DNA of 64,000 nucleotides from Blepharisma japonicum (taxonomy: Eukaryota; Ciliophora; Heterotrichea; Heterotrichida; Blepharismidae). The first letter of the stretch is position 1. Every line of letters begins with the position of its first letter. The translations under genes and the position numbers were made by a program. The stretch lies in the NCBI GenBank assembly GCA_949751835.1, contig CATKHK010000077.1, positions 1 through 64,000 of the forward strand, in the 5' to 3' direction. The notes below the pieces were generated by a model. It searched no databases and was not told where the DNA came from. It was given only the letters and a program-made list of their open reading frames with translations. Shown here one piece after another: positions 1 to 64,000 of the stretch.

Positions 1-174
1 TACAGCATTATCAGAAAGTTATTCCAATTTATTCACTGTCCTTAATTAAAAGGATGAGTGTGATGAACTAGATAATTATGCAGTAACAATTGCGAAATCT
101 ATTATAAGGATTAACTATCCTTGACATTATATTTTAAAAGTATTAAAAATTACTTTTAACTAACCATTTTAGAA

Positions 175-1932
175 TTACTCTAATTCAATCACTCTCTTCT
201 CATTCAAATCAAACTTGTAGTAATCTATATCATCATCATTTTTATATATTATCCCAATGTATATTCCTCTTTTGTTATATGAACAATACACTTGCCAAGC
301 ATTATCTTTGATTATTGAGTATGCTATTCTTTTCCAGTTCTTGTCACTTCCAATTTCGCTTTCATAGATTGATCCATTATCGCATTCAATCAAATACAAT
401 CTCTCTGCATTTATCAGGATCTTTCTTTTCTCCGATGCAAACTCATTATGAATTGTTGTGAAAGAGTTGCTATCAATTGAATATCGCAAAAGATTTCTAT
501 TATACCATCCAGAAATCAAAATATTCCCATTGAATATAATACTATTGCAATCAGAATCAGCTTTTGGCAATGGAGTTAATTGAATCCATCGATTTTGATC
601 CAAATCAAATCTACGAGATAGAGTTAAATAACCCTTATCATTTTCTCCTCCAAAGCAATAGACGCTGTTGTTGAAATAGATACATGATGAGAGACAGCAA
701 GGAGTTCCAGATGGCAGCACTTCGACTCTACCATTCACGTCAAATAGCAATGTAATTCCAGAAAATGGACCATTTTTACCAAAACAGAATAGCTTGCCAT
801 TTGGAAGTTGAGTTATGTAAGTGGTAGAGTCTAGTGGTTCTGGAGTCTGCAAGATTTTGACTTCTTTGGTTTTAGTTTCAGTGTTATAAATATAGAGTTC
901 AGTTCTGCCGTTATTCTTATCAAGATTATAAAGAGATGTGCTTTGTTGGTAAGCATTAAGATAATCTTGGTAAGCTTGCACTAGCAGTGGATCATAAATG
1001 CTAGAATTGTTCTGGTACGCTGAGCAAGTTGCTCTGAAATCCATCTCTAATTCTCGATTGTTTGGTCTACTCAAGAACTCAGCTGTTTTATGTCTTAAGG
1101 TATTAATATTCATAAGATTTAATGGGCTTTCTATTTTTTTGAGTTTACTGTTGATATCACTAGTAATAGAGTTTATTTTAGAATTAAGCAGCCTTGCCTC
1201 ACTCTCATTCTCTACTTTTAATCTTATTAAATTTTGAAGCCCTTTTAAACTCTCACTGTTCTCATTTGCTTTTAAAGAAATCGAGTCCTTAATGTTTGCT
1301 ACCTTAATCCTAGCCGAATTTACATTTTTATTATTTACTTCAATACTGCTTTCTTTATTGAAGCGCATAGATTTAAGAAATGCTTGAAATCTTTTATTAA
1401 CGAAAGGTGCAATTAAACTTTCTAAGTCTCTACTGTATATATGAAACAACTTTGCACCATTATACCAATCATTTTCGGCTGAGATTATCGATTTTACTTT
1501 GTTTACAGCTTCTTCAGGCTGTAAAGTCAATAATTCTAAAATTGAGTCTTGGTTTGACTTTAACGATTTTTTAGCTTTGCAAATTTCTAAAACCAAATTT
1601 CCTACATTAGCTGAAAAAGTATTTAAAGTTCTAGTGTATTGACTTACCTCTTCTTCTAAATTAGCTAGACGCTGATTAAAGGAATCTATAATTAACTTCT
1701 TTAGCTTCCTATACTTTGAATCTTCTTTCATAAGAAATCTAAGAACAGCTTGTTTTGTCTCTTCATTAGGCTCTTCAAAAATAGAGTCACATGGATGATC
1801 CCTGCCAGCAATTTTCTTTTTAATATGCCTTCCGATATGCAGCTCACAGAATAAAGATTCAGGAGAGGTGCATTTGCATGCATACTCAACTTCATTTTTG
1901 CAGTCTGGCTCGAAGCACTTCTTTTGATTCAT
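175..1932 (-). CDS. zinc-motif / coiled-coil / Kelch-repeat protein (intact family member)
   Basis: A 585-residue protein in one open frame. Residues ~6-36 carry a Cys/His motif (CX4C, then CXC, then CX2HX3H) resembling B-box or AN1-like zinc sites. Residues ~60-300 are charged, helical and coiled-coil-like. Residues ~340-585 carry Kelch-type blades: several YCFGG/FCFG strands, a conserved FDLDxNRW segment and ISG turns. The fold suggests an adaptor that binds partners through the Kelch propeller, possibly with ubiquitin-linked function, but that is inference. The start is chosen because paralogues at 13681 and 16670 begin at the equivalent Met a few residues before the first Cys. It contains no in-frame TGA, unlike its paralogues, and its TGG codons mark where theirs are TGA. 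It is the only Kelch-type copy here without a break or TGA. Confidence 0.8.
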   Translation of the reverse strand: MNQKKCFEPDCKNEVEYACKCTSPESLFCELHIGRHIKKKIAGRDHPCDSIFEEPNEETKQAVLRFLMKEDSKYRKLKKLIIDSFNQRLANLEEEVSQYTRTLNTFSANVGNLVLEICKAKKSLKSNQDSILELLTLQPEEAVNKVKSIISAENDWYNGAKLFHIYSRDLESLIAPFVNKRFQAFLKSMRFNKESSIEVNNKNVNSARIKVANIKDSISLKANENSESLKGLQNLIRLKVENESEARLLNSKINSITSDINSKLKKIESPLNLMNINTLRHKTAEFLSRPNNRELEMDFRATCSAYQNNSSIYDPLLVQAYQDYLNAYQQSTSLYNLDKNNGRTELYIYNTETKTKEVKILQTPEPLDSTTYITQLPNGKLFCFGKNGPFSGITLLFDVNGRVEVLPSGTPCCLSSCIYFNNSVYCFGGENDKGYLTLSRRFDLDQNRWIQLTPLPKADSDCNSIIFNGNILISGWYNRNLLRYSIDSNSFTTIHNEFASEKRKILINAERLYLIECDNGSIYESEIGSDKNWKRIAYSIIKDNAWQVYCSYNKRGIYIGIIYKNDDDIDYYKFDLNEKRVIELE

Positions 1933-2939
1933 CTACAATTATTATTATTAAAATAGCTAATTTATATGAAAAAATGGACATTAATCTCGTGTTTTAGACA
2001 ATCCTAAACACAGAAATATCCAATTAATAATTTGCATTCTGATGATAAAGAATTTATGAATAACTGATTAGGCTTGAACTTGCATTAATATAAAATGAGT
2101 ACTTCAAGGATTAATAATGGCAAGCATCCCTTTGGAAAATTTTAGGTTATCAAAATTCTTAATTTGGCTACCTGATGGTTTGTTTTATAGATTTTCATAG
2201 TAAAAAATCTGCATCAAATTTGTCCTTCCTTAACTAGACATAGCCAATAATATCTGCTCAAATAATTTATATACTGCCATCCTCATATTTACACTTTATC
2301 ATAAATCATGCTCGTTTAATGTCTACTAGAAAGTATAGGCTTGGCCGCTGTCACCTATTTAGACCACTTTAGATGTTTGTAAATTTCATTCAGCAAATAA
2401 ATGACCACCCTGAGTTAATCCCAATAATAGAAGTTTAGATCTTTACAACTCTCCTTTGAACACAATAAGTTTATATGGGTCAGACATCTAGAAGTACCAG
2501 TCTTTCCACCACCTGAAAATTAATTCTTTAAGATTATTACTCTTTCCCTGTACATCAGATCTCTATAATCTTGATCTCCCAACATGATGGCGACAATTTT
2601 GGAAAGGTGCTCCAAGAAGATTTAGGTGGATAGGCTTACAATTGGGGCTGTTTAAATAGGAAATTGCTCTCACTACAAACTCTATCTATTAAGTCTGGAT
2701 GATATGAAAAGAGTTTGAGGGTTATAGAACAGTCATAAGTGGATTTCTACGACTATCAGATAGAGGTTTTTTCAGATTTTTCATCTCTTAGGTGATGACT
2801 GGTGTTAAAATCGATTTTTAAACTGTTTTTTAATTTTCATTTCATCCTCTTCTATTCTTGTTTCTCTGACATAGTCAATATAATTCATCATAAAGGAAGT
2901 CCAAAGTCTTGAAAATAATAAAATGTAACTTATAGAGCA
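1933..2939. other. gene-free or decayed stretch
   Basis: AT-rich DNA between the Kelch gene and the fragment field to its right. Short coding-like runs occur but stops appear in all frames and I recognise no domain, RNA gene or repeat. Confidence 0.5.
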
Positions 2940-3650
2940 GATAAATATATTCCACAATACAAAACTGCGTGCTGAGACTGAGCTTTATCTTTTAAATCAA
3001 AAAAATAAAGTAATTAAAAAAGAAAATAGCCAAGTAGCTCAAGAAAATTCTAATCTGAAGGATAATTTAAAAGAATTAAAAACTGATGTTGAGCAGGCTA
3101 AAGAGAAAAATATTAGTCTCTTAACTGAAAATCAATCTATAAAAAAATTAAAATCAAACTAATGAACTTGAAGCAAAAGCAATAGAAAATGAGAGATTAA
3201 GAAAAGAATTTAGTGATTAAATATAAAAACTAGCAGAAAAATCATCTGAGAGTCAAAATCTTGTAATACAATTTAAAAACATTCAAAATGATGCAAAGCA
3301 CGCATTAAGCAATGAATTGTTAGCAGAACATGGAAAATCAAAAATAGTAAAAAATAAAATAGAAATTATAAAAGAAAAATTATTCGATTTTGGAGAGATT
3401 GAATATGGCCACACTATAGATGACAGTATAGATAATTTAACCTTGGCTGTTCATAAAATCTTAAAAAGAATCATAAGAAAGGATAATGATATTAAGAAAG
3501 ATGATATAAAAATAAAGGATTTGCCTAGAAAGTGTCTAAGTTCGGAATGGCTCGGTTTTGCCACTTTTGGCAGCAGTCAATATTAGCAATTCCCCAAAAG
3601 GGATAAAGTATTTGATCCTCATGAAATTTTAGAAATCGAGGTGGGCGCTT
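2940..3650 (+). pseudogene. fragment of a coiled-coil (Lys/Glu-rich) protein
   Basis: Coding-like sequence rich in Lys, Glu, Asn and Leu with a heptad-like pattern, broken by TAA/TAG and by small frame changes. The longest open piece (3317-3586, 89 codons) reads from a charged helix into a short segment ending near LSSEWLGFATF, then a TAG. Similar coil sequence continues upstream to about 2940 in interrupted frames. No start codon or intact domain is visible. It is probably the remains of a golgin-like or other long-coil protein; its identity is unknown. It opens a run of fragments of different genes that extends to about 7.46 kb. Confidence 0.5.
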
Positions 3651-3659
3651 AAGACAAAC

Positions 3660-4480
3660 AAATTCATTCAGTGTTAAAAAAACTCAGTAAAAAATGCAAC
3701 CACTGATAAAGACCTAGAAAGCAATTGGGTAGCAGGAAAATACATAACCATCACAAAATCTTATGGAACTTTGACAAATGAGTTGGATAAAGCAAATTAT
3801 GAAAATATGAAAATCCTGATGAGCCTTATTTATTAATAGCAGGAAGGTAAATGGACCCATTAGAAAACTACTATAGAAATTATTTCTCTTGTAACACTTT
3901 TGTAGATGACTCAATGCAGGAGTTGAACTTGAAAAAAGGATCCACATTATGACAAAACTTACTTTGAAAGTAGAGAATTTTCTTTCACTTTGCTGGGAGA
4001 TTTCAATTGCCGCCATCAAAGTTTCAGCTCTGCAAATGAATTTAAAGATCAGTTGATTCACGACAAGCCAGAAAAATTCGATATTGAAGCTGTGTGAACA
4101 GTCCTCCCAAACAAAAAGACTCTTAATAAATCCGTATGAGACTCTCAAAAGAGAATTTGTCATTGATATTTATATGACTGATTATGGCAAAGTTAGAGCA
4201 TGCTGCTCTGGCGCTGTAGTTTTTCAACCTTACTGGAAATTTTAGTAGTCGCTTGCAAATCAATGGATATTGCCCTAAAAGAATGATTTGAATACACTGT
4301 TAATTTATGGGTCTATTCAGGAAGAAGAGGTATCCATTGCTGGGCTTCTCATCTAACCACAAGGTGTTTAAATGATTTTAGAAGAAAAGCATTAATAGAA
4401 TTTCTTAATTCAGATCCAAAACCTTCTCGAAATCTACAGAGAAGATTTAAGATCTCGATTTGAAGAAATTATTGTCTGAG
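3660..4480 (+). pseudogene. unidentified decayed coding fragment
   Basis: Readable protein-like stretches appear in alternating plus-strand frames, for example a segment containing DEPYLLIAG, one containing FTLLGDFNCRH, and one containing EFVIDIYMTDYGKVRACC. Single-base shifts and stop codons separate them. I cannot assign a family. The pieces are long enough, and their composition protein-like enough, to suggest an old gene rather than random AT-rich DNA. The minus-strand open frame over part of this stretch (3714-4163) is taken as its shadow. Confidence 0.35.
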
Positions 4481-4849
4481 AATAAAAATTATTTGCAAAT
4501 CAAGAAAGACTGAATGAATGCTTCAAAATTATTAACAATTTAGCAATTCTCTGTGAAGGAATTGATGTCTTCTCCAGCAAAAATGCCATATGGCTGCCTA
4601 TGCTTTTGCTGAAAACAGAAAAACCATGTATCAATTTTGTTAGTCTTTTTTGTAATTGTGGTTATAATTTTGCAGGGGGCTTGTATTTGTGAATTACGAT
4701 GTCGAAAAATGTGAATAAGAATGGAGTTTTGCAAGATAACATGCTGATGCACTTAAAGCTTATAAAATGAAACATGAATATCAAGCAATGCTTATTGATG
4801 ATTATTATCATTGCTCAATTCCATGAACTTGCAGTACCAAAATCCTGAT

Positions 4850-5830
4850 TCACTAGACCTAAACAAATTAAGGAAAAAATTGTTGAGTTTATTCCAAAAA
4901 ATCAAAATCTCAACCCAAAGATGCTAAAGATTTGCTGTTACTGCTTGCAAATATGAATAAAATTTCAGATAAAGCCATATGATTTTAATGAAAGAAGTCA
5001 ATATTATAGAAACCATGCTTGATTGGGCCTATATTATTAATTCAGGTCCAAGAACAAAAAATATAAGTATTCACACATTACTTTACCAATAGAAGCTGAT
5101 GAATTAATTACCGCAAGTGCTCTGGCTTTGTGAAAGCAAATCATTAATGCTCCCACATGTAAATAATAGTAATTTAAATTATTTAGTAAAAGCAAAATAA
5201 ATGGAAAATTTCTGAAATTGACATCAATATTTATCAAAATCCGAAAAATCACTATCAGAACAGAAATTTCTGACATAAAAGAAGTCCTCAATTATTTCCC
5301 AAAGCTTAAAGTAGAATATCCAGCATTTGTTGATGAAGAAGAAGAAATTGCAGATGGAGATGCTATTACTGTAAAAGTTTTAATCACAAGAGTAGCCTTA
5401 AGAAAACCAATTTTTAAGGCATATCCACGCCATAAGAATTCCCCTATCAAAAAATGAAAAAATGCAGGCTTTTTATTGCAGATCCAAATTTAATAAAGTC
5501 CTCTAAAATCGTTTTTCACCAATTAAAGAGCTATCGAAGACAAAGACTTCAAGGTACAGCATGGCTTTAATATTAGCCCAGGAGATCAGTCATGAAAACT
5601 TAATGTTAAAAGTGGCCCATATTATGGTCTCGACGCCTGCGAAAAGCTTAACTTTACAGTGAAAAAGCCTGGAAATACCAAAAAAGAAGAATATAAAGTC
5701 CATCCCGATTACGAAAATATTGAAAGAACGCTATTTCAGAGTGTGATGACTGGTTTGCAGCCTGAAGAAGAAAGTTCAGTAGAAGAAAATATCCCTGAGC
5801 TAGAAGAAATCCCTCAAGGTAAATTCAAGA
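4850..5830 (+). pseudogene. SEC63-like translocon subunit, decayed copy
   Basis: Sec63 is an ER membrane J-protein that works with the Sec61 channel. Pieces of its C-terminal Brl/Sec63 domain can be read in order. LPHVNNSNLNYLV (~5152) matches the helical part. EVLNYFPKLKVEY then DEEEEIADGDAITVKVLITR (5281-5400) matches the start of the beta-sandwich. FIADPNLI (~5476) and SWKLNVKSGPYYGLDACEKL (~5592-5651) match later strands. The tail is acidic, as is usual for Sec63 (~5700-5820). Between pieces the frame changes at least three times and stops intervene; part of an N-terminal membrane region may survive near 4550-4700. No J-domain is seen. It is a non-functional copy; an intact gene is expected elsewhere in the genome. 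Confidence 0.75.
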
Positions 5831-6180
5831 TTTCCATATTTCAGCTGATATGGCTTATGCTATACATCCAAATTATGCTGAAAAGCACTCAATAATCTAC
5901 GGGCCAACTCTACATGGAGAGGTTGCTATAAAAATAAATCCAATTAAAGGTATGCGACTGATATGTTGGGAGCAAGCTTATTGAAAATCAATGCGGAGAA
6001 CAATGGAATTAAAACGCAGGAGTTTATAGTGAGAAATTAGTCTCCTTGCGGAACGATTATTGGGAAAATTATGGCTTCACTTTCTGGGACTAGAGTAGTA
6101 GATATTTGCGCTCCGATGTTTGCGATGTATTCTATTAGAGAAATGATGGGGACTAATAATATCTCTATTATGCAGCCTTA
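5826..6180 (+). pseudogene. M18 aspartyl aminopeptidase (DNPEP-like) fragment
   Basis: Directly after the SEC63-like tail, the frames read ISADMAYAIHPNYAEKHS, then GPTLHGEVAIKINP, then VRNxSPCGTIIGKIMAS and VDICAPMFAMYSIREM. These are consecutive conserved blocks of M18 aspartyl aminopeptidases, a dodecameric zinc exopeptidase family. The blocks are in the right order but in different frames, and the enzyme's N-terminal half is absent. A TAG replaces the expected Asp in the RNDSPCG motif. This is a truncated and decayed copy. The join to SEC63-like sequence near 5820-5830 looks like a breakpoint rather than a natural fusion. Confidence 0.75.
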
Positions 6181-6186
6181 ATGAAA

Positions 6187-6460
6187 TTATGCTATCAAGA
6201 TTCCGAAGGAGCTGCTTAGCCATGGCTCCAGAGGATTTGGTGCAAATCCGTTCCCTTTGAATGGGATTTTTGTCTCAATTGTAATTCCATATGGAGGATC
6301 TTTTGCTATAACTTCGTGTAACTTGGCAGAAGCAACTTCAGCATCCACTCCAGGTGGTAGTCTAACTGACAGTCTTAATTTTGTGCTTGGTTTTAGCAAT
6401 TTTCCAGCATTAGCAAGATCTGAGAGTCCTTGTGTTCCAGAATATACACAAATGGATATC
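6187..6460 (-). pseudogene. M20 metallopeptidase (dipeptidase) fragment
   Basis: On the opposite strand to the M18 fragment, an open piece reads LKPSTKLRLSVRLPPGVDAE, then DPPYGITIETK and FAPNPLEPWLSSSFG. This is the lid/dimerisation domain region of M20 peptidases of the CNDP/ArgE/DapE type (consensus: scheme of a Ser-rich strand, RLPPxxDA, then PPYGAxV and PxxxPWL). Upstream, SGTQGLSDLANAGK continues the match. Only about 90 residues remain and the metal-binding residues are not included. It is a fragment in the same decayed field as the M18 and SEC63 pieces. Confidence 0.65.
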
Positions 6461-6499
6461 CTAAGATTTTAGAGCACCCCAATGACCTTCACTAATATA

Positions 6500-7459
6500 T
6501 TTCTAAGAAAAATGAGTTCATGCACTTCACCGATTATTTGTGGACTTTACTATCAAAATCTTCCAAAAAATCCTTATTGACCTGCCTAACACATATCTTA
6601 CCACAAATAACAAGATTTCCAAGCTCAATAACCTTCTTCAAAAAAACGGCCCAACATCAAGAGATTGGCCTCTTCAGTTTATTAGCAAAACATGCAATTT
6701 CTGCTAGTCTCAGCTTAAATATATCGACAACTCTAATCAGTGAGTTACCTGAGCTATATATGGTACAAACCAAAACGGGAAAAAATTATTTTGACATAGG
6801 AATGCACGCTTGATAAATTTTTTAATCTTTACTACAACCAAAAATGACTCGAATTTCCTCAACTTTTTGTTACAAAATCTCTGGGAAAGAAGTTGTGGCC
6901 ACTTTTTCAGAAAATCTGCTGAAAGATTGTGAAATATGAAATTTTGCAGAATTTCATACAGAGCAAAGACGAATCCAGCCACAATTACAAGGATTTTGTC
7001 GAGGCGAGAATCGAAAATAAGTATTTTACTCTTATAAACCTCAAAAAAGTGTCAAGAAGACTCAAGAAAAGTGTTACCATTGCTGTGCAGGGCTCTCGTT
7101 TAGAAGAAAAAGCTTATGCATAATATAAAAATGCAGTAATGATGAACCCAGTGTCTCAATCTGCTGACTGTCTTTTAGACCAAACCCGAAAACGCCTTTA
7201 AGTAGAAAATTTCTGACAATGACCGAAAAAACCAGCAGTAGCCGAGTCAAATTTTATGAAGTCTTTTCTACTGCTGTATCTAAAAACAAAAGACTATGAT
7301 TGTTATGACCCAACTGCATCTACTGATATTTCAAGCCAAGAAGACCACAATAAAGAATTCATAGTTTTCACTAAAGATGTAGATAGCTACTACGCCGTTG
7401 AAAGCTATTCGAAAATTACTGAAATCAAGCTTATGGTATACCAAATCGTAGAGTTTTAA
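6500..7459 (+). pseudogene. unidentified decayed coding fragments
   Basis: Several short open pieces (about 6929-7123 and 7256-7459) read as protein-like sequence, for example KYFTLINLKKVSRRLKKS and KEFIVFTKDVDSYYAVE, separated by TAA/TAG and shifts. The right end stops cleanly with TAA at 7459. The family is unknown. Part of 6500-6980 may instead be read on the minus strand as a continuation of other fragments. I see no intact gene. Confidence 0.35.
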
Positions 7460-7625
7460 GGGAATAAAATTAATTATGTAATAAAATTAATAGCTAAGCT
7501 AAATTTTCTTTAGTTAATCATCACTTTTTAAATTAAACAATAACTATTACAGGATTTTGTGCAATCTGAAGTCCAATATAATTCACTTAGGAGTCTAAAT
7601 TTAATGGAAATATAATTGTAAGAAT

Positions 7626-8690
7626 ATGAGCACCATCAAATGTGATTGGTCAAAATGTGACCGAGAAGTTGAGTTTTCATGCAACTGCGCTTCCATTGAT
7701 AAGTATTTTTGCAGAAAACACTGTGGGAGACATTGCATATCTAGTAAAGGACCTCATGATCCCATCAAATTATTTTATGAGCCTGTTGAAGGCACAAAAG
7801 AAGCGATCCTTAGCTTTCTTGCAGAAGAAAAATCAAAAATTGAGCAAATAAAAGCAAATCTCATCGCTTCTTTTTCTCAAACTATTTCTAGTTATGAAAA
7901 TATATTTGAACAAGTTTTAAAAGAAATCGACTCTGATGCTACAAAAATTGGCAGTTATGTAGAAAAAATCTGTATAACACAAAACCTATCTAGATTGGAG
8001 AAAGATCAAGCTTTAAATTTGTTAGTTTTGCAATCAAATGAAGCTGTTAATAAAGCTAGAGTAATGTTTACAGCAAGTGGAAATAAAAGCATTGAATTAT
8101 TTTGTGATATAGGAAGACAAATTGATATAATTATCAAGAGCTTCTATGAAGAAAAGTCCAAATTTATTTCAGATGAAATGCATTTTGAACTGAAGAACAA
8201 TTTTGAAGAGAGCATTAACTTTGATAATAGAGGAGAAAATTTACAGCTAGCACTAGACAAATATAAAAAAGCTATCAGAATTGATCCAAATAATGCTAAT
8301 GCATACAATGAAATAGGAATTATCTTGAAAAATGAAAAGAGATATGAAGAAGCAGTAAAACATTACAATGATGCAATTAGAATCAATCCAAATGATGCAA
8401 AATATTATGCAAATAAAGGAAATGCTTTATCTAAGTTAGGGAGAAGAGAAGAAGCTATGGAATGCTATAAAGAAGCTCTCAGAATTGATCCAAATTATGC
8501 ACCTGCATACAATGACATAGGAATTATCTTTGAAAATGAAAAGAGATATGAAGAAGCAGTAAAACATTACAATGATGCAATTAGAATCAATCCAAATGAA
8601 CCGCTTTATTATAAAAATAAAGGAAATGCTCTTAAAGAGTTAGGCAGAAGAGAAGAAGCTATGGAATGCTATAAAGAAGCTAAAAATTAA
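7626..8690 (+). CDS. zinc-motif / coiled-coil / TPR-repeat protein
   Basis: A 354-residue protein. Residues ~5-38 hold the same Cys/His motif as the Kelch members (CX4C, CXC, CX2HCX2H). A helical middle (~55-195) follows, then about four and a half TPR units of 34 residues from ~208 to the end (signature YxEAVKHYNDAIRINPN alternating with EAMECYKEALRIDPN). TPR domains are peptide-binding scaffolds; the partner is unknown. The start Met is fixed by alignment with the neighbour at 8916, where the preceding bases are conserved but not in frame. It is the intact member of a tandem TPR pair. The middle region (EPVEGTKEAILSFL) is clearly homologous to the Kelch-bearing proteins in this window. Confidence 0.85.
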   Translation: MSTIKCDWSKCDREVEFSCNCASIDKYFCRKHCGRHCISSKGPHDPIKLFYEPVEGTKEAILSFLAEEKSKIEQIKANLIASFSQTISSYENIFEQVLKEIDSDATKIGSYVEKICITQNLSRLEKDQALNLLVLQSNEAVNKARVMFTASGNKSIELFCDIGRQIDIIIKSFYEEKSKFISDEMHFELKNNFEESINFDNRGENLQLALDKYKKAIRIDPNNANAYNEIGIILKNEKRYEEAVKHYNDAIRINPNDAKYYANKGNALSKLGRREEAMECYKEALRIDPNYAPAYNDIGIIFENEKRYEEAVKHYNDAIRINPNEPLYYKNKGNALKELGRREEAMECYKEAKN

Positions 8691-8915
8691 TAAAATGCAT
8701 AGTCTTATCAATAATAAAATATATCTTCTTAGATCTCAATCTATTAAAACTAGCTGTTAAAGAAACAAACTTTACTTTTAAAATAAAAGCTCAAAAGAAA
8801 TGAATCTGTTTATAAAATAGACTAAAGAGTAAGCTAATCCTTCAAATGAACTCAAATAACTTTTAATCCTAAATGATGCCCTTTAGATTTAATGGAAAAT
8901 ATAATTATAAGAATT

Positions 8916-10402
8916 ATGAGCATCATAAAATGCCATCGGTCAAAATGCGAAAGAGAAGTTGAGTATTCATGCAATTGCACTTCCCCTGACACTTATTTTT
9001 GCAAAAAACACTGTGGAAGTCATTGCATATCTAGTGAAGGACCTCATAAACCCATCTCATTATTTTATGAGCCTGTTGAAGGCACAAAAGAAGCGATCCT
9101 TAGCTTTCTTGAAGAAGAAAAATCAAAAATCGAGCAAATAAAAACAAATATAATCGCTTCTTTTTATCAAACTATTTATAGTTATGAAAATATACTTAAA
9201 CAAGTTTTAAAAAACATCGACTCTGATTCTACAAAAATTAGCAGTTATGCAGAAAAAATCTGGATAACACAAAATCTATCAAGATTAGAGATAGATTCAG
9301 CTTTAAATTTGTTAGCTTTGAAATCAAATGATGCTGTTGATAAAGTTAGAGTAATTTTTACAGCAAGATCAACAAAGAGCATTGAGCTATTTTGTGATAT
9401 AGGAACACAAATTGATATAATTATCAAGAGCTTCTATGAAGAAAAATCCAAATTTGTTTCAGATGAAATTCAATTTGAATTAAAAAAGAATCCTGAAGAG
9501 GGCCTGAACTTTGAGAGTGAGGTGGAAAAAATACACCCAGCATTAAAAAAGTATAGAGAAGCGATCCGAATTGATCCAAATAATGCTGATGCATACAATG
9601 GCATAGGAAATATCTTTTTAGATGAAAAGAGATATGAAGAAGCAGTAAAACATTACAACGATGCAATTAGAATCAATCCAAATAATGCAAAATATTATTT
9701 TATAAAAGGAAATGCTCTATATGAGTTACGCAGAAGAGAAGAAGCTATGGAATGCTATAAAGAAGCTCTCAGAATTGATCCAAATTATTCTGATGCGTAC
9801 AATGGCATAGGATATATCTTCTATAATAAATTTTGATATGAAGCAGCAGTAAAACATTATAACAATGCAATTAGAATCAATCCAAATAATGCAATTTATT
9901 ATTATAATAAAGGAAATGCTCTTATAGGAGAGTTAGGAGATATAAAGAAGCTATGGAATGCTATAAAGAAGCTCTCAGAATTGATCCTAATTATGCTGAT
10001 GCATACAATAAAATAGGAAAGATCTTCTTTTATGAAAAGAGATATGAAGAAGCAGTAAAGCATTGCAACGATGCAATTAGAATCAATCCAAATAATGCAA
10101 ATTATTACTATACTAAAGGAAATGCTCTAGATGAGTTAGGCAGAAGAGAAGAAGCTATGGAATGCTATAAAGAAGCTATCAGAATTGATCCAAATGATGT
10201 TAATGCATGCATTATCATAGGAAATATCTTGAAAAATGAAAAGAGATATGAAGAAGCAGTAAAACATTACAACGATGCAATTAGAATCAATCCACATCAA
10301 CCTAATTATTATAGATATAAAGGAAATGCTCTAGAAGAGCTAGGCAGAAGAGAAGAAGCTATGGAATGCTTTAACAGAGCTAAAAATTTAAAAAATCTTT
10401 AA
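8916..10402 (+). pseudogene. zinc-motif / TPR-repeat protein, frameshifted copy
   Basis: Tandem partner of 7626-8690 with the same Cys/His motif and middle region and a longer array (~eight TPR units). A TGA at 9834-9836 stands where a Trp codon is tolerated and reading continues as WYEAAVKHYN. About 100 nt later (~9930-9945), one base is missing relative to the other repeats, just after GNAL, so the frame runs into a TAG near 10015. The rest (9953-10402) is open in the next frame and still a good TPR array ending in TAA. No 15-16 nt intron repairs this. It is either a young pseudogene or a consensus error in a repeat. If translated as read, it yields a protein about two-thirds of full length. 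Confidence 0.7.
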
Positions 10403-10701
10403 TCTTATCAATAATAAAATATATTTTACTAGATCTCGATTTATTTTTTTAATTTAAATATATCTTTAAAGTAACAAACATTTTACTAATTTTAAAATAA
10501 AAGCTCAAAAGAATAATTCTACTTATAAAAATAGATCAAAAATAATTCAATTCTTTGAAATGCTATTGGGACCTATTAAATAGTTTTTAATCCATAATGA
10601 TGCCCTTTATGTTTCAGGTAAAGCTGCTATTGCAATATATGACTAGGATTTCAATGATGATAGATAGTAGAAACCCAAATCTAACAAAAAATCAACACTA
10701 C

Positions 10702-11175
10702 TTAAATTCCCAAAATTTCTTGTCAGATCCTTCCCAGCTTTACATTTTCTTCAGCTATCAGCAAATAAGACTTTAATTCTTTATAAATTTCACAATTTGG
10801 CTTGTAAGCATGATTCATGCAATCCATTAAAAGAATTGCACAGAGTCCATCATGTGTATTTATTACTCTTTTATAGCTTTCTATTAAAGACCATTGATGC
10901 TCAGGTTCAGAAACTCCAGCGACATATCCTTTGGAGTTTTTTTTATAAATAGCCTTATAAGTTTCTATTAGCATTGATTTTTCTAAGCTATGCGCATTAG
11001 ACAACCCCCAAGAATTTGTTCTTCCACCTAGATAATACTCTAAGGATTTTTTATAGTCAGTTGGTCAGGAATCTAAATAATCGTACAAAATGTGTCCAAG
11101 ATTTCAGGTTATGTAAGAAATTTGGGATCCAATGCTAAGTTTGGTGGAAATCAAGCTTATGGGCCCATTGGGTAT
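10702..11175 (-). pseudogene. unidentified gene fragment, 157 open codons
   Basis: Reading UGA as Trp, the minus strand is open from about 11175 to a TAA at 10702-10704 and uses several TGA codons. The protein-like sequence includes SYITWNLGHILYDYLDSWP, LEYYLGGRTNSWGL and LLMDCMNHAYKPN. There is no Met near the left edge of the open frame; the first ATG is internal (near 11004) and would give about 100 residues. I do not recognise the family. It looks like the C-terminal part of a larger protein whose upstream portion is lost. Confidence 0.4.
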
Positions 11176-11899
11176 TTACTCTATTAACAGAAATTTACTT
11201 AGCTCATATTGATTATGAGGTTCGAATTCTATAGAATTTTAATTTAGGCCACGCAAGAGCAAAGTTCTAATTGTTTTTTATTCTGCACTTAAGGACTTAT
11301 AAATCCTTGCTCACATAATATACAACGTATAAACTAAAACTTTTGGAAGCTTAAAAGTGTATTTTTGACTCAATTTTTTACCAATGAATTTGTACATTTA
11401 TTTATGCAAGGCTTTAGCTACTTTTTATGTGGCCAAGGTTAGTTGAATTCACAGCCTGTGAGCTTTGAAAATTTGAAGTAAGAATAACTTTATTGTATTG
11501 CCGTAAGGTGATTGCCTATGCGAGTTGGGAATTAGAGCTAGGACTGTGTGAAAAACTAATGAAGGATAATAATATTTTTAATATAGTGATTAGAGATTCA
11601 ATTGATCGCATAGGTTAAATTTTACAAGCGTTGCTTAAGTATCTCTTTTATCACAATAAATTGTTTAATAAAGCTTTTAAAGGTTTCAGTAGATGACTCA
11701 GAACTGTTTTAAGAGACTTATTATACAATTGAATGGAAGAAGAAACATAGCCAAAGCTTAAACCTCAAAAATTAAAATTCATTAAATAGTGCACAAATGT
11801 ATTTAATAAAATTAATACACCAGATTATTTGATTTTTATTATTTATAGTTTTATAAGGAAAAATTATTAAATTAGCTTTAATATTAGGAATAATTTATT
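11176..11899. other. gene-free stretch
   Basis: AT-rich, with stops in all frames. Nothing recognisable, apart from being the 3' flank of the minus-strand Kelch gene to its right. Confidence 0.5.
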
Positions 11900-13681
11900 T
11901 TAAAGCAGTCCAGTAAGTGATTTTGTAGTCAAATCAAACTTGTAGCATCCAATGGTAACGTTATCATAGCACACAATATTAATTGCTCCTTTATTATATG
12001 AGAAATATACTTGATAAGAGTAATTACTGATTATTGAGGTACCAATTTGTCTTCAAACAGTATCATTTAAATTTTCGCTTTCATAGATCAATCCATTCAG
12101 GCATTCAATCAAATATAATCTCTCTGCGTTTATAAGGATCTTCCTTTTATTTACTGCAAACTGAAAAGGAATTGTTGAAAAAGTGTTACTGCCAATTGAA
12201 TATCGCAAAAGATTTGAATATGTATATCTCGAAATTAAAATATTGCCATTTGTTATTATACTACTGCATAAATAATCAGCCTGTGGCATTGGAGTTAATT
12301 TTATTCATCTATTTTCATCCAAATCAAATCTCTCTGATAGAGTTAAAACACCATTATTATATCCTCCAAAGCAATAAACATTTCTATTAAAATAAATAGC
12401 TGATGAATAATAGCAAGGGGTTCCAGTAGGTAGCTGCCGAATCCCATGATTCCAATCCATTATTAATGTAATTCCAGAAATTGAAGAGCTACCAAAACAA
12501 AATAATTTACCATTAGGAAGTTGGGCAGTGCAAGCAGCATAGTCTAGTGGTTGCGGAGTTTCCAGAACTTTGGTTTCTTCTGTTCCACTCTCAGTGTCAT
12601 AAACAAACAAATTAGTTTTGTTAGCATTATCTTTTTTAACAATATAGAGAGATGTTTTTTGATGATAAGCACTTGTATAATCCTGATAAGCTTGCTTAAG
12701 CGGCGGATCATATACACTGGTATCGCTCTCATACATTGAGCAAGTACTTCTAAATTCTTGCTCTAATTCTGAATCATTTGGCCTATTTAAAATTTCAGAT
12801 CTTTTGTCTCTTAATTCTTGAAGGATTCTATTTATGTGTTCAGAATGCTGATTTTCAGGTTTTGCTTTATTCAGTTTGCGATTAAATTCTTCAGAAATTT
12901 TGGTTATTTGAGAATTAAGTAAGCTTACCTCATTTTCTGTTGTATTTTTTCATTCTTCTAATTCTATTTGACTTTTTTTATTCTCATTTATAAGTTTAGA
13001 AACTGTATCCTTTACGTTTGCTAGTTCGTTATTTGCTAAATTAATAGCTTTATTATGCTCTTCATTTGTTGAATTAATAAATTTATTATGCTCTTCAAGG
13101 GTGCTTTCTATGTTTAAGAGTCTTTTGTCAAGGTAAGTTTCAAATTTGTCTTTAATGAAGCTTTCAATTATTTTCTCAATTTTTTCACTGAATCCGCAAA
13201 ACACTCTTGCATTATTGTATCAATCAGGATTAGCTGGAATCATCGATTTTACTTTCTTAACAGCTTTATCAGGGTGTAAACTCAATAGTCCTAAAATTGG
13301 GTCTTGCTCAGATTTTGATAATTTTTTAGTTTGAGAAATCTTTGTGAAGCAATTGCTTATTTCAGCCGAATAAGAATCTAAATTCTTTAAGAGCTCTTTA
13401 ATATCATGCTCTGAATCAAAAAGACGCTGACTAAAGGAAGTTGCGATATTTCTCTTCAATTTGCTATGTTTTGACTTTTCTTTTGTAAGAAATCCAAGAA
13501 GTGCTTCTTTCGTCCCTTTGCAAGGCTCTAAGAAAATAGGCTCAAAGGCGTGAGTTCTGCTAGGCAACTTCATATGCTTTCCGACATGCAATTCACACGA
13601 AAGAGTCTGAGGAGAAGTGCATTGGCATGCATATTCAACCTCAAACTCACACCCTTGCTCGAAGCATTGCTTTGACTCCAT
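11900..13681 (-). CDS. zinc-motif / coiled-coil / Kelch-repeat protein with in-frame UGA
   Basis: A 593-residue protein if UGA is Trp. TGA codons at 13220-13222, 12950-12952, 12305-12307 and 12053-12055 fall where the intact 175-1932 paralogue has, or tolerates, Trp (PDWYN against NDWYN; DENRWIKL against DQNRWIQL; VWRQIG against NWKRIA). The N-terminal motif is CX4C...CXC...CX2HX3H at residues ~6-36. The middle has heptad-like repeats rich in Asn and Glu (EEHNKxIN). The C-terminal half has Kelch blades with FCFG, YCFGG and ISG turns. It ends in TAA at 11900-11902. This gene is a main line of evidence for the genetic code. Its close relative lies immediately to the right at 14882-16670. Confidence 0.82.
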
Positions 13682-14881
13682 TAATTATAAAGACTGATTG
13701 TATTAAGATAACTATATAAAGCAAAAATTCGTGATTTATATTTGCTGAAGCTAAATTTAATAATTTTGCACTTGAAAAATTGATGAATATACAATTTTTC
13801 CCTTCTCTTTAGAGATCATGATATTAAAAATTTTTTACCATTCCACCAATCCCTGAAAACATTATAAGCTTTATTGCTCAATTTGAATGAATTTTGAAAA
13901 GAAGGGACTATTTCAAAAAAGTGACTTCATTTTATTCAAATTGGGTTTGACTTAAGACAGACTTGAACTTCATATTTATAGAAATCTACATTAATTTAAT
14001 TTTTTATAATACAAAAAAGTTTAATTGGTGCTTTTAGAAGATCCTTAGCAAATTTCTTTTTTGAGATCTCTTCTGGTTGCAATATTTTTGTAAAAGCTCA
14101 TGAATAAAAGGAAAAATAATATTTCTCTTTCATCGATGGAGGCAACCAAATTGGAAAGTGATATGCTAAAATAATTTTTGCTAAACTGCATAGAAGAATT
14201 TAATATATACTTATTGTTGATCTTAAGACTATAGACTAAAAAAGCAATTAATTTTAATTTCTAATTTACATTACTTTTAAAATTTGACACTCCTTCAATC
14301 ATTCATTTTCTTCATCACAAAGACTTTTGAGATTCTGGAGGATTAATTTTTTTATTGTTGATGATTTTAACCTTATAATTGATTTTTCAGCTGCCTTCTC
14401 AAATTTAAAAGCAAAATCAAATAAAATTTATGAGGTGAATTTCTAGATAGAACTTAAATCTTAATAACCAAAATTATTATATAAGAAAGAAGCTATAGTT
14501 AGTCAGCTAAATTAATTAAATGAAATCTCCTAACTTAATCTCAAAATCGAGAGTCTTTGAATTTTATAGATCAATCTTATAATTAATGTATTTTTTCTTT
14601 CATACCCTTTAAAATCAAATACTTTTAAAAATTATAAAAAACTCATCCAAAAGAATGTTTTTTGTTTGTTCATGAAGAGATCGGTGGCTATTATATAAAG
14701 CAAAATAAATAGCCAGTCTAATTAAACAAAATGATTAGAGGTTTTGAATTTGCAACTTTTTATTAAAGGAGTTTATTCTAAGCTGAATATCTTATAAAAC
14801 ATTTACTATAAACGCTGAAATTAATTTATACAAAATGTACAAATAATTATAAACGAACCTAAAATTATTGAATAACTTATC
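13682..14881. other. duplicated 5' flank, no gene
   Basis: AT-rich spacer. Its part up to ~14440 aligns with 16690-17270, for example GAGATTCTGGAGGATTA at ~14331 and ~17171, so it belongs to a tandem duplication that includes the zinc-Kelch gene. In the right-hand copy, the end of this spacer is the decayed C-terminus of a receptor gene; here only a shorter remnant of that sequence is left. Confidence 0.6.
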
Positions 14882-16670
14882 TTAAAGCATGCCAGTCAAT
14901 AAATTTTTATTCAGATCGAACTTGTAGTATGCAATAACAAAATTATTGTCAAGGCACGCAATGTTTATTGCTTCTTTATTATATGAGCAATAAACTTGAT
15001 AAGAAACATTACTGATTATTGAGACTCCAATTTTTCTTCAAATAGCATCATTTGAAACTTCACTTTCATAGATTGATCCACTGTCGCATTCAATCAAAAA
15101 TAGTCTCTCTGCATTTATAAGGATCTTTCTTTTATTAGCTGCAAACTGGAAAGGAATTATTTCGAAAGTGTTACCCTCAATTGAATATCGTAAAAGATCT
15201 CTATTACAATATCCAGAAATCAAAATTTTGCCGTTCATAATTAAACTATAGCAACAATAATCAGCTTGTGGCATAGGAGCTAGTTTTATTCATCGATTTG
15301 CATCCAAATCAAATCTTTCTGATAGAGTTAAAGCACTACTATAATATCCTCCAAAGCAATAAACATTTCTATTGAAATAGATAGCTGATGAGGCACTACA
15401 AGGAGTTCCAGATGGGAGTTTTCAGACTTCATAATTTCCATCTATTTTTAATGAAATGCCGGAATCTGGATAATTTCCGAAACAAAACAATTCATTATTA
15501 GGAAGTTGAGTTATGCATGGGTGATAATCAAGAAGCTCCGGGGTCTCCAAAACTTTGATCATTCGTCTTCCACTTTCTGTGTCATAAATAAACAAATTAG
15601 TTTTGTTACCATAGCCCTTATTAATAGTATAAAGAGCTGTTTTTTGATGATAATTATTAGTGTAATCTTGATAAGCTTGCTGAAGCGGAGGATCATAAAT
15701 TCGAAAGTCGCTGTCATATATAGAGCAAGTATTTCTAAACTTTTGCTCTAATTCAGAATCGTTTGATCTATTTAAAATTTCAGAATTTTTGTCTCTTAAT
15801 TCTTGATGGATCATATTTATGCTCTCAGTATTTTTATTCTTTTTTTGAGATTTTTTAACTTTTTCTAATTTGCGACTGAAGTTTTCAGTGATCCTGCTAA
15901 TTTGAGAACTAAGCACGCTTATCTTATTTTCTAAGTTTTGTTTTATTGTTTCTTTTCAATCTTCTAACTCTGCCTTGATGTTTTATTCTCATTTATCAAT
16001 TTAGAAACAGTGTCGTTGACGTTTGCCAGCTCATTATTCGCTAAGTTGATAGCCTTACTATGCTCTTCATTTGTCGAATTAATAATTTTATTATGTGCTT
16101 CAAGAGTGCTTTCTATATTTAAGAGCCTTTGTCAAGATAAGCTTCAAATTTGTCTTTAATGAAGCATTCAATTATTTTCCCAATTTTTTCATTAAATCCG
16201 TAAAACACCTTTGAGCTATTATATCAGTCAGGATTAGCTGGAATCGATTTTACTTTCTCAACAACTTCATCAGGGTGCAAACTCAATAGTCCCAAAATAG
16301 ACTTTGATAATTTTTTAGTTTGAGAAATCTTTGTAAAGCAATTACTAATTTGAGCCGAATAAGAATCTAAATTCTTTAAGAGCTTTTTAATGTCACACTC
16401 TGTATCAAAAAGTCGCTGACTATAGGAAGCTGCGATATTTCTCTTCAACTCGCCATCCCCCGACTTTTCTTCTGTAAGAAAACCAACGATTGCTTCTTTC
16501 GTCCCTTTGCACGATTCTACAAAAATAGACTCAAAGTCGTGAGTTCTGCTAGGCAACTTCATATGCTTTCCAAAGTGAACTTCACATGATAAAGTTTGAG
16601 GAGAAGTGCATTTGCATGCATATTCAACCTCAAACCCACACCCTTGCTCAAAACATTGCTTTGACTCCAT
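14882..16670 (-). pseudogene. zinc-motif / Kelch-repeat protein, two frameshifts
   Basis: Tandem copy of 11900-13681. The Cys/His motif and N-terminal coil (16224-16670) and the C-terminal Kelch part (14882-15916) are readable with UGA as Trp. Between them, two one-base deletions are visible against the paralogue: near 16130 (LDKRLLNIE is encoded with AAAA in the paralogue but AAA here) and near 15978 (after LINENK). The region between is otherwise conserved, so introns are not the explanation. Four residues (EQDP-equivalent) are also lost in frame near 16300. Both lesions are in or beside A-runs, so consensus errors are possible, but as written the gene is broken. Confidence 0.7.
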
Positions 16671-17169
16671 TAATTATTAGACTAAATGTATTAAAGATAA
16701 ACTATATTATTAAAGCTTCTCTGTTAAAATACTTTAAAAATAGGAATAAACTTAGCAAAGGCCACAACGCTGCAGAATAAAGCAAGATTTTGCAAATTTA
16801 TATTTGCACAAGCTACATTATAATTACATGCTTTAAAAATTTATGAATATACAAATTTTCAGGTTCTCTTTAGCTATTTTTGATTATTAAAATTTTTGAT
16901 TATTGTGCCATTTCCTGAAAAATTTTTAAGTTTTATTGCTCAATTTGAATGAATTGTGAAAATTATAGACTATTTCAAAAAATTGACTGCATTTTATTCA
17001 AAATAGGTTTGGCTTAAAGCTTAGCAAATCAATTCTTATATTTAGCTTTATAATTTCTTAAAAGAAATTAATTTGAATTTTATTATTATAGTAATTTACA
17101 CTCCTTTTAAAACTTGACGCTCCTTCAATTATTCATTTTCTTTATTTTGAATTGGTTTCACAAAAGATA

Positions 17170-18970
17170 TTTGAGATTCTGGAGGATTAGTCTTTTTTTT
17201 CAATGAGTTTAGCCTTATAATTGATTTTTTCAGCCGCCTTCCCAAATCTCAAAGCAAAATCAAATAAAAGAGACTGATCATTTCCTCTTGGTCTGAAAAG
17301 CAAACTGGGATACTTCTTTCATTGGGCATATACTCCCTTCCCTGGAGTGGAACGCAGTGCGCGCCACTCCAGGGAAGGGAGTATATAAACCAATTCCACA
17401 CAAATTTATCCACCCCAAAAAGACTAGAACAACTCAATAAAACGCTCCATTATTTCCAATTAAAGGTTCATTCTTGATAAAAATGAAAGCCAAGCCACTC
17501 CAATAATACTTATAAATTGCCACCAACTAAATCAAGGATAGTTATAAGGATATTTTTTGAATATGAAAATATTATATAGAACCAGGATAAGGACAAACAG
17601 AAACCCATGAGCAGTTGCTTGTGCTCTTTTAACTGTTTTATTCATAACAATTAGAGATATTTGTACACCTCTTTTTAATATCAAAAATGCTGGTGAAGTT
17701 TTAACATGTAGTTGGGACTGAAGCTCTTGCCAAAGAGGCCTGCAGAATACAGCTAAATGTTCATAAGTAAGCAATGCAAGAATAGATAGAACTACATAAA
17801 TTGTGTGAATGCCTTTTCAGCAAAATTGATGGCAATCCTTTACCAAAAAACTCTTAGAAAAGCTGTTTCCAATTGATTGATCACAAACAAAAATATCTAA
17901 GAGAATTGACACGAAAGGAATAAAGCGTAAATTCCCCAAAACTGGCATAAATCAGTCTCCAACTTGTCCTAAAAATCTAAATAAAAGAGTGAACTCAATT
18001 TTTCATCAAGCCTGAATAATATAATAAAACACAGAACTATCCAGAAAAAACATAAAGCTAGAATAATATCAAAGAAAATCCAGTAAAGATTATTTTCAAA
18101 AGCAATTTACACTACTCAAATTCAATGAAAGTAAATCTCCAATTTCAACTAGAAAAGTATTTATTAGCCTATAATCAGGCTCCATAGAAGCAAATTGGAA
18201 GAACTCCACTACAATTGTAGCCCTGACCATAAAGTCCTAGATAGAAATTTCCTCTTTTACAGTAAAATTTTCTATTTTCACATTCCATCATTTTTTTCAT
18301 ATAAAAAATGTTATAACTACAGTAATAGTTCCAAGTGGAAAACAGATAAACAATACAACAATTCTCCCATCTGAAAAAGTTCTGATTTCTTTATCAGAAA
18401 AAGGGCAATTTCCATCTATAAGTCTCAAGTCAGAGGGCTTTGTAGCTGAATTATCTCCATATATAGCAGGCTGACTATAGCAAATAATGAGTTCTATAGG
18501 GGCTAAAAGTCCCTACGCGATATATTCGGATTGTTCCGTTCACAATATGATTGCTGCTAATGTCCATTGTTGTCATTTCTCTGTCATTTGATCCTTTTAA
18601 CATTCTTATTTTCCCTAAGCATCCAGTGATAGCTATACTTCTGATGGTATTATTTAATTTTGAAGCATCTGTATAGTCCTGTCCTCGATTAACCATCCAA
18701 TCTAATGCTAAAACAATGAATCAAGCTGAGTCAAAAAAATCGCATACAAAAGTTCTTGGGATAGCATTATAAGTTTTTTGAAGGTTCTGGACAAATTTCC
18801 CAACCCAAACTGAGCCTTAGAAAACCATCATTGGAACACCTATTTCAAGGCGTTTATATAATAAGCTGTCATTAAAACCGATCCAAATTCATAATAAAAT
18901 ACATAAAAATACTATCTAATTTAATACGATAAAGTTTAAGCATAATATAGCAAAATGTTGCCATCCGAAA
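17170..18970 (-). pseudogene. decayed multi-pass receptor with periplasmic-binding-like domain
   Basis: Reading toward lower coordinates: 18900-18480 resembles the end of a type I periplasmic-binding (ANF receptor-like) domain (EIGVPMMVF, FVCDFFDSAWFIVLALDW, ITGCLGKIRMLKGSNDRE). Then 18200-17480 has several hydrophobic segments (for example TIYVVLSILALLTYE, HGFLFVLILVLYN) and a conserved-looking FCRPLWQELQSQLHV segment. Then 17330-17170 has a cytosolic tail (KKYPSLLFRPRGNDQ, FALRFGKAAEKINYKAK). TAA, TAG and at least one frame change interrupt it, and no start is seen. I recall large receptors of this architecture in heterotrichs, but that family call is from memory. A hairpin element sits inside the last membrane segment. 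Confidence 0.55.
17328..17386. mobile_element. perfect 23-bp inverted repeat (MITE- or IES-like hairpin) in ATAT duplication
   Basis: Two perfectly complementary 23-bp arms (17328-17350 and 17364-17386) flank a 13-base GC-rich loop. Each outer end is ATAT followed by ACTCCCTTCCC, giving TA-bounded ends like Tc1/mariner-type terminal repeats. The composition is strikingly GC-rich for its surroundings. On the minus strand, the receptor-like frame reads up to GIGLY before it and resumes as KKYPSLLF after it. Removing 55 nt and one ATAT copy gives GIGLYAQWKKYPSLLF in one frame. It codes for nothing itself. It could be a miniature transposon or a germline-type eliminated sequence. Confidence 0.7.
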
Positions 18971-20073
18971 AAAGCGTCCAAAAAATAGAGACTTAAAATG
19001 TTTGAACCACTCTCTCTCAATTACCTTAAATAATTATTTATCAAGCAATCTTCACAAAGTCCAATTGATTCCAAAGAAGAACTCAATCCAAAAATTATTT
19101 TCTGCTATTTGTGAATTTCTGAAAAATTCGATCTTCATTTCTGCAGGTGATGGATTTTGCAAATTTTTCTGTCACATGCCAATTTATTTTGCTTTCCAAA
19201 GCGATTTTTACGAGTAAAAATGCTTTAAATGAATATAAATATTTTGGTCAATAATATAATTTATTCAGATTTTTTAGCTTACACGAAATAACTAATCAAT
19301 TCTTATAGAATTATTTGGACTAGCAATGATTCATTTTGGTTAAATCTTCTGCTGGTAGTACACGAGTACTTGATGCAAATAAGTGTAAGATTGGGAATTG
19401 GAATTGAGCTCAGCTATATTAAAAATTATTAAGACACTCTAGGAACGACCAACAATTGATGCATTAGGCTGTGCATCTTAATTTTTCTGTTTTTTAAGAC
19501 ATAAATAAAAGATATGTTAGTTCTGATGAATAACTAAGACAAGAATTAATCAAACTCTAATTATTATTTTAATTGGATTAATAATTTGATTAAAATTTCA
19601 AATTAAAAAAATTAATTATCAACAATATAAATGCTATGAATTCATATAAATTTAAAATGCTGCCTTTTTAAAAAATAGCAGTTACATGTGGTATGTTATT
19701 TATTCCATAGACTTCTAGTTTTAAAAATACTGAAACATGATATTTACTTTATTTTACTTTTATCCTTTGTAGTGAGGCGTTGAATTTCTATTTTAAATAT
19801 TTTATATAAAAATTCCTAATGTTTTTGGAGTTTATTTGGAAAAAAAATCTAATTTATATCCAAATATTTATTTCAAAAATTTTATACTAAAAACAATTTT
19901 CTTAAAGAAAATTTTTTTTCTACAGGTTTTGTTCTCTAGCAAGATAAACTAAAATCTTATTTTTTAAAAAAATTCAGTGGGAGATTTTGAGTTGATATTA
20001 ATTAAAAATGAAATTTATTAGCTGTCTAACTATAATTCATTCCATATTTATTTAAACTCGAGTTATTAATAAA
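18971..20073. other. gene-free or decayed stretch
   Basis: The left part (to ~19220) has short minus-strand open pieces that may be the eroded N-terminal part of the receptor pseudogene. The rest is very AT-rich with poly-T and poly-A runs (19600-20000). No recognisable gene or repeat. Confidence 0.45.
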
Positions 20074-20670
20074 ATGGAAGCAGCTAATAAAAGAATGGAC
20101 AGAACCGTATTTAGTCTAGATTGCTTAGAAGAAAATTATAAACGAACTTCTGTTGGTTGTCTAGTGGATTTTCTTTATCATAATGGGCATACTCCAATAG
20201 AGGCTTTAATTGAGTATGTAAAATCAAAACGTGATGAAATGGCAACTACAAGAGGGAAAAAATTCACCAAAAATGCCTTTGAAATTGTTGACTTTGCCCT
20301 AAGTTGGTACCCAAAAATATTTAGATTAGACGATCACTATCACTATTTCTTAAATGTGACGGTTACATAGGAAGAAGAAGCTTTGAAGCACTGGGAGCAC
20401 TTCAAGCAAGGGAGCAAGCAAAAGGCCAAGATTGCAAAGCAGCGCTATCAAGCCCGAATGTTGGAGAAGAGTCTAAAAAGGGAAGAAGACAAGAAAAGAT
20501 TTAGGAAAATTAAGAATCAAATTGAGAACGACTTGAAAGGTTCTTTCAACGACTATTCTGTGATAACTAAAGCTTACATTGTTCTTCTGTCTGATGATAA
20601 AGACAGAGTTGATAGCCTGAAAAAATGCATAAGAGAAGCCTATATATCTCTAATAAGGCCTCAATCTTAA
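20074..20670 (+). CDS. uncharacterised 193-residue protein with a 15-nt intron
   Basis: Two open pieces in different frames-of-stop join when a 15-nt intron (20356-20370) is removed: ...HYHYFLN is followed by EEEALKHWEHFKQG. The intron contains the TAG that would otherwise end the first piece. The N-terminal half (~1-94) is a compact mixed segment (SVGCLVDFLYHNGHTP, FEIVDFALSWYP). The C-terminal half starts as a highly charged Lys/Arg/Glu helix (~100-150) and ends in a shorter helical segment. There is no signal peptide or membrane segment. I do not recognise a family. The start is the first ATG, preceded by AT-rich DNA; the gene ends in TAA. Confidence 0.72.
20356..20370 (+). other. 15-nt spliceosomal-type intron
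   Basis: The sequence starts GTGAC and ends CATAG. It is exactly 15 nt, a multiple of three, and carries an in-frame TAG that splicing would remove. Introns of 15-16 nt are known from heterotrich ciliates (Stentor, Blepharisma). Confidence 0.75.
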
Positions 20671-21139
20671 TTTCTGATTAAAAGGGACTTGTAACTTGTA
20701 TGATATTCTATTCAATTGTGCGGTAAACTGCTATTTACTTTAATTGTTTTAATTTCTAGCAGTTTTGAACCTTTAAAAAATTACCTTTTAAATATTTTCA
20801 GACTGGAACATTTTCCTATCTAAAATATGGACCATTTATAAGCCCAAAAAGCTTCTGATTCAAAATTAAAGTTTTAAATTTCTTTGAATTTTGAATTTAG
20901 ACCATATTTAGGCGCCTATAGCTTGGTTTTGTTTTTAATAGGCTATTTCCCTTGCTCTATGAAATAATAGCATCCTTTACACTTAACCTTGTTTTGATCA
21001 AGCCCTCGCATGCTCTAAGTAGAAGACCTTTTAAGGTGTCATTCTTCACGATTCTAAGCTTTTATGCTCAGAAAAATGCCTTTCGAATATTCTAGATAAT
21101 TTCCATATCCCTTTTAACTTATAAATTATTAATGAAAGG
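20671..21139. other. gene-free stretch
   Basis: AT-rich with no coding signal that I can support. Confidence 0.45.
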
Positions 21140-21759
21140 ATAGTTACTTTAAGTTTATTTAAGAATCACTTATTCAATTTTCTTAATTCTAGCCCTTAAT
21201 TTGTCTAATTTCTTTGGCTAATGCTCGGTATTTTCTGTGCCTTAAAATTTCATGCCATTTATTTGGTTTTCTGGCCAGTTCTCATAAATTTTAAACCAAA
21301 TTTCTTAACTTCATCTATTTGTAAGAATGATGCTTGCTAGTCTGCTTAATTAATTGCTAGGGAGTCATCTCAAGCTAAGCATTTGATAATTTAAGAGGTA
21401 ATTCAATCCAAAAGTTCTCCTTAAAAACTAATGATTCTGTGATGATTATAGCCTAGCTTAGATACTTGGCTTTTCAAATTATTTTGAACCGATGATATTC
21501 CTCTTCCTAAGAGACTCTTACTTATGTCCTTTATGCTCCTTCTTCTCGTATCTGCTCGATAAATTTGCACTTGGATAGCTTTTCTTAGAATTTTCTTCCA
21601 GTAATTGCTTGATAACTCTTCATCATTTCCTAGTTTATATATGAATATGCACCAGAATACTGCTGAGACAATTAGCTTCATATCAAACTCATCGCTAGGC
21701 CCAGGAGCTAAGTTTTTCGACCCGTCATCTTTATTATTATAATTCTGCTCCCGACCCCT
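21140..21759 (-). pseudogene. unidentified decayed gene
   Basis: The minus strand is open from 21759 to a TAA at 21421, reading GPSDEFDMKLIVSAVFWC, then KKILRKAIQVQIYRADTRRR and SQVSKLGYNHHRIISF. After the stop, coding-like sequence continues in interrupted frames (ASFLQIDEVKKFGLKFM, WHEILRHRKYRALAKEI) to about 21140. An ATG at ~21770 is followed two codons later by TAG. No GT..AG of 15 or 16 nt rescues it. The family is unknown. It is most likely a decayed gene. Confidence 0.4.
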
Positions 21760-21877
21760 CTAATACTCCATTTTAACTCGGCAAAGTCACTTTACGAGAG
21801 AAAACCGAATTTTTTAAAATTTTTTTTAAAATAGTTTCCCTTATTTATTTGAGGCATTCTCTCAAGAAAAGCTCACT

Positions 21878-24800
21878 ATGAAAAGTCTTATAAGCTTTAT
21901 TGCTCTTATTGGACTGGCTTCTTGTGTTTCAATAGGATCCAAGGACAGTACGCTTGATCCTGGCAGAATTTTATGGCCAAAAGAAACTTGGGTGAGTTCA
22001 CCAATTGAATTGGGAAGGTCTAATTCAGGTCTGACAGCTACTATTACTTTTAACTTCAGACCATCAACAGCTCTGACCAATGGCTACGTTCAAATCATTC
22101 TCCCAAGTGGATTATCTGGTACTCTTACAGCAACAAAGACAGTTTCAGCAAATACTGATACCAGTGCTTCTTTCTCCCTTGTTTTACCTTCAGGAGCTGC
22201 TGTATATGGCCCATTCGGTATTGTTACCAGAACATCTTCCTCAGGTCAAATTATTGATGCAAACTACGTTTTCGGTTGCATTGCTACTACGGCCTCTGTA
22301 ACAAGTTCATCTACCCTTACAGTAACAACTGTGTCAGGAGCTTCAAGTCCAGTTATTTCAACGACTGATGGCATTTATTTCGCATTTTCTCTTTCTCAAA
22401 GTTTCTGGAGACATGATATAATTGAAATCATCCCAGATTCAGACTGGTCTTTCGCTTCAAGCTCAGTCACTTGCTCCTCTTCAGATGTCACTAGTGTGAC
22501 TAACCAGCTCTACGGGTATGATGGTACTCATAACCTTCCTTGTGCATTAGCAACCTCAAGCTCTGATACAACTGGTCCTCAGTACTCAAGCACAGGCTCA
22601 AAGAGTGTTTATATATACGGAGTCGATAAAGATGTTATTATTGCAAGCTCCCTTTCCATCAAGCTAAAAGTCTCTACTTTTACACTTCCTGGTTTCGTGA
22701 AGTCTTCATCAAGTAATACATGGATTGTCAAGATTTGGAGGTTTGGCACTAATAATTTGCTTGCCAAATACTCTGGAAGTGGCCCAGTTACCACAGCAGT
22801 AGGTGCAATAACAGTTAGTTCATGGAAATCTAAAAGCGGTATCGACGAGAGCAGTGTTCCAGCTTCCACAACTCTTTTCTCCACTGTCACATTCAGCAAT
22901 GCTCATGCAATTCCTAATGGTGGAACTGTCGTCATTACTTTTACCAGTGTTGATATTTCAAAAGATTGGTGGGCAGACGTAGATGGTACTGCGAACTCAG
23001 GTGCTAAATGCTTTATATCATCCTCAATTACTGCCACTTGTGCAAACACTGACTCAACCAAGGTCACAATTTCTTTAACTGCTGCTCTTGCAGCATCTTC
23101 CTCAGTCTCTGTGACTTTGCTCACTGCTTTATCATCAGGCGCAAAGATTTCCTCAATTGTTTCTTACTACACTGGAACAACCCAAATTGATGCCCTTGCA
23201 AGTTCATACTCATGGCCTCTCAGCTCTACTAATAAAGCACTTGGCCACTTCTCATATCATGCATATGCAGATGCGTCAAATAATTACCCAGATATTGGCT
23301 CAGGCTCTACAACTTGGACAACTGGATATTTGCTTGGAGCTGACAAAGCTAATGATCTCTTCTGGGAAATCTTGCCTAATGCAAATGTTGCCTGGGCTAT
23401 AGGGACAAGCATTTCAGTCAATCTTCCAATATCTTCCTCCCTTTCATACACTTCTTCTTATATAGCTGGAGATGCAACTGTCTATGATAAAGTTGATGCT
23501 TTTTCAAGTGCTGCAGCTCTTTCAAGTACAACCACTGGAAGAAGCTATTCACAAAGTGGAAACGTTATCACTGTTTCATTTACAACTGCCCCAACTGCCT
23601 CTAATTACCTCGTTTTTGCATACTCAGGCAACTCAGCATTACCTTATGTTCGCTCAAACTTGGCCACTTTTTACGAATGTTGGGCCAAAGCAACCACCAG
23701 CACAACTGTCGAAGTTGGAAGCTCTGTCTTCTCTGTGTTGGATACTGACTACGCAAATTCAGGTATTATCACTGCACCATTGTGTCTTAGTACCGTTGGA
23801 GCAATTCCACTCATGACCACTTTTGTTGCCAAGCTGATGGCTATTGATTTCACGTCATCAACCAATGTTTTCACCCTTGAAGTAACTATTGCTGGAGGCG
23901 CTGACTTAGGAACTGGCTTAGCTGATAAAAGTGATCTTCCTTGCACAGGAACAGCTGCCGGAGTATCTTGCATTTTGACTAAAACAAACAGTGGAGCGGA
24001 CAGCCTCATTACAATTAAAGGACTAGGGTCTTTGGCAAAGGATGATTCAGTCTCAATCTATATTGCAAAAGGTGTTATAGCCGCCTCAACATCCTTAACA
24101 CCTACCACTGCAGTTTACTACCAAACATCAGCTGATTCAAACATTAAAAACTACCTGTTTACAAGCATAAAGACATCTGCTTACACCACAGCAGGAGCAG
24201 TAGCATTGACAGCTGCAACCTCAACAACTACCTGGGACATCTCTGGCACTCAAACCTTGGCAATTACTGGTGCAGATGTGAACGCTGATACAGCCACAGG
24301 CGCTTATATTGGAATTGGTTTGCCTGCTGGCTTCACTTTATCTGGATCTGCAATTACAGTTGCCACTAAATCTCCTACAAAGAGCTATCAAGTAACTATG
24401 GCTGACAAATATTCAATTGGAGGGTTTATTATGGGTATTGATGATGGGAATTTTCGTCTTGCATCAGGCGGATCTGCTATGTCAATCACCAATATTGTAG
24501 CACCAGGATATGCTGGAGCTACTGATGGAAGCAACAGCATTCACTTCAACGTATTCGTTGCAACCACTGTTGGAGCTGCTTGCACTGCATCTGATATATC
24601 CACGATTACTGGCAATACAATTAGCGTTGGAACAATAACCGATGTTACATGCAGCTCATCAGCCTCTTCATTAAGAGGACCAGATACTGTTGACTCAACA
24701 ATGACAATAACAGTATCAGTTCCTCACGCTGTGCCTAAGAGCGGTGTAGTAACCCTCACTATGGACAACAATTGGTCATATAGCTATGCATCTTGCACAG

Positions 24801-27800
24801 TCTCAGGAATGACAGGATCTTGCACCCCTGGCACCTCTACAACAATCACTGCATCAGCAGATTTTTCAGCTGGAACCATCACTGTCACATTCTCACACGT
24901 CCTCCCACCTACTTCAGGCTCAACTGCATCCTGTGTTAGTGCAGTAACAACCCAAGATGCCAATAACAACTACATTGATTCCGGATCATCATTAACCCAA
25001 ACTATTAATATGGCAGCTGCTGGAGATCCAGGAACCTCTACAACCAGCCCAACTGCATATCCAAACTTTGCAGGAGCAGCTAGTGTTGACATATATCTCT
25101 CATTTACTCTTTCTAAACCACTACCAGCCGGCAGCATTCTTACTATTTCACCTGGTGGTGTTGGATCATGGCTTAAATCTGGAGATATCAAGGACTATTG
25201 TTGGTCAAATGTTGTATACTCAGATTGCACTATTTCAAGCTCAACTGTCCAAGTCACTTTAGTAAATAGCTTATCAGCTCTATCACCAGTTCAGCTTTAT
25301 TTGGACAGCGCTATTACTCTCCCAAGTGATTCTGGAGCAACTGCAACTGGCTTCCAAATTACAGCTAAATGGAACGATGTGACCATTATTTCAGACAGTA
25401 CCCCAGGAGCTGTTCTTACAGTCAATACAGCCCCAGCAGGAGCAGTGACTCTCACTTCTGTCAAAGCTAGCAACGTTGATAACGCTGGCGAGGCAGCCAA
25501 CTATCTCTTCAGCTTCTCAAGCAACCAAGCTGTTGCAGCTGGAGACTACTTTATTATTCAATTCCCAAGAGACTTCGATGCCTACCTTGGAGACGCAGAT
25601 AACACTTATCCAGACTGCTTCCCTAATGATTGGTATCTCACTTGCAGTTCTACCGCTCTTGGAAGTGTTGCATGTGCTGCTGACCATTGGTACCTTAAAG
25701 TTTCTGGAGTGTCTAAGACAGCAACTACATCAGCTAGCTTAGATCTTACAGTCAATGGAATCAGAAATCCAAAATCTGGAACCACAGGATACTTTAACAT
25801 TTGGCATTATGGCTCAACTGGAACTGTTAAGGCCTTCGTCAACTCAGCTGTTGGTGCAACAACCTCAGACCCAGTCGCAAACTCTGTAACACTCAAGCCT
25901 GTAACCGTTAGTGGGCAATCATTATCTGGCTCATCCACGTATTCTTTCGATTTCTATAGTGCAGGCACCTTCAACAGTGAGTATTCCTTTGAAATTCGCT
26001 TCCCACCACAATTCAACCTTAAACTCGCCAACTCAGGAACCACAGCTTGCACTACCAAATACTACGATGACTCAGGAGCTGCTAACACTGATTCAACTGT
26101 TGCTAATGATTGGAGCTCTAGCACTGCTTCTTGCAGTGCAGATGTTGTCACTGGAAGAGTGACTCTTGCAATTCCTTCAACTGTCACCAAGACATTTGCA
26201 TCCACTGACAGAATAAGAATCAATTTAACTGCTATTAATAATGCTCAATGGGGACTTAGCCGAACTGATTCTATGTGGGACATCAAGGATACCTCAGCCT
26301 TCGGATCTTTCTCTGAGTGGACAAGCAGATTTAGTGTAGCCGCAATCCACACTTCTGATACCACAATCAGCGGTAAAAGCTATGACATCCTCAATGCAGC
26401 TTATCTTGGTTTTAACCCAGTTGCTACTGCAGTCAATGTCAACTCATACAATCCAGAAAACGGAAATAACAAGATTCAGCTTACTCCAGGAACCCAAAGC
26501 CAAGATATCCAAATCACTGTTGATTCTTCATGGCCAATGAAGTCTCAGTCATTGAAATTGACTCCATCTTCAAATTCGAATTATCCTGATAGTGGAAACC
26601 TCGAGTACACTTCAGTCCACTACGGCTTCATTGCTTATCAAATGACCAAGACAATCACCTTCAGAGTTTCAGCTAAAACAGGCACTTCACAAGGACTGTA
26701 CTATATCAATTGGACTCCTTTAGAAAATAGACAGCCAGGAGTTTCAAGCGACATTTACTGTGCCCCATTAAGTGTTTTGGTTGAGGTATGCACACCTTCA
26801 ACTACAATTACTCCTACAGTTGCAACGATCCCAACTCTTTACAAGTCACACAAGAGCATTCCAATTGCAGTGACCCTTTCCAGATCCCCTGCAACAGATC
26901 TGACTATTACCCCATCAACCACTTCATCCGGAATCTCATTTAATCCAACTTCTCTCAAGTTCACCAAGGATTCTGATGTGCTCTACTTTGAAATCACTGT
27001 CTCGTCAACCTACGATTCCACTCAAGCATCTCCAGTTATTGCATTCTCCATTTCAGGAACTGATTCAGCCGCTTATGGAGCCATTACTTCAAGAACAATC
27101 ACTGTTTCATCTACTGACTCAACCGCCACACAGCCAACCATCACCATTCAGCAAGGAACTATTACTGGAAACTCAATCACCTTGACTGTCACTTCACCAC
27201 AAAATGGAGTTCTTTATTGGGGATTTTCCTGCAAAGGATCAAGCATTCCTACTTACTCAGAACTCGTTTCAATAACTGCAGATCTCGTTTCTCCAGCCAA
27301 CCAAACTTATTCATATAGAGCAATGAAAGATATGGACTACGCAGAAACTGAAACAAGCATTGATACTACTAAAGGTGACACTGATATCAACTCATTCTTC
27401 AGAAGAATGCATGCTAAGCATTGCGCTAATTATTACACTAATGCCCAAGTAATCTATACTGGCACCTCAGCTCAAGTAGTGCTCGATAACCTGATGGGAG
27501 GAACTGACTATGTTTTCACTGCTTATGTTGACAACCGACTTATTAATAGCACTTCAAGTTATACTGCAGTCACAAGCTCATTCAGCACCTCTGCACTCCC
27601 AAGTGTTACAACTACGACAGTTTCCTTCTCAGGATCTGTAGCCCAAAGCAGCAGTGACAACATTAGAAATGTTTTGGCTAAAAACATGGGAGTTAACCCA
27701 GCATGGCTCACTTTAGCATCATACACCCCTCCTACATCAACAAGGTATCTTGCTGACTCAACAGGCACTTCCTCTTTCACTTACAATGTGCTTTACGATA

Positions 27801-28354
27801 GAGCCTTCTCTGCAACCTACCCATCAAGTGAAATTGCTACTAACCTTGATGACACCCAAGCAACATCTGACTTCTCCAGCTTATACAGCTACACTACTTC
27901 AACCTATACCACAGGAACTGCAACAACTGGAACAACTCCTTCATGGACTGTAAATCCAGCCTCATCCACAGTTGGAGAAACAACTGCTACTTTCACTGCA
28001 ACCTCATCTCAAGCAGGCACGATTTATGTTTCTTGCAGCGATGAAACATCGACTTATAACACTTATGCATGGCAAGTCATTGATGGACTCAATGCAAACT
28101 CCAACCCTGGCTATGCTGCATACGCAAATAGCACAGCTAGCACAAGTGCCAGTTTAACTGTTTCTGGTTTATCTCAAGGAACTCAATATCAATGCTATTT
28201 CACTGCTTGCAACAACTATCCACTCTGGCCTTCTTGCATTGATTACTCAACCAGTAGCTCATTGGTCTCTGTAACAATCAAGACTTTAACTTCAAGCGAC
28301 AGCAGTGCAGCAATACTAAGCTTATTGGCAGCTTTCTTCTTAATCTTTAACTAA
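21878..28354 (+). CDS. giant secreted Ser/Thr-rich surface protein, probable GPI anchor
   Basis: A single 2158-codon open frame. Residues 1-17 form a signal peptide (Lys then LISFIALIGLASC). The C-terminus is a Ser-rich linker followed by AAILSLLAAFFLIFN, which resembles a GPI-attachment signal. Between them lie repeated beta-sandwich-like modules of roughly 180-220 residues, rich in Ser, Thr, Val and Gly, each with a hydrophobic strand, a Trp, paired Cys and a Thr/Ser-rich strand (for example PHAVPKSGVVTLTMDNNW and its relatives). Likely role: a cell-surface coat or adhesion protein. All ~33 Trp codons are TGG, although neighbouring genes often use TGA. The DNA is also visibly less AT-rich than its surroundings, suggesting high expression. 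No introns. Confidence 0.85.
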   Translation: MKSLISFIALIGLASCVSIGSKDSTLDPGRILWPKETWVSSPIELGRSNSGLTATITFNFRPSTALTNGYVQIILPSGLSGTLTATKTVSANTDTSASFSLVLPSGAAVYGPFGIVTRTSSSGQIIDANYVFGCIATTASVTSSSTLTVTTVSGASSPVISTTDGIYFAFSLSQSFWRHDIIEIIPDSDWSFASSSVTCSSSDVTSVTNQLYGYDGTHNLPCALATSSSDTTGPQYSSTGSKSVYIYGVDKDVIIASSLSIKLKVSTFTLPGFVKSSSSNTWIVKIWRFGTNNLLAKYSGSGPVTTAVGAITVSSWKSKSGIDESSVPASTTLFSTVTFSNAHAIPNGGTVVITFTSVDISKDWWADVDGTANSGAKCFISSSITATCANTDSTKVTISLTAALAASSSVSVTLLTALSSGAKISSIVSYYTGTTQIDALASSYSWPLSSTNKALGHFSYHAYADASNNYPDIGSGSTTWTTGYLLGADKANDLFWEILPNANVAWAIGTSISVNLPISSSLSYTSSYIAGDATVYDKVDAFSSAAALSSTTTGRSYSQSGNVITVSFTTAPTASNYLVFAYSGNSALPYVRSNLATFYECWAKATTSTTVEVGSSVFSVLDTDYANSGIITAPLCLSTVGAIPLMTTFVAKLMAIDFTSSTNVFTLEVTIAGGADLGTGLADKSDLPCTGTAAGVSCILTKTNSGADSLITIKGLGSLAKDDSVSIYIAKGVIAASTSLTPTTAVYYQTSADSNIKNYLFTSIKTSAYTTAGAVALTAATSTTTWDISGTQTLAITGADVNADTATGAYIGIGLPAGFTLSGSAITVATKSPTKSYQVTMADKYSIGGFIMGIDDGNFRLASGGSAMSITNIVAPGYAGATDGSNSIHFNVFVATTVGAACTASDISTITGNTISVGTITDVTCSSSASSLRGPDTVDSTMTITVSVPHAVPKSGVVTLTMDNNWSYSYASCTVSGMTGSCTPGTSTTITASADFSAGTITVTFSHVLPPTSGSTASCVSAVTTQDANNNYIDSGSSLTQTINMAAAGDPGTSTTSPTAYPNFAGAASVDIYLSFTLSKPLPAGSILTISPGGVGSWLKSGDIKDYCWSNVVYSDCTISSSTVQVTLVNSLSALSPVQLYLDSAITLPSDSGATATGFQITAKWNDVTIISDSTPGAVLTVNTAPAGAVTLTSVKASNVDNAGEAANYLFSFSSNQAVAAGDYFIIQFPRDFDAYLGDADNTYPDCFPNDWYLTCSSTALGSVACAADHWYLKVSGVSKTATTSASLDLTVNGIRNPKSGTTGYFNIWHYGSTGTVKAFVNSAVGATTSDPVANSVTLKPVTVSGQSLSGSSTYSFDFYSAGTFNSEYSFEIRFPPQFNLKLANSGTTACTTKYYDDSGAANTDSTVANDWSSSTASCSADVVTGRVTLAIPSTVTKTFASTDRIRINLTAINNAQWGLSRTDSMWDIKDTSAFGSFSEWTSRFSVAAIHTSDTTISGKSYDILNAAYLGFNPVATAVNVNSYNPENGNNKIQLTPGTQSQDIQITVDSSWPMKSQSLKLTPSSNSNYPDSGNLEYTSVHYGFIAYQMTKTITFRVSAKTGTSQGLYYINWTPLENRQPGVSSDIYCAPLSVLVEVCTPSTTITPTVATIPTLYKSHKSIPIAVTLSRSPATDLTITPSTTSSGISFNPTSLKFTKDSDVLYFEITVSSTYDSTQASPVIAFSISGTDSAAYGAITSRTITVSSTDSTATQPTITIQQGTITGNSITLTVTSPQNGVLYWGFSCKGSSIPTYSELVSITADLVSPANQTYSYRAMKDMDYAETETSIDTTKGDTDINSFFRRMHAKHCANYYTNAQVIYTGTSAQVVLDNLMGGTDYVFTAYVDNRLINSTSSYTAVTSSFSTSALPSVTTTTVSFSGSVAQSSSDNIRNVLAKNMGVNPAWLTLASYTPPTSTRYLADSTGTSSFTYNVLYDRAFSATYPSSEIATNLDDTQATSDFSSLYSYTTSTYTTGTATTGTTPSWTVNPASSTVGETTATFTATSSQAGTIYVSCSDETSTYNTYAWQVIDGLNANSNPGYAAYANSTASTSASLTVSGLSQGTQYQCYFTACNNYPLWPSCIDYSTSSSLVSVTIKTLTSSDSSAAILSLLAAFFLIFN

Positions 28355-29082
28355 GCCATTTTCTTTAAAATTTTGTTTGTTTATAAATACTAATTACTTA
28401 AGTCTAAATAATTGATAAGTTTTCTTCTCTAATTTTTGAAATGCTTTAAACTAATAATAAGGCAGCTCGAATTGCATAGAAACATAATTGGAATAGGCAT
28501 TAAATTTTTGCACCAATTATTTAATAAGAGATACTTAAAGCAATAAAAGTTCTCAATATACTTATAACATTCGAATTTTTCTTAAATTAAAGGTTTTGAA
28601 GTGCTTCACAATGCAATATAATTATCAGAGTCACATAGGCATGAACTCATAGGATCCTTTCAATTATGATTTCTACTATAAATTGGTAATACTCTGAAAA
28701 TATTCTAAGCAAGTAATAATGATTATTCTTTGAATCATCCTTTTTCGAAAAAATATTAGATACAATTAAAATTAAATGAGTTTTCCTATAATTCTTTAGG
28801 TAAACTTTCGTAGCAACTACTTACCTAATTGTCATTAAGCATTATTTCATAGAGTTGTTTAAATTTTCATGAATCTCAAGCTTGAACGAAAAGTTCTCGA
28901 ATAAATTGATGATATTGCTTCAGTGCGAATAAGCTATATTTTTACTAAATTATCTAATAAAGCAAAAGAACTGCTGAGCAACATATAAATTTATTATCAT
29001 AAACCCTTTTTGCTATGAATTAAATCTCTGAATTATTTTAAGAACATTTATTATTAAATGCTCAATCTATTTGACACATTAA
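28355..29082. other. intergenic, no gene seen
   Basis: AT-rich spacer between the 3' ends of two convergent genes. I see no RNA gene or conserved repeat. Confidence 0.55.
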
Positions 29083-29514
29083 TTAACTGCTTCTTAAATT
29101 GCTGAAAAATGGTTTAAGTAAAGGATGAGCATATTGAAGATGTAAATGTGCATAGCACCGCTTAGAAAACTTCAAACCACACAATCTGCACCTTTTTTCA
29201 AATCGATTAATTACATTCAGGAGCTTATTTGATACAATTATTTCTTCTATGTGCTTTACTAAATTATGCAAATAATACTCTTCTCTATGCAAGAATCTTA
29301 CAGAGCAATATGAGCACCTTGGGTGGTCCGTTCTAAGATGATAGGAAAGTCTTTTGGTAGATTTCTCAGTTCTTGAGCAGATGGGGCAAACTGGAGTGAA
29401 ATTGTGGAACTTTGCCATATGAGCTCTTGCTTGCTTGAACCCTTCGAAGTGAAAGCTGCATTGAGGGCAGGTCCCTTCATAATTCTCATCGATTGACTGT
29501 GGGCCGAATTCCAT
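29083..29514 (-). CDS. small C2H2 zinc-finger protein
   Basis: 143 residues, TAA-terminated. At least four Cys2/His2 or closely similar units can be read: CPQCSF...HMAKFH (residues ~16-36), CPICSR...HLRTDH (~43-63), CSYCSVRF...HNLVKH (~65-87) and CRLCGLKF...HLQYAH (~109-130). The linkers are not the TGEKP type of multi-finger transcription factors. A nucleic-acid-binding role is likely; the target is unknown. It lies just before the 3' end of the coiled-coil gene on the same strand, with a gap of about 100 bp. Confidence 0.75.
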   Translation of the reverse strand: MEFGPQSIDENYEGTCPQCSFHFEGFKQARAHMAKFHNFTPVCPICSRTEKSTKRLSYHLRTDHPRCSYCSVRFLHREEYYLHNLVKHIEEIIVSNKLLNVINRFEKRCRLCGLKFSKRCYAHLHLQYAHPLLKPFFSNLRSS

Positions 29515-29616
29515 AATTTATAGCCCCTTTAGTTATTTCAATTCATTTTTATGTAGAGCTTATTGATTAAGAGAGCATATACATATTTACATAAAATGAA
29601 ACTAATGTTATCATAA

Positions 29617-31603
29617 TTATAATCCTTGAATAAATGCTTTCTTCAAGGGATACAAAAGCCCTTTAGCCTTCATCTTAATCAAGCGTGCTCTTTTCAAGTG
29701 TTTGCACTCCCCTATGCACTTTCTATCATCGTGGCCAGCCATACCCCGAATATATTCAATTCTCAAGTGTGGTGGAATTGACTCTAAGTCAGGGTATTTT
29801 TTTAAGACTCATACAGCAATGTTTCCATCCTTATCAAAGTATTCTTGCTCTTTTTCTTCTAAAAGATCCTTTTTATTGGAAATTCTTTGAGACTTATTCT
29901 TCACACCTAAGGGATTTGTGGACTGTTTTTCGGTTGTGTTTTTATTTACAAAATCGTTTGAAAAAGAGCTGTTGCAATGGTCATGGTCATTATTATTGCT
30001 TGGGCTCAAAAAGGAAGATAAAAAACTTTTACGTCGATTTTGGTCTGATGAATTAGCCATATCTAATACAGATTTTTGGTTAAGACTTATAAGGGCTTGT
30101 TGATCATTTTGGCCTGGAATCTGTAATGTGTTGCCATCTTGAGGATTTTTCATTTTTGATGATCCATTTCACCCACTAGACGGCGTGTCTTCTGGGCTTC
30201 TCCTTCTCGAACTTGTCCCAGAAGGGATTTTTTTGAGTCCTGGCTTATTTGACTCTATCATTTCAACTGCATAGTCGATTTTTTTTAGATTGTATTTCCT
30301 TATCAGAGACTCTTCATCAATATTTTTATATTCAAAACTGGCCCCACCATGCTCCTGTCTTCACTGCTGCTCGATTTGTGATAGTTTTTCTTGTGCAATA
30401 ATTCCGCTTAATTTAGCTAAATATATCTCATTTCCTAAGGCTTTCAATTTTTCATTTGCCTGCTCAAACCCCTGCTTAAACTTTTCACTTTCTTCAAGTT
30501 TCCTTTGCAGATTTCCCAATTCAGCTTTGTTTTTCCTTTCTTTTTCTTCAATCCCCACAATTTTCTCCTTATATTTGGCTATTGAAGCTTTGGATTGTTC
30601 TAACTGAAGTTGTAAATCTTCTGCATTCGTCTTAAACAAGCTCATCTGCTGTTTATAATTTAAAATTTTCAGCTCTTTTTCCTTCAATAAACTTGCCAAT
30701 GCATCATACTCGTTTAAATCCACGAATTTTATATCAGTCTGCAAGAGCCTATCGACCTTTGGCCTACTTAAATTGGCTTTTCGATTCAAATGCGTACTGA
30801 TTTCGTTTTGGATGACTTTTATGCCCTGCTCAATATCTTGTACATAGTGGACAATATTTATATCCAACATATCAGGGGTTTCTGAAGGACTTGGAATATC
30901 AGTCAGCATCAGGCATAAAGAGTCGTGCAAATCATTGAGTTTCTGGGATAAAACCCCTCGAGAAATGTTCTGGAATCGGTTAGCGAGTCGCTTAAACACT
31001 TCAAGCTCAAAATTTGATTCTTCTTTAACTGGAGGAACGATACTTGGGGTGCTGTCTACTGCTAATTCATATGTTTGGGTTAGCTGCTCTCGGGTTCGCT
31101 TTTTAGGAACAATTTCTGGCTTCGGGGCTTCAGATCTATTGATGATTTTTTTATAAGCCCTTGTAAGCCCGACTAATCCACGCACCAAGGTGTTCCCAAT
31201 TCTTGCATCCTGTTGTTTGAGAAGAAGTGACAATCCTTCTAAATAGTTTTTATAAGCGGAAAATTCTTTTACACCGGTTTCTGGATCATTTCGGTCGAGA
31301 AAATTGTAAGTTTTGAGCTCTATTTCTTGCATATCAAGCTCTTCTTCAAGCCTTTTTAGTTCGTCCCTTTGAAAAGTTGGGTTTTGAGGTTTCTGAATAT
31401 TGATTGAAAAAGAATGGGATGCTGAACTTTCAAGAGAATTTTCAAAACTTTCTTTTGAAATATGATTTATACTGCATTAAATGTTACATTGAGCTTTTAT
31501 GGCTGCTATTTTGCCTTGTAGACCTAGCTGTTAACGAGTGATTTATAGCTTTTGGGGGAGAAATGCCTGCTCTTATGTTTATACTTGGAAGAGCTTTTTT
31601 CAT
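29617..31603 (-). CDS. coiled-coil protein, 656 residues, one 16-nt intron
   Basis: The first exon starts MKKALPSINIRAG at 31603, is cut by a 16-nt intron (31472-31487) and resumes in frame as INHISKESFENS. The central ~100-420 region is long charged helix with heptads. A Ser/Asn-rich segment follows (~450-560) and then a basic Cys-containing tail (GMAGHDDRKCIGECKHLKRARLIKMKAK) ending in TAA at 29617. UGA codons are read as Trp at several sites, for example after IEQQ near 30361 and after GNIAV near 29809. The length of 1971 coding nt after splicing is exactly 657 codons. Function unknown; a structural, cytoskeletal or ciliary role is only a guess from the coils. Confidence 0.75.
31472..31487 (-). 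other. 16-nt intron
   Basis: On the minus strand it starts GTAAC and ends TGCAG. It holds a TAA in the unspliced frame, and its removal joins two well-formed reading frames of the coiled-coil gene (a 16-nt removal is required; 15 would not fit). Confidence 0.75.
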
Positions 31604-31896
31604 AATTAGAAAAATATTTAATATGATAAAGAGATCGTTTTCGCTGCATAAATAATTTAAATAAAATTTAAAGCATTGATTGCTTTTTAAGATAAATAAA
31701 TTTTAATAAATTTTTGAAAATAGCCAAAACAAAAATTTGGTTATTTTTATTTTCTTTCCAGTAGCAAATACTCTAAATTTCTTCAATAATAGATTACTAT
31801 TCATAAATAATCATTTAATATTTAGCATATTTAATTTTTAAGGAAAAAGGCTCTAATGGTAACTATTAATGATTAAGTCATGTAATAATACATAAT

Positions 31897-34800
31897 ATGA
31901 ATTGCTTGACAAAAAATCTCTCAAGATTTCAAAAGCTTTTTATAGCTCTACTCTTTTTGACCATGCTATTTTGGCTTCTTGTTGCTTATGTTGACATACA
32001 GAAATTTTTAACGCCAGAAAATGATGATACCGAATTGATGGTTGAATTGAGCATACCTGGCTCATTTTTTAATAAGACAGGAAGAGAACACAATTATGAG
32101 CCTAATTTCAAAGAAAAGCAAATAGACGAAGAAAAATATATCAATTCAAACGAAAATAATCACCTTATTGATAGTGATTTTAAAAGGGATTCCGACTCTA
32201 TTTACGGCCAGAAATCTCAAGCAAACTTAAATGAAACGACAATGATTGACGCAGATTTAAACAATATTGATCCTAAAAGTATAGAAATTGGTCCAAATAG
32301 TAATAAAACTACCCAATTCAAAGATCCTGATAATTCATTTATTGATCAATTTAAAAATTCAGACTTATCAAAAATCCCTAGTAAAAATAATCTTGCTGTG
32401 CAAGAAGAAGAGCAAAATGCAATGCTTGATAAAAGGAGTTTTTCAGATTCTAACCAATTTAGTACAAATGTAACAGAAAATTTCGACCCTATTAGTGCTA
32501 AAAAGAAAGATGAAGATATAAAAAATATTTACTTAGAAGTCGAGTATGAAAACATTAATAAAAAGTTTGAGAGTTCTTTTTCTGATGATTCATCAGAAAT
32601 AGATTCTCAAGACTCAAATGCTGTACAAGTTGACAAAGAGTTAAAGAATGCTCATGAAAACTATACAAAAAATAAAAAATTTGAGGATGAACTTTTAGAA
32701 GAAGATTTCAAAGTGTCTTCAAAGAGTCTGCTTGATGAAAATTCAGATAAAATTTCATCAGAAAATTTAACACCTAAGCTGAAGATCAAAAGCCCAAATG
32801 TCCAATGTGTTCCATCAGTTTATGGCTACACAAAAGATCAAGCAAAATCTAGATTCCCATATGGGAGCAAAAGATCGTTTGGCTGCGGAGAATCTTTCAG
32901 CACTTTTACGTTGAAAGATAATTTCCTTTATTTCAACTGCAGTTCAGGGCAATACAATCTAGGGAATGCTCCTGAGAATGAGCTTCTTGGAAATGTTCCA
33001 TTTAATCAAGTGTGGGTCCCGTATATGTCTCCTCTAAACTTACGAAATATCGAATTTGGCTTTACAAGATGCCAGGAATCCAAGAAGCAAGCATTTCTCC
33101 ACAACAAATTCTCTGAATATGCTTCAAATCGGGCTCAAGAAAAGCGAAAATCAATAGAAAACAGCTTAAATCTCATGTCTTCAAAGCCTCTAACAGTCTT
33201 AACAGTTGTATTTGACTCGGTATCCAGGCAGCACTTCTATCGTACGCTCACCAAAACAGTCGATTATATGAACCAAAATATCGTCAAAGGCAAATTTTCA
33301 AAAAAATTCGCCATATATGATTTTCAAATTGAGCATGCCAACGGAGAAAACACTTTGCCAAATATCGTTCCTTTGCTTCTAGGAAATTCCTATGATGATC
33401 ATAAAGCAAAAGTGAAGGGTTTCCCTTTAACTTCTCGAGCTCAAGAGAGTTGGCTAATAGTTCAGGAAGAAGATTCGCTCTGGAAACACTATGAAAGACA
33501 AGGTTTTGTAACTATGTTTGGCTGGGAGACCAAATGGGATTATTTATCAGGTATGGTCGGTAGAAAAGTCTTTGCTGACCACGTCGTAAGTAGCCTTTAT
33601 AACGCTGCATGAACCCAAGTCGGTTTTTGCGACGTCTGCAATGGAGCCCGGTGTATCGGTAACCAATATTCCCACCAGTTTCTATTTAACTATACCAAAG
33701 AGTTCATTAAAAACTACAAAGACCATAACAAATATTCATACATACATTTTTCACATGGCCACGAATGGACTGGCTCCGTAATCAGGTCAATTGATGAAGA
33801 CTTTGTGGCTTTTATCCAGGATGTGTTAGAATATTACACCAATAATCACGAAGATTTAGTGTTAGTTTTAACGTCAGATCATGGGATCCATTTAGGATCT
33901 TGGGACTCTATTGAAGAAGGAAGAGTCGAAAATTTGCTGCCTTATTCTTTTGTGATAACTAATAAAGAAATTTTAGAAAAAATAGGAAAAAATACCCATG
34001 AGATTTTGAGTCATAATACTCAGCATATTACAAGTAAATTTGATATGCATTTGACATTAAAATATTTGGCAAAGGTCCCATATGAGATTATTGAAAAGGA
34101 CACGCCAAAGTATAGTGAGTTAAAAAACAATAAGCCGGGGCTAAGAGCAGCTGTTTCCTTATTTGTGGAGAAAATTGATGATAATCGCAACTGTGAAGAT
34201 ATAGGAAATCCTGCTTATTGGTGTACGTGCTTGAAATACGAAGGAAAGAGAGCTGATGAGCTGGAAGATCTAATTATTCATATAGGAAATCAAGCCGCAT
34301 ATGAGATTAATGGAAGAATTAAAAGAGAAAACATGCAAAATTACTGCATTTCTTCAATAGAATTTGAAAAGTCCAGTTCTGTTGAATATGCTCCTTTAAA
34401 AGGAATTTCTGAGCCTGATGCTGGGCTGTATAAAATAAAATATGCTGTAAAAGACAATCCAGACTACTTATTTTCTGTCCATGCCATCGCAGTCCCTGAT
34501 AGGGTATTTTATAAATTCGAAAAAAAGAACGTAGAAAACGACTGATTCCCAATCTCCTTTTTCTCTACAAATGGACAGCAATTTAAAGTCCAAGTGCAAT
34601 ATATAGCAAGAATTGAAGAAAAAAAAGACATATGCATGGAAATGGAAGAGCCAATTGGTGGGAAAATTTCTTATTGCATTTGCCAGAAGCCAAAAGACTA
34701 TAAGTTTACCTCAGATTTGGAGCCAAGTCAGAAAAAATTATACGAAAAGCTCGTTGACTCAATTTCAGTTGTAGTTGGAAAGAATGAAGCTTCCTGCACA

Positions 34801-35106
34801 GAGGCATGCAGAGATGAGAACAAGTACTGCCTTGAATGGGGTTTGCAAATTGTAAATCAGTATCAGTTGCTAAGTCAGCCATGGACTGACAAAAACACTT
34901 TTAATATTGCAATAGAGAAAAGGTCTATTGAGTTCAAAAGTATTAAAGTTGAGAAATTTGAGCATGGAGAAATTCCAGGGCTGAAACATGAAAACCATAC
35001 TTTTACCTTTGTCCAAAGTGATTGAAATGCATTGAGTTGCGATTCTAAAGCGTCAAATATTCAGCCAATATGCTCATGCTTAAAGCATCCTATAGAAATA
35101 GATTAG
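31897..35106 (+). CDS. DUF229 sulfatase-fold type II membrane protein, copy 1
   Basis: 1069 residues with UGA as Trp; TGA at 33610-33612, 34543-34545 and 35023-35025 are all in frame. Residues ~12-32 are a single membrane anchor after a short cytosolic tail. Residues ~35-290 are an acidic, Asn/Ser-rich stem with many NxS/T sites. Residues ~300-1069 form the lumenal or extracellular part: a Cys-containing entry segment, then the DUF229 core with TVVFDSVSRQHFYRTL (~433), IEHANGENTLPN (~480) and the metal-site-like TSDHGIHLG (~660). Cys-rich GNPAYWCTC and later modules follow. DUF229 belongs to the alkaline phosphatase-like superfamily; substrate unknown. Tandem with the next gene, ~64-70% alike in the core by eye and far less in the stem. 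Confidence 0.82.
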
Positions 35107-35451
35107 TAATTAGTTTTTAAAGAAGTTTAATTTGATATTTAGTTTTTTATATTTTTGCTATTTTAAGCTCACGAAAATAATTTTCAAATGTAACAATATT
35201 ATGTGAGTTTATTTAGCATAATAATAAATATTGTAAAAATGCAAATGGCTATAAATAATAATGCTTATTTTTAGAAATTTAAGATTTTCATTTACGTAAT
35301 AATTAAGGCTCAATTATTAGAAATTTAAATGGTTTTTTATTACTTTTACTTTCGCGTATTTTTTATAAAATAAGCGTTTATTTATATTATCAGAATCATA
35401 AAAATATGTTACTTATTAATTTATTTGATTTTCGAAATATGGTAATTAATT
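35107..35451. other. intergenic between the DUF229 pair
   Basis: 345 bp of very AT-rich DNA. It presumably holds the 3' end signals of copy 1 and the promoter of copy 2. No distinct motif can be assigned. Confidence 0.5.
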
Positions 35452-38400
35452 ATGTTCTATTCATGGAAAAAAGTTTCCAAATTGCAGGTCTTCTTTTTAG
35501 CCTTCACTTCAGGAATCATCCTCTTTTGGATGCTGGCTATTTATGTTGATGTGCAAACAATTCCAGAGCCTGATGAAAATACTGCAGAAGAGCAGGTCTC
35601 TTCTGAGTTTTTACAATTCTCGAACCCAGATCGCCGCTCAAAGACTTCACCAGAGGTTTCTTTTGATGGAAATCAAAACAAAACCGAGGATCCTGAAATT
35701 TTTTATGACGAACTCAATAAAATTTACAACTCCACTTTGAATAAAACTTCACAGGAAACTGAGTTGCCAAGTCCAGATATGCAAGAGATTAGCCAAAATA
35801 AGGTAGAAGAAAACATAAAAAGTGAAGTCACTAAAGAAAATGAATTTTTGAGAAATAAACTAATGAATTCATCTTTTAGCCAAATGACGAATAAAAGTTC
35901 ATCACTTGAGGGAGATGGCATGAAAAGTCAAAATCTAGAGAATAATAAAGCATCAGAATTCAATTATTCAAGGCTTGATGAAGTTGCTGAAAAAAATGAA
36001 ACGCAAAGTTTGAGCAATTTTAATTCTTCAAGCCATTTTAATTTTCACAACAATACTTCTGATAAAGACATAGAAGGTTTAGAAGAAGGAAAGTTATTGA
36101 ATAAAACAGAGAATAATGCTGCGATAACTGACAGCAAAGAAAATAACGCTACCTCTTTAAGTGATCCGACAAATATAGCTGAAGTTAATAATATGAGCTC
36201 TTTTAATTCCAGTCTTCCATTGAAAAATGATAAAGAAGGTGAATTCTCGGAAATCAAAAAGGATGTTGACTCTTATAAAATTCCCCAAACAAATGCATCT
36301 ATAAGTGCAAGCACTTATAATGAAAATTTCATAGATGAAACGCCTATTGAAATTATATCAGAACAGCTTTCACCAGATGTAAACATCAAAAACTCAGAAG
36401 TTAAATGTAAGCCGCCTATTTTTGGTCTCACAAAGAAGCAGGCTTCAACCATTTTTAGATATAATAAAAGAAAATTTTCATGTGGAGATGAATATGATAT
36501 TTTCTCGTTCAAAGATAACGCCATTAGAATGGACTGTGCTTTTCATGGAAAAGCAGAATTAAGCTTAGGGAGCCTTCCAGAAGTAGAAACTATTGGGTCT
36601 GCACCAAGCAGCCAAAGCTGACAGGAATACAGCTCTCCTGCAGATACAGGGAGTTCTGAGTTTGGCTTTGCAAAATGTGGCAAGTCCAAAAAGCAAGCTT
36701 TTCTCCATAACAAATTTTCTGAGAGTGCCTCACAAAGGGCTCAAGAAAAGCGAAAATCCATAGAAAATAGCTTAAATCTCACATCTTCTAAGCCTTTAAC
36801 AGTCTTAACTGTTGTCTTTGATTCTGTGTCAAGACAGCATTTCTATCGTACTCTAACTAAAACGGTAGATTTTATGAACCAAAATATTGTCAAGGGCAAA
36901 TTTTCTAAGGAATTTGCCATATATGATTTCAAAATTGAGCATGCAAGTGGTGAAAACACATTACCTAACGTCGTTCCTCTGCTCCTTGGAGACTCATATG
37001 ACAACCACAAAGATAAGGTAAGAGGAAGCTCTCAAACAAATTCCGAAAGGTTCAAAAGTATTCAGCAAGAGCATGCTATATGAAAGTACTTTGAAGATCA
37101 AGGCTTTGTCACTATGTTCGGATGGGAAACCAAATGGGATTATTTATCCAAAATGGTAGGTAGAAAGGTTTGGACTGACCACGTGGTTAGTCGACTTTAT
37201 TTTGCCGCTGCCAATTTATTTGGGTTTAATGAAGCTAGCGATAGGGAGCGGTGCATTGGCAATCATTATCAGCATCAGTATCTCTTGAACTATACCAAAG
37301 AATTCGTTAGAAACTACAAAGATCACAACAAGTATGCTTACACGCATTTTAGTTCTGGGCATGAAAAGACAGGATCTGTTATCAGAACTATGGATTCTGA
37401 CTTGGCAAATTATATAAATGATATTTTAGAGTACTATTTACAAAATGAGGAGGATTTAGTTTTAATTTTGACTTCTGATCATGGGCTGCATGTAGGTCCT
37501 TGGGATACATACGAAGGAGGCAGAATTGAAAATTTGCTGCCCTACTCATTTTTCATATTAAATAAAGAGCTTATCACAAAGCTTGGGAAAAATACCCATG
37601 AGACTCTTACCCATAATGCCGAACATATAACTAGTAAATATGACATGCATGTCTCATTAAAATCTCTTGCTCACGCTCCATATCAGAAATTCACTAAAGA
37701 TACACCGCTCTATATTGACCTTAAAACTAATCAGCAGCTTAAAAAAGCAGTTTCCCTATTTATTGAAAAAATTCCTGATAATAGGACGTGCAGTGACATA
37801 GGAAACCCTCACTATTGGTGTGCCTGTCTCAATTTTGAAGATAAAAGTGTCACAGACTATGAAGAATTGGCCGAGAATATTGGGAATCTTGGGATCTTGC
37901 AAATCAACGAAAGAATCACAAGAGATAAAATGCAGTATTCTTGTGCCTCGCTGGAGCTGAACAAGGTTATTGGGATAAAGCATGAGCCAATACCTGGACT
38001 CTCATATCTATACAGTGGGATCTACAGCGTTAACATTACAATAAAAGATCATCCAGGCTATGTTTTTACTATTCAAACTATCGCAGTTCCTGACTGGGAA
38101 TTAGGCAAGTATTCTAGGAACACATTTGAAGGTGAAATTTTCACGATGTCAAATGTAGAATTTAATGGTCAAAGATTGAGAATACAAGTGCAGAATATAG
38201 TTAGAGCTGATGAAAATAATGATTATTGTATAGAACTTGGGAATGGGTACATTGGCGGAAAAGTTTCTTATTGTGTATGTAATACACCAAAAGATTATGA
38301 AATTGCTGAAAACTTAGGACAAACTGAAAAGAAATTGTATGAAAACGTTATTAAATTGGTTTATCCTACTATAGGAAAAGAAGGAACCTCGTGTGATGAA

Positions 38401-38700
38401 ACTTGCAAAACAAAAGGCAGAGATTGCCAAGAGTGGGGATTACAAATTGTGAATAATTTTGATCTTTTAAGTCAAAAATGAAATGGCGTAAGCACATATT
38501 CAATCGCTATGGACGATGGATATAAAGACTTCAAGAAGTTGCAAATAATGGGGGTTGACAGAGGAGAAATGCCTGGATTGAGAAAAATAAATAAAGAAAT
38601 AAGGTTTGTGCAAGGAAACTGGACTGATCTTTATTGTGATACTAAAATTTCATACATAAGACCTATTTGCTCATGTTCACTCCACCAAGTTGAATTTTAG
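35452..38700 (+). CDS. DUF229 sulfatase-fold type II membrane protein, copy 2
   Basis: 1082 residues with UGA as Trp (TGA at 36619-36621, 37081-37083 and 38479-38481, among others), ending in TAG. Same plan as copy 1: an N-terminal anchor (VFFLAFTSGIILFWMLAIY), a long Asn/Ser/Glu stem to ~310 with numerous N-glycosylation sites, and the DUF229 core with TVVFDSVSRQHFYRTL (~450), MFGWETKWDYLSKMVGRK (~555) and TSDHGLHVG (~675). A Cys-rich tail follows (GNPHYWCAC, then CDETCKTKGRDCQEWGLQ). Stem sequences of the two copies are barely alignable, while the core is close. It likely acts on surface or secretory-pathway glycans or phosphoesters, but this is inference from fold only. Confidence 0.82.
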
Positions 38701-39036
38701 GGAAAATTATTAATATATAAACATTTTTTGACAAAAGAAAATATAAATAATAAGAAAACTTCTTTATATTTGCAATGACCCTTTATAATTGATTATACAG
38801 TCATTCACACAACTAGAATTTTTTTAATTTTTCTGGGTAAAAGAGACTATAAGTTACTCAATAAGTGAGCATTATTTTCAATATTAGGATCACACACCTT
38901 CCAAATTTGAATCTCTTTTTCTTTTTTAAATTTTAGTCTTTTATTAAATGGTTTTAGTGAGCATATTAAATTTACTAATATTATAATTGTTCGCAAAGCA
39001 AAAACTATTCCTTGCATCTAAATAAGTATATTAGAG
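38701..39036. other. intergenic, no gene seen
   Basis: AT-rich spacer between two convergent 3' ends; nothing assignable. Confidence 0.5.
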
Positions 39037-39270
39037 TTATTTTCTCAAGTTAAACTCTTCAAGCTCTTTTTGATATCTCTCTCTACTTTGCCGCTCCTTT
39101 CCGATATAAATCTCCTTGCCAGAATTGTCCAGTTCCTTCCATCCTTTCCCAAGCATTTTTATGATTTCATTAGAACTTGCTTCTGGGAATTCTCTTGTGA
39201 GCTGTGGCCTCATTTCCACACAATATAGCATAAACGCGCTTAAAGGCTTTTTAGGAGGCAAAGGCTCCAT
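39037..39270 (-). CDS. single HMG-box protein
   Basis: 77 residues, nearly all of it one HMG box: PKKPLSAFMLYCVEMRPQL at the start, GKGWKELDNSGKEIY in the middle, and a basic/acidic helix to the end (KERQSRERYQKELEEF). HMG-box proteins bend DNA in chromatin; a protein of one box with little else resembles the small non-sequence-specific chromatin HMG proteins of protists. The start Met precedes the box by only a few residues. It ends in TAA. It uses TGG for its one clear Trp. Confidence 0.85.
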   Translation of the reverse strand: MEPLPPKKPLSAFMLYCVEMRPQLTREFPEASSNEIIKMLGKGWKELDNSGKEIYIGKERQSRERYQKELEEFNLRK

Positions 39271-39830
39271 TAGAATTTTATTTACAAATTTTATTTTTCA
39301 TAGATATAAATAGTTAATATAATTCTAATATAGCGCGAAGCACATCTTTTATAAAAGCTCTCTTACTTTAAAATAATTAAAGCTTAGATATGATAAAATA
39401 ATTTTAAGCTGATTCGTAAAAAAAAATATGCAGCAAAATGCTCAAAGCAAACTATAAAAAGTATTATATTTATCTATAAATTTTCTGGTAATTACAGAGT
39501 TTTAAATAGGATAACCATTTGATAAAATGAAAAAGGCCACAATTATGGAAATAAAGAATGAAATAAAACTCATAAACATTTTGATTTTCCATATTTTATG
39601 AAGTATTTCAATTTTACTAATTCCTTTTTATAATTTCTTTCTCTTATTTAATTTCAATGAGCATTAGTTTTCTTTTGGTTTCAACCTAACCTTAAAAGTA
39701 TTTTTTATGCCGCATTTTTATATAGGCTCCTTTTCTAATTATAATAAGCCATTTTCCTGGCAATTTAAGACAATTTCAATTTTTTATAAATTATTTATTT
39801 ACATTAGCATTAATTGTCTATAGGGTTTCT
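39271..39830. other. intergenic, no gene seen
   Basis: Very AT-rich. It presumably contains the HMG gene promoter in its left part. No other structure seen. Confidence 0.5.
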
Positions 39831-40184
39831 TCGTTTAATGTCCACTTCCACATCACTTACCAGAGCTTCAACTCCTGCTTTAGAGTACCGATTGTTCTCA
39901 ATCGACCCATCTCTCGGCTTTGGGTAATTGGGTTTTGTCTGTTATCTTCCAGCTCTCGGGTGAACCAGCTTGCATTCGTTTAGCGCGGTAAGATATCAGT
40001 CCAACTCTTTGCTAGTGATCGACTTAAGGAAATTCCATTTCTCTTTGGATGGCCGTTCAAAGTTGGACACCTCTGGGTTAATGTACATTATTGCATTGAT
40101 AAATTTGCTCGGTAAGGCTAAAATTAATAATCGAATGGCAAAATAAGGAATTTCTGTTCTCCAACAAATATTTTGGATGAGCAT
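39831..40184 (-). pseudogene. GC-richer gene fragment of unknown family
   Basis: A sharply bounded, less AT-rich island. The minus strand reads LPSKFINAIMYINPEVSNFE, then KWNFLKSITSKELDWYLTALN (with TGA as Trp) and LVHPRAGR, then a TAA, and then continues in the same frame as QTKPNYPKPRDGSIENNR and VEALVSDVEVDIKRRNPID. The first Met is at 40184. I cannot name the family. The boundaries and composition suggest an inserted or relict piece rather than a resident gene. Confidence 0.4.
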
Positions 40185-40377
40185 TAGTTTTATCTGAAAA
40201 TTTAAATTTTAGCATTAAAAATAATTTTCTTATTATTAAACTATAACTAATTATTTTTGATTTATTCTAAAAGTGTAATATAAAATAATAAAAATTTCCC
40301 TCGTATATCATAATTATACCCTATTATTTATTTTAGCTTGGGAATTTGATAAAATGAAAGAAAAATCGAAAATTTAA

Positions 40378-41082
40378 TTAGTTTGAATTATTTTCATCAA
40401 AATTTTCGCTATAAGTAGTTTCTTCTAGCGAAAGAAGCTTATCGATGAATTCTTTTGTAAATTGCTCATATTTTTCATCTCATCCGTACAGTTCATTAAA
40501 CTTTACTGTCTTCAGAGCAGTTTTCTTTTGCTCTTCTGTTTTATCAAGAATCCTAGCAAATTCCTCATCATTCTGACAAATCTTTTCTTCTTCCAGTTCA
40601 ACTTCATTTTTATCATATCCTAAAGTGTGTTGGGATAAATCAGGTGATATTAACGAAGAGTTTTCTGGGCTTTCATTAATTTTTTCATCAGCATTGCAAC
40701 TTTCTAAGTCTATTTCATTATTTATTGTCAGCATTTTATCGTTTTGGCTGAAATAATTATGTGTGTTTAATGCTTTATTTTCGGATTCTGGCTCAATTTT
40801 TTGGCACTGTAAATGCTCAAATAAAGACTTTGGTATTTTCCTTGCTTTAAAAATCGGCCTATCAGCAATCTTATCTTCTCTCTTAAGAAGTCTGATGCAG
40901 CTTCTAATTTCAGTCATAAAGAAAAAGGGCTCAGGAATTGTGGCTTTCTTTGAATGAGATCTAAAAATATTGCTGTTTGAGACAGTCTTATTCATCTTAT
41001 TTCTATTAGTTTCTTCTAAATCGTTGATAATTGTTGCAGAAGACTTTCGTTTGTGGAAAAATTGAGAAAAAACATTTTGCAT
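40378..41082 (-). CDS. uncharacterised 234-residue hydrophilic protein
   Basis: It reads from MQNVFSQFFHKRKSS to a TAA at 40378 with one in-frame TGA (NELYGWDEKYEQF, Trp). The N-terminal ~70 residues are basic. A segment around 55-100 (FFFMTEIRSCIRLLKREDK, RKIPKSLFEHL) is the most ordered-looking part. The rest is acidic and low in hydrophobics. No signal peptide, membrane segment or known motif. Codon pattern and length support a real gene; function unknown. Confidence 0.6.
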
Positions 41083-41501
41083 GCTACTTTAATTTATCTA
41101 ATATCTCAATTTCATAAGTCAATTTGTTTTAATTGGTTTATTTCAAATAATTATTAGATTTAATTATTAAATAATTTGTGAAGCCTAAAATGATAAATAT
41201 TTTAAAACTAGCCACTATAAAAATGATATTATTCATTCAACAAAATTTATGTGCTTTTTAAAATCATAATAAATTAGAACCGATCCTTTAAAAATATATA
41301 ATTTGCTCCCAATAGAAACTTAATGCTAGAAAACTAAAGCTTGCATTTATATCTACCAAAACTATTTTAGCATAAAATCAGCGCTAGTTATAGCAATTAG
41401 CCAATTTTTTATGAATGTTGAATTTTGCAAAAATTTCAAAATTATAAGTTATGCTTTCCCTGCATGTTGATTTCTCGACAGAATATGGTGAGTTTAATAA
41501 A
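41083..41501. other. intergenic between divergent genes
   Basis: AT-rich promoter-type spacer between the minus-strand uncharacterised gene and the plus-strand protease. An in-frame ATG at 41451 could extend the protease, but it is judged not to be the start (see that gene). Confidence 0.5.
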
Positions 41502-42407
41502 ATGAAGCTTCTCTTATTTACAGCTCTAGTTGCTCTTGCCTTATCAGGGCCAGCTATCGTTCGTGATTCATCAGCTCCTCTTTTCACTCAAGAAGACATC
41601 GATCTCATCAACCAAAGCCAAGATTCATGGACAGCTTCACTCGATTGGGTTGGCTCAATGACCTATGAAGAAGCCAAAAAATACGCTTCCACCGAAATCA
41701 AGCCAAGAGAGTTTCCAGAATTCAACTGGGGAGCAATCCTTGATAATTTCCAAGCCCCAGCCAGCTTTGACTCAAGAACTCAATGGCCAACCTGCATTCA
41801 CCCAATTCTTAACCAAGAGCAATGCGGCTCATGTTGGGCTTTTGGAGCAACTGAAGCCCTTTCAGACAGACTTTGCATTGGATCTAATGGATTAATCAAC
41901 GTCGTCCTTTCTCCTCAATACTTAGTTGACTGTGACCATCTAAACTTTGGATGCAATGGAGGTAACCCAGATCTTGCTTGGAGCTTCATGAAGAGCCACG
42001 GAGTCCCTGCATATTCTTGCGTTTCATACACAGGTGCCAATGGAAAATGCCCATCTACTTGTGACAATGGATCTGAATTTCAATTCTACAAGGCTTCAAG
42101 TGTCCACACTTACAGCGGCCCATCTTCAATTCAAGCTGCTATTCTTGCTGGAGGTCCAGTAGAAACAGGCTTTTCTGTTTATCAAGATTTTATGACTTAT
42201 AGCGGTGGCGTTTACAAGCATACCACTGGCGACTATCTTGGAGGACACGCTGTAAAAATTATTGGCTGGGGTAACCAAAACGGAACTAACTACTGGATTT
42301 GTGCAAACTCTTGGGGAACAAGCTGGGGTCTTCAAGGATTCTTCTGGATTGCCTTTGGACAATGTGGCATTGATAGTCAAGCTGTTGCAGGAAGCCCTTC
42401 AGTTTAA
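41502..42407 (+). CDS. cathepsin B-like papain-family (C1A) cysteine protease
   Basis: 301 residues. The Met at 41502 is chosen because it begins a good signal peptide (KLLLFTALVALALSG); the in-frame Met 17 codons earlier would bury it. The propeptide is short (~20-85). The mature enzyme has Gln105 and Cys111 in NQEQCGSCWAFG, a GCNGGNPDLAW segment typical of cathepsin B, His in GGHAVKIIGWG (~245-255) and Asn in ICANSWGTSWG. The cathepsin B occluding loop with its paired His is not evident, so carboxydipeptidase activity is doubtful. Expected in lysosomes or food vacuoles. All Trp codons are TGG, as in other likely highly expressed genes here. Confidence 0.92.
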   Translation: MKLLLFTALVALALSGPAIVRDSSAPLFTQEDIDLINQSQDSWTASLDWVGSMTYEEAKKYASTEIKPREFPEFNWGAILDNFQAPASFDSRTQWPTCIHPILNQEQCGSCWAFGATEALSDRLCIGSNGLINVVLSPQYLVDCDHLNFGCNGGNPDLAWSFMKSHGVPAYSCVSYTGANGKCPSTCDNGSEFQFYKASSVHTYSGPSSIQAAILAGGPVETGFSVYQDFMTYSGGVYKHTTGDYLGGHAVKIIGWGNQNGTNYWICANSWGTSWGLQGFFWIAFGQCGIDSQAVAGSPSV

Positions 42408-43425
42408 GATAATACATACTTTATCCTTAAATGTGCAAATAAATTCAAATTTTATTTAAATAATTTATACTCACTTAAAGTGAGCAAAAATAACACCGAA
42501 AATGGAAAAGGAAGGATTTAGCTAGGTAAAGCACATTTGGTGTGAGAAGAGGAGGAGAAAACCAAGGGAAAGTGAGAGAGCCAAAGCTTTTGAGGAACCT
42601 GCAAAAGAAACCAGCACAAAAATTGCCCAATAGCCAAAAAACAGATCTGTGAATTTTAATTGCAAAAACTTTTGGAAAACCAAATTAAAATAATTATTAG
42701 AGATGTTGAGACTAATTTTAAATCTTAAAAGTAATGAATGAAATTTTATACAAAGCAAATATTCAACAAAGATTAAATGACTCATGATATAACCAGACAT
42801 AGATAAGGTAATTGATGAAATTTATATCTAAAGAGAACTTTTTAAATTATTAAACAAATATCAAGATTTTAATATATAAAAGTGGTATCTTTCTCATAAA
42901 TTGAATAACGCGCTAAAAATCTAGTTTACACATATGTCTATGCGATTTACTTAATAAAGAATTTTATTTTTAATTACATGCTTTTTCAAAGACTTTAGCT
43001 CCTCTCTTTTGTATTTAATATTCAGATGACCTTGCTTTAAGAATAAAATTATTTTTGCATTTAAAAGCGAAAAAAATTCAATCTTCTATAAAATTTTTCT
43101 ATTAATTTGATTTTATGATTCTACAAAATATATATTATGGTTCTATAAACATGGCCTAACAAAACTTGAATATCAATTCCAGTCACTTTTACCAAAAAGA
43201 GTAGCTATTTCAAGCATAGAAATGAGCTAGAGAGAATTAAATAAATATTCACAAGACTCATAAAATAGCTATTGGAAATTTATAATACATTTTTTTAAAT
43301 CTTCAATCAGTTTATAAGGATACTTGAAATAAAGCCAAAAACACTTGAAATCTATCCGCTGAGGAATTTTTTTAATAATAGTCCTTTATATTTTTATATG
43401 AAAATCAATAAGTTTTTTAACAACT
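42408..43425. other. intergenic, no gene seen
   Basis: AT-rich; the longest open pieces have no protein-like character. Nothing assigned. Confidence 0.45.
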
Positions 43426-43785
43426 TTATTCTCGTAAAACCAAAATAAATGCAAGAATATTTTTACACTCCTTTAGCCCTGCATCTAAAGCCATTTTCAA
43501 GTCCTTAAAGAGGGAGGGTCTGATAAATGAAACTAGCTGGATTTTGCAGAATTTATTAATTCGGCAATATCTCTGACGGCACTTAGAGTGATCTGCAAAT
43601 ATATTAATCACTAAGGAATTCTGCATTTTTCTGTTAAGGCTCTCAGAAGTTGCTCGTAGTCTAATAGGATTCACCAATTGATCTGATAACTTGATACACA
43701 GCATAATCCTTCAATCCCGATTTGACTTCCAGCTACCAAATAGGATTATCTTCAGATTAACGTACAAGAGATTGATCGAGATAAG
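43426..43785 (-). pseudogene. unidentified open fragment, 119 codons
   Basis: With UGA as Trp, the minus strand is open from 43785 to a TAA at 43426. It reads ILFGSWKSNRDWRIMLCIKL, then SESLNRKMQNSLVINIFADH and SLFKDLKMALDAGLKECKN. It is protein-like in composition, but there is no upstream start before a TAA and no family I know. A short gene starting at the internal ATG (43704) is possible; a decayed fragment is as likely. Confidence 0.3.
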
Positions 43786-44351
43786 TTAGAGATGGGGTAT
43801 GATTGGATGCTTGCATAGGCTTCTCAATAAGTTTAAGTGTCTAAGAGGAGCAATTACATAAATTTAGCAAAGAAGATTTATGAAGCAAATTCAAGTAGCA
43901 TTGATATAAATGATAGAAAAGCCATGGCTGGCAATCTATTAGATTTTCAAGTTGAGCTGTATTTTGAGAAAACGATATGCTCGTTATTTTGAGTTTTTAA
44001 GCTTTAAGTATTATAGCAAATATGGCCTCTTTGATTTCATTGTACAAGATAGATAAGCATAGAATATTGATCTTTATATTAAAAAATACCAATATTCGTA
44101 TTTATTAGCTAATTATCTTTTGCGATTGAATAATTATATTCTAGTATCTTGCTTCTCTATTTTACTGGTAATTAAATATGAAGGCACTTTGATTAAAAGT
44201 GAATTGATACTTAAATGGTGAATTTAGATGTAATTATTAATCAAGTGAGCTTGTAATTTACCAAGTTGGCTTAAGGCTCCATCTATTTGTTTTGATTTTA
44301 TTAGTTAAATTAATTTTTATTCCATCATGTTTCTACATTTTATTATATCTG
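43786..44351. other. intergenic, no gene seen
   Basis: Moderately AT-rich; contains no supported feature other than the probable promoter of the pseudokinase gene. Confidence 0.45.
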
Positions 44352-45290
44352 ATGTCAAATATAGAAGATAGTTTAGAGTCTCTCACTGAGTCTTATTCAA
44401 AACAAAATGAAAAGCAATTTCAAACCTGCAGAAAAAAATCTAAAGAATCAAAAAAATACCCACAGGAATCATTATATAAATTAAAAAATCGTATCAGAAA
44501 TTCATTTTTACAGATCAGAAACGTACAAGTAGACTTTAAAAAAATGCTTGAAATAAATCCAAAAAATATCGAAATTTATTCTTCTGAAGAATTTATTACG
44601 AAAGAAGATCCGTTATATTTCCCAATGAAAGTGGTCAAATTTTCTAATGAATTTTACTTCCTTAAACCTATTAGAAGCGAAAAGAAAATTTTTGGTATTT
44701 CTTTGGAAATTTATTATAGATCAAGACTAAGATATAGCAGTATAGCTAAATGCATTGGATATGTTAGATGGCAAGGGTCGAAATTTGCAATCCTTCAATA
44801 TTTTCCTAAAACTCTTGACCAATTTTTACTAGAGGATTTATCTATTTGCCAAAAAATCGAATTAATCATAAGTATTGCAAAAGGCTTGCTATTTCTACAT
44901 ATGAAAAATTGCGTAAATATGAATATTTCGCCTTTAAGCATATTCATTGATGAAGATCGAAATCCATACTTTTTTGATTTAGAGTGTCTTATGAATCTCA
45001 ATATGGAACCTCAAAGTAGCTTGATTTATAAAGAGCCAGAATTTTCTGCACCTGAAGCTTTGGATGGTAAGCGCAGCTTTGCATGCGATATTTACTCACT
45101 AGGGTTGCTGCTTTATTATATATTAACAGGAGGCCCTTACTCCGAGTTTATAGGGATGGAAAATTTACCAGAAGGATTTGATGATTTGTTAAAAATTATG
45201 ATAAATGCTAATCCAAATGAAAGACCTGATGCTCATTATATTGTTGAAGAATTAGAAAGGATTCTTTTAGATAGGAACTCAAGCAATTAA
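44352..45290 (+). CDS. protein kinase-like protein, predicted pseudokinase
   Basis: 312 residues from the ATG at 44352. Residues ~75-310 have the layout of a kinase fold: YFLKPI as a beta-3-like strand with a Lys, a C-helix, LFLHMKNCVNMNISPLSIFI as the catalytic-loop region, FFDLECL at the DFG position, SAPEAL as the APE motif, and DIYSLGLLLYYILTGG with a late NPNERPDA. The catalytic-loop HRD is replaced by NMN and DFG by DLE, so phosphotransfer is unlikely. It is therefore probably a regulatory or scaffold pseudokinase, TKL-like by general appearance. The N-terminal ~60 residues are polar and Lys/Ser-rich. No paralogue in the window. Confidence 0.75.
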   Translation: MSNIEDSLESLTESYSKQNEKQFQTCRKKSKESKKYPQESLYKLKNRIRNSFLQIRNVQVDFKKMLEINPKNIEIYSSEEFITKEDPLYFPMKVVKFSNEFYFLKPIRSEKKIFGISLEIYYRSRLRYSSIAKCIGYVRWQGSKFAILQYFPKTLDQFLLEDLSICQKIELIISIAKGLLFLHMKNCVNMNISPLSIFIDEDRNPYFFDLECLMNLNMEPQSSLIYKEPEFSAPEALDGKRSFACDIYSLGLLLYYILTGGPYSEFIGMENLPEGFDDLLKIMINANPNERPDAHYIVEELERILLDRNSSN

Positions 45291-46727
45291 TCCAGTATTT
45301 CTTATGTGCTCTTAATTGGATGCTTAAAGTAATTTTTATTCAGACATTTTTCTGCTAATTTAATTTTATGGCTGCTATTTATTTAAAATTTTTATAGAAA
45401 CCAAAATCTTAATCTTTTTAGAATCAATGATATTCATAATAGCACAGCAAAATATCAAGAAAAATTGGCAAAAGCATATAAGCTTAAGTCTTAATTCAAA
45501 ATTTTGATAGGAAATTTGAATATTTAACCCATGAGAAATCTTCAGGATCAAGTATCATTAAATCTAGTAAAATAGTATAAATTACTTAGTACTGAGGAGC
45601 ACTTTTCTAATATTTTTTATCATAAGAATCTTAATAAGTTTATTTTTTTCAGCATTTGACTCCATAGCTATAAATAAAACTATCTTTTTGGAAGGCTATT
45701 ATATTGATAAGTAATAATTCAAGCATTTAAAAGAATAGCATTAATCATAATTATTTCTCTGATTAATCTTATTTTACAAAGGTAGAATTATTTGGCTTAC
45801 AACCCATCAGTTAGTTATTATTAAACTGTGTTTAGCACATCACTACCACCAAATAAAATGGTTTTAGCAGCCAAAAACATATTGATACCTGCTAGTGGCA
45901 CTACGGGTCATTTGCCCAACAAGGAAAAGCCTTTCAAACTAGACTCCACTAGATTCAAACTAATAACTTTCCAATTTTATATCAGGCCCTAAAAATTATT
46001 CCTCAAATTATTTTATTAGAGATATTCAATAAAAGAATTTACAGTAAATTTAAAATAATTTGTTATCAAAAACTCACAATCAACAATAAATTCTCTTGGG
46101 AAGTTATTGTCTGGATACACTGAGAGTAATGTGCAATTATATAAATCGCCTGATGGCAAACGAAAAAATAGATCTAGATATTAAATAAGAAAAAATCTTT
46201 GAATTCATATGGAGGTCTTTAATCCTTAAATCTATATTAAAAGGTCAAATGTAATTTATAACTTTTTATTTCAAAAGTTAAATTTTCTTTTAAAAAAACC
46301 TTCAATAAAGTTTTTATATATTCTTAATAGTATTATTATTATTATTATTTATAATAAATATATTGGTGTTTTATATAGTTTACATAATTACTTACACTTG
46401 CCCCTCCGAAAGACAACCAAAATTCTTGCTCACTCATTGAGGTTTTAGAGTGGGAGTGAAAATAATAATTATTTTGAGATAAAAGTAATGATTGCATTAG
46501 TTTTTACAAATATCTCAATTATCTTTCAATAAAATTGAAATTCCATTAGCAATTTAGTATGCTACTTTTAAGTAGAGTTCTCAATTGAGAAAAGTTCGAC
46601 TTAAAATATATGTAAATTGTCAATTCTTTATAATTATAGTATTATTATATTAAAACTTGCCTAGAATTTTGTATTTTTCTATTTTATTAAATGCTAAATT
46701 TTATACAAATACTCTTCTTTTTAAAAT
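45291..46727. other. long intergenic stretch
   Basis: 1.4 kb of AT-rich DNA with a short ATT microsatellite (about 46330-46350). A slightly less AT-rich stretch at ~45830-45960 shows no open frame or RNA-like fold I can support. The right end is the promoter region of the WW-domain gene. Confidence 0.5.
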
Positions 46728-49709
46728 ATGTATTCCAGAGAGGACGGTAAATATTTTGAAAAACTCCACTCAAAGCCATGATTTTTTTGTGGAAAAGTCC
46801 CAGAACTTCGCTACTCCTACTCAGCTTCAGGTCTAACTGCTTCATTATACCCAGTTCACCCCCGTTCTATAGTTCCTGGTTCAACTGAGAGATTAGCAAG
46901 GTTACAATTCAAACCCTTCCCAAATGTGGATCTTCCGAGCATTCCAATCACATTTCAAGAATTCCGAGAATACCAATTTTTAAGAGACAATGAAACCTTG
47001 GTAACCGTTGAGCATTGTGATTCCTGTGAAACCCACTCAGGTACAACCCATCATGACCCTCAGCAATACTCATCTTTAGCCCATACTTTGGCTAATACAA
47101 TCCTAGCGAGGTATCCAGGGGTAAAAGTCCTACTCAAACCACGCTCTAAGCTTGGCTTTAACAGCCAAAGAATCGGTGCATTTGAGATACAAGTTTGTAG
47201 TAAATCTAATGGTCTGCTTACTAAAAACACTTTGCATTCAAAATTACAGACAAAAAAGTGGCCAGAAGTTCAAGAAATCGTAATGAAATTGGCCAATTTT
47301 TTGCCAAGATGCAAGCTTTGTGTGACTGTTTATGACTGTGAAAATGGGGAAAATAGGCTGAAAGATATAAAAGTTTCTCTAAGGCCAAAAGAAATTTCAC
47401 TACAAATGTCTCAGACTATGAGACCAAAAAGTGCTAGCTACTCTACATTTAGACCTACAAGTGCAATTTCGACTATGTCTCTGAGGACGATAAAATTCTC
47501 AGCAAGAAGAAATGCGAAAACCAATATGAAAAGTGCCAGAAAAGATAATGGAAAATGCATTGAAGAAATAAGTAATAAAGATGGGATATGTGAATTTTTA
47601 AATATCCCTAATAATATATACGAAATTGAGGTCATTGAAAATAATGAATATAACTCTGCGGCTAGGATTATCAATACTTTTGAAGAAGCCATACAAAATT
47701 CAAAAATAAATGTCTATATTGGACTGAAACCTAGAAATCTATGTAAGCTAACGGTAACTCTCCGTGACCAAGAGTTAAAATGTGATGTACCTTATGCTAA
47801 AGTGAAAATTTTTAAAGAAAATGGGGAATGCTACAACCTCTACGAAGTATCCAGAGGAAAATACGAAAATTCTGTTCCTAAAGGAAATTACACTTTAAAC
47901 GCAACTTTAGAGGAATTTCAAGAAATTTCTAAGCCAATTCAAGTCAATAAAACAGAAATGGCTACTGATGAGACTATGAAATTGAAGGAGCAGAGAAATG
48001 TTCAGATTATGACTTTTAATGCAATTACGGGAGAAGCCTTAGGAGGAGTATTATTAAAGTTAAAAACAAGTAAAAATAAGCCTTCTATTGAAGGCCTCAC
48101 CAAAACAGGAAATTTCACCTACTCCTTAAACGAAACCGGAATATTTAGCATTTCTACCAACAAACTCGGCTACCTTGATGCCAGTATTGTCACACATATA
48201 GAAAATAAAGGAAACGTCTCCATCTCAATTGGACTTGTCCCTGCTTCATACGCTGATAAAATAGCAGTCGTTTTTTCATGAACTCTACGCAGTGATGACT
48301 TAGAAGTTCAAGCTTTCAACGAAGAATGCTCATTATCATATAAAAGCACAAGAGGAAAAGGTTGCGAATTTTTTGACTATTTAAAATCAAATGGAATAGC
48401 TACGATAATTATAGACCATGATTGCAAAAATTTAAGAATTTTAGCACAAGCACTGACTAATGAGCTTATTGGAGGAAATGATTCGCCGATACTGAATTCT
48501 GGGCTGTCTATTAATGTTTATCAGAGAAATGAGCAAATAAAGATAATCCCAAGCCCAGGGAAGGGACAGTGATGGGATATTGGGATTGTGACGGAAAATG
48601 ATTTTATAGAGACAAATATTTTATCAGATGTAAAAATTTCATATTGAAACCAATATCTTGACGATTTTTCAGCTTTAATTGACTTAGTTAAAGCAACTGG
48701 GACTATTTCTTCATGCTTTAATTATACGAAATATGGGATTGAAAAAAGAAATAGGAATTTGGAAGATAAATTTATATCGCCAATGGAATTTAACAAGATT
48801 TTGTCAAATATAATATCTCAAGACGCTTTGGAATATATTATTCCAAGCTTCGTCACCAAACAAGGCATCAGTTTAAATCAGCTTAAGCTGCGGTACAACC
48901 GCTATAAAGGCATAGCATCTCCTAGGCTTCAAATCAGCCAAACCTCAATTGAAGAATACGCCGAAATAATCGGCATGAGTACTGCTGACAGTGATTTATT
49001 ATGGATCGCAGAGGACGCGGTTAACGCTTCAATTCCTGATGAATGGATCCCAATCCACGATCATAAATGAAATATTAAGTATAGAAATCGTGAGAACGGA
49101 GATATTTTAGACGAGAATCCTAATAACGAGTATTATAGAAACCTCTATTCAGAGTACAAAATTCGCATGGCACGAGAAAAAGCCCAGCGAGAACAAGAAG
49201 AAGCAGAACGCCTTCTAGAAGAAGAACGAAAAATGAAAGAGCTTGAAGAGCAAAAACAAAGAGATTTACAAGCTCTAAAAGAAAGGCTAGGAATTGCTGA
49301 ATGGGACCAATTCATCGAAGAATTTAAAAAAGAATGTAAAGAGCTGTATGAGCTTGCAGAACAAAAAGTAACTGATAAGTAGATTTCAAACAGCCCTGAA
49401 GAGAAAGAAAATATCGAGAAAGAGACTAATGATGAAATTATAGAGAAAGCAAAAGGGTATATGGGGAAGCTGAACGAGATTAGAGATGTTGTCAGTGATG
49501 AGAGCACCTTAGAAACAATTAATAGAAGTATTGAGGTAATTAATCAGATGCACCAAGAGTTCTTGAGGAGCTGCTTATCCGAAACAGGCGAAGTAGAGAA
49601 TCACAATGAAGGGATTTCTGAAGAATATCCGATAGAAGATCCAGGCCATAAGAAGTCAAAGAGCTCAAGTAGCAGTTCAAGTGATAAGCACAATAAATTC
49701 GATAAGTAA
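46728..49709 (+). CDS. 988-residue protein with CxxC thioredoxin-like region and CEP164-type WW region
   Basis: Starts MYSREDGKYFEK at 46728. TGA codons (for example 48279-48281) are read as Trp, and a 15-nt intron (49379-49393) joins VTD to NPEEKENIEK near the end. Residues ~85-160 have VEHCDSCETHSG and IGAFEIQVCSK, resembling Rdx/SelT-type CxxC thioredoxin-like folds. Residues ~200-480 contain CnaB/carboxypeptidase-regulatory-like beta repeats (CKLTVTLRD, AKVKIFKENGE). Residues ~735-800 (EEYAEIIGMS, LLWIAEDAV, IPDEWIPIHDHKWNIKYRN, NEYYRNLYSEYK) match the N-terminal WW region of CEP164-like basal-body proteins. An acidic coiled coil and a Ser-rich tail follow. A ciliary or basal-body role is inferred from the WW type. 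Confidence 0.75.
49379..49393 (+). other. 15-nt intron
   Basis: Starts GTAGA and ends AACAG. The unspliced frame has a TAG at its start; splicing gives TDNPEEKEN in frame. Confidence 0.75.
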
Positions 49710-50507
49710 ATATCTAAAATTTTAATAAGACGAATTCACCAGATTAAGTAAATTAGATAATTTTTTTATGTAAATTACAGTTTCGGCTATTGTCTAGATT
49801 TCTTTAAACTAATGCTATACTCATGCAATTTTTATTTTGACCACCTGAAATATAGAATTTGAAGAATCTAAAAGAAGAAAAAGGACTGAAGAAACATAAT
49901 TAATGGTTCTTAAACCTTTGATAGTTCATAAGGCTTAACTAAGCATAATATTAATTGATAAAATTTTAGGTACAGATATTGCAAAAAATATTTTAATGCA
50001 AATTATATTCAAATGATATTATGGATTTTTATCTCTCTTTTTCATATGATGAATACAATTAATAACTGAATAAATTTAATTTAGCATGTGAAATTAAATG
50101 AATTTGCTTGAGCTCACATTAAAAATAATTTGAAGAAAACTTGTTCTCTAATTTAATCATTTTACTCAAACTTCTCATTATTCAAAATGAGCAAGCCAAA
50201 TATCTGCATAGTTAGAATACTATATTGGTATTTTTTTATATAATAATTGCCTGAGGATGGACATTCTGCGCCATTCTATTTGAAAAATGGTTAAAATATT
50301 ATAATCAATTAATATTATAGATTTTATTTTCATTGAAAATTGTTAACATAATAAAAATTCTGAATAAATTTATAATTTAACAATAAAATGCAGTGATTTT
50401 AAAGGAAATTGCTAAGAGATCATAGAAAATAATATGAAGCATGGTTCTCTCATTTCATCATTTTTCTCAACAAAATAAAAAAGTTACATTATTAGAATAC
50501 TTAAGGT
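49710..50507. other. 3' flank, first member of the PUF triplication
   Basis: AT-rich. Its right part (from ~50340) shares phrases such as AATAAATTTATAAT and TTTTAAAGGAA..TTGCTA with 54420-54480 and 59360-59440, the 3' flanks of the other PUF genes. No gene seen. Confidence 0.55.
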
Positions 50508-51497
50508 TTAAGTAAGATAAGATAAAATTTCATCCCATCGTGGCTTAAACATTTTCTGACGAATCTGAGAAGTTGCAGCTATAATTGCTCTCTTAAATCC
50601 TTCCTTCATCTCTTTCTCAACTTCTAGCGCAGCAGTCCTTAGCACATAGCAGCCATAAGGACTCTCAAGCAGGACTTGCATTCTTCCTCCACTTATCAGT
50701 TCATTAATAATCTCACGCCTCATTTTGACTTATTTCAGGCACTTTTCAATCACATTTGATGAATATTTTTGTATACAAAGTTGAACGACCTTCCCTTGCA
50801 TACAATTTATGATTGATAAAGAGCATTCTTCTTGCCAATTATCAATCATGAGCTGAAGCACACCATTTCCATGCTTGTCTTGCATTAGAACAATAGCTTC
50901 TCTTAACAATTCATTTAAAATCCGAGGATCATTGATACATCTCCCTATGACGCATGAGCCCCATTTGTCGCATGCCAGCTCTCTGACATAACCTACAATT
51001 TCTTGAATAAGAAAATCTCGATTTTTTAACGTATAAAGCAGCACACAAATCACTGGGCATGAATGGAGCTGTATAGAAAGCCTCACGACACGGCCTTGAA
51101 ACGCTTCCTTTAAAATGTTTTCTTCTTCAGGTGATGTCGCAACCCTAATTATATGCTGCATAGTACGATTTCCTCTTTCTTTTGAAGAGATTGAGATAAT
51201 GTCGCCTTGAATTGCTCTTAAAATAGCTAATCTCTGCTCTAAGGAGCAGCAATCGAACAAGGTCTGGCACATTCATCTCCCATATTCATCTGACAAAAGT
51301 TCTACTAAGTATGGAAAAACTGACTCAATAATCTGTTCAATTTCTTCAGGCCTGCTTTTTGCAACGAAATGCTGTGCCTTTTTGCTAGTTTCTTTGAATC
51401 GGCATAAGAAAGAGATATTTGTGATCGTAATCTCAAGGTTAGGATTGATGGGGTCAAATGTTTCACTATTAAATAGAGATGGCTCTTTGTCTGACAT
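50508..51497 (-). pseudogene. Pumilio-family (PUF) RNA-binding protein, copy A, nonsense-mutated
   Basis: PUF proteins bind 3' UTRs of mRNAs with eight helical repeats. All eight are readable here with UGA as Trp (YGRWMCQTLF). The repeat-7 hallmark YSSNVIEKCLK is followed by TAA (50730-50732) where copies B and C have Glu, so repeat 8 and the last ~72 codons are cut off although still well conserved (YGCYVLRTAAL). The N-terminus also starts later: an in-frame TAG lies just upstream of the Met at 51497, and the ~45-residue leader of the other copies is missing. A truncated product could be made, but this looks like a recent pseudogene. Confidence 0.72.
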
Positions 51498-52262
51498 AGC
51501 ATGAATTTGCTTCTTCTATGAGATATTACTTTATTTCTTCCAACACTATTCTAAAGTAATTTTTAGTATTATTCCTAATAAATTAAAGTATTATTTAGCA
51601 GCTTTTGCAAAAATTTATATCATAAAAATTTTTATGTTAATATAAAAGAAAATAGATAATATGCCCATTAAAAACGACAAGAAAAAGTGTGTGTTATTAA
51701 TGAAGGGGCGGAGCTAAACCATTTAATTTAGCGCTTAAAATCTAAAAATGTTGATCCTATCATAACTTGTCTTTTCTTTGTACAAATTAGCTTATTTCCA
51801 TTATAAATTATAGATCAAAAATCGTTAAATTTATTTTAATCATACAGTCCAGGTAAATAAATAGTAAGTTGGGCTATATCATAAAAATTCGGGTTATCTT
51901 GAAAGTATCATATGATGGTATTTTGTATTTTCCCTTTTACTCGCCACCTGCATTTGGCTTATGAACTCTCCAAGTTGAGGATAAGAAGATGCATCAAGGC
52001 ACGTAATAAGCCTTCAGATACTATATAAAGATGTTTAAAATTATAATATATTTATATAAAATAAAAAATTAATTTTGTAAGGCAAAATCATAAATTTGAT
52101 TTGTAAAAGCCGTAATAAATGGCATTTGTTGGTCCGAGATGCTAATTTTTTCTTTTTCATGGAATTTTATTTATGGAGCTCTTTCTCAAATCTTTTTAAG
52201 ATATCTAAAAATAAGAGATGGGTATTATTTCAAATCTCAGGAATTTTTATAAAAAATTAATT
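51498..52262. other. divergent promoter region, duplicated
   Basis: AT-rich spacer between PUF copy A and the plus-strand zinc-Kelch gene. It aligns with about 55900-56565 next to PUF copy B. Both contain a conserved ~60-bp stretch (CTTGTCTTTTCTTTGTACAA and on to TTATAGATCAAAA), which may be regulatory or just recently duplicated. Confidence 0.55.
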
Positions 52263-54004
52263 ATGGTGGAGGAGAAGGAAAAACGATGTTTCGAGCCAGG
52301 CTGCTTACTTGAGGTTGAGTATTCATCTAAATACTCTTCCCTTGAAATTTATTCCTGCAAATTGCATGCCGCAAAGCATTACACTTTTGAACCTATAATG
52401 GTAGATCCTTGTCAAAAAACAAAAGAAGCACTTCTTGCATTTCTAAATGAAGAAAAATCAAAGCATAGCAAGCTATTATGGAAAATTGTAGTTTCTTTTA
52501 GCAAATATTTATTTGACTCAGAAAATAATATTAGAGAACTCATAATAAATTTGACTTCTTTTTTGGATAAAATAGACAGCTTCTTATTCAAAATCTCTCA
52601 GGCTGAAAAAATATCAATATCAGAGCAAGATCGAATTTTAAGATTATTAAGCTTGCAACCTGATGAGGCTCTTAAAAGAATAGAAATGATAATTCTAGAC
52701 AATTGCGTTTGGTGAAGAGAAAAAATTGAATTTGAAGCTAATATAGAGAAAAGACTTGCAAAAATAGAAACCAGACTACAAGATAACAATCAAACCATAA
52801 AATTGAAATTTAATATGCTCGCAAATGTAAAGGATTCGATTTGGAGTATAATAAATGAGAAATATAAGAGTTGAAAAGAAATTGAGCTCTGAAAGGAAGC
52901 AATAAAGATAAAAACAAAAAACGAGACAAGCTTGCTTAATCCACAAACAGCCAGAATTATAGAAGATCTAAATCATAAGCTTGAAGAAGCAGAAAAATTT
53001 CATAATTTTATAAATATTTTGGTCATGCATAAAATAAGAGACAAGAGATCTGAAATTTTTAGCAGACCAAACGATCAAGAGCTAGAAAAAGAATTTAGAA
53101 GGACTTGCTCATTGTATAAGAGGAATCCAGATATTTACGATACACAATTTATGGAGGTTTATAAAGAATTTGTTAGCATTTACCACAATAAAGCATCACT
53201 ATATTCTTTTAGGGACCAAGACAATTTATGAATTTACGACACTGAAAATGAAACAAAAGAATCAAAAATCTTGAAAACTCCAGAGCCTTTAAATGATGGT
53301 ACATGTATAACTCAACTCCCAAATGGAAAATTATGGGTTTACTAGGAGAATCTAAACTACATAAAAGGTAGTGTAAAGAGAATAGTTATAGAGGAATTAC
53401 AGTAATTATTGATGCAAATGGTGGATTCCAACATCTGCCATTTGGAACTCCTTGTTATTGCTCATCAGCTATCTATTTCAACAATATGGTCTATTGTTTT
53501 GGAGGAATAAACAATAGATGCTTAGCTCTCTCTAGTAAATTTGATTTGGAAAGAAAAAGGTGAATTATACTGACTCCAATACCACAAGCTGATATGTGTT
53601 GCAGTAGTTTAGTATTTAACGAGAATATTTTGATAGCTGGATTTATTAATAGAAATATTTGGCTATATTCAATTCATGTTGACTCTTTCTCGACAATTTC
53701 TTATGACTTTGAAGAGAAAAAAAGAAAGATCCTAATTAAAGCAGAAAAGAGACTGTATTTGATTGAATTTGGGAAGTGGGGTGGATTGATATATGAAAGT
53801 GAAATAGCAGACTTTAACGTTTGGGTAAAAATTACTGAAGCAATAATCACTGGAATTCCGTTTCAAGCGTATTGTTCATATAACAAAGGAGCAATATACA
53901 TTGCAATTAATAATAAAGGTATTACATACTACAAATTTATATTAGATGAAAAAAGATTGATTAAATTATTTGATGAAAAAAGATTGATTAAATTACTAAA
54001 ATAA
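52263..54004 (+). pseudogene. zinc-motif / Kelch-repeat protein, damaged copy
   Basis: It starts MVEEKEKRCFEPGC, aligning with other family members. The CXC of the zinc motif has become SKY, so metal binding is probably lost. UGA is read as Trp at several sites (52713-52715, ~52872, 53229-53231, ~53561). After LPNGKLW, near 53333-53395, the frame meets TAG and is shifted, and the segment is about 30 nt longer than in paralogues. Reading resumes as GITVIIDANGG and runs through Kelch blades (YCFGG, FDLERKRWII) to TAA at 54004. No simple 15-16 nt intron fixes this. The C-terminus ends with a short duplicated FDEKRLIKLL. Likely a pseudogene. Confidence 0.65.
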
Positions 54005-54584
54005 TTTTATTTGAAATATTTATAAAAAAAAAATTTGATAAAACAATAAGTTAAAAGTGTAAAGACTTAATTATTACTCTAAGTCACAAAATTTCAATAA
54101 AAAACTCAAATACCAATTCTTAAAGGAATTAACGATACAAAATTGAAACTCAGAAAATAATTATTTATTATAGGAAAATACACATTGGTAAAGTTAATAA
54201 AATCTATTAAGTTTCTACCAAACTAAACTTCCTTTATTTTATAATTATTTAAAATTGTTTGTTTTTTTAACAAGTTTAAAATGAAACTTTATTAATTTTA
54301 TAAAAGTTTAAACGTTGAAAAATTTTATTTATGAATTAATTATTAAATAATAGTTTTTTTAATACTCTTATACGTGTTGAATAATGTCGACATATGGGTT
54401 CACGCTTGGTTAATATAATTAAGATTCTAATAAATTTATCTTGGATTTAAAGGAATTTGCTAGGACACCCACAAAAATTAATTTGAAGAAAAGCAGTCCC
54501 CTCATTTCATCATTTTTTCTAAACTTTCGAATTATCCAAAAATAAAAGTCAAAATTAGCATATCAGGAACATTAGTTAAAATAC
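54005..54584. other. 3' flanks of convergent genes
   Basis: AT-rich. Includes flank sequence shared with the other PUF copies. No gene seen. Confidence 0.5.
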
Positions 54585-55718
54585 TTATTTAAGATAAGAT
54601 AAAATTTCATTCCATCGTGGCTTGAATGTTTTCAGACGAATCTGAGGAATTGCTGCCATAATTGATCTCTTAAATTCTCCATTTCGATCTTTCTCTAATT
54701 CTAGCGCAGCAGTCCTTAGCACATAGCAGCCATAAGGACTCTCCAGCAGGACTTGCATTCTTCCTCCACTTATCAGTTCATTAATAATCTCACGCCTCAT
54801 TTTGACTTCTTTAAGGCACTTTTCAATCACATTTGATGAATATTTTTGTATACAAAGCTGAACCACTTTCCCTTTTATACAATTTATGATCGATAACGAG
54901 CATTCTTGTTGCCAATTATCAATCATGATCTGAAGCACACCATTTCCATGCTTGTCTTGCATTAGAACAATAGCTTCTCTTAACAATTCATTAAAAATCT
55001 GAGGGTCATTTAAACATCTCCCTATGACACCCGAGCCTAATCTGTCGCATGCCAGCTCTCTGGCATGTCCTACAATTTGACTAATAAGAGAATCACGATT
55101 TTCAAAAAAATTAAATAGCACATTTACTACTTGAGCTGAATTGTTTATCGTAGAAAGCCTCAGGACATGGCTTTGGAACGCTTCCTTTCAAATGTTTTCT
55201 TCTTCAGGTGATGTCGCAAGCCTAATTATATGCTGCATAGTACGGGTGCCTCTTTCATCTGAAGAGATTGAGATAATATCGCTTTTAATTATATTTAAAA
55301 GTGCTAATCTCTGCTCTGAGGAACAGCAATCGAAAAGGGTCTGGCACATTCATCTCCCATAGGGATCTGACATAAGTTCTACTAAGTAAGGAGAAACTGA
55401 CTCAATAATACCCTCTATTTCTTTTGTTTCGCATTTTACAATAAAATTCTGTGCTTTTTTGCTGTAATGTTCGGATCGGCATAAAAAAGGGATATTTGGG
55501 ATTGTAATCTCAAGGTTAGGGTTGGTGAGGTCAAATCCGTTGCTATTAGATAGAGATGACTTTTCGTCAGGGACCACACTTGAACGTTGAGAAACTGATC
55601 CATGTACGAGCTCTGAAAGGAACTTGATAGGATTATTAGTGCTACCTCAGTTTCAATCTTGAAAAGATACAATTTCATTATAAGCTGGAATGTCCGTTCT
55701 ATAATTTCTATGTTCCAT
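54585..55718 (-). CDS. Pumilio-family (PUF) RNA-binding protein, copy B
   Basis: 377 residues with UGA as Trp, starting MEHRNYRTDIPAYN at 55718, a start shared with copy C (MEHRKNRLDIPTNN). The ~80-residue leader is polar. Eight PUF repeats follow. Core five-residue motifs (positions 12-16, of which 12, 13 and 16 contact RNA bases) read approximately SKKAQ, RWMCQ, TRTMQ, AQVVN, SGVIG, NGVLQ, SNVIE and CYVLR. Repeats 7 and 8 are conserved among the copies, while repeats 2-6 differ. It should act in the cytoplasm on mRNA stability or translation. It is intact, unlike copy A, and ends in TAA. Confidence 0.82.
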
Positions 55719-56565
55719 TAATTTATTAGATGATAGAAATGAGGCTAGATATAGAGTAGCAAGAATGGTTAGTTTGAAGATCAATAGGGAGACTGAATTA
55801 TATTGTCTTAAAAGCTGCGCAATTAATAGATAATCATTTAAGAGTCAGCTAATAGATGGGATATAAAAAGGTATATCATTATAAATCAATTAATTTTGCA
55901 TCAGAGTATATCTTTAAATTGAAATTATATGCATTAATCGATTGTCGATAATATGTCAATTTTCAAAGCTATAATTTTATCCAATGGCCTTCAAATCAGC
56001 TGCGGCTTATTCTTCATTTTATTGGATTTTCAAATCAAGCCAAGTTGTTTTTACTTTTATAAGATCTGAAAATTCAATTAAGGATAGATCATTTTTCTGA
56101 AAGATTTAATTTTCGCATTAACGCTAAATCAATATTCTAAGAGCTTAAAATCTAAAAAAATTTATCTTATCATAACTTGTCTTTTCTTTGTACAAATTAG
56201 CTTACTTCCATTATAAATTATAGATCAAAATGGTAAGACTTATTTAATCACACAGCCCAGGCGAATCAAATAATAATCCTGGGTATACTATAAAAATCTG
56301 GGCTGTCATGAAAGTATCATATGGCGTATTTTCTGTATTTTCGCTTTTGCCTTGTCACCTGTATGTGGCTTGTTAACCCTCCAAGTTGAGAATAAGAAGA
56401 TGCATCAAGGCAGTCAATAAGCGTGCAGACGTTAATAATTTTCTCTTCTTATGAAGTTTTACTTATGGAGTTCTCTCTCAAAGCTTTTTAAGATATTTAA
56501 AAATAAAGGAAAAAATGGAGATGAGTATTATTTCAAATCTAAGGAATTTTTATAAAATATTAATT
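55719..56565. other. duplicated divergent promoter region
   Basis: The counterpart of 51498-52262, between PUF copy B and the zinc-Kelch stub, with the same conserved CTTGTCTTTTCTTTGTACAA stretch near 56176. It shows no gene. Confidence 0.5.
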
Positions 56566-56688
56566 ATGGTGGAGGAGGAGGAGGTAAAACGATATTTCGA
56601 TCCAGACTGCTTACCTGAGGTTAAGTATTCATCTAAATACTCTTCTCTTGAAATTTATTCTTGCAAATTACATGCCGCAAAGTATTAA
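56566..56688 (+). pseudogene. 5' stub of a zinc-motif gene
   Basis: Forty codons that match the start of the gene at 52263 almost base for base (MVEEEEVKRYFDPDC ... YSSKYSSLEIYSCKLHAAK), then TAA. The first zinc Cys is Tyr here. The DNA after the stop has no similarity to the rest of the gene. It is a truncated by-product of the PUF segment duplication. Confidence 0.75.
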
Positions 56689-57646
56689 CCTATAAATAAT
56701 ATAAATTCCAAAATAATTAGGATTCATGATAAGCCGATCCAAAAGTTAAAAGTAAGTAATAATTTAAGTTGGATGAATTTTTTCTGATGCAAATATTTTT
56801 GGCAATCCCCTTTAGATAAGTTAATTTTAAAAATAATAAATCTAGTATTTCTTTATGCAGTTTATCTTAAGTTCTATTTTATTATTCGAATAATTTGATT
56901 AATTTTTAATTAAACAAAGATTTTATTTTACAGATGAGAAAGGCTTTTTGAATATCTAAAATTATTCACACTCTATGTGAAAAAGAAATTTTTGCTCTTA
57001 GAGAGAAGGAATTAGAAGAAATTATGACTGCATTTAATGAATATATGGAAATATGAAAGGATAATAGCGAAAAATTGAATTTTAGAATTCTTAGCTTAAT
57101 ATATTCCATCCTGTAATCATTTTGCATCTGGAGTTTGAAAATTTGAAGCTTGAGAAGGCTATTTATTAATTAAAAATTAATTTAATTAAAAGGTCTCTAA
57201 CAGGGCTTGATTTACAAAAGATTTTTGTGGTTATCTTGTGAGAATAAAATACAAATACAATTAATAGATTATGATTTGCAGCTAGAGGAGCTTTTAGATG
57301 CGAAAATAAAAAGAACTAAAAGCATTAATTTGGAACAGCAGCTGACTATATGATAAAGAAGTGAACAAAATAATATACAGGATCTAAAATGAGTGTTTCG
57401 TTTAGATATTTGCATTATTACAGCGGTCTAATAAGTCTCTGAGCCCAAAAGGTTTAAATGGAGTTGAATTTTGTGAACTGTCTTATAATTTATCAAGCCA
57501 ATCAAGATGTTGATTGAGTAATCGCAGCTAAAGAATTTAAGCGAAATATAACTTTTTCCTTTCAAACAAAACTTTATTTAACCAAACTTCTTCTTATACA
57601 TGAGTTAAAAATTAAGCACCATTTAACCATAAATTTCTATTAAGAA
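56689..57646. other. spacer with small coding-like fragments
   Basis: A 60-codon open frame with UGA as Trp lies at 56934-57116 (MRKAFWISKIIH ... EIMTAFNEYMEIW), and another coil-like piece at ~57270-57410 (DLQLEELLDAKIKRTK). Both lack a recognisable family and are probably relics. The rest is AT-rich. Confidence 0.4.
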
Positions 57647-58717
57647 TTAATCTAGGCGAGCGTAGATCGCTTCTAACTGTGTTATTTCTTGAGGACTTCC
57701 CATAAAGCATGGAGATCTCTGATGAATGTGCTCTGGAACTGTATCTAACAATCTTCTTTTTCCATCAGTGGCCTTTCCACCTGCAAGCTCCATAATAAAG
57801 CTCATAGGCAAAACCTCATACAAAAGTCTTAATTTACCTTTAGGAGACTTACTATCTGCAGGGTACATAAAAATACCTCCATATAGTAACGTTCTATGGA
57901 CATCTGAAACCATGGACCCCACATATCTCAAAGAATACGGGCTTCCATCTTCAGGGTTTTTGACTGAATTTACAAATTCTGTGACTGCTGAATCCCAGTA
58001 CAGTGAATTTCCTTCATTAACCGAGTAAATGTGGCCTCTCTCTGGGATTTTCATATTTGGATGCGTTAAAATGAAGTCGCCAATGGAATTGTCTAGGGTA
58101 AAGCAATCCACTTTGCCATTTTTTACAGCCAAAACGAGCTGAGTCGAGCTTCCATAAATGCAATACCCAGCAGCTTCAATTTCAGTGCCACTTCTCAAGA
58201 AGTCTCTTACTGAGACTTGAGCATTGATATTTGGTCTTTTCCATATGGCAAAAATGGAACCAATTGAGACATTGACGTCAATATTGGAAGACCCATCAAG
58301 AGGGTCGAAGGCAATAATGTACTTTCCTGAGTCTACGTCGTCCATGATGTAGATTTTGTCTTCTTCTTCACTGACCAAAGCTGCGATTTTGTTTGAAAAT
58401 TTCAATGAGTTGATAAAGATGTCATTGGCGAGGATGTCGATGGGCTTTTGCTGCTCTCCTTGGACGTTTTCGGATCCAGCAAGACCATAGAGGGAGACGA
58501 TTCCAGCTTTCCTTACTGCATTGCTGACGAACTTGCAAGCAAGCATGATTGAGTTGAGGATCTGGGTAAGATCACCTTTGGCTTCTGGGTGGCGTCTCTG
58601 GTCAGTCATAATGGAACGAGTCAAGGTGATTGGGTTCGTATCGATAGGAATATGTATCTCCTTTGTCTCAGCCATTATTTTTTTATAAAGACTATCCATC
58701 TTATTTGATTTTATCAT
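57647..58717 (-). CDS. fructose-1,6-bisphosphatase, class I
   Basis: 356 residues, close to the usual ~340. The enzyme hydrolyses fructose 1,6-bisphosphate to fructose 6-phosphate, a control step of gluconeogenesis in the cytosol. Family motifs are present: GDLTQILNSIMLACK near the N-terminus, VSEEED (115-120), and the metal-site FDPLDGSSNIDVNVSIG (137-153). Downstream blocks follow: GTxxSIF-type strands, LRYVGSMVSDVHRTLLYGG (~275) and GKLRLLYEVLPMSFIMELAGGKA (~300). Possible starts are 58717, 58699 (MDSLYKK) and 58672 (MAETKE); I keep the longest, with low certainty over the first 18 residues. No in-frame TGA. Unrelated to the PUF genes on either side. Often called FBP1 in animals. Confidence 0.95.
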   Translation of the reverse strand: MIKSNKMDSLYKKIMAETKEIHIPIDTNPITLTRSIMTDQRRHPEAKGDLTQILNSIMLACKFVSNAVRKAGIVSLYGLAGSENVQGEQQKPIDILANDIFINSLKFSNKIAALVSEEEDKIYIMDDVDSGKYIIAFDPLDGSSNIDVNVSIGSIFAIWKRPNINAQVSVRDFLRSGTEIEAAGYCIYGSSTQLVLAVKNGKVDCFTLDNSIGDFILTHPNMKIPERGHIYSVNEGNSLYWDSAVTEFVNSVKNPEDGSPYSLRYVGSMVSDVHRTLLYGGIFMYPADSKSPKGKLRLLYEVLPMSFIMELAGGKATDGKRRLLDTVPEHIHQRSPCFMGSPQEITQLEAIYARLD

Positions 58718-59556
58718 TAAAGATTAGGACTTCTAGAAATTCCTTTTATTTAAGCTTTTGCCTGGATAAGATCAAATATCAATATATTTTTATATGATTT
58801 GCCTTAGCTTTTGAATTAAAAGAAAAAATTCTATCATATTTTTAATCAATAATTTTAAGTCTGAGGAATAAATATATAAGCAAATTAGTGACTACTTGGA
58901 TTAATAGCTTCGAAATGGTTCATAGTTCAAAATTTAATATCATCCACTACGGCATTTACTGGGTTTACTTAATTCATAATTATTCATTAAGATTAAGGAA
59001 ATCTTATAAGATGATATTTTATTACTCAATTAAATTAAGATTCTTATATGAGTCCTATATTAATTGATTAAAGATTATCTTGCTTGCAAGGCTTAATAGG
59101 ACTTTAGTTTATAGATTTGCAATAACACAAATTTTATTTAGGGTAAAATTTTAATATTCTCATCAGAATACTAATGGAATCAGAAAAATTGATTGTCTAC
59201 AAGACTCTTGAAAAATCATTAAGCTTATCTAATCATAGCACGAGCTTGATAAGACTTTAGGTGAAGAGATATTTGAAAAAAGGTTAAAATTTTAATATGA
59301 ATTATAATCAAGTGGAATTATGGCTTTTTATTCTTCCTTGTAAATGGTGAATATAATAAAGATTCTTAATAAATTTATAATTAAATATTAAAATACATAA
59401 TTTTATCTTGAATTTTAAAGGAATTTGTTAGGGAATTCGCATAAAGAGGATTTAGAGAAAAGCAATTACCTAATTTAATCATTTTTTTCTCAGCGTTCTA
59501 ATTATTCAAAAATAAAAAGCCAAGTATCTAAATATCAGGGACATTAATTAGTATAC
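58718..59556. other. gene-free stretch
   Basis: AT-rich; the left part is the FBPase promoter region and the right part is the PUF 3' flank shared with the other copies. Confidence 0.5.
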
Positions 59557-60708
59557 TTAACTAAGATAAGATAAAATTTCATCCCATCGCGGCTTCAATT
59601 TTTTCTGATGAATCTGAGGAATTGCTGTCAAAATTGCTCTCTTCAACCCTTCCCTCAGCTCTGCCTCCGATTCCAGCGCAGCAGTTCTTAACACATAGCA
59701 GCCATAAGGGCATCCCAGTAAGACTTGTATTTTTCCTCCACTTATTAGCTCATTAACAATCTCACGCCTCATTCTTTCTTCTTTCAGGCACTTTTCCATC
59801 ACATTTGACGAATATTTTTGTATACAAAGCTGGACGACCTTCCCTTTTATACAATTTATGATCTGGAACGAGCATTCTTCTTGCCATGTATCAATCATAT
59901 GCTGAAGTGCATAATTTCCATATGGGTCTTGCATTAGCACAATAGCTTGTCCTAGCAACTCATTGAAAACTTGAGGATCATTGACGCATTTCTTTATGAC
60001 GCATAAGCCAAGCTTGTCAAGTGCCAGCTCTCGGACATGTCCTACAATTTCGCGGATAATAAAATGACGATTTTTTAATGTACCCAGTAGTCCTTGAATT
60101 ACGTGAGATGCATTGGTCTCCATTGAAAGTCTTACCACATGGCCTTGGAACGCTTTCTGATATACAGCTTCTTCTTCAGGTAAGCTCGCAAGCCTAATTA
60201 CAGTCTGCAAAGAATGGGTCCCTCGAGAATTTTTAGAGACTGAGATAAGGTCATCTTTCATTGCGTTTAAAAGAGCCAATCTCTGCCCTGAGGAACAGCT
60301 TTGGAAAAGGGTCTGACACATGTAGTTCCCATAGAGGTCTGACATAAGTTCTCCTAAGAATGGAGAAACGACTTCAACAATCTGCTCGATTTCTTCAGGC
60401 CGACTTCTTGCAATGAACTGCTGCGCCCTTTTGCTGCCTGATTTGGACCGGCATAAGAAAGGGACATTTGCGATCGTAAACTCAAAGTCAGGGTTGTTGG
60501 GGTCAAATTCTTCGCTATAAGATAGAGATGGCTCTTCGTCAAGGATCCCACTTAGACATTGAGAAACTGAGGCATGCATTAGCTCTGAGCGGGAACTGCT
60601 GCGGGTAGGGTTATTAGTGCCGTCTCAGCTTCGACCTAGAAAATCATCTGGAAATGATCCACTATTATTATTAGTTGGAATGTCCAGTCTATTTTTTCTA
60701 TGTTCCAT
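59557..60708 (-). CDS. Pumilio-family (PUF) RNA-binding protein, copy C
   Basis: 383 residues, starting MEHRKNRLDIPTNNN at 60708 and containing one in-frame TGA (60625-60627, SWDGTNN) in the polar leader; without UGA as Trp, the shared N-terminus would be lost. Eight repeats have core five-residue motifs of about SKRAQ, NYMCQ, THSLQ, SHVIQ, LCVIK, NYALQ, SNVME and CYVLR. Of the three copies, this one is closest to textbook PUFs (NYxxQ for U in repeats 2 and 6, SNxxE for G in repeat 7). It is the likely functional reference copy of the cluster. It ends in TAA. Role: sequence-specific mRNA control in the cytoplasm. Confidence 0.85.
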
Positions 60709-61396
60709 TAATTTATTAGATAATAGAAATGAGGCTATATATATAGAATAACAAGAATGGTTTGGTGAATATGAATTTTATAAGGCTGGATAATCTTGGC
60801 TTAACATCTGTGCGATTGATAGACAAACATTAAGCTTCAGCTATTAAATGGGACAAAGAGATAGACTCTGATCTGATTTATTTTTTGATTACAAGACTAT
60901 GCCTCTGATGCGGATGTGAAATTATTCAATAAATTAATATGAAAATTTTTTCGAACTCATAGCTTTATCCATAGACTCTTAAAATCATACTTTATTTCAT
61001 GTCTGGATTTTAAGTCCCATTCTTTCAAATCAAGCTTAAATGGTCTGACATAATTCAATCAAAGATAGCTTGCTTTGCGAAAGTTCTAATATTTGAATTC
61101 ACGCTTGAATTAGCAATATTGCAAAACTTAAACTCTAAGGACGGTCAATTTCATCATATCTGCTTCATTCTTATATAATATTTTTCAAGCTATTTCTAAA
61201 AACTCCCAAAAAGTTTATTTTTATTATAAATTATTGATCAGAACTTGCTAAGATTCATTAATTCTACCACAAAATTCCTCTCCTAAATTCCCATTTCTTT
61301 AACCAACTTATACATAGATCTTCTGCATTTTCTCTATTTTTCTTTTAATTTATTCACATGTCAGTCTGCTCTCCATAATTCTTGTTGAAAGAATAA
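60709..61396. other. divergent promoter region
   Basis: AT-rich spacer between PUF copy C and the plus-strand transporter. Its middle and right part (to about 61260) has weak similarity to the 5' flanks of the other PUF copies. Confidence 0.5.
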
Positions 61397-62839
61397 ATGA
61401 ATACTTCTGATGGAAATGGTGATAATGAGCTTTTAAGGGAAAACGCACCACTTAAAAATACATTTTTTCTCGTTGTACTTACCATAACTGCAGCTATCGG
61501 AGGCTTTCTATTTGGATATGACACAGGGATTATCGGAGGTGCTAATCTATATATTTATGACGATCTAGGCTACGACACCCCTATTGTATTAGAAACAGTT
61601 GTCAGCTTAACAGTGGTCGGCGCTATCTTTGGAGCACTAGCTGCAGGTCCTTTTTCTGACAAAAAAGGAAGGAAGCCCACAATTATTGTAGCGGACTTCG
61701 CTTTTATAGTAGGAGCTGTGCTAATGGCCGTCGCCCCAAGTGTATGGGTACTCATGGTAGGCCGATTTATTGTAGGATTAGGTGTTGGGTCTGCAGCTAT
61801 GGTAATTCCTGTCTATTTAGCTGAGTCAGCTCCGAGAGAACTGAGAGGGACCATTGTAAGTGTTAACGTTTTGTTTATAACTTCAGGACAATTAATTGCA
61901 TACTGCATCTGTCTCGCATTAGGAGACCATTGAAGATGAATGCTTGGCCTTGCTGCGTTCCCTGCTGCAATACAAGCCTGTGGGATGTTCTTTTTGCCAG
62001 AAAGTCCAAGGTTTTTATACAAAATTGGGAAAACTGAAGAAGGATTAAACACTTTACTTCTAATAAGGCTAAACTGGCGGCATAGGAAATATGAATTTAT
62101 AGAAGACGAGGTCCGAGGAATAATCCAGTCTATAAAAGAAGAAGGAAATTATTCTTATACAGAACAATACAGGCTATTATTTAAAAACTGCAAAAAGTCA
62201 GCAAAAGTAGGAATTGGGCTACAGTGCTTACAGCAGCTTTGTGGAATTAATACCGCCATGTATTATGGTCCTCAAATAATGCAGGTTGCAGGATTTGACT
62301 CATCAGGAAGGGCAGCAATTGTGGCAAGCCTCCCTATTGCGTTTGCTAATATGGTAGGAACTTTTATATCGGTTGGATATATAGATAAGCTTGGGAGAAG
62401 ATCGACGCTACTTTATACGATTCCGCCGATGGTGTTTTTCTTGCTGTGTCTGGGGACAAGTTTTATATTTATTACTTTTCTGGATGCAGGGGAAGTTGTG
62501 CAGTATTTGGCTGTTTTTTCACTGCTGGTTTATATTTTATCGTTTTCTGTAGGAATGGGGACGTGTCCGTGGATTGTGAATTCGGAAATTTTCCCTTTAA
62601 ATTTAAGAAGTGCGGCCAATAGCGCGTCTACGACTGCAAATTGGGTCTCAAATTTTATTGTTTCTATGACTTTTGCGTCTGCTATTTCTTTTGCAGCGGG
62701 GAGAGTAGGAGTTTGGGTTGTGCTTGCTGGATTCGGAGTTCTCAGCTGGTTCTGGGTGTATAGGCTGCTTCCCGAAACCAAAGGAAAATCATTAGAAGAG
62801 ATTTTGATTATGTTTCAAACAAGAAAGGAAGTTGACTAA
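61397..62839 (+). CDS. MFS sugar (or inositol) transporter
   Basis: 480 residues with UGA as Trp at 61931-61933 and 61937-61939 (GDHWRWMLGLAAFPA); both fall at the well-conserved W(R)WM position of sugar porters, a strong support for the code. Twelve membrane segments can be followed. Motifs: GYDTGIIGGA in TM1, GPFSDKKGRKP after TM2, RFIVGLGVGSA in TM4, PESPRFLY after TM6, QQLCGINTAMYYGP in TM7, DKLGRRSTLL, and PETKGKSLEEI at the end. The family imports hexoses or myo-inositol, by proton symport or facilitated diffusion; the GYDTGxIxGA start resembles proton/myo-inositol carriers. The soluble central loop has normal length. Plasma or vacuolar membrane. Confidence 0.92.
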
Positions 62840-62878
62840 GTGAATTGGATAGATTTATGTTATAGAAATAACTTATAA

Positions 62879-63175
62879 ATGGATAATTTATTAGGAGTTT
62901 CTGACTGCTACAAAGCGTGTAATGAAGAGTTCTCGATCGCTGATCCTAACCGACTCTTCTGCAAGAAAGGGTGTGATAGCGACGAAAAATTCTTAGAATG
63001 CAAATCAGAATTCTGTCCTGGGCTATGCATAAAAAGCGAGCTTGGAGAAGAAGACAATAAACGTGGAGGCTGGTCCAAGCTGTTTTCAAGAGCACCTGGC
63101 TCACGCCCTGATGCCTGCCTGAATGCATGCTTTTTCGGCTGCTCTCATAAAGATGAAGAAGAAAATGATGATTAA
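62879..63175 (+). CDS. small Cys-rich acidic protein
   Basis: 98 residues, beginning 39 bp after the transporter stop on the same strand. Twelve Cys residues fall in CX3C- and C-G-C-like groups: DCYKACNEEF, FCKKGC, LECKSEFCPGLC, then ACLNACFFGC near the end, with an acidic tail. There is no signal peptide and no membrane segment. The paired CX3C spacing is reminiscent of twin-CX3C mitochondrial proteins, but the fit is not exact. Function unknown. It has its own ATG at the start of a well-formed frame and ends in TAA. Confidence 0.65.
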   Translation: MDNLLGVSDCYKACNEEFSIADPNRLFCKKGCDSDEKFLECKSEFCPGLCIKSELGEEDNKRGGWSKLFSRAPGSRPDACLNACFFGCSHKDEEENDD

Positions 63176-63411
63176 TTTAATGTTAAAATCGCATTATTAG
63201 GAGGGAAGATCTTGCCATTTCGCATTTATTTGTTGTTAGATAAATTATTTTAGACAGAGTTTTTAACACCGAGGCCTGAATTAAAGAGATTTTTATTTAA
63301 AATAGAAAAAAAAAACTAAAAGAGTGCTCATATTATGAAAATGATAGATATTTGTATAAAAATAATATGCTATTAATAAGGCATAATAAAAATCTAAATA
63401 ATTGGGAATTA

Positions 63412-63996
63412 TTAAATTGCAACAGCATGAACAACATAATCTCTTCCAAGCCTAAACACACTGTCAATTCTAAACCCAGACTGACTTAGTAGCCTTTCAA
63501 GCTCTTCCTTTGTTCTTGCCTTTGAATTCGTATAAGCATTCAAAAGTACGTCAAACCATCTGTCTGACTGGTATTGAGGATCACCCCTGACCAAAATTGG
63601 ATCAATTATTTTCAAATTTTTTCCAGGCTCCAATGCTTTTCTACAATTATCGAAGATCCGCTTGCTGTCATCATCGTTCCAGTCAATAAGAGTATGCTTA
63701 ATAATAATGCAATCAAACCCTTCAGGAACATGATCCAGGAAATTTCCTGAAATAACAGCTAATCTTTCTTGAAATCCATTTTTCTCGATGTTTTTTGTAG
63801 CCCTTTCAGTTACTTCTTCAAGATCAAAAACAGCCCCAGTCAATTCAGCATGAATTTTACACAATTCTATCATAAATGATCCATCAGCTCCACCTATATC
63901 TAAAATCCTATGGGCATTTCCTAGCTCAATTCTGACAAAAGTAGGAATTTCCCTTAACGTCAGAATTGTCATGAAATCTTGAAATGCCGTCAACAT
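63412..63996 (-). CDS. SAM-dependent O-methyltransferase, C-terminal part (cut by window edge)
   Basis: 194 residues visible. RILDIGGADGSF is the SAM-binding motif I; GAVFDLEEV, ISGNFLDHVPEGFDCIIIKHTLIDWNDDDSKRIF and LKIIDPILV follow as in plant/fungal and animal ASMT-type O-methyltransferases (Methyltransf_2). The His in KHTLIDW stands at the catalytic-base position of that family. The final segment (FDVLLNAYTNSKARTKEELERLL ... GFRIDSVFRLGRDYVVHAV) is the normal C-terminus, ended by TAA. The usual ~100-150-residue N-terminal dimerisation domain is not seen, so the gene very probably continues beyond 64000 and the Met at 63996 is internal. Substrate unknown. Confidence 0.85.
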   Translation of the reverse strand: MLTAFQDFMTILTLREIPTFVRIELGNAHRILDIGGADGSFMIELCKIHAELTGAVFDLEEVTERATKNIEKNGFQERLAVISGNFLDHVPEGFDCIIIKHTLIDWNDDDSKRIFDNCRKALEPGKNLKIIDPILVRGDPQYQSDRWFDVLLNAYTNSKARTKEELERLLSQSGFRIDSVFRLGRDYVVHAVAI

Positions 63997-64000
63997 ATGA

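Follow-up and report, generated by a model that had tools for sequence, protein, structure and literature searches.

A probable MITE-like element of 53 bp, nearly all palindrome, at a duplicated TA in a receptor-family pseudogene of Blepharisma japonicum

Stowaway-type MITEs of plants are mobilised by mariner enzymes, show a TA duplication and inverted repeats, and have no coding capacity; in typical MITEs it is the ends that form the conserved part. Both palindromic and MITE-derived internal eliminated sequences (IESs) have been published for the ciliate Blepharisma stoltei, where IES predictions shorter than 50 bp with a low retention score were removed and the first length peak is reported at 65 bp (PMC9942856). 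One model of the origin of eliminated DNA, set out in the same account, makes the proliferation of small transposons depend on the ability of the host excisase to remove them, such that excisase-removable MITEs spread as IESs and unremovable ones are selected against. That account further describes IES excision as a continuum, with partial retention hidden by somatic assemblies (PMC9942856).

Here we describe a locus in B. japonicum that invites comparison with these systems. The window, i.e. the whole stretch of DNA analysed, comprises the first 64 kb of contig 77 (C77) in a 45.2-Mb assembly of 224 contigs. It contains a 53-bp sequence, almost entirely palindromic and inserted at a duplicated TA, which is probably a very small non-autonomous MITE-like DNA transposon. 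The hairpin is probably a mobile element that entered an already broken receptor gene and has few relatives elsewhere in the genome.

The palindrome in the window and its host gene

A sequence-only reading of this DNA had picked out a hairpin with two perfectly complementary 23-bp arms around a 13-nt loop, and this hairpin is real. The DNA fold of positions 17320-17394 reaches -32.3 kcal/mol, where shuffled sequences average -8.4 (z -12.5, equalled by 0 of 200 shuffles), and the longest perfect arm in one order-1 Markov control did not exceed 11 bp (175 kb of genome). The features at the locus, in window coordinates, are as follows:

17071..18882, minus strand: host pseudogene of the receptor family (ANF_receptor), truncated at its 5' end when compared with C49; from the C49 comparison, with the family name taken from Pfam on the C49 copy
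17328..17350, no strand: left 23-bp arm, taking in the TA duplication and one flanking base; perfect complement of 17364-17386
17329..17330, no strand: TA target duplication, left copy; the 55 nt extra relative to C49 are the 53 bp plus TA, with ATAT excluded via C19
17331..17383, no strand: 53-bp palindromic element TACTCCC...GGGAGTA, its edges set by element-free relatives (C49 for the window locus; for C19, which carries an identical copy, C100 and C2)
17342..17372, no strand: conserved centre CTGGAGTGG-N13-CCACTCCAG, exact at five loci, the sixth (C5) having a variant centre
17351..17363, no strand: 13-nt loop, with a 3-bp inner stem in the fold prediction
17364..17386, no strand: right 23-bp arm, by complementarity to 17328-17350
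17384..17385, no strand: TA target duplication, right copy; from the C49, C100 and C2 comparisons, as for the left copy

The C49 copy of the host is a receptor-family gene open over 781 translated codons (ANF_receptor, Pfam E 1.4e-21). The C77 copy is 95.2% identical to it over 1,694 aligned bases and differs by six 1-nt frameshifts, an in-frame loss of 12 nt, two premature stops and a 55-nt insertion (another 61-nt indel, where the alignment ends, was counted as an end effect); the similarity of C77 to C49 runs out at 18882, before the 5' end of the gene. Across the insertion site C49 reads GGACATATAAGCC, and C77 is 55 nt longer there. The sequence-only reading had proposed that, once 55 nt are taken out, GIGLY runs on into AQWKKYPSLLF in a single minus-strand frame, and had named a failure of homologues to align across the joined site as a reason to abandon the idea. 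C49 does align across it, lacks exactly these 55 nt, and reads GIGLYVQWKKYPSLLF in an open frame. The remaining frameshifts and stops bear out the same reading's mention of other lesions in the host, and because of them removal of the element mends the local frame only, not the gene.

More widely, C77:1-11654 and 16642-18882 match C49:1646-18665 in rearranged order, with the main pieces at 87-94% identity, while C77:11655-16641 is mostly without a match in the compared C49 sequence. These two parts of the window are a rearranged segmental duplicate of the start of C49, with tandem duplication inside. Compared with C49, the window also has 93 bp inserted at 2853-2945, edged by TAT on either side and by eye not palindromic; this is possibly a longer TA-bound element.

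Copies, empty sites and anatomy of the family

A 201-base query spanning the element, run against the DNA of the own genome in a search whose repeat counts are lower bounds, recovered the element itself, an identical 57-nt stretch on C19 and weaker copies on C21 and C5, together with two flanking pieces of C49 that lack the element. The pattern TGGAGTG-N5..35-CACTCCA occurs at six loci on six contigs (C5, C19, C21, C77, C102 and C129), its reversed control at none. A search with the 18-base centre and 13-nt loop, allowing up to 2 mismatches, returned five loci, every one of them mismatch-free. Searching with a 22-nt arm at up to 3 mismatches yielded the hairpin copies and one 23-nt remnant (C102:123662-123684), and no long autonomous relative with matching arms in the assembly. 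The remnant, TATACTCC-AGGGAAG-GGAGTATA, is probably a copy of the element whose centre was deleted between ACTCC repeats. The absence of any other copies, which the sequence-only reading had counted as fatal to its proposal, is thus contradicted by the genome search. The C77 and C19 copies are identical over 57 nt in unrelated flanks (a 657-bp C19 query meets C77 at the element only), and on account of these flanks we rejected a single insertion inherited by duplication.

Comparison with element-free relatives defines the target. C19 reads GGTA-53 bp-TACC, whereas its relatives on C100 (95% identity) and C2 (80-81%) read GGTACC. The duplicated ATAT suggested by the sequence-only reading fits C77 alone and not C19 with its empty sites, and gives way to a duplicated TA flanking an element proper of 53 bp; a TATA target with a 49-bp element was likewise rejected, since the C19 flanks and the GGTACC of the empty relatives allow TA only. 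C129 has AATTTATA-53 bp-TAC where C129:68840 (91%) and C217 (92%) read AATTTATAC, these identities being those of the right flank. On the left the two relatives are like C129 over 17 nt (16 and 17 identical) and unrelated beyond, which makes this empty site weaker. As the relatives cover the whole right flank of the C129 element (L017:1488-1540) and only 17 nt of its left one, a rearrangement boundary adjoins it. Thus three of the six loci (C77, C19 and C129) have 53 bp plus one duplicated TA each; at C77 and C19 the comparison extends over long flanks to either side. Duplication of a TA target is a feature that the family shares with the Tc1/mariner superfamily. C21 reads TA-53 bp-TA from its own sequence alone; it lies in about 730 bp that, by search coordinates, are absent from two tandem relatives, and so offers no empty site. 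At C102 there is no clean TA pair, and the two relatives compared (70-74% alike) are shorter by about 80 nt, not 55. The C5 element is 52 bp long with an imperfect duplication (CA/TA), and its sole other DNA relative (C24) stops short of spanning the site.

The arms match at 20/20 positions in C77 and C19, 15/20 in C21, 14/20 in C102, 16/20 in C129 and 17/19 in C5. Relative to C77, the inner nine bases of each arm show 0/18 mismatches in C21, C102 and C129, and the outer nine 6/18, 10/18 and 12/18, respectively, a contrast that is biased because C102 and C129 were found via the centre itself. On a constrained centre, the less biased observation is that a tolerance of 2 mismatches in 18 brought in no further locus. 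Ungapped complementarity of the outer nine bases was not significant (p 0.35 in C21, 1.0 in C102 and 0.14 in C129). C129 is unusual in that it keeps the centre and has 53 bp between its TAs with an almost wholly different outer arm sequence; its outer arms pair well only if single-base bulges are allowed. Fold z scores are -7.1 for C129, -9.9 for C5, -4.7 for C102 and -3.8 for C21 (equalled by 1 of 200 shuffles). The four strongest 64-nt energy windows in 225 kb are those of C19, C77, C5 and C129, while the folds of C21 (-13.9) and C102 (-13.8) are weaker than the top window of a single simulated control (-14.6). A scan of the same 225 kb for TA-bound hairpins gave 11 rows, six of them from the family, against 0, 2, 4, 3 and 3 in five simulated controls; a stricter scan gave 7 rows, again with six from the family, and none in one control. 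Taken together, the family is short, non-coding, dispersed and bounded by inverted repeats, as MITEs are by definition, with a low copy number. The exact centre pattern had no match in viral_contigs, a set from which near records were possibly left out, and a viral origin was rejected.

Two other palindromes deserve mention. About 1.1 kb from the 23-nt remnant, C102 carries an unrelated TA-flanked imperfect palindrome of 117 bp, palindromic end to end (L033:391-511, z -9.95), which suggests that there are further palindromic TA-bound elements in this genome. A TA-flanked 57-bp stretch on C8 (L046:3968-4028), with 13/15 inverted end bases and z -4.0, is marginal.

At none of the six loci did we recognise an intact gene spanning the element. 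It is overlapped by open frames of 78 to 219 codons at C19, C21, C102 and C5, of which the longest C19 frame was checked against Pfam. The C19 host is a copy that resembles an aminotransferase (Aminotran_4, E 1.2e-5, short of the curated cut-off) and has a separate frameshift relative to C100. The C102 element lies in a tandem family with broken frames, whose sole hint of a hydrolase identity is a below-cut-off match in a neighbouring ORF (Hydrolase_4). A decayed PiggyBac-domain stretch lies about 170 bp from the C5 element, and the C129 element is about 115 bp upstream of an ANF_receptor ORF.

Genome context and competing explanations

Blepharisma reads TGA as tryptophan. When TGA is allowed, the open frames of at least 150 codons in the window rise from 10,026 to 16,630 codons in all, the figures for one shuffle being 0 and 164. 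Three full-length matches to the PiggyBac domain, one on C6 and the others on C86, have TGA inside and no TAA or TAG. This assembly, then, reads TGA as sense. PiggyBac-domain stretches that are split or carry TAA/TAG stops also occur (C5:276928-277562, C214:4909-5954, C9:271572-272170 and C112:107992-108915). Exact triple CCCTAACA repeats were found 77 times in forward and 91 times in reverse orientation, with 0 in the reversed control; among the matches listed, those on C5 or with a small coordinate lie within a few hundred bases of a contig end. As CCCTAACA is the telomere repeat reported for Blepharisma (PMC9942806), the assembly looks somatic, which disfavours the suggestion of the sequence-only reading that the window is germline sequence. 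In the window itself, positions 21830-28354 hold a 2,174-codon open frame, Ser/Thr-rich by eye, in an island of 42-44% GC (the window has about 32%), and two tandem arrays with 102/204-bp periods (8262-8682 and 9552-10382) lie in open frames that neighbour each other.

Against this background the element could instead be an IES or IES-like MITE, normally cut at its TA ends in macronuclear development, whose excision here fails or is partial; we regard this as possible, though on balance unlikely. Its TA-bound, palindromic form has the geometry of precise removal, and the full-length PiggyBac-domain matches interrupted by TGA alone speak on the same side. As palindromic IESs are already published for Blepharisma, elimination would be plausible, and the element may be a cousin of DNA cut from the working nucleus of ciliates. 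Nevertheless, the assembly that contains it carries telomere repeats at its contig ends and looks somatic, so the window copy is not wholly eliminated; partial excision at these loci might still take place, given the published continuum of excision and the retention that somatic assemblies hide. Moreover, the empty sites are those of paralogues, for which insertion is the simplest explanation, with the empty state of C19 common to C100 and C2, and the C77 host would still be broken after excision. Of the two options put forward by the sequence-only reading, the miniature element with TA target sites is upheld by copies elsewhere and by TA empty sites, two of them firm and the third on a short left flank, and the germline-limited eliminated sequence is a plausible alternative. 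The length of the element bears on the same issue: the published 50-bp filter and the 65-bp first peak place its 55 nt at or below the edge of excisable size, which is suggestive only.

The polarity of the empty sites could also be reversed, with the filled state ancestral and a precise excision, evolutionary or developmental, having freed the paralogues of the element. Precise excision at TA is indeed the mode of ciliate IESs, but separate precise losses would be needed at C49, C100, C2, C129:68840 and C217, and the identical 57 nt at two unrelated places would be left unexplained; we consider this improbable. Selection for the fold itself, as in a structured RNA or a regulatory DNA hairpin, would account for folds kept with a different outer sequence, as the z of C129 illustrates alongside the even lower one of C5, and across the copies 87.2% of cells pair, a level reached by 1 of 500 shuffles, with a covariation score reached by 3 of 500. 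Yet double changes affect 4 of 22 pairs in 5 distinct rows, a value as high in 112 of 500 shuffles and exceeded by slid versions, which reach 6, and the copies lie in pseudogenes or outside recognised genes with TA duplications. With this mixed covariation and no match to Rfam 15 in the window at the gathering score, a structured RNA was rejected, and a selected hairpin of any kind appears very unlikely. An artefact of assembly or of library fold-back is hardly credible: template switching can give perfect palindromes, but the 57 nt common to two unrelated contigs, the diverged copies elsewhere and the TA duplications are at odds with it.

Proposed mobility and comparison with known systems

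Based on these observations we favour the MITE-like transposon, against which count the six copies, a small number, and the failure to find an autonomous relative with matching ends. The TA duplication together with the inverted repeats, as in known families, points to cut-and-paste movement by a TA-specific DDE transposase of the Tc1/mariner type acting in trans. Such a transposase would probably be encoded in the unseen germline genome, and the inverted pair of CTGGAGTGG boxes are its candidate binding sites; the absence from the assembly of a source element matching the arms fits a germline-limited source. Copies in pseudogenes or non-coding DNA would then stay in the somatic assembly, being removed incompletely or not at all in macronuclear development. 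Size may explain why they are retained: with 55 nt they lie one helical turn short of the 65-bp first IES length peak of B. stoltei.

With six rare copies, and none of them in a recognised working gene, the family fits the selected-against branch of the published model of excisase-dependent spread. Tiny TA-bound palindromes of this kind, rare, present in a somatic assembly and not seen in a working gene, would constitute a natural set for learning what the excisase needs, be it length, ends or hairpin; if the 65-bp first peak is a real size floor, the 55-nt units sit just below it. A more specific version, to which we give a low probability, is that the family is recognised by its middle and shape, namely the fixed 31-bp central hairpin, the 53-bp length and the TA sites, with outer arms that are replaced and still self-complementary, and that at one helical turn below the size limit of the excisase it escapes elimination and is confined to pseudogenes and non-coding DNA. 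If this were true, a centre-recognised family would represent the natural 'MITE that is not an IES' branch of the published IES model.

Unlike typical MITEs, the 53-bp family varies at its ends and is conserved in its centre. Its terminal CTCCC presumably resembles the ends of Stowaway elements, from which it differs in its smaller size and its conserved centre; no linked mariner transposase was seen. The BogoMITE of B. stoltei, derived from Pogo/Tigger, is likewise non-autonomous with inverted repeats, and the Bogo terminal repeat likewise has CTCCC; however, at about 389 bp, with a TAA/TTA duplication and about 8,000 copies by the published account (PMC9942856), it stands apart from a 53-bp family with TA duplications at six loci, which falls outside BogoMITE as defined there. 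The palindromic or TIR-bearing IESs of B. stoltei termed 'MITIES' (Seah et al. 2023, PMC9942856; rnd-1_family-87 and -160) are closer. Set against their published description, the 53-bp family has the TA-containing terminal direct repeats that characterise Blepharisma IESs and MITIES, and shares with them the palindromic form, the short length and the AT-rich heterotrich genome; MITIES are described as germline-limited, their lengths peaking first at 65 bp, whereas the 53-bp family, 55 nt with its duplication, is found in an apparently somatic assembly. No description of this family was found in the literature searched, a scope that left the published supplements on palindromic IESs outside. 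As palindromic IESs and MITEs are both already published for Blepharisma, the 53-bp sequences add one small new family to a kind already known.
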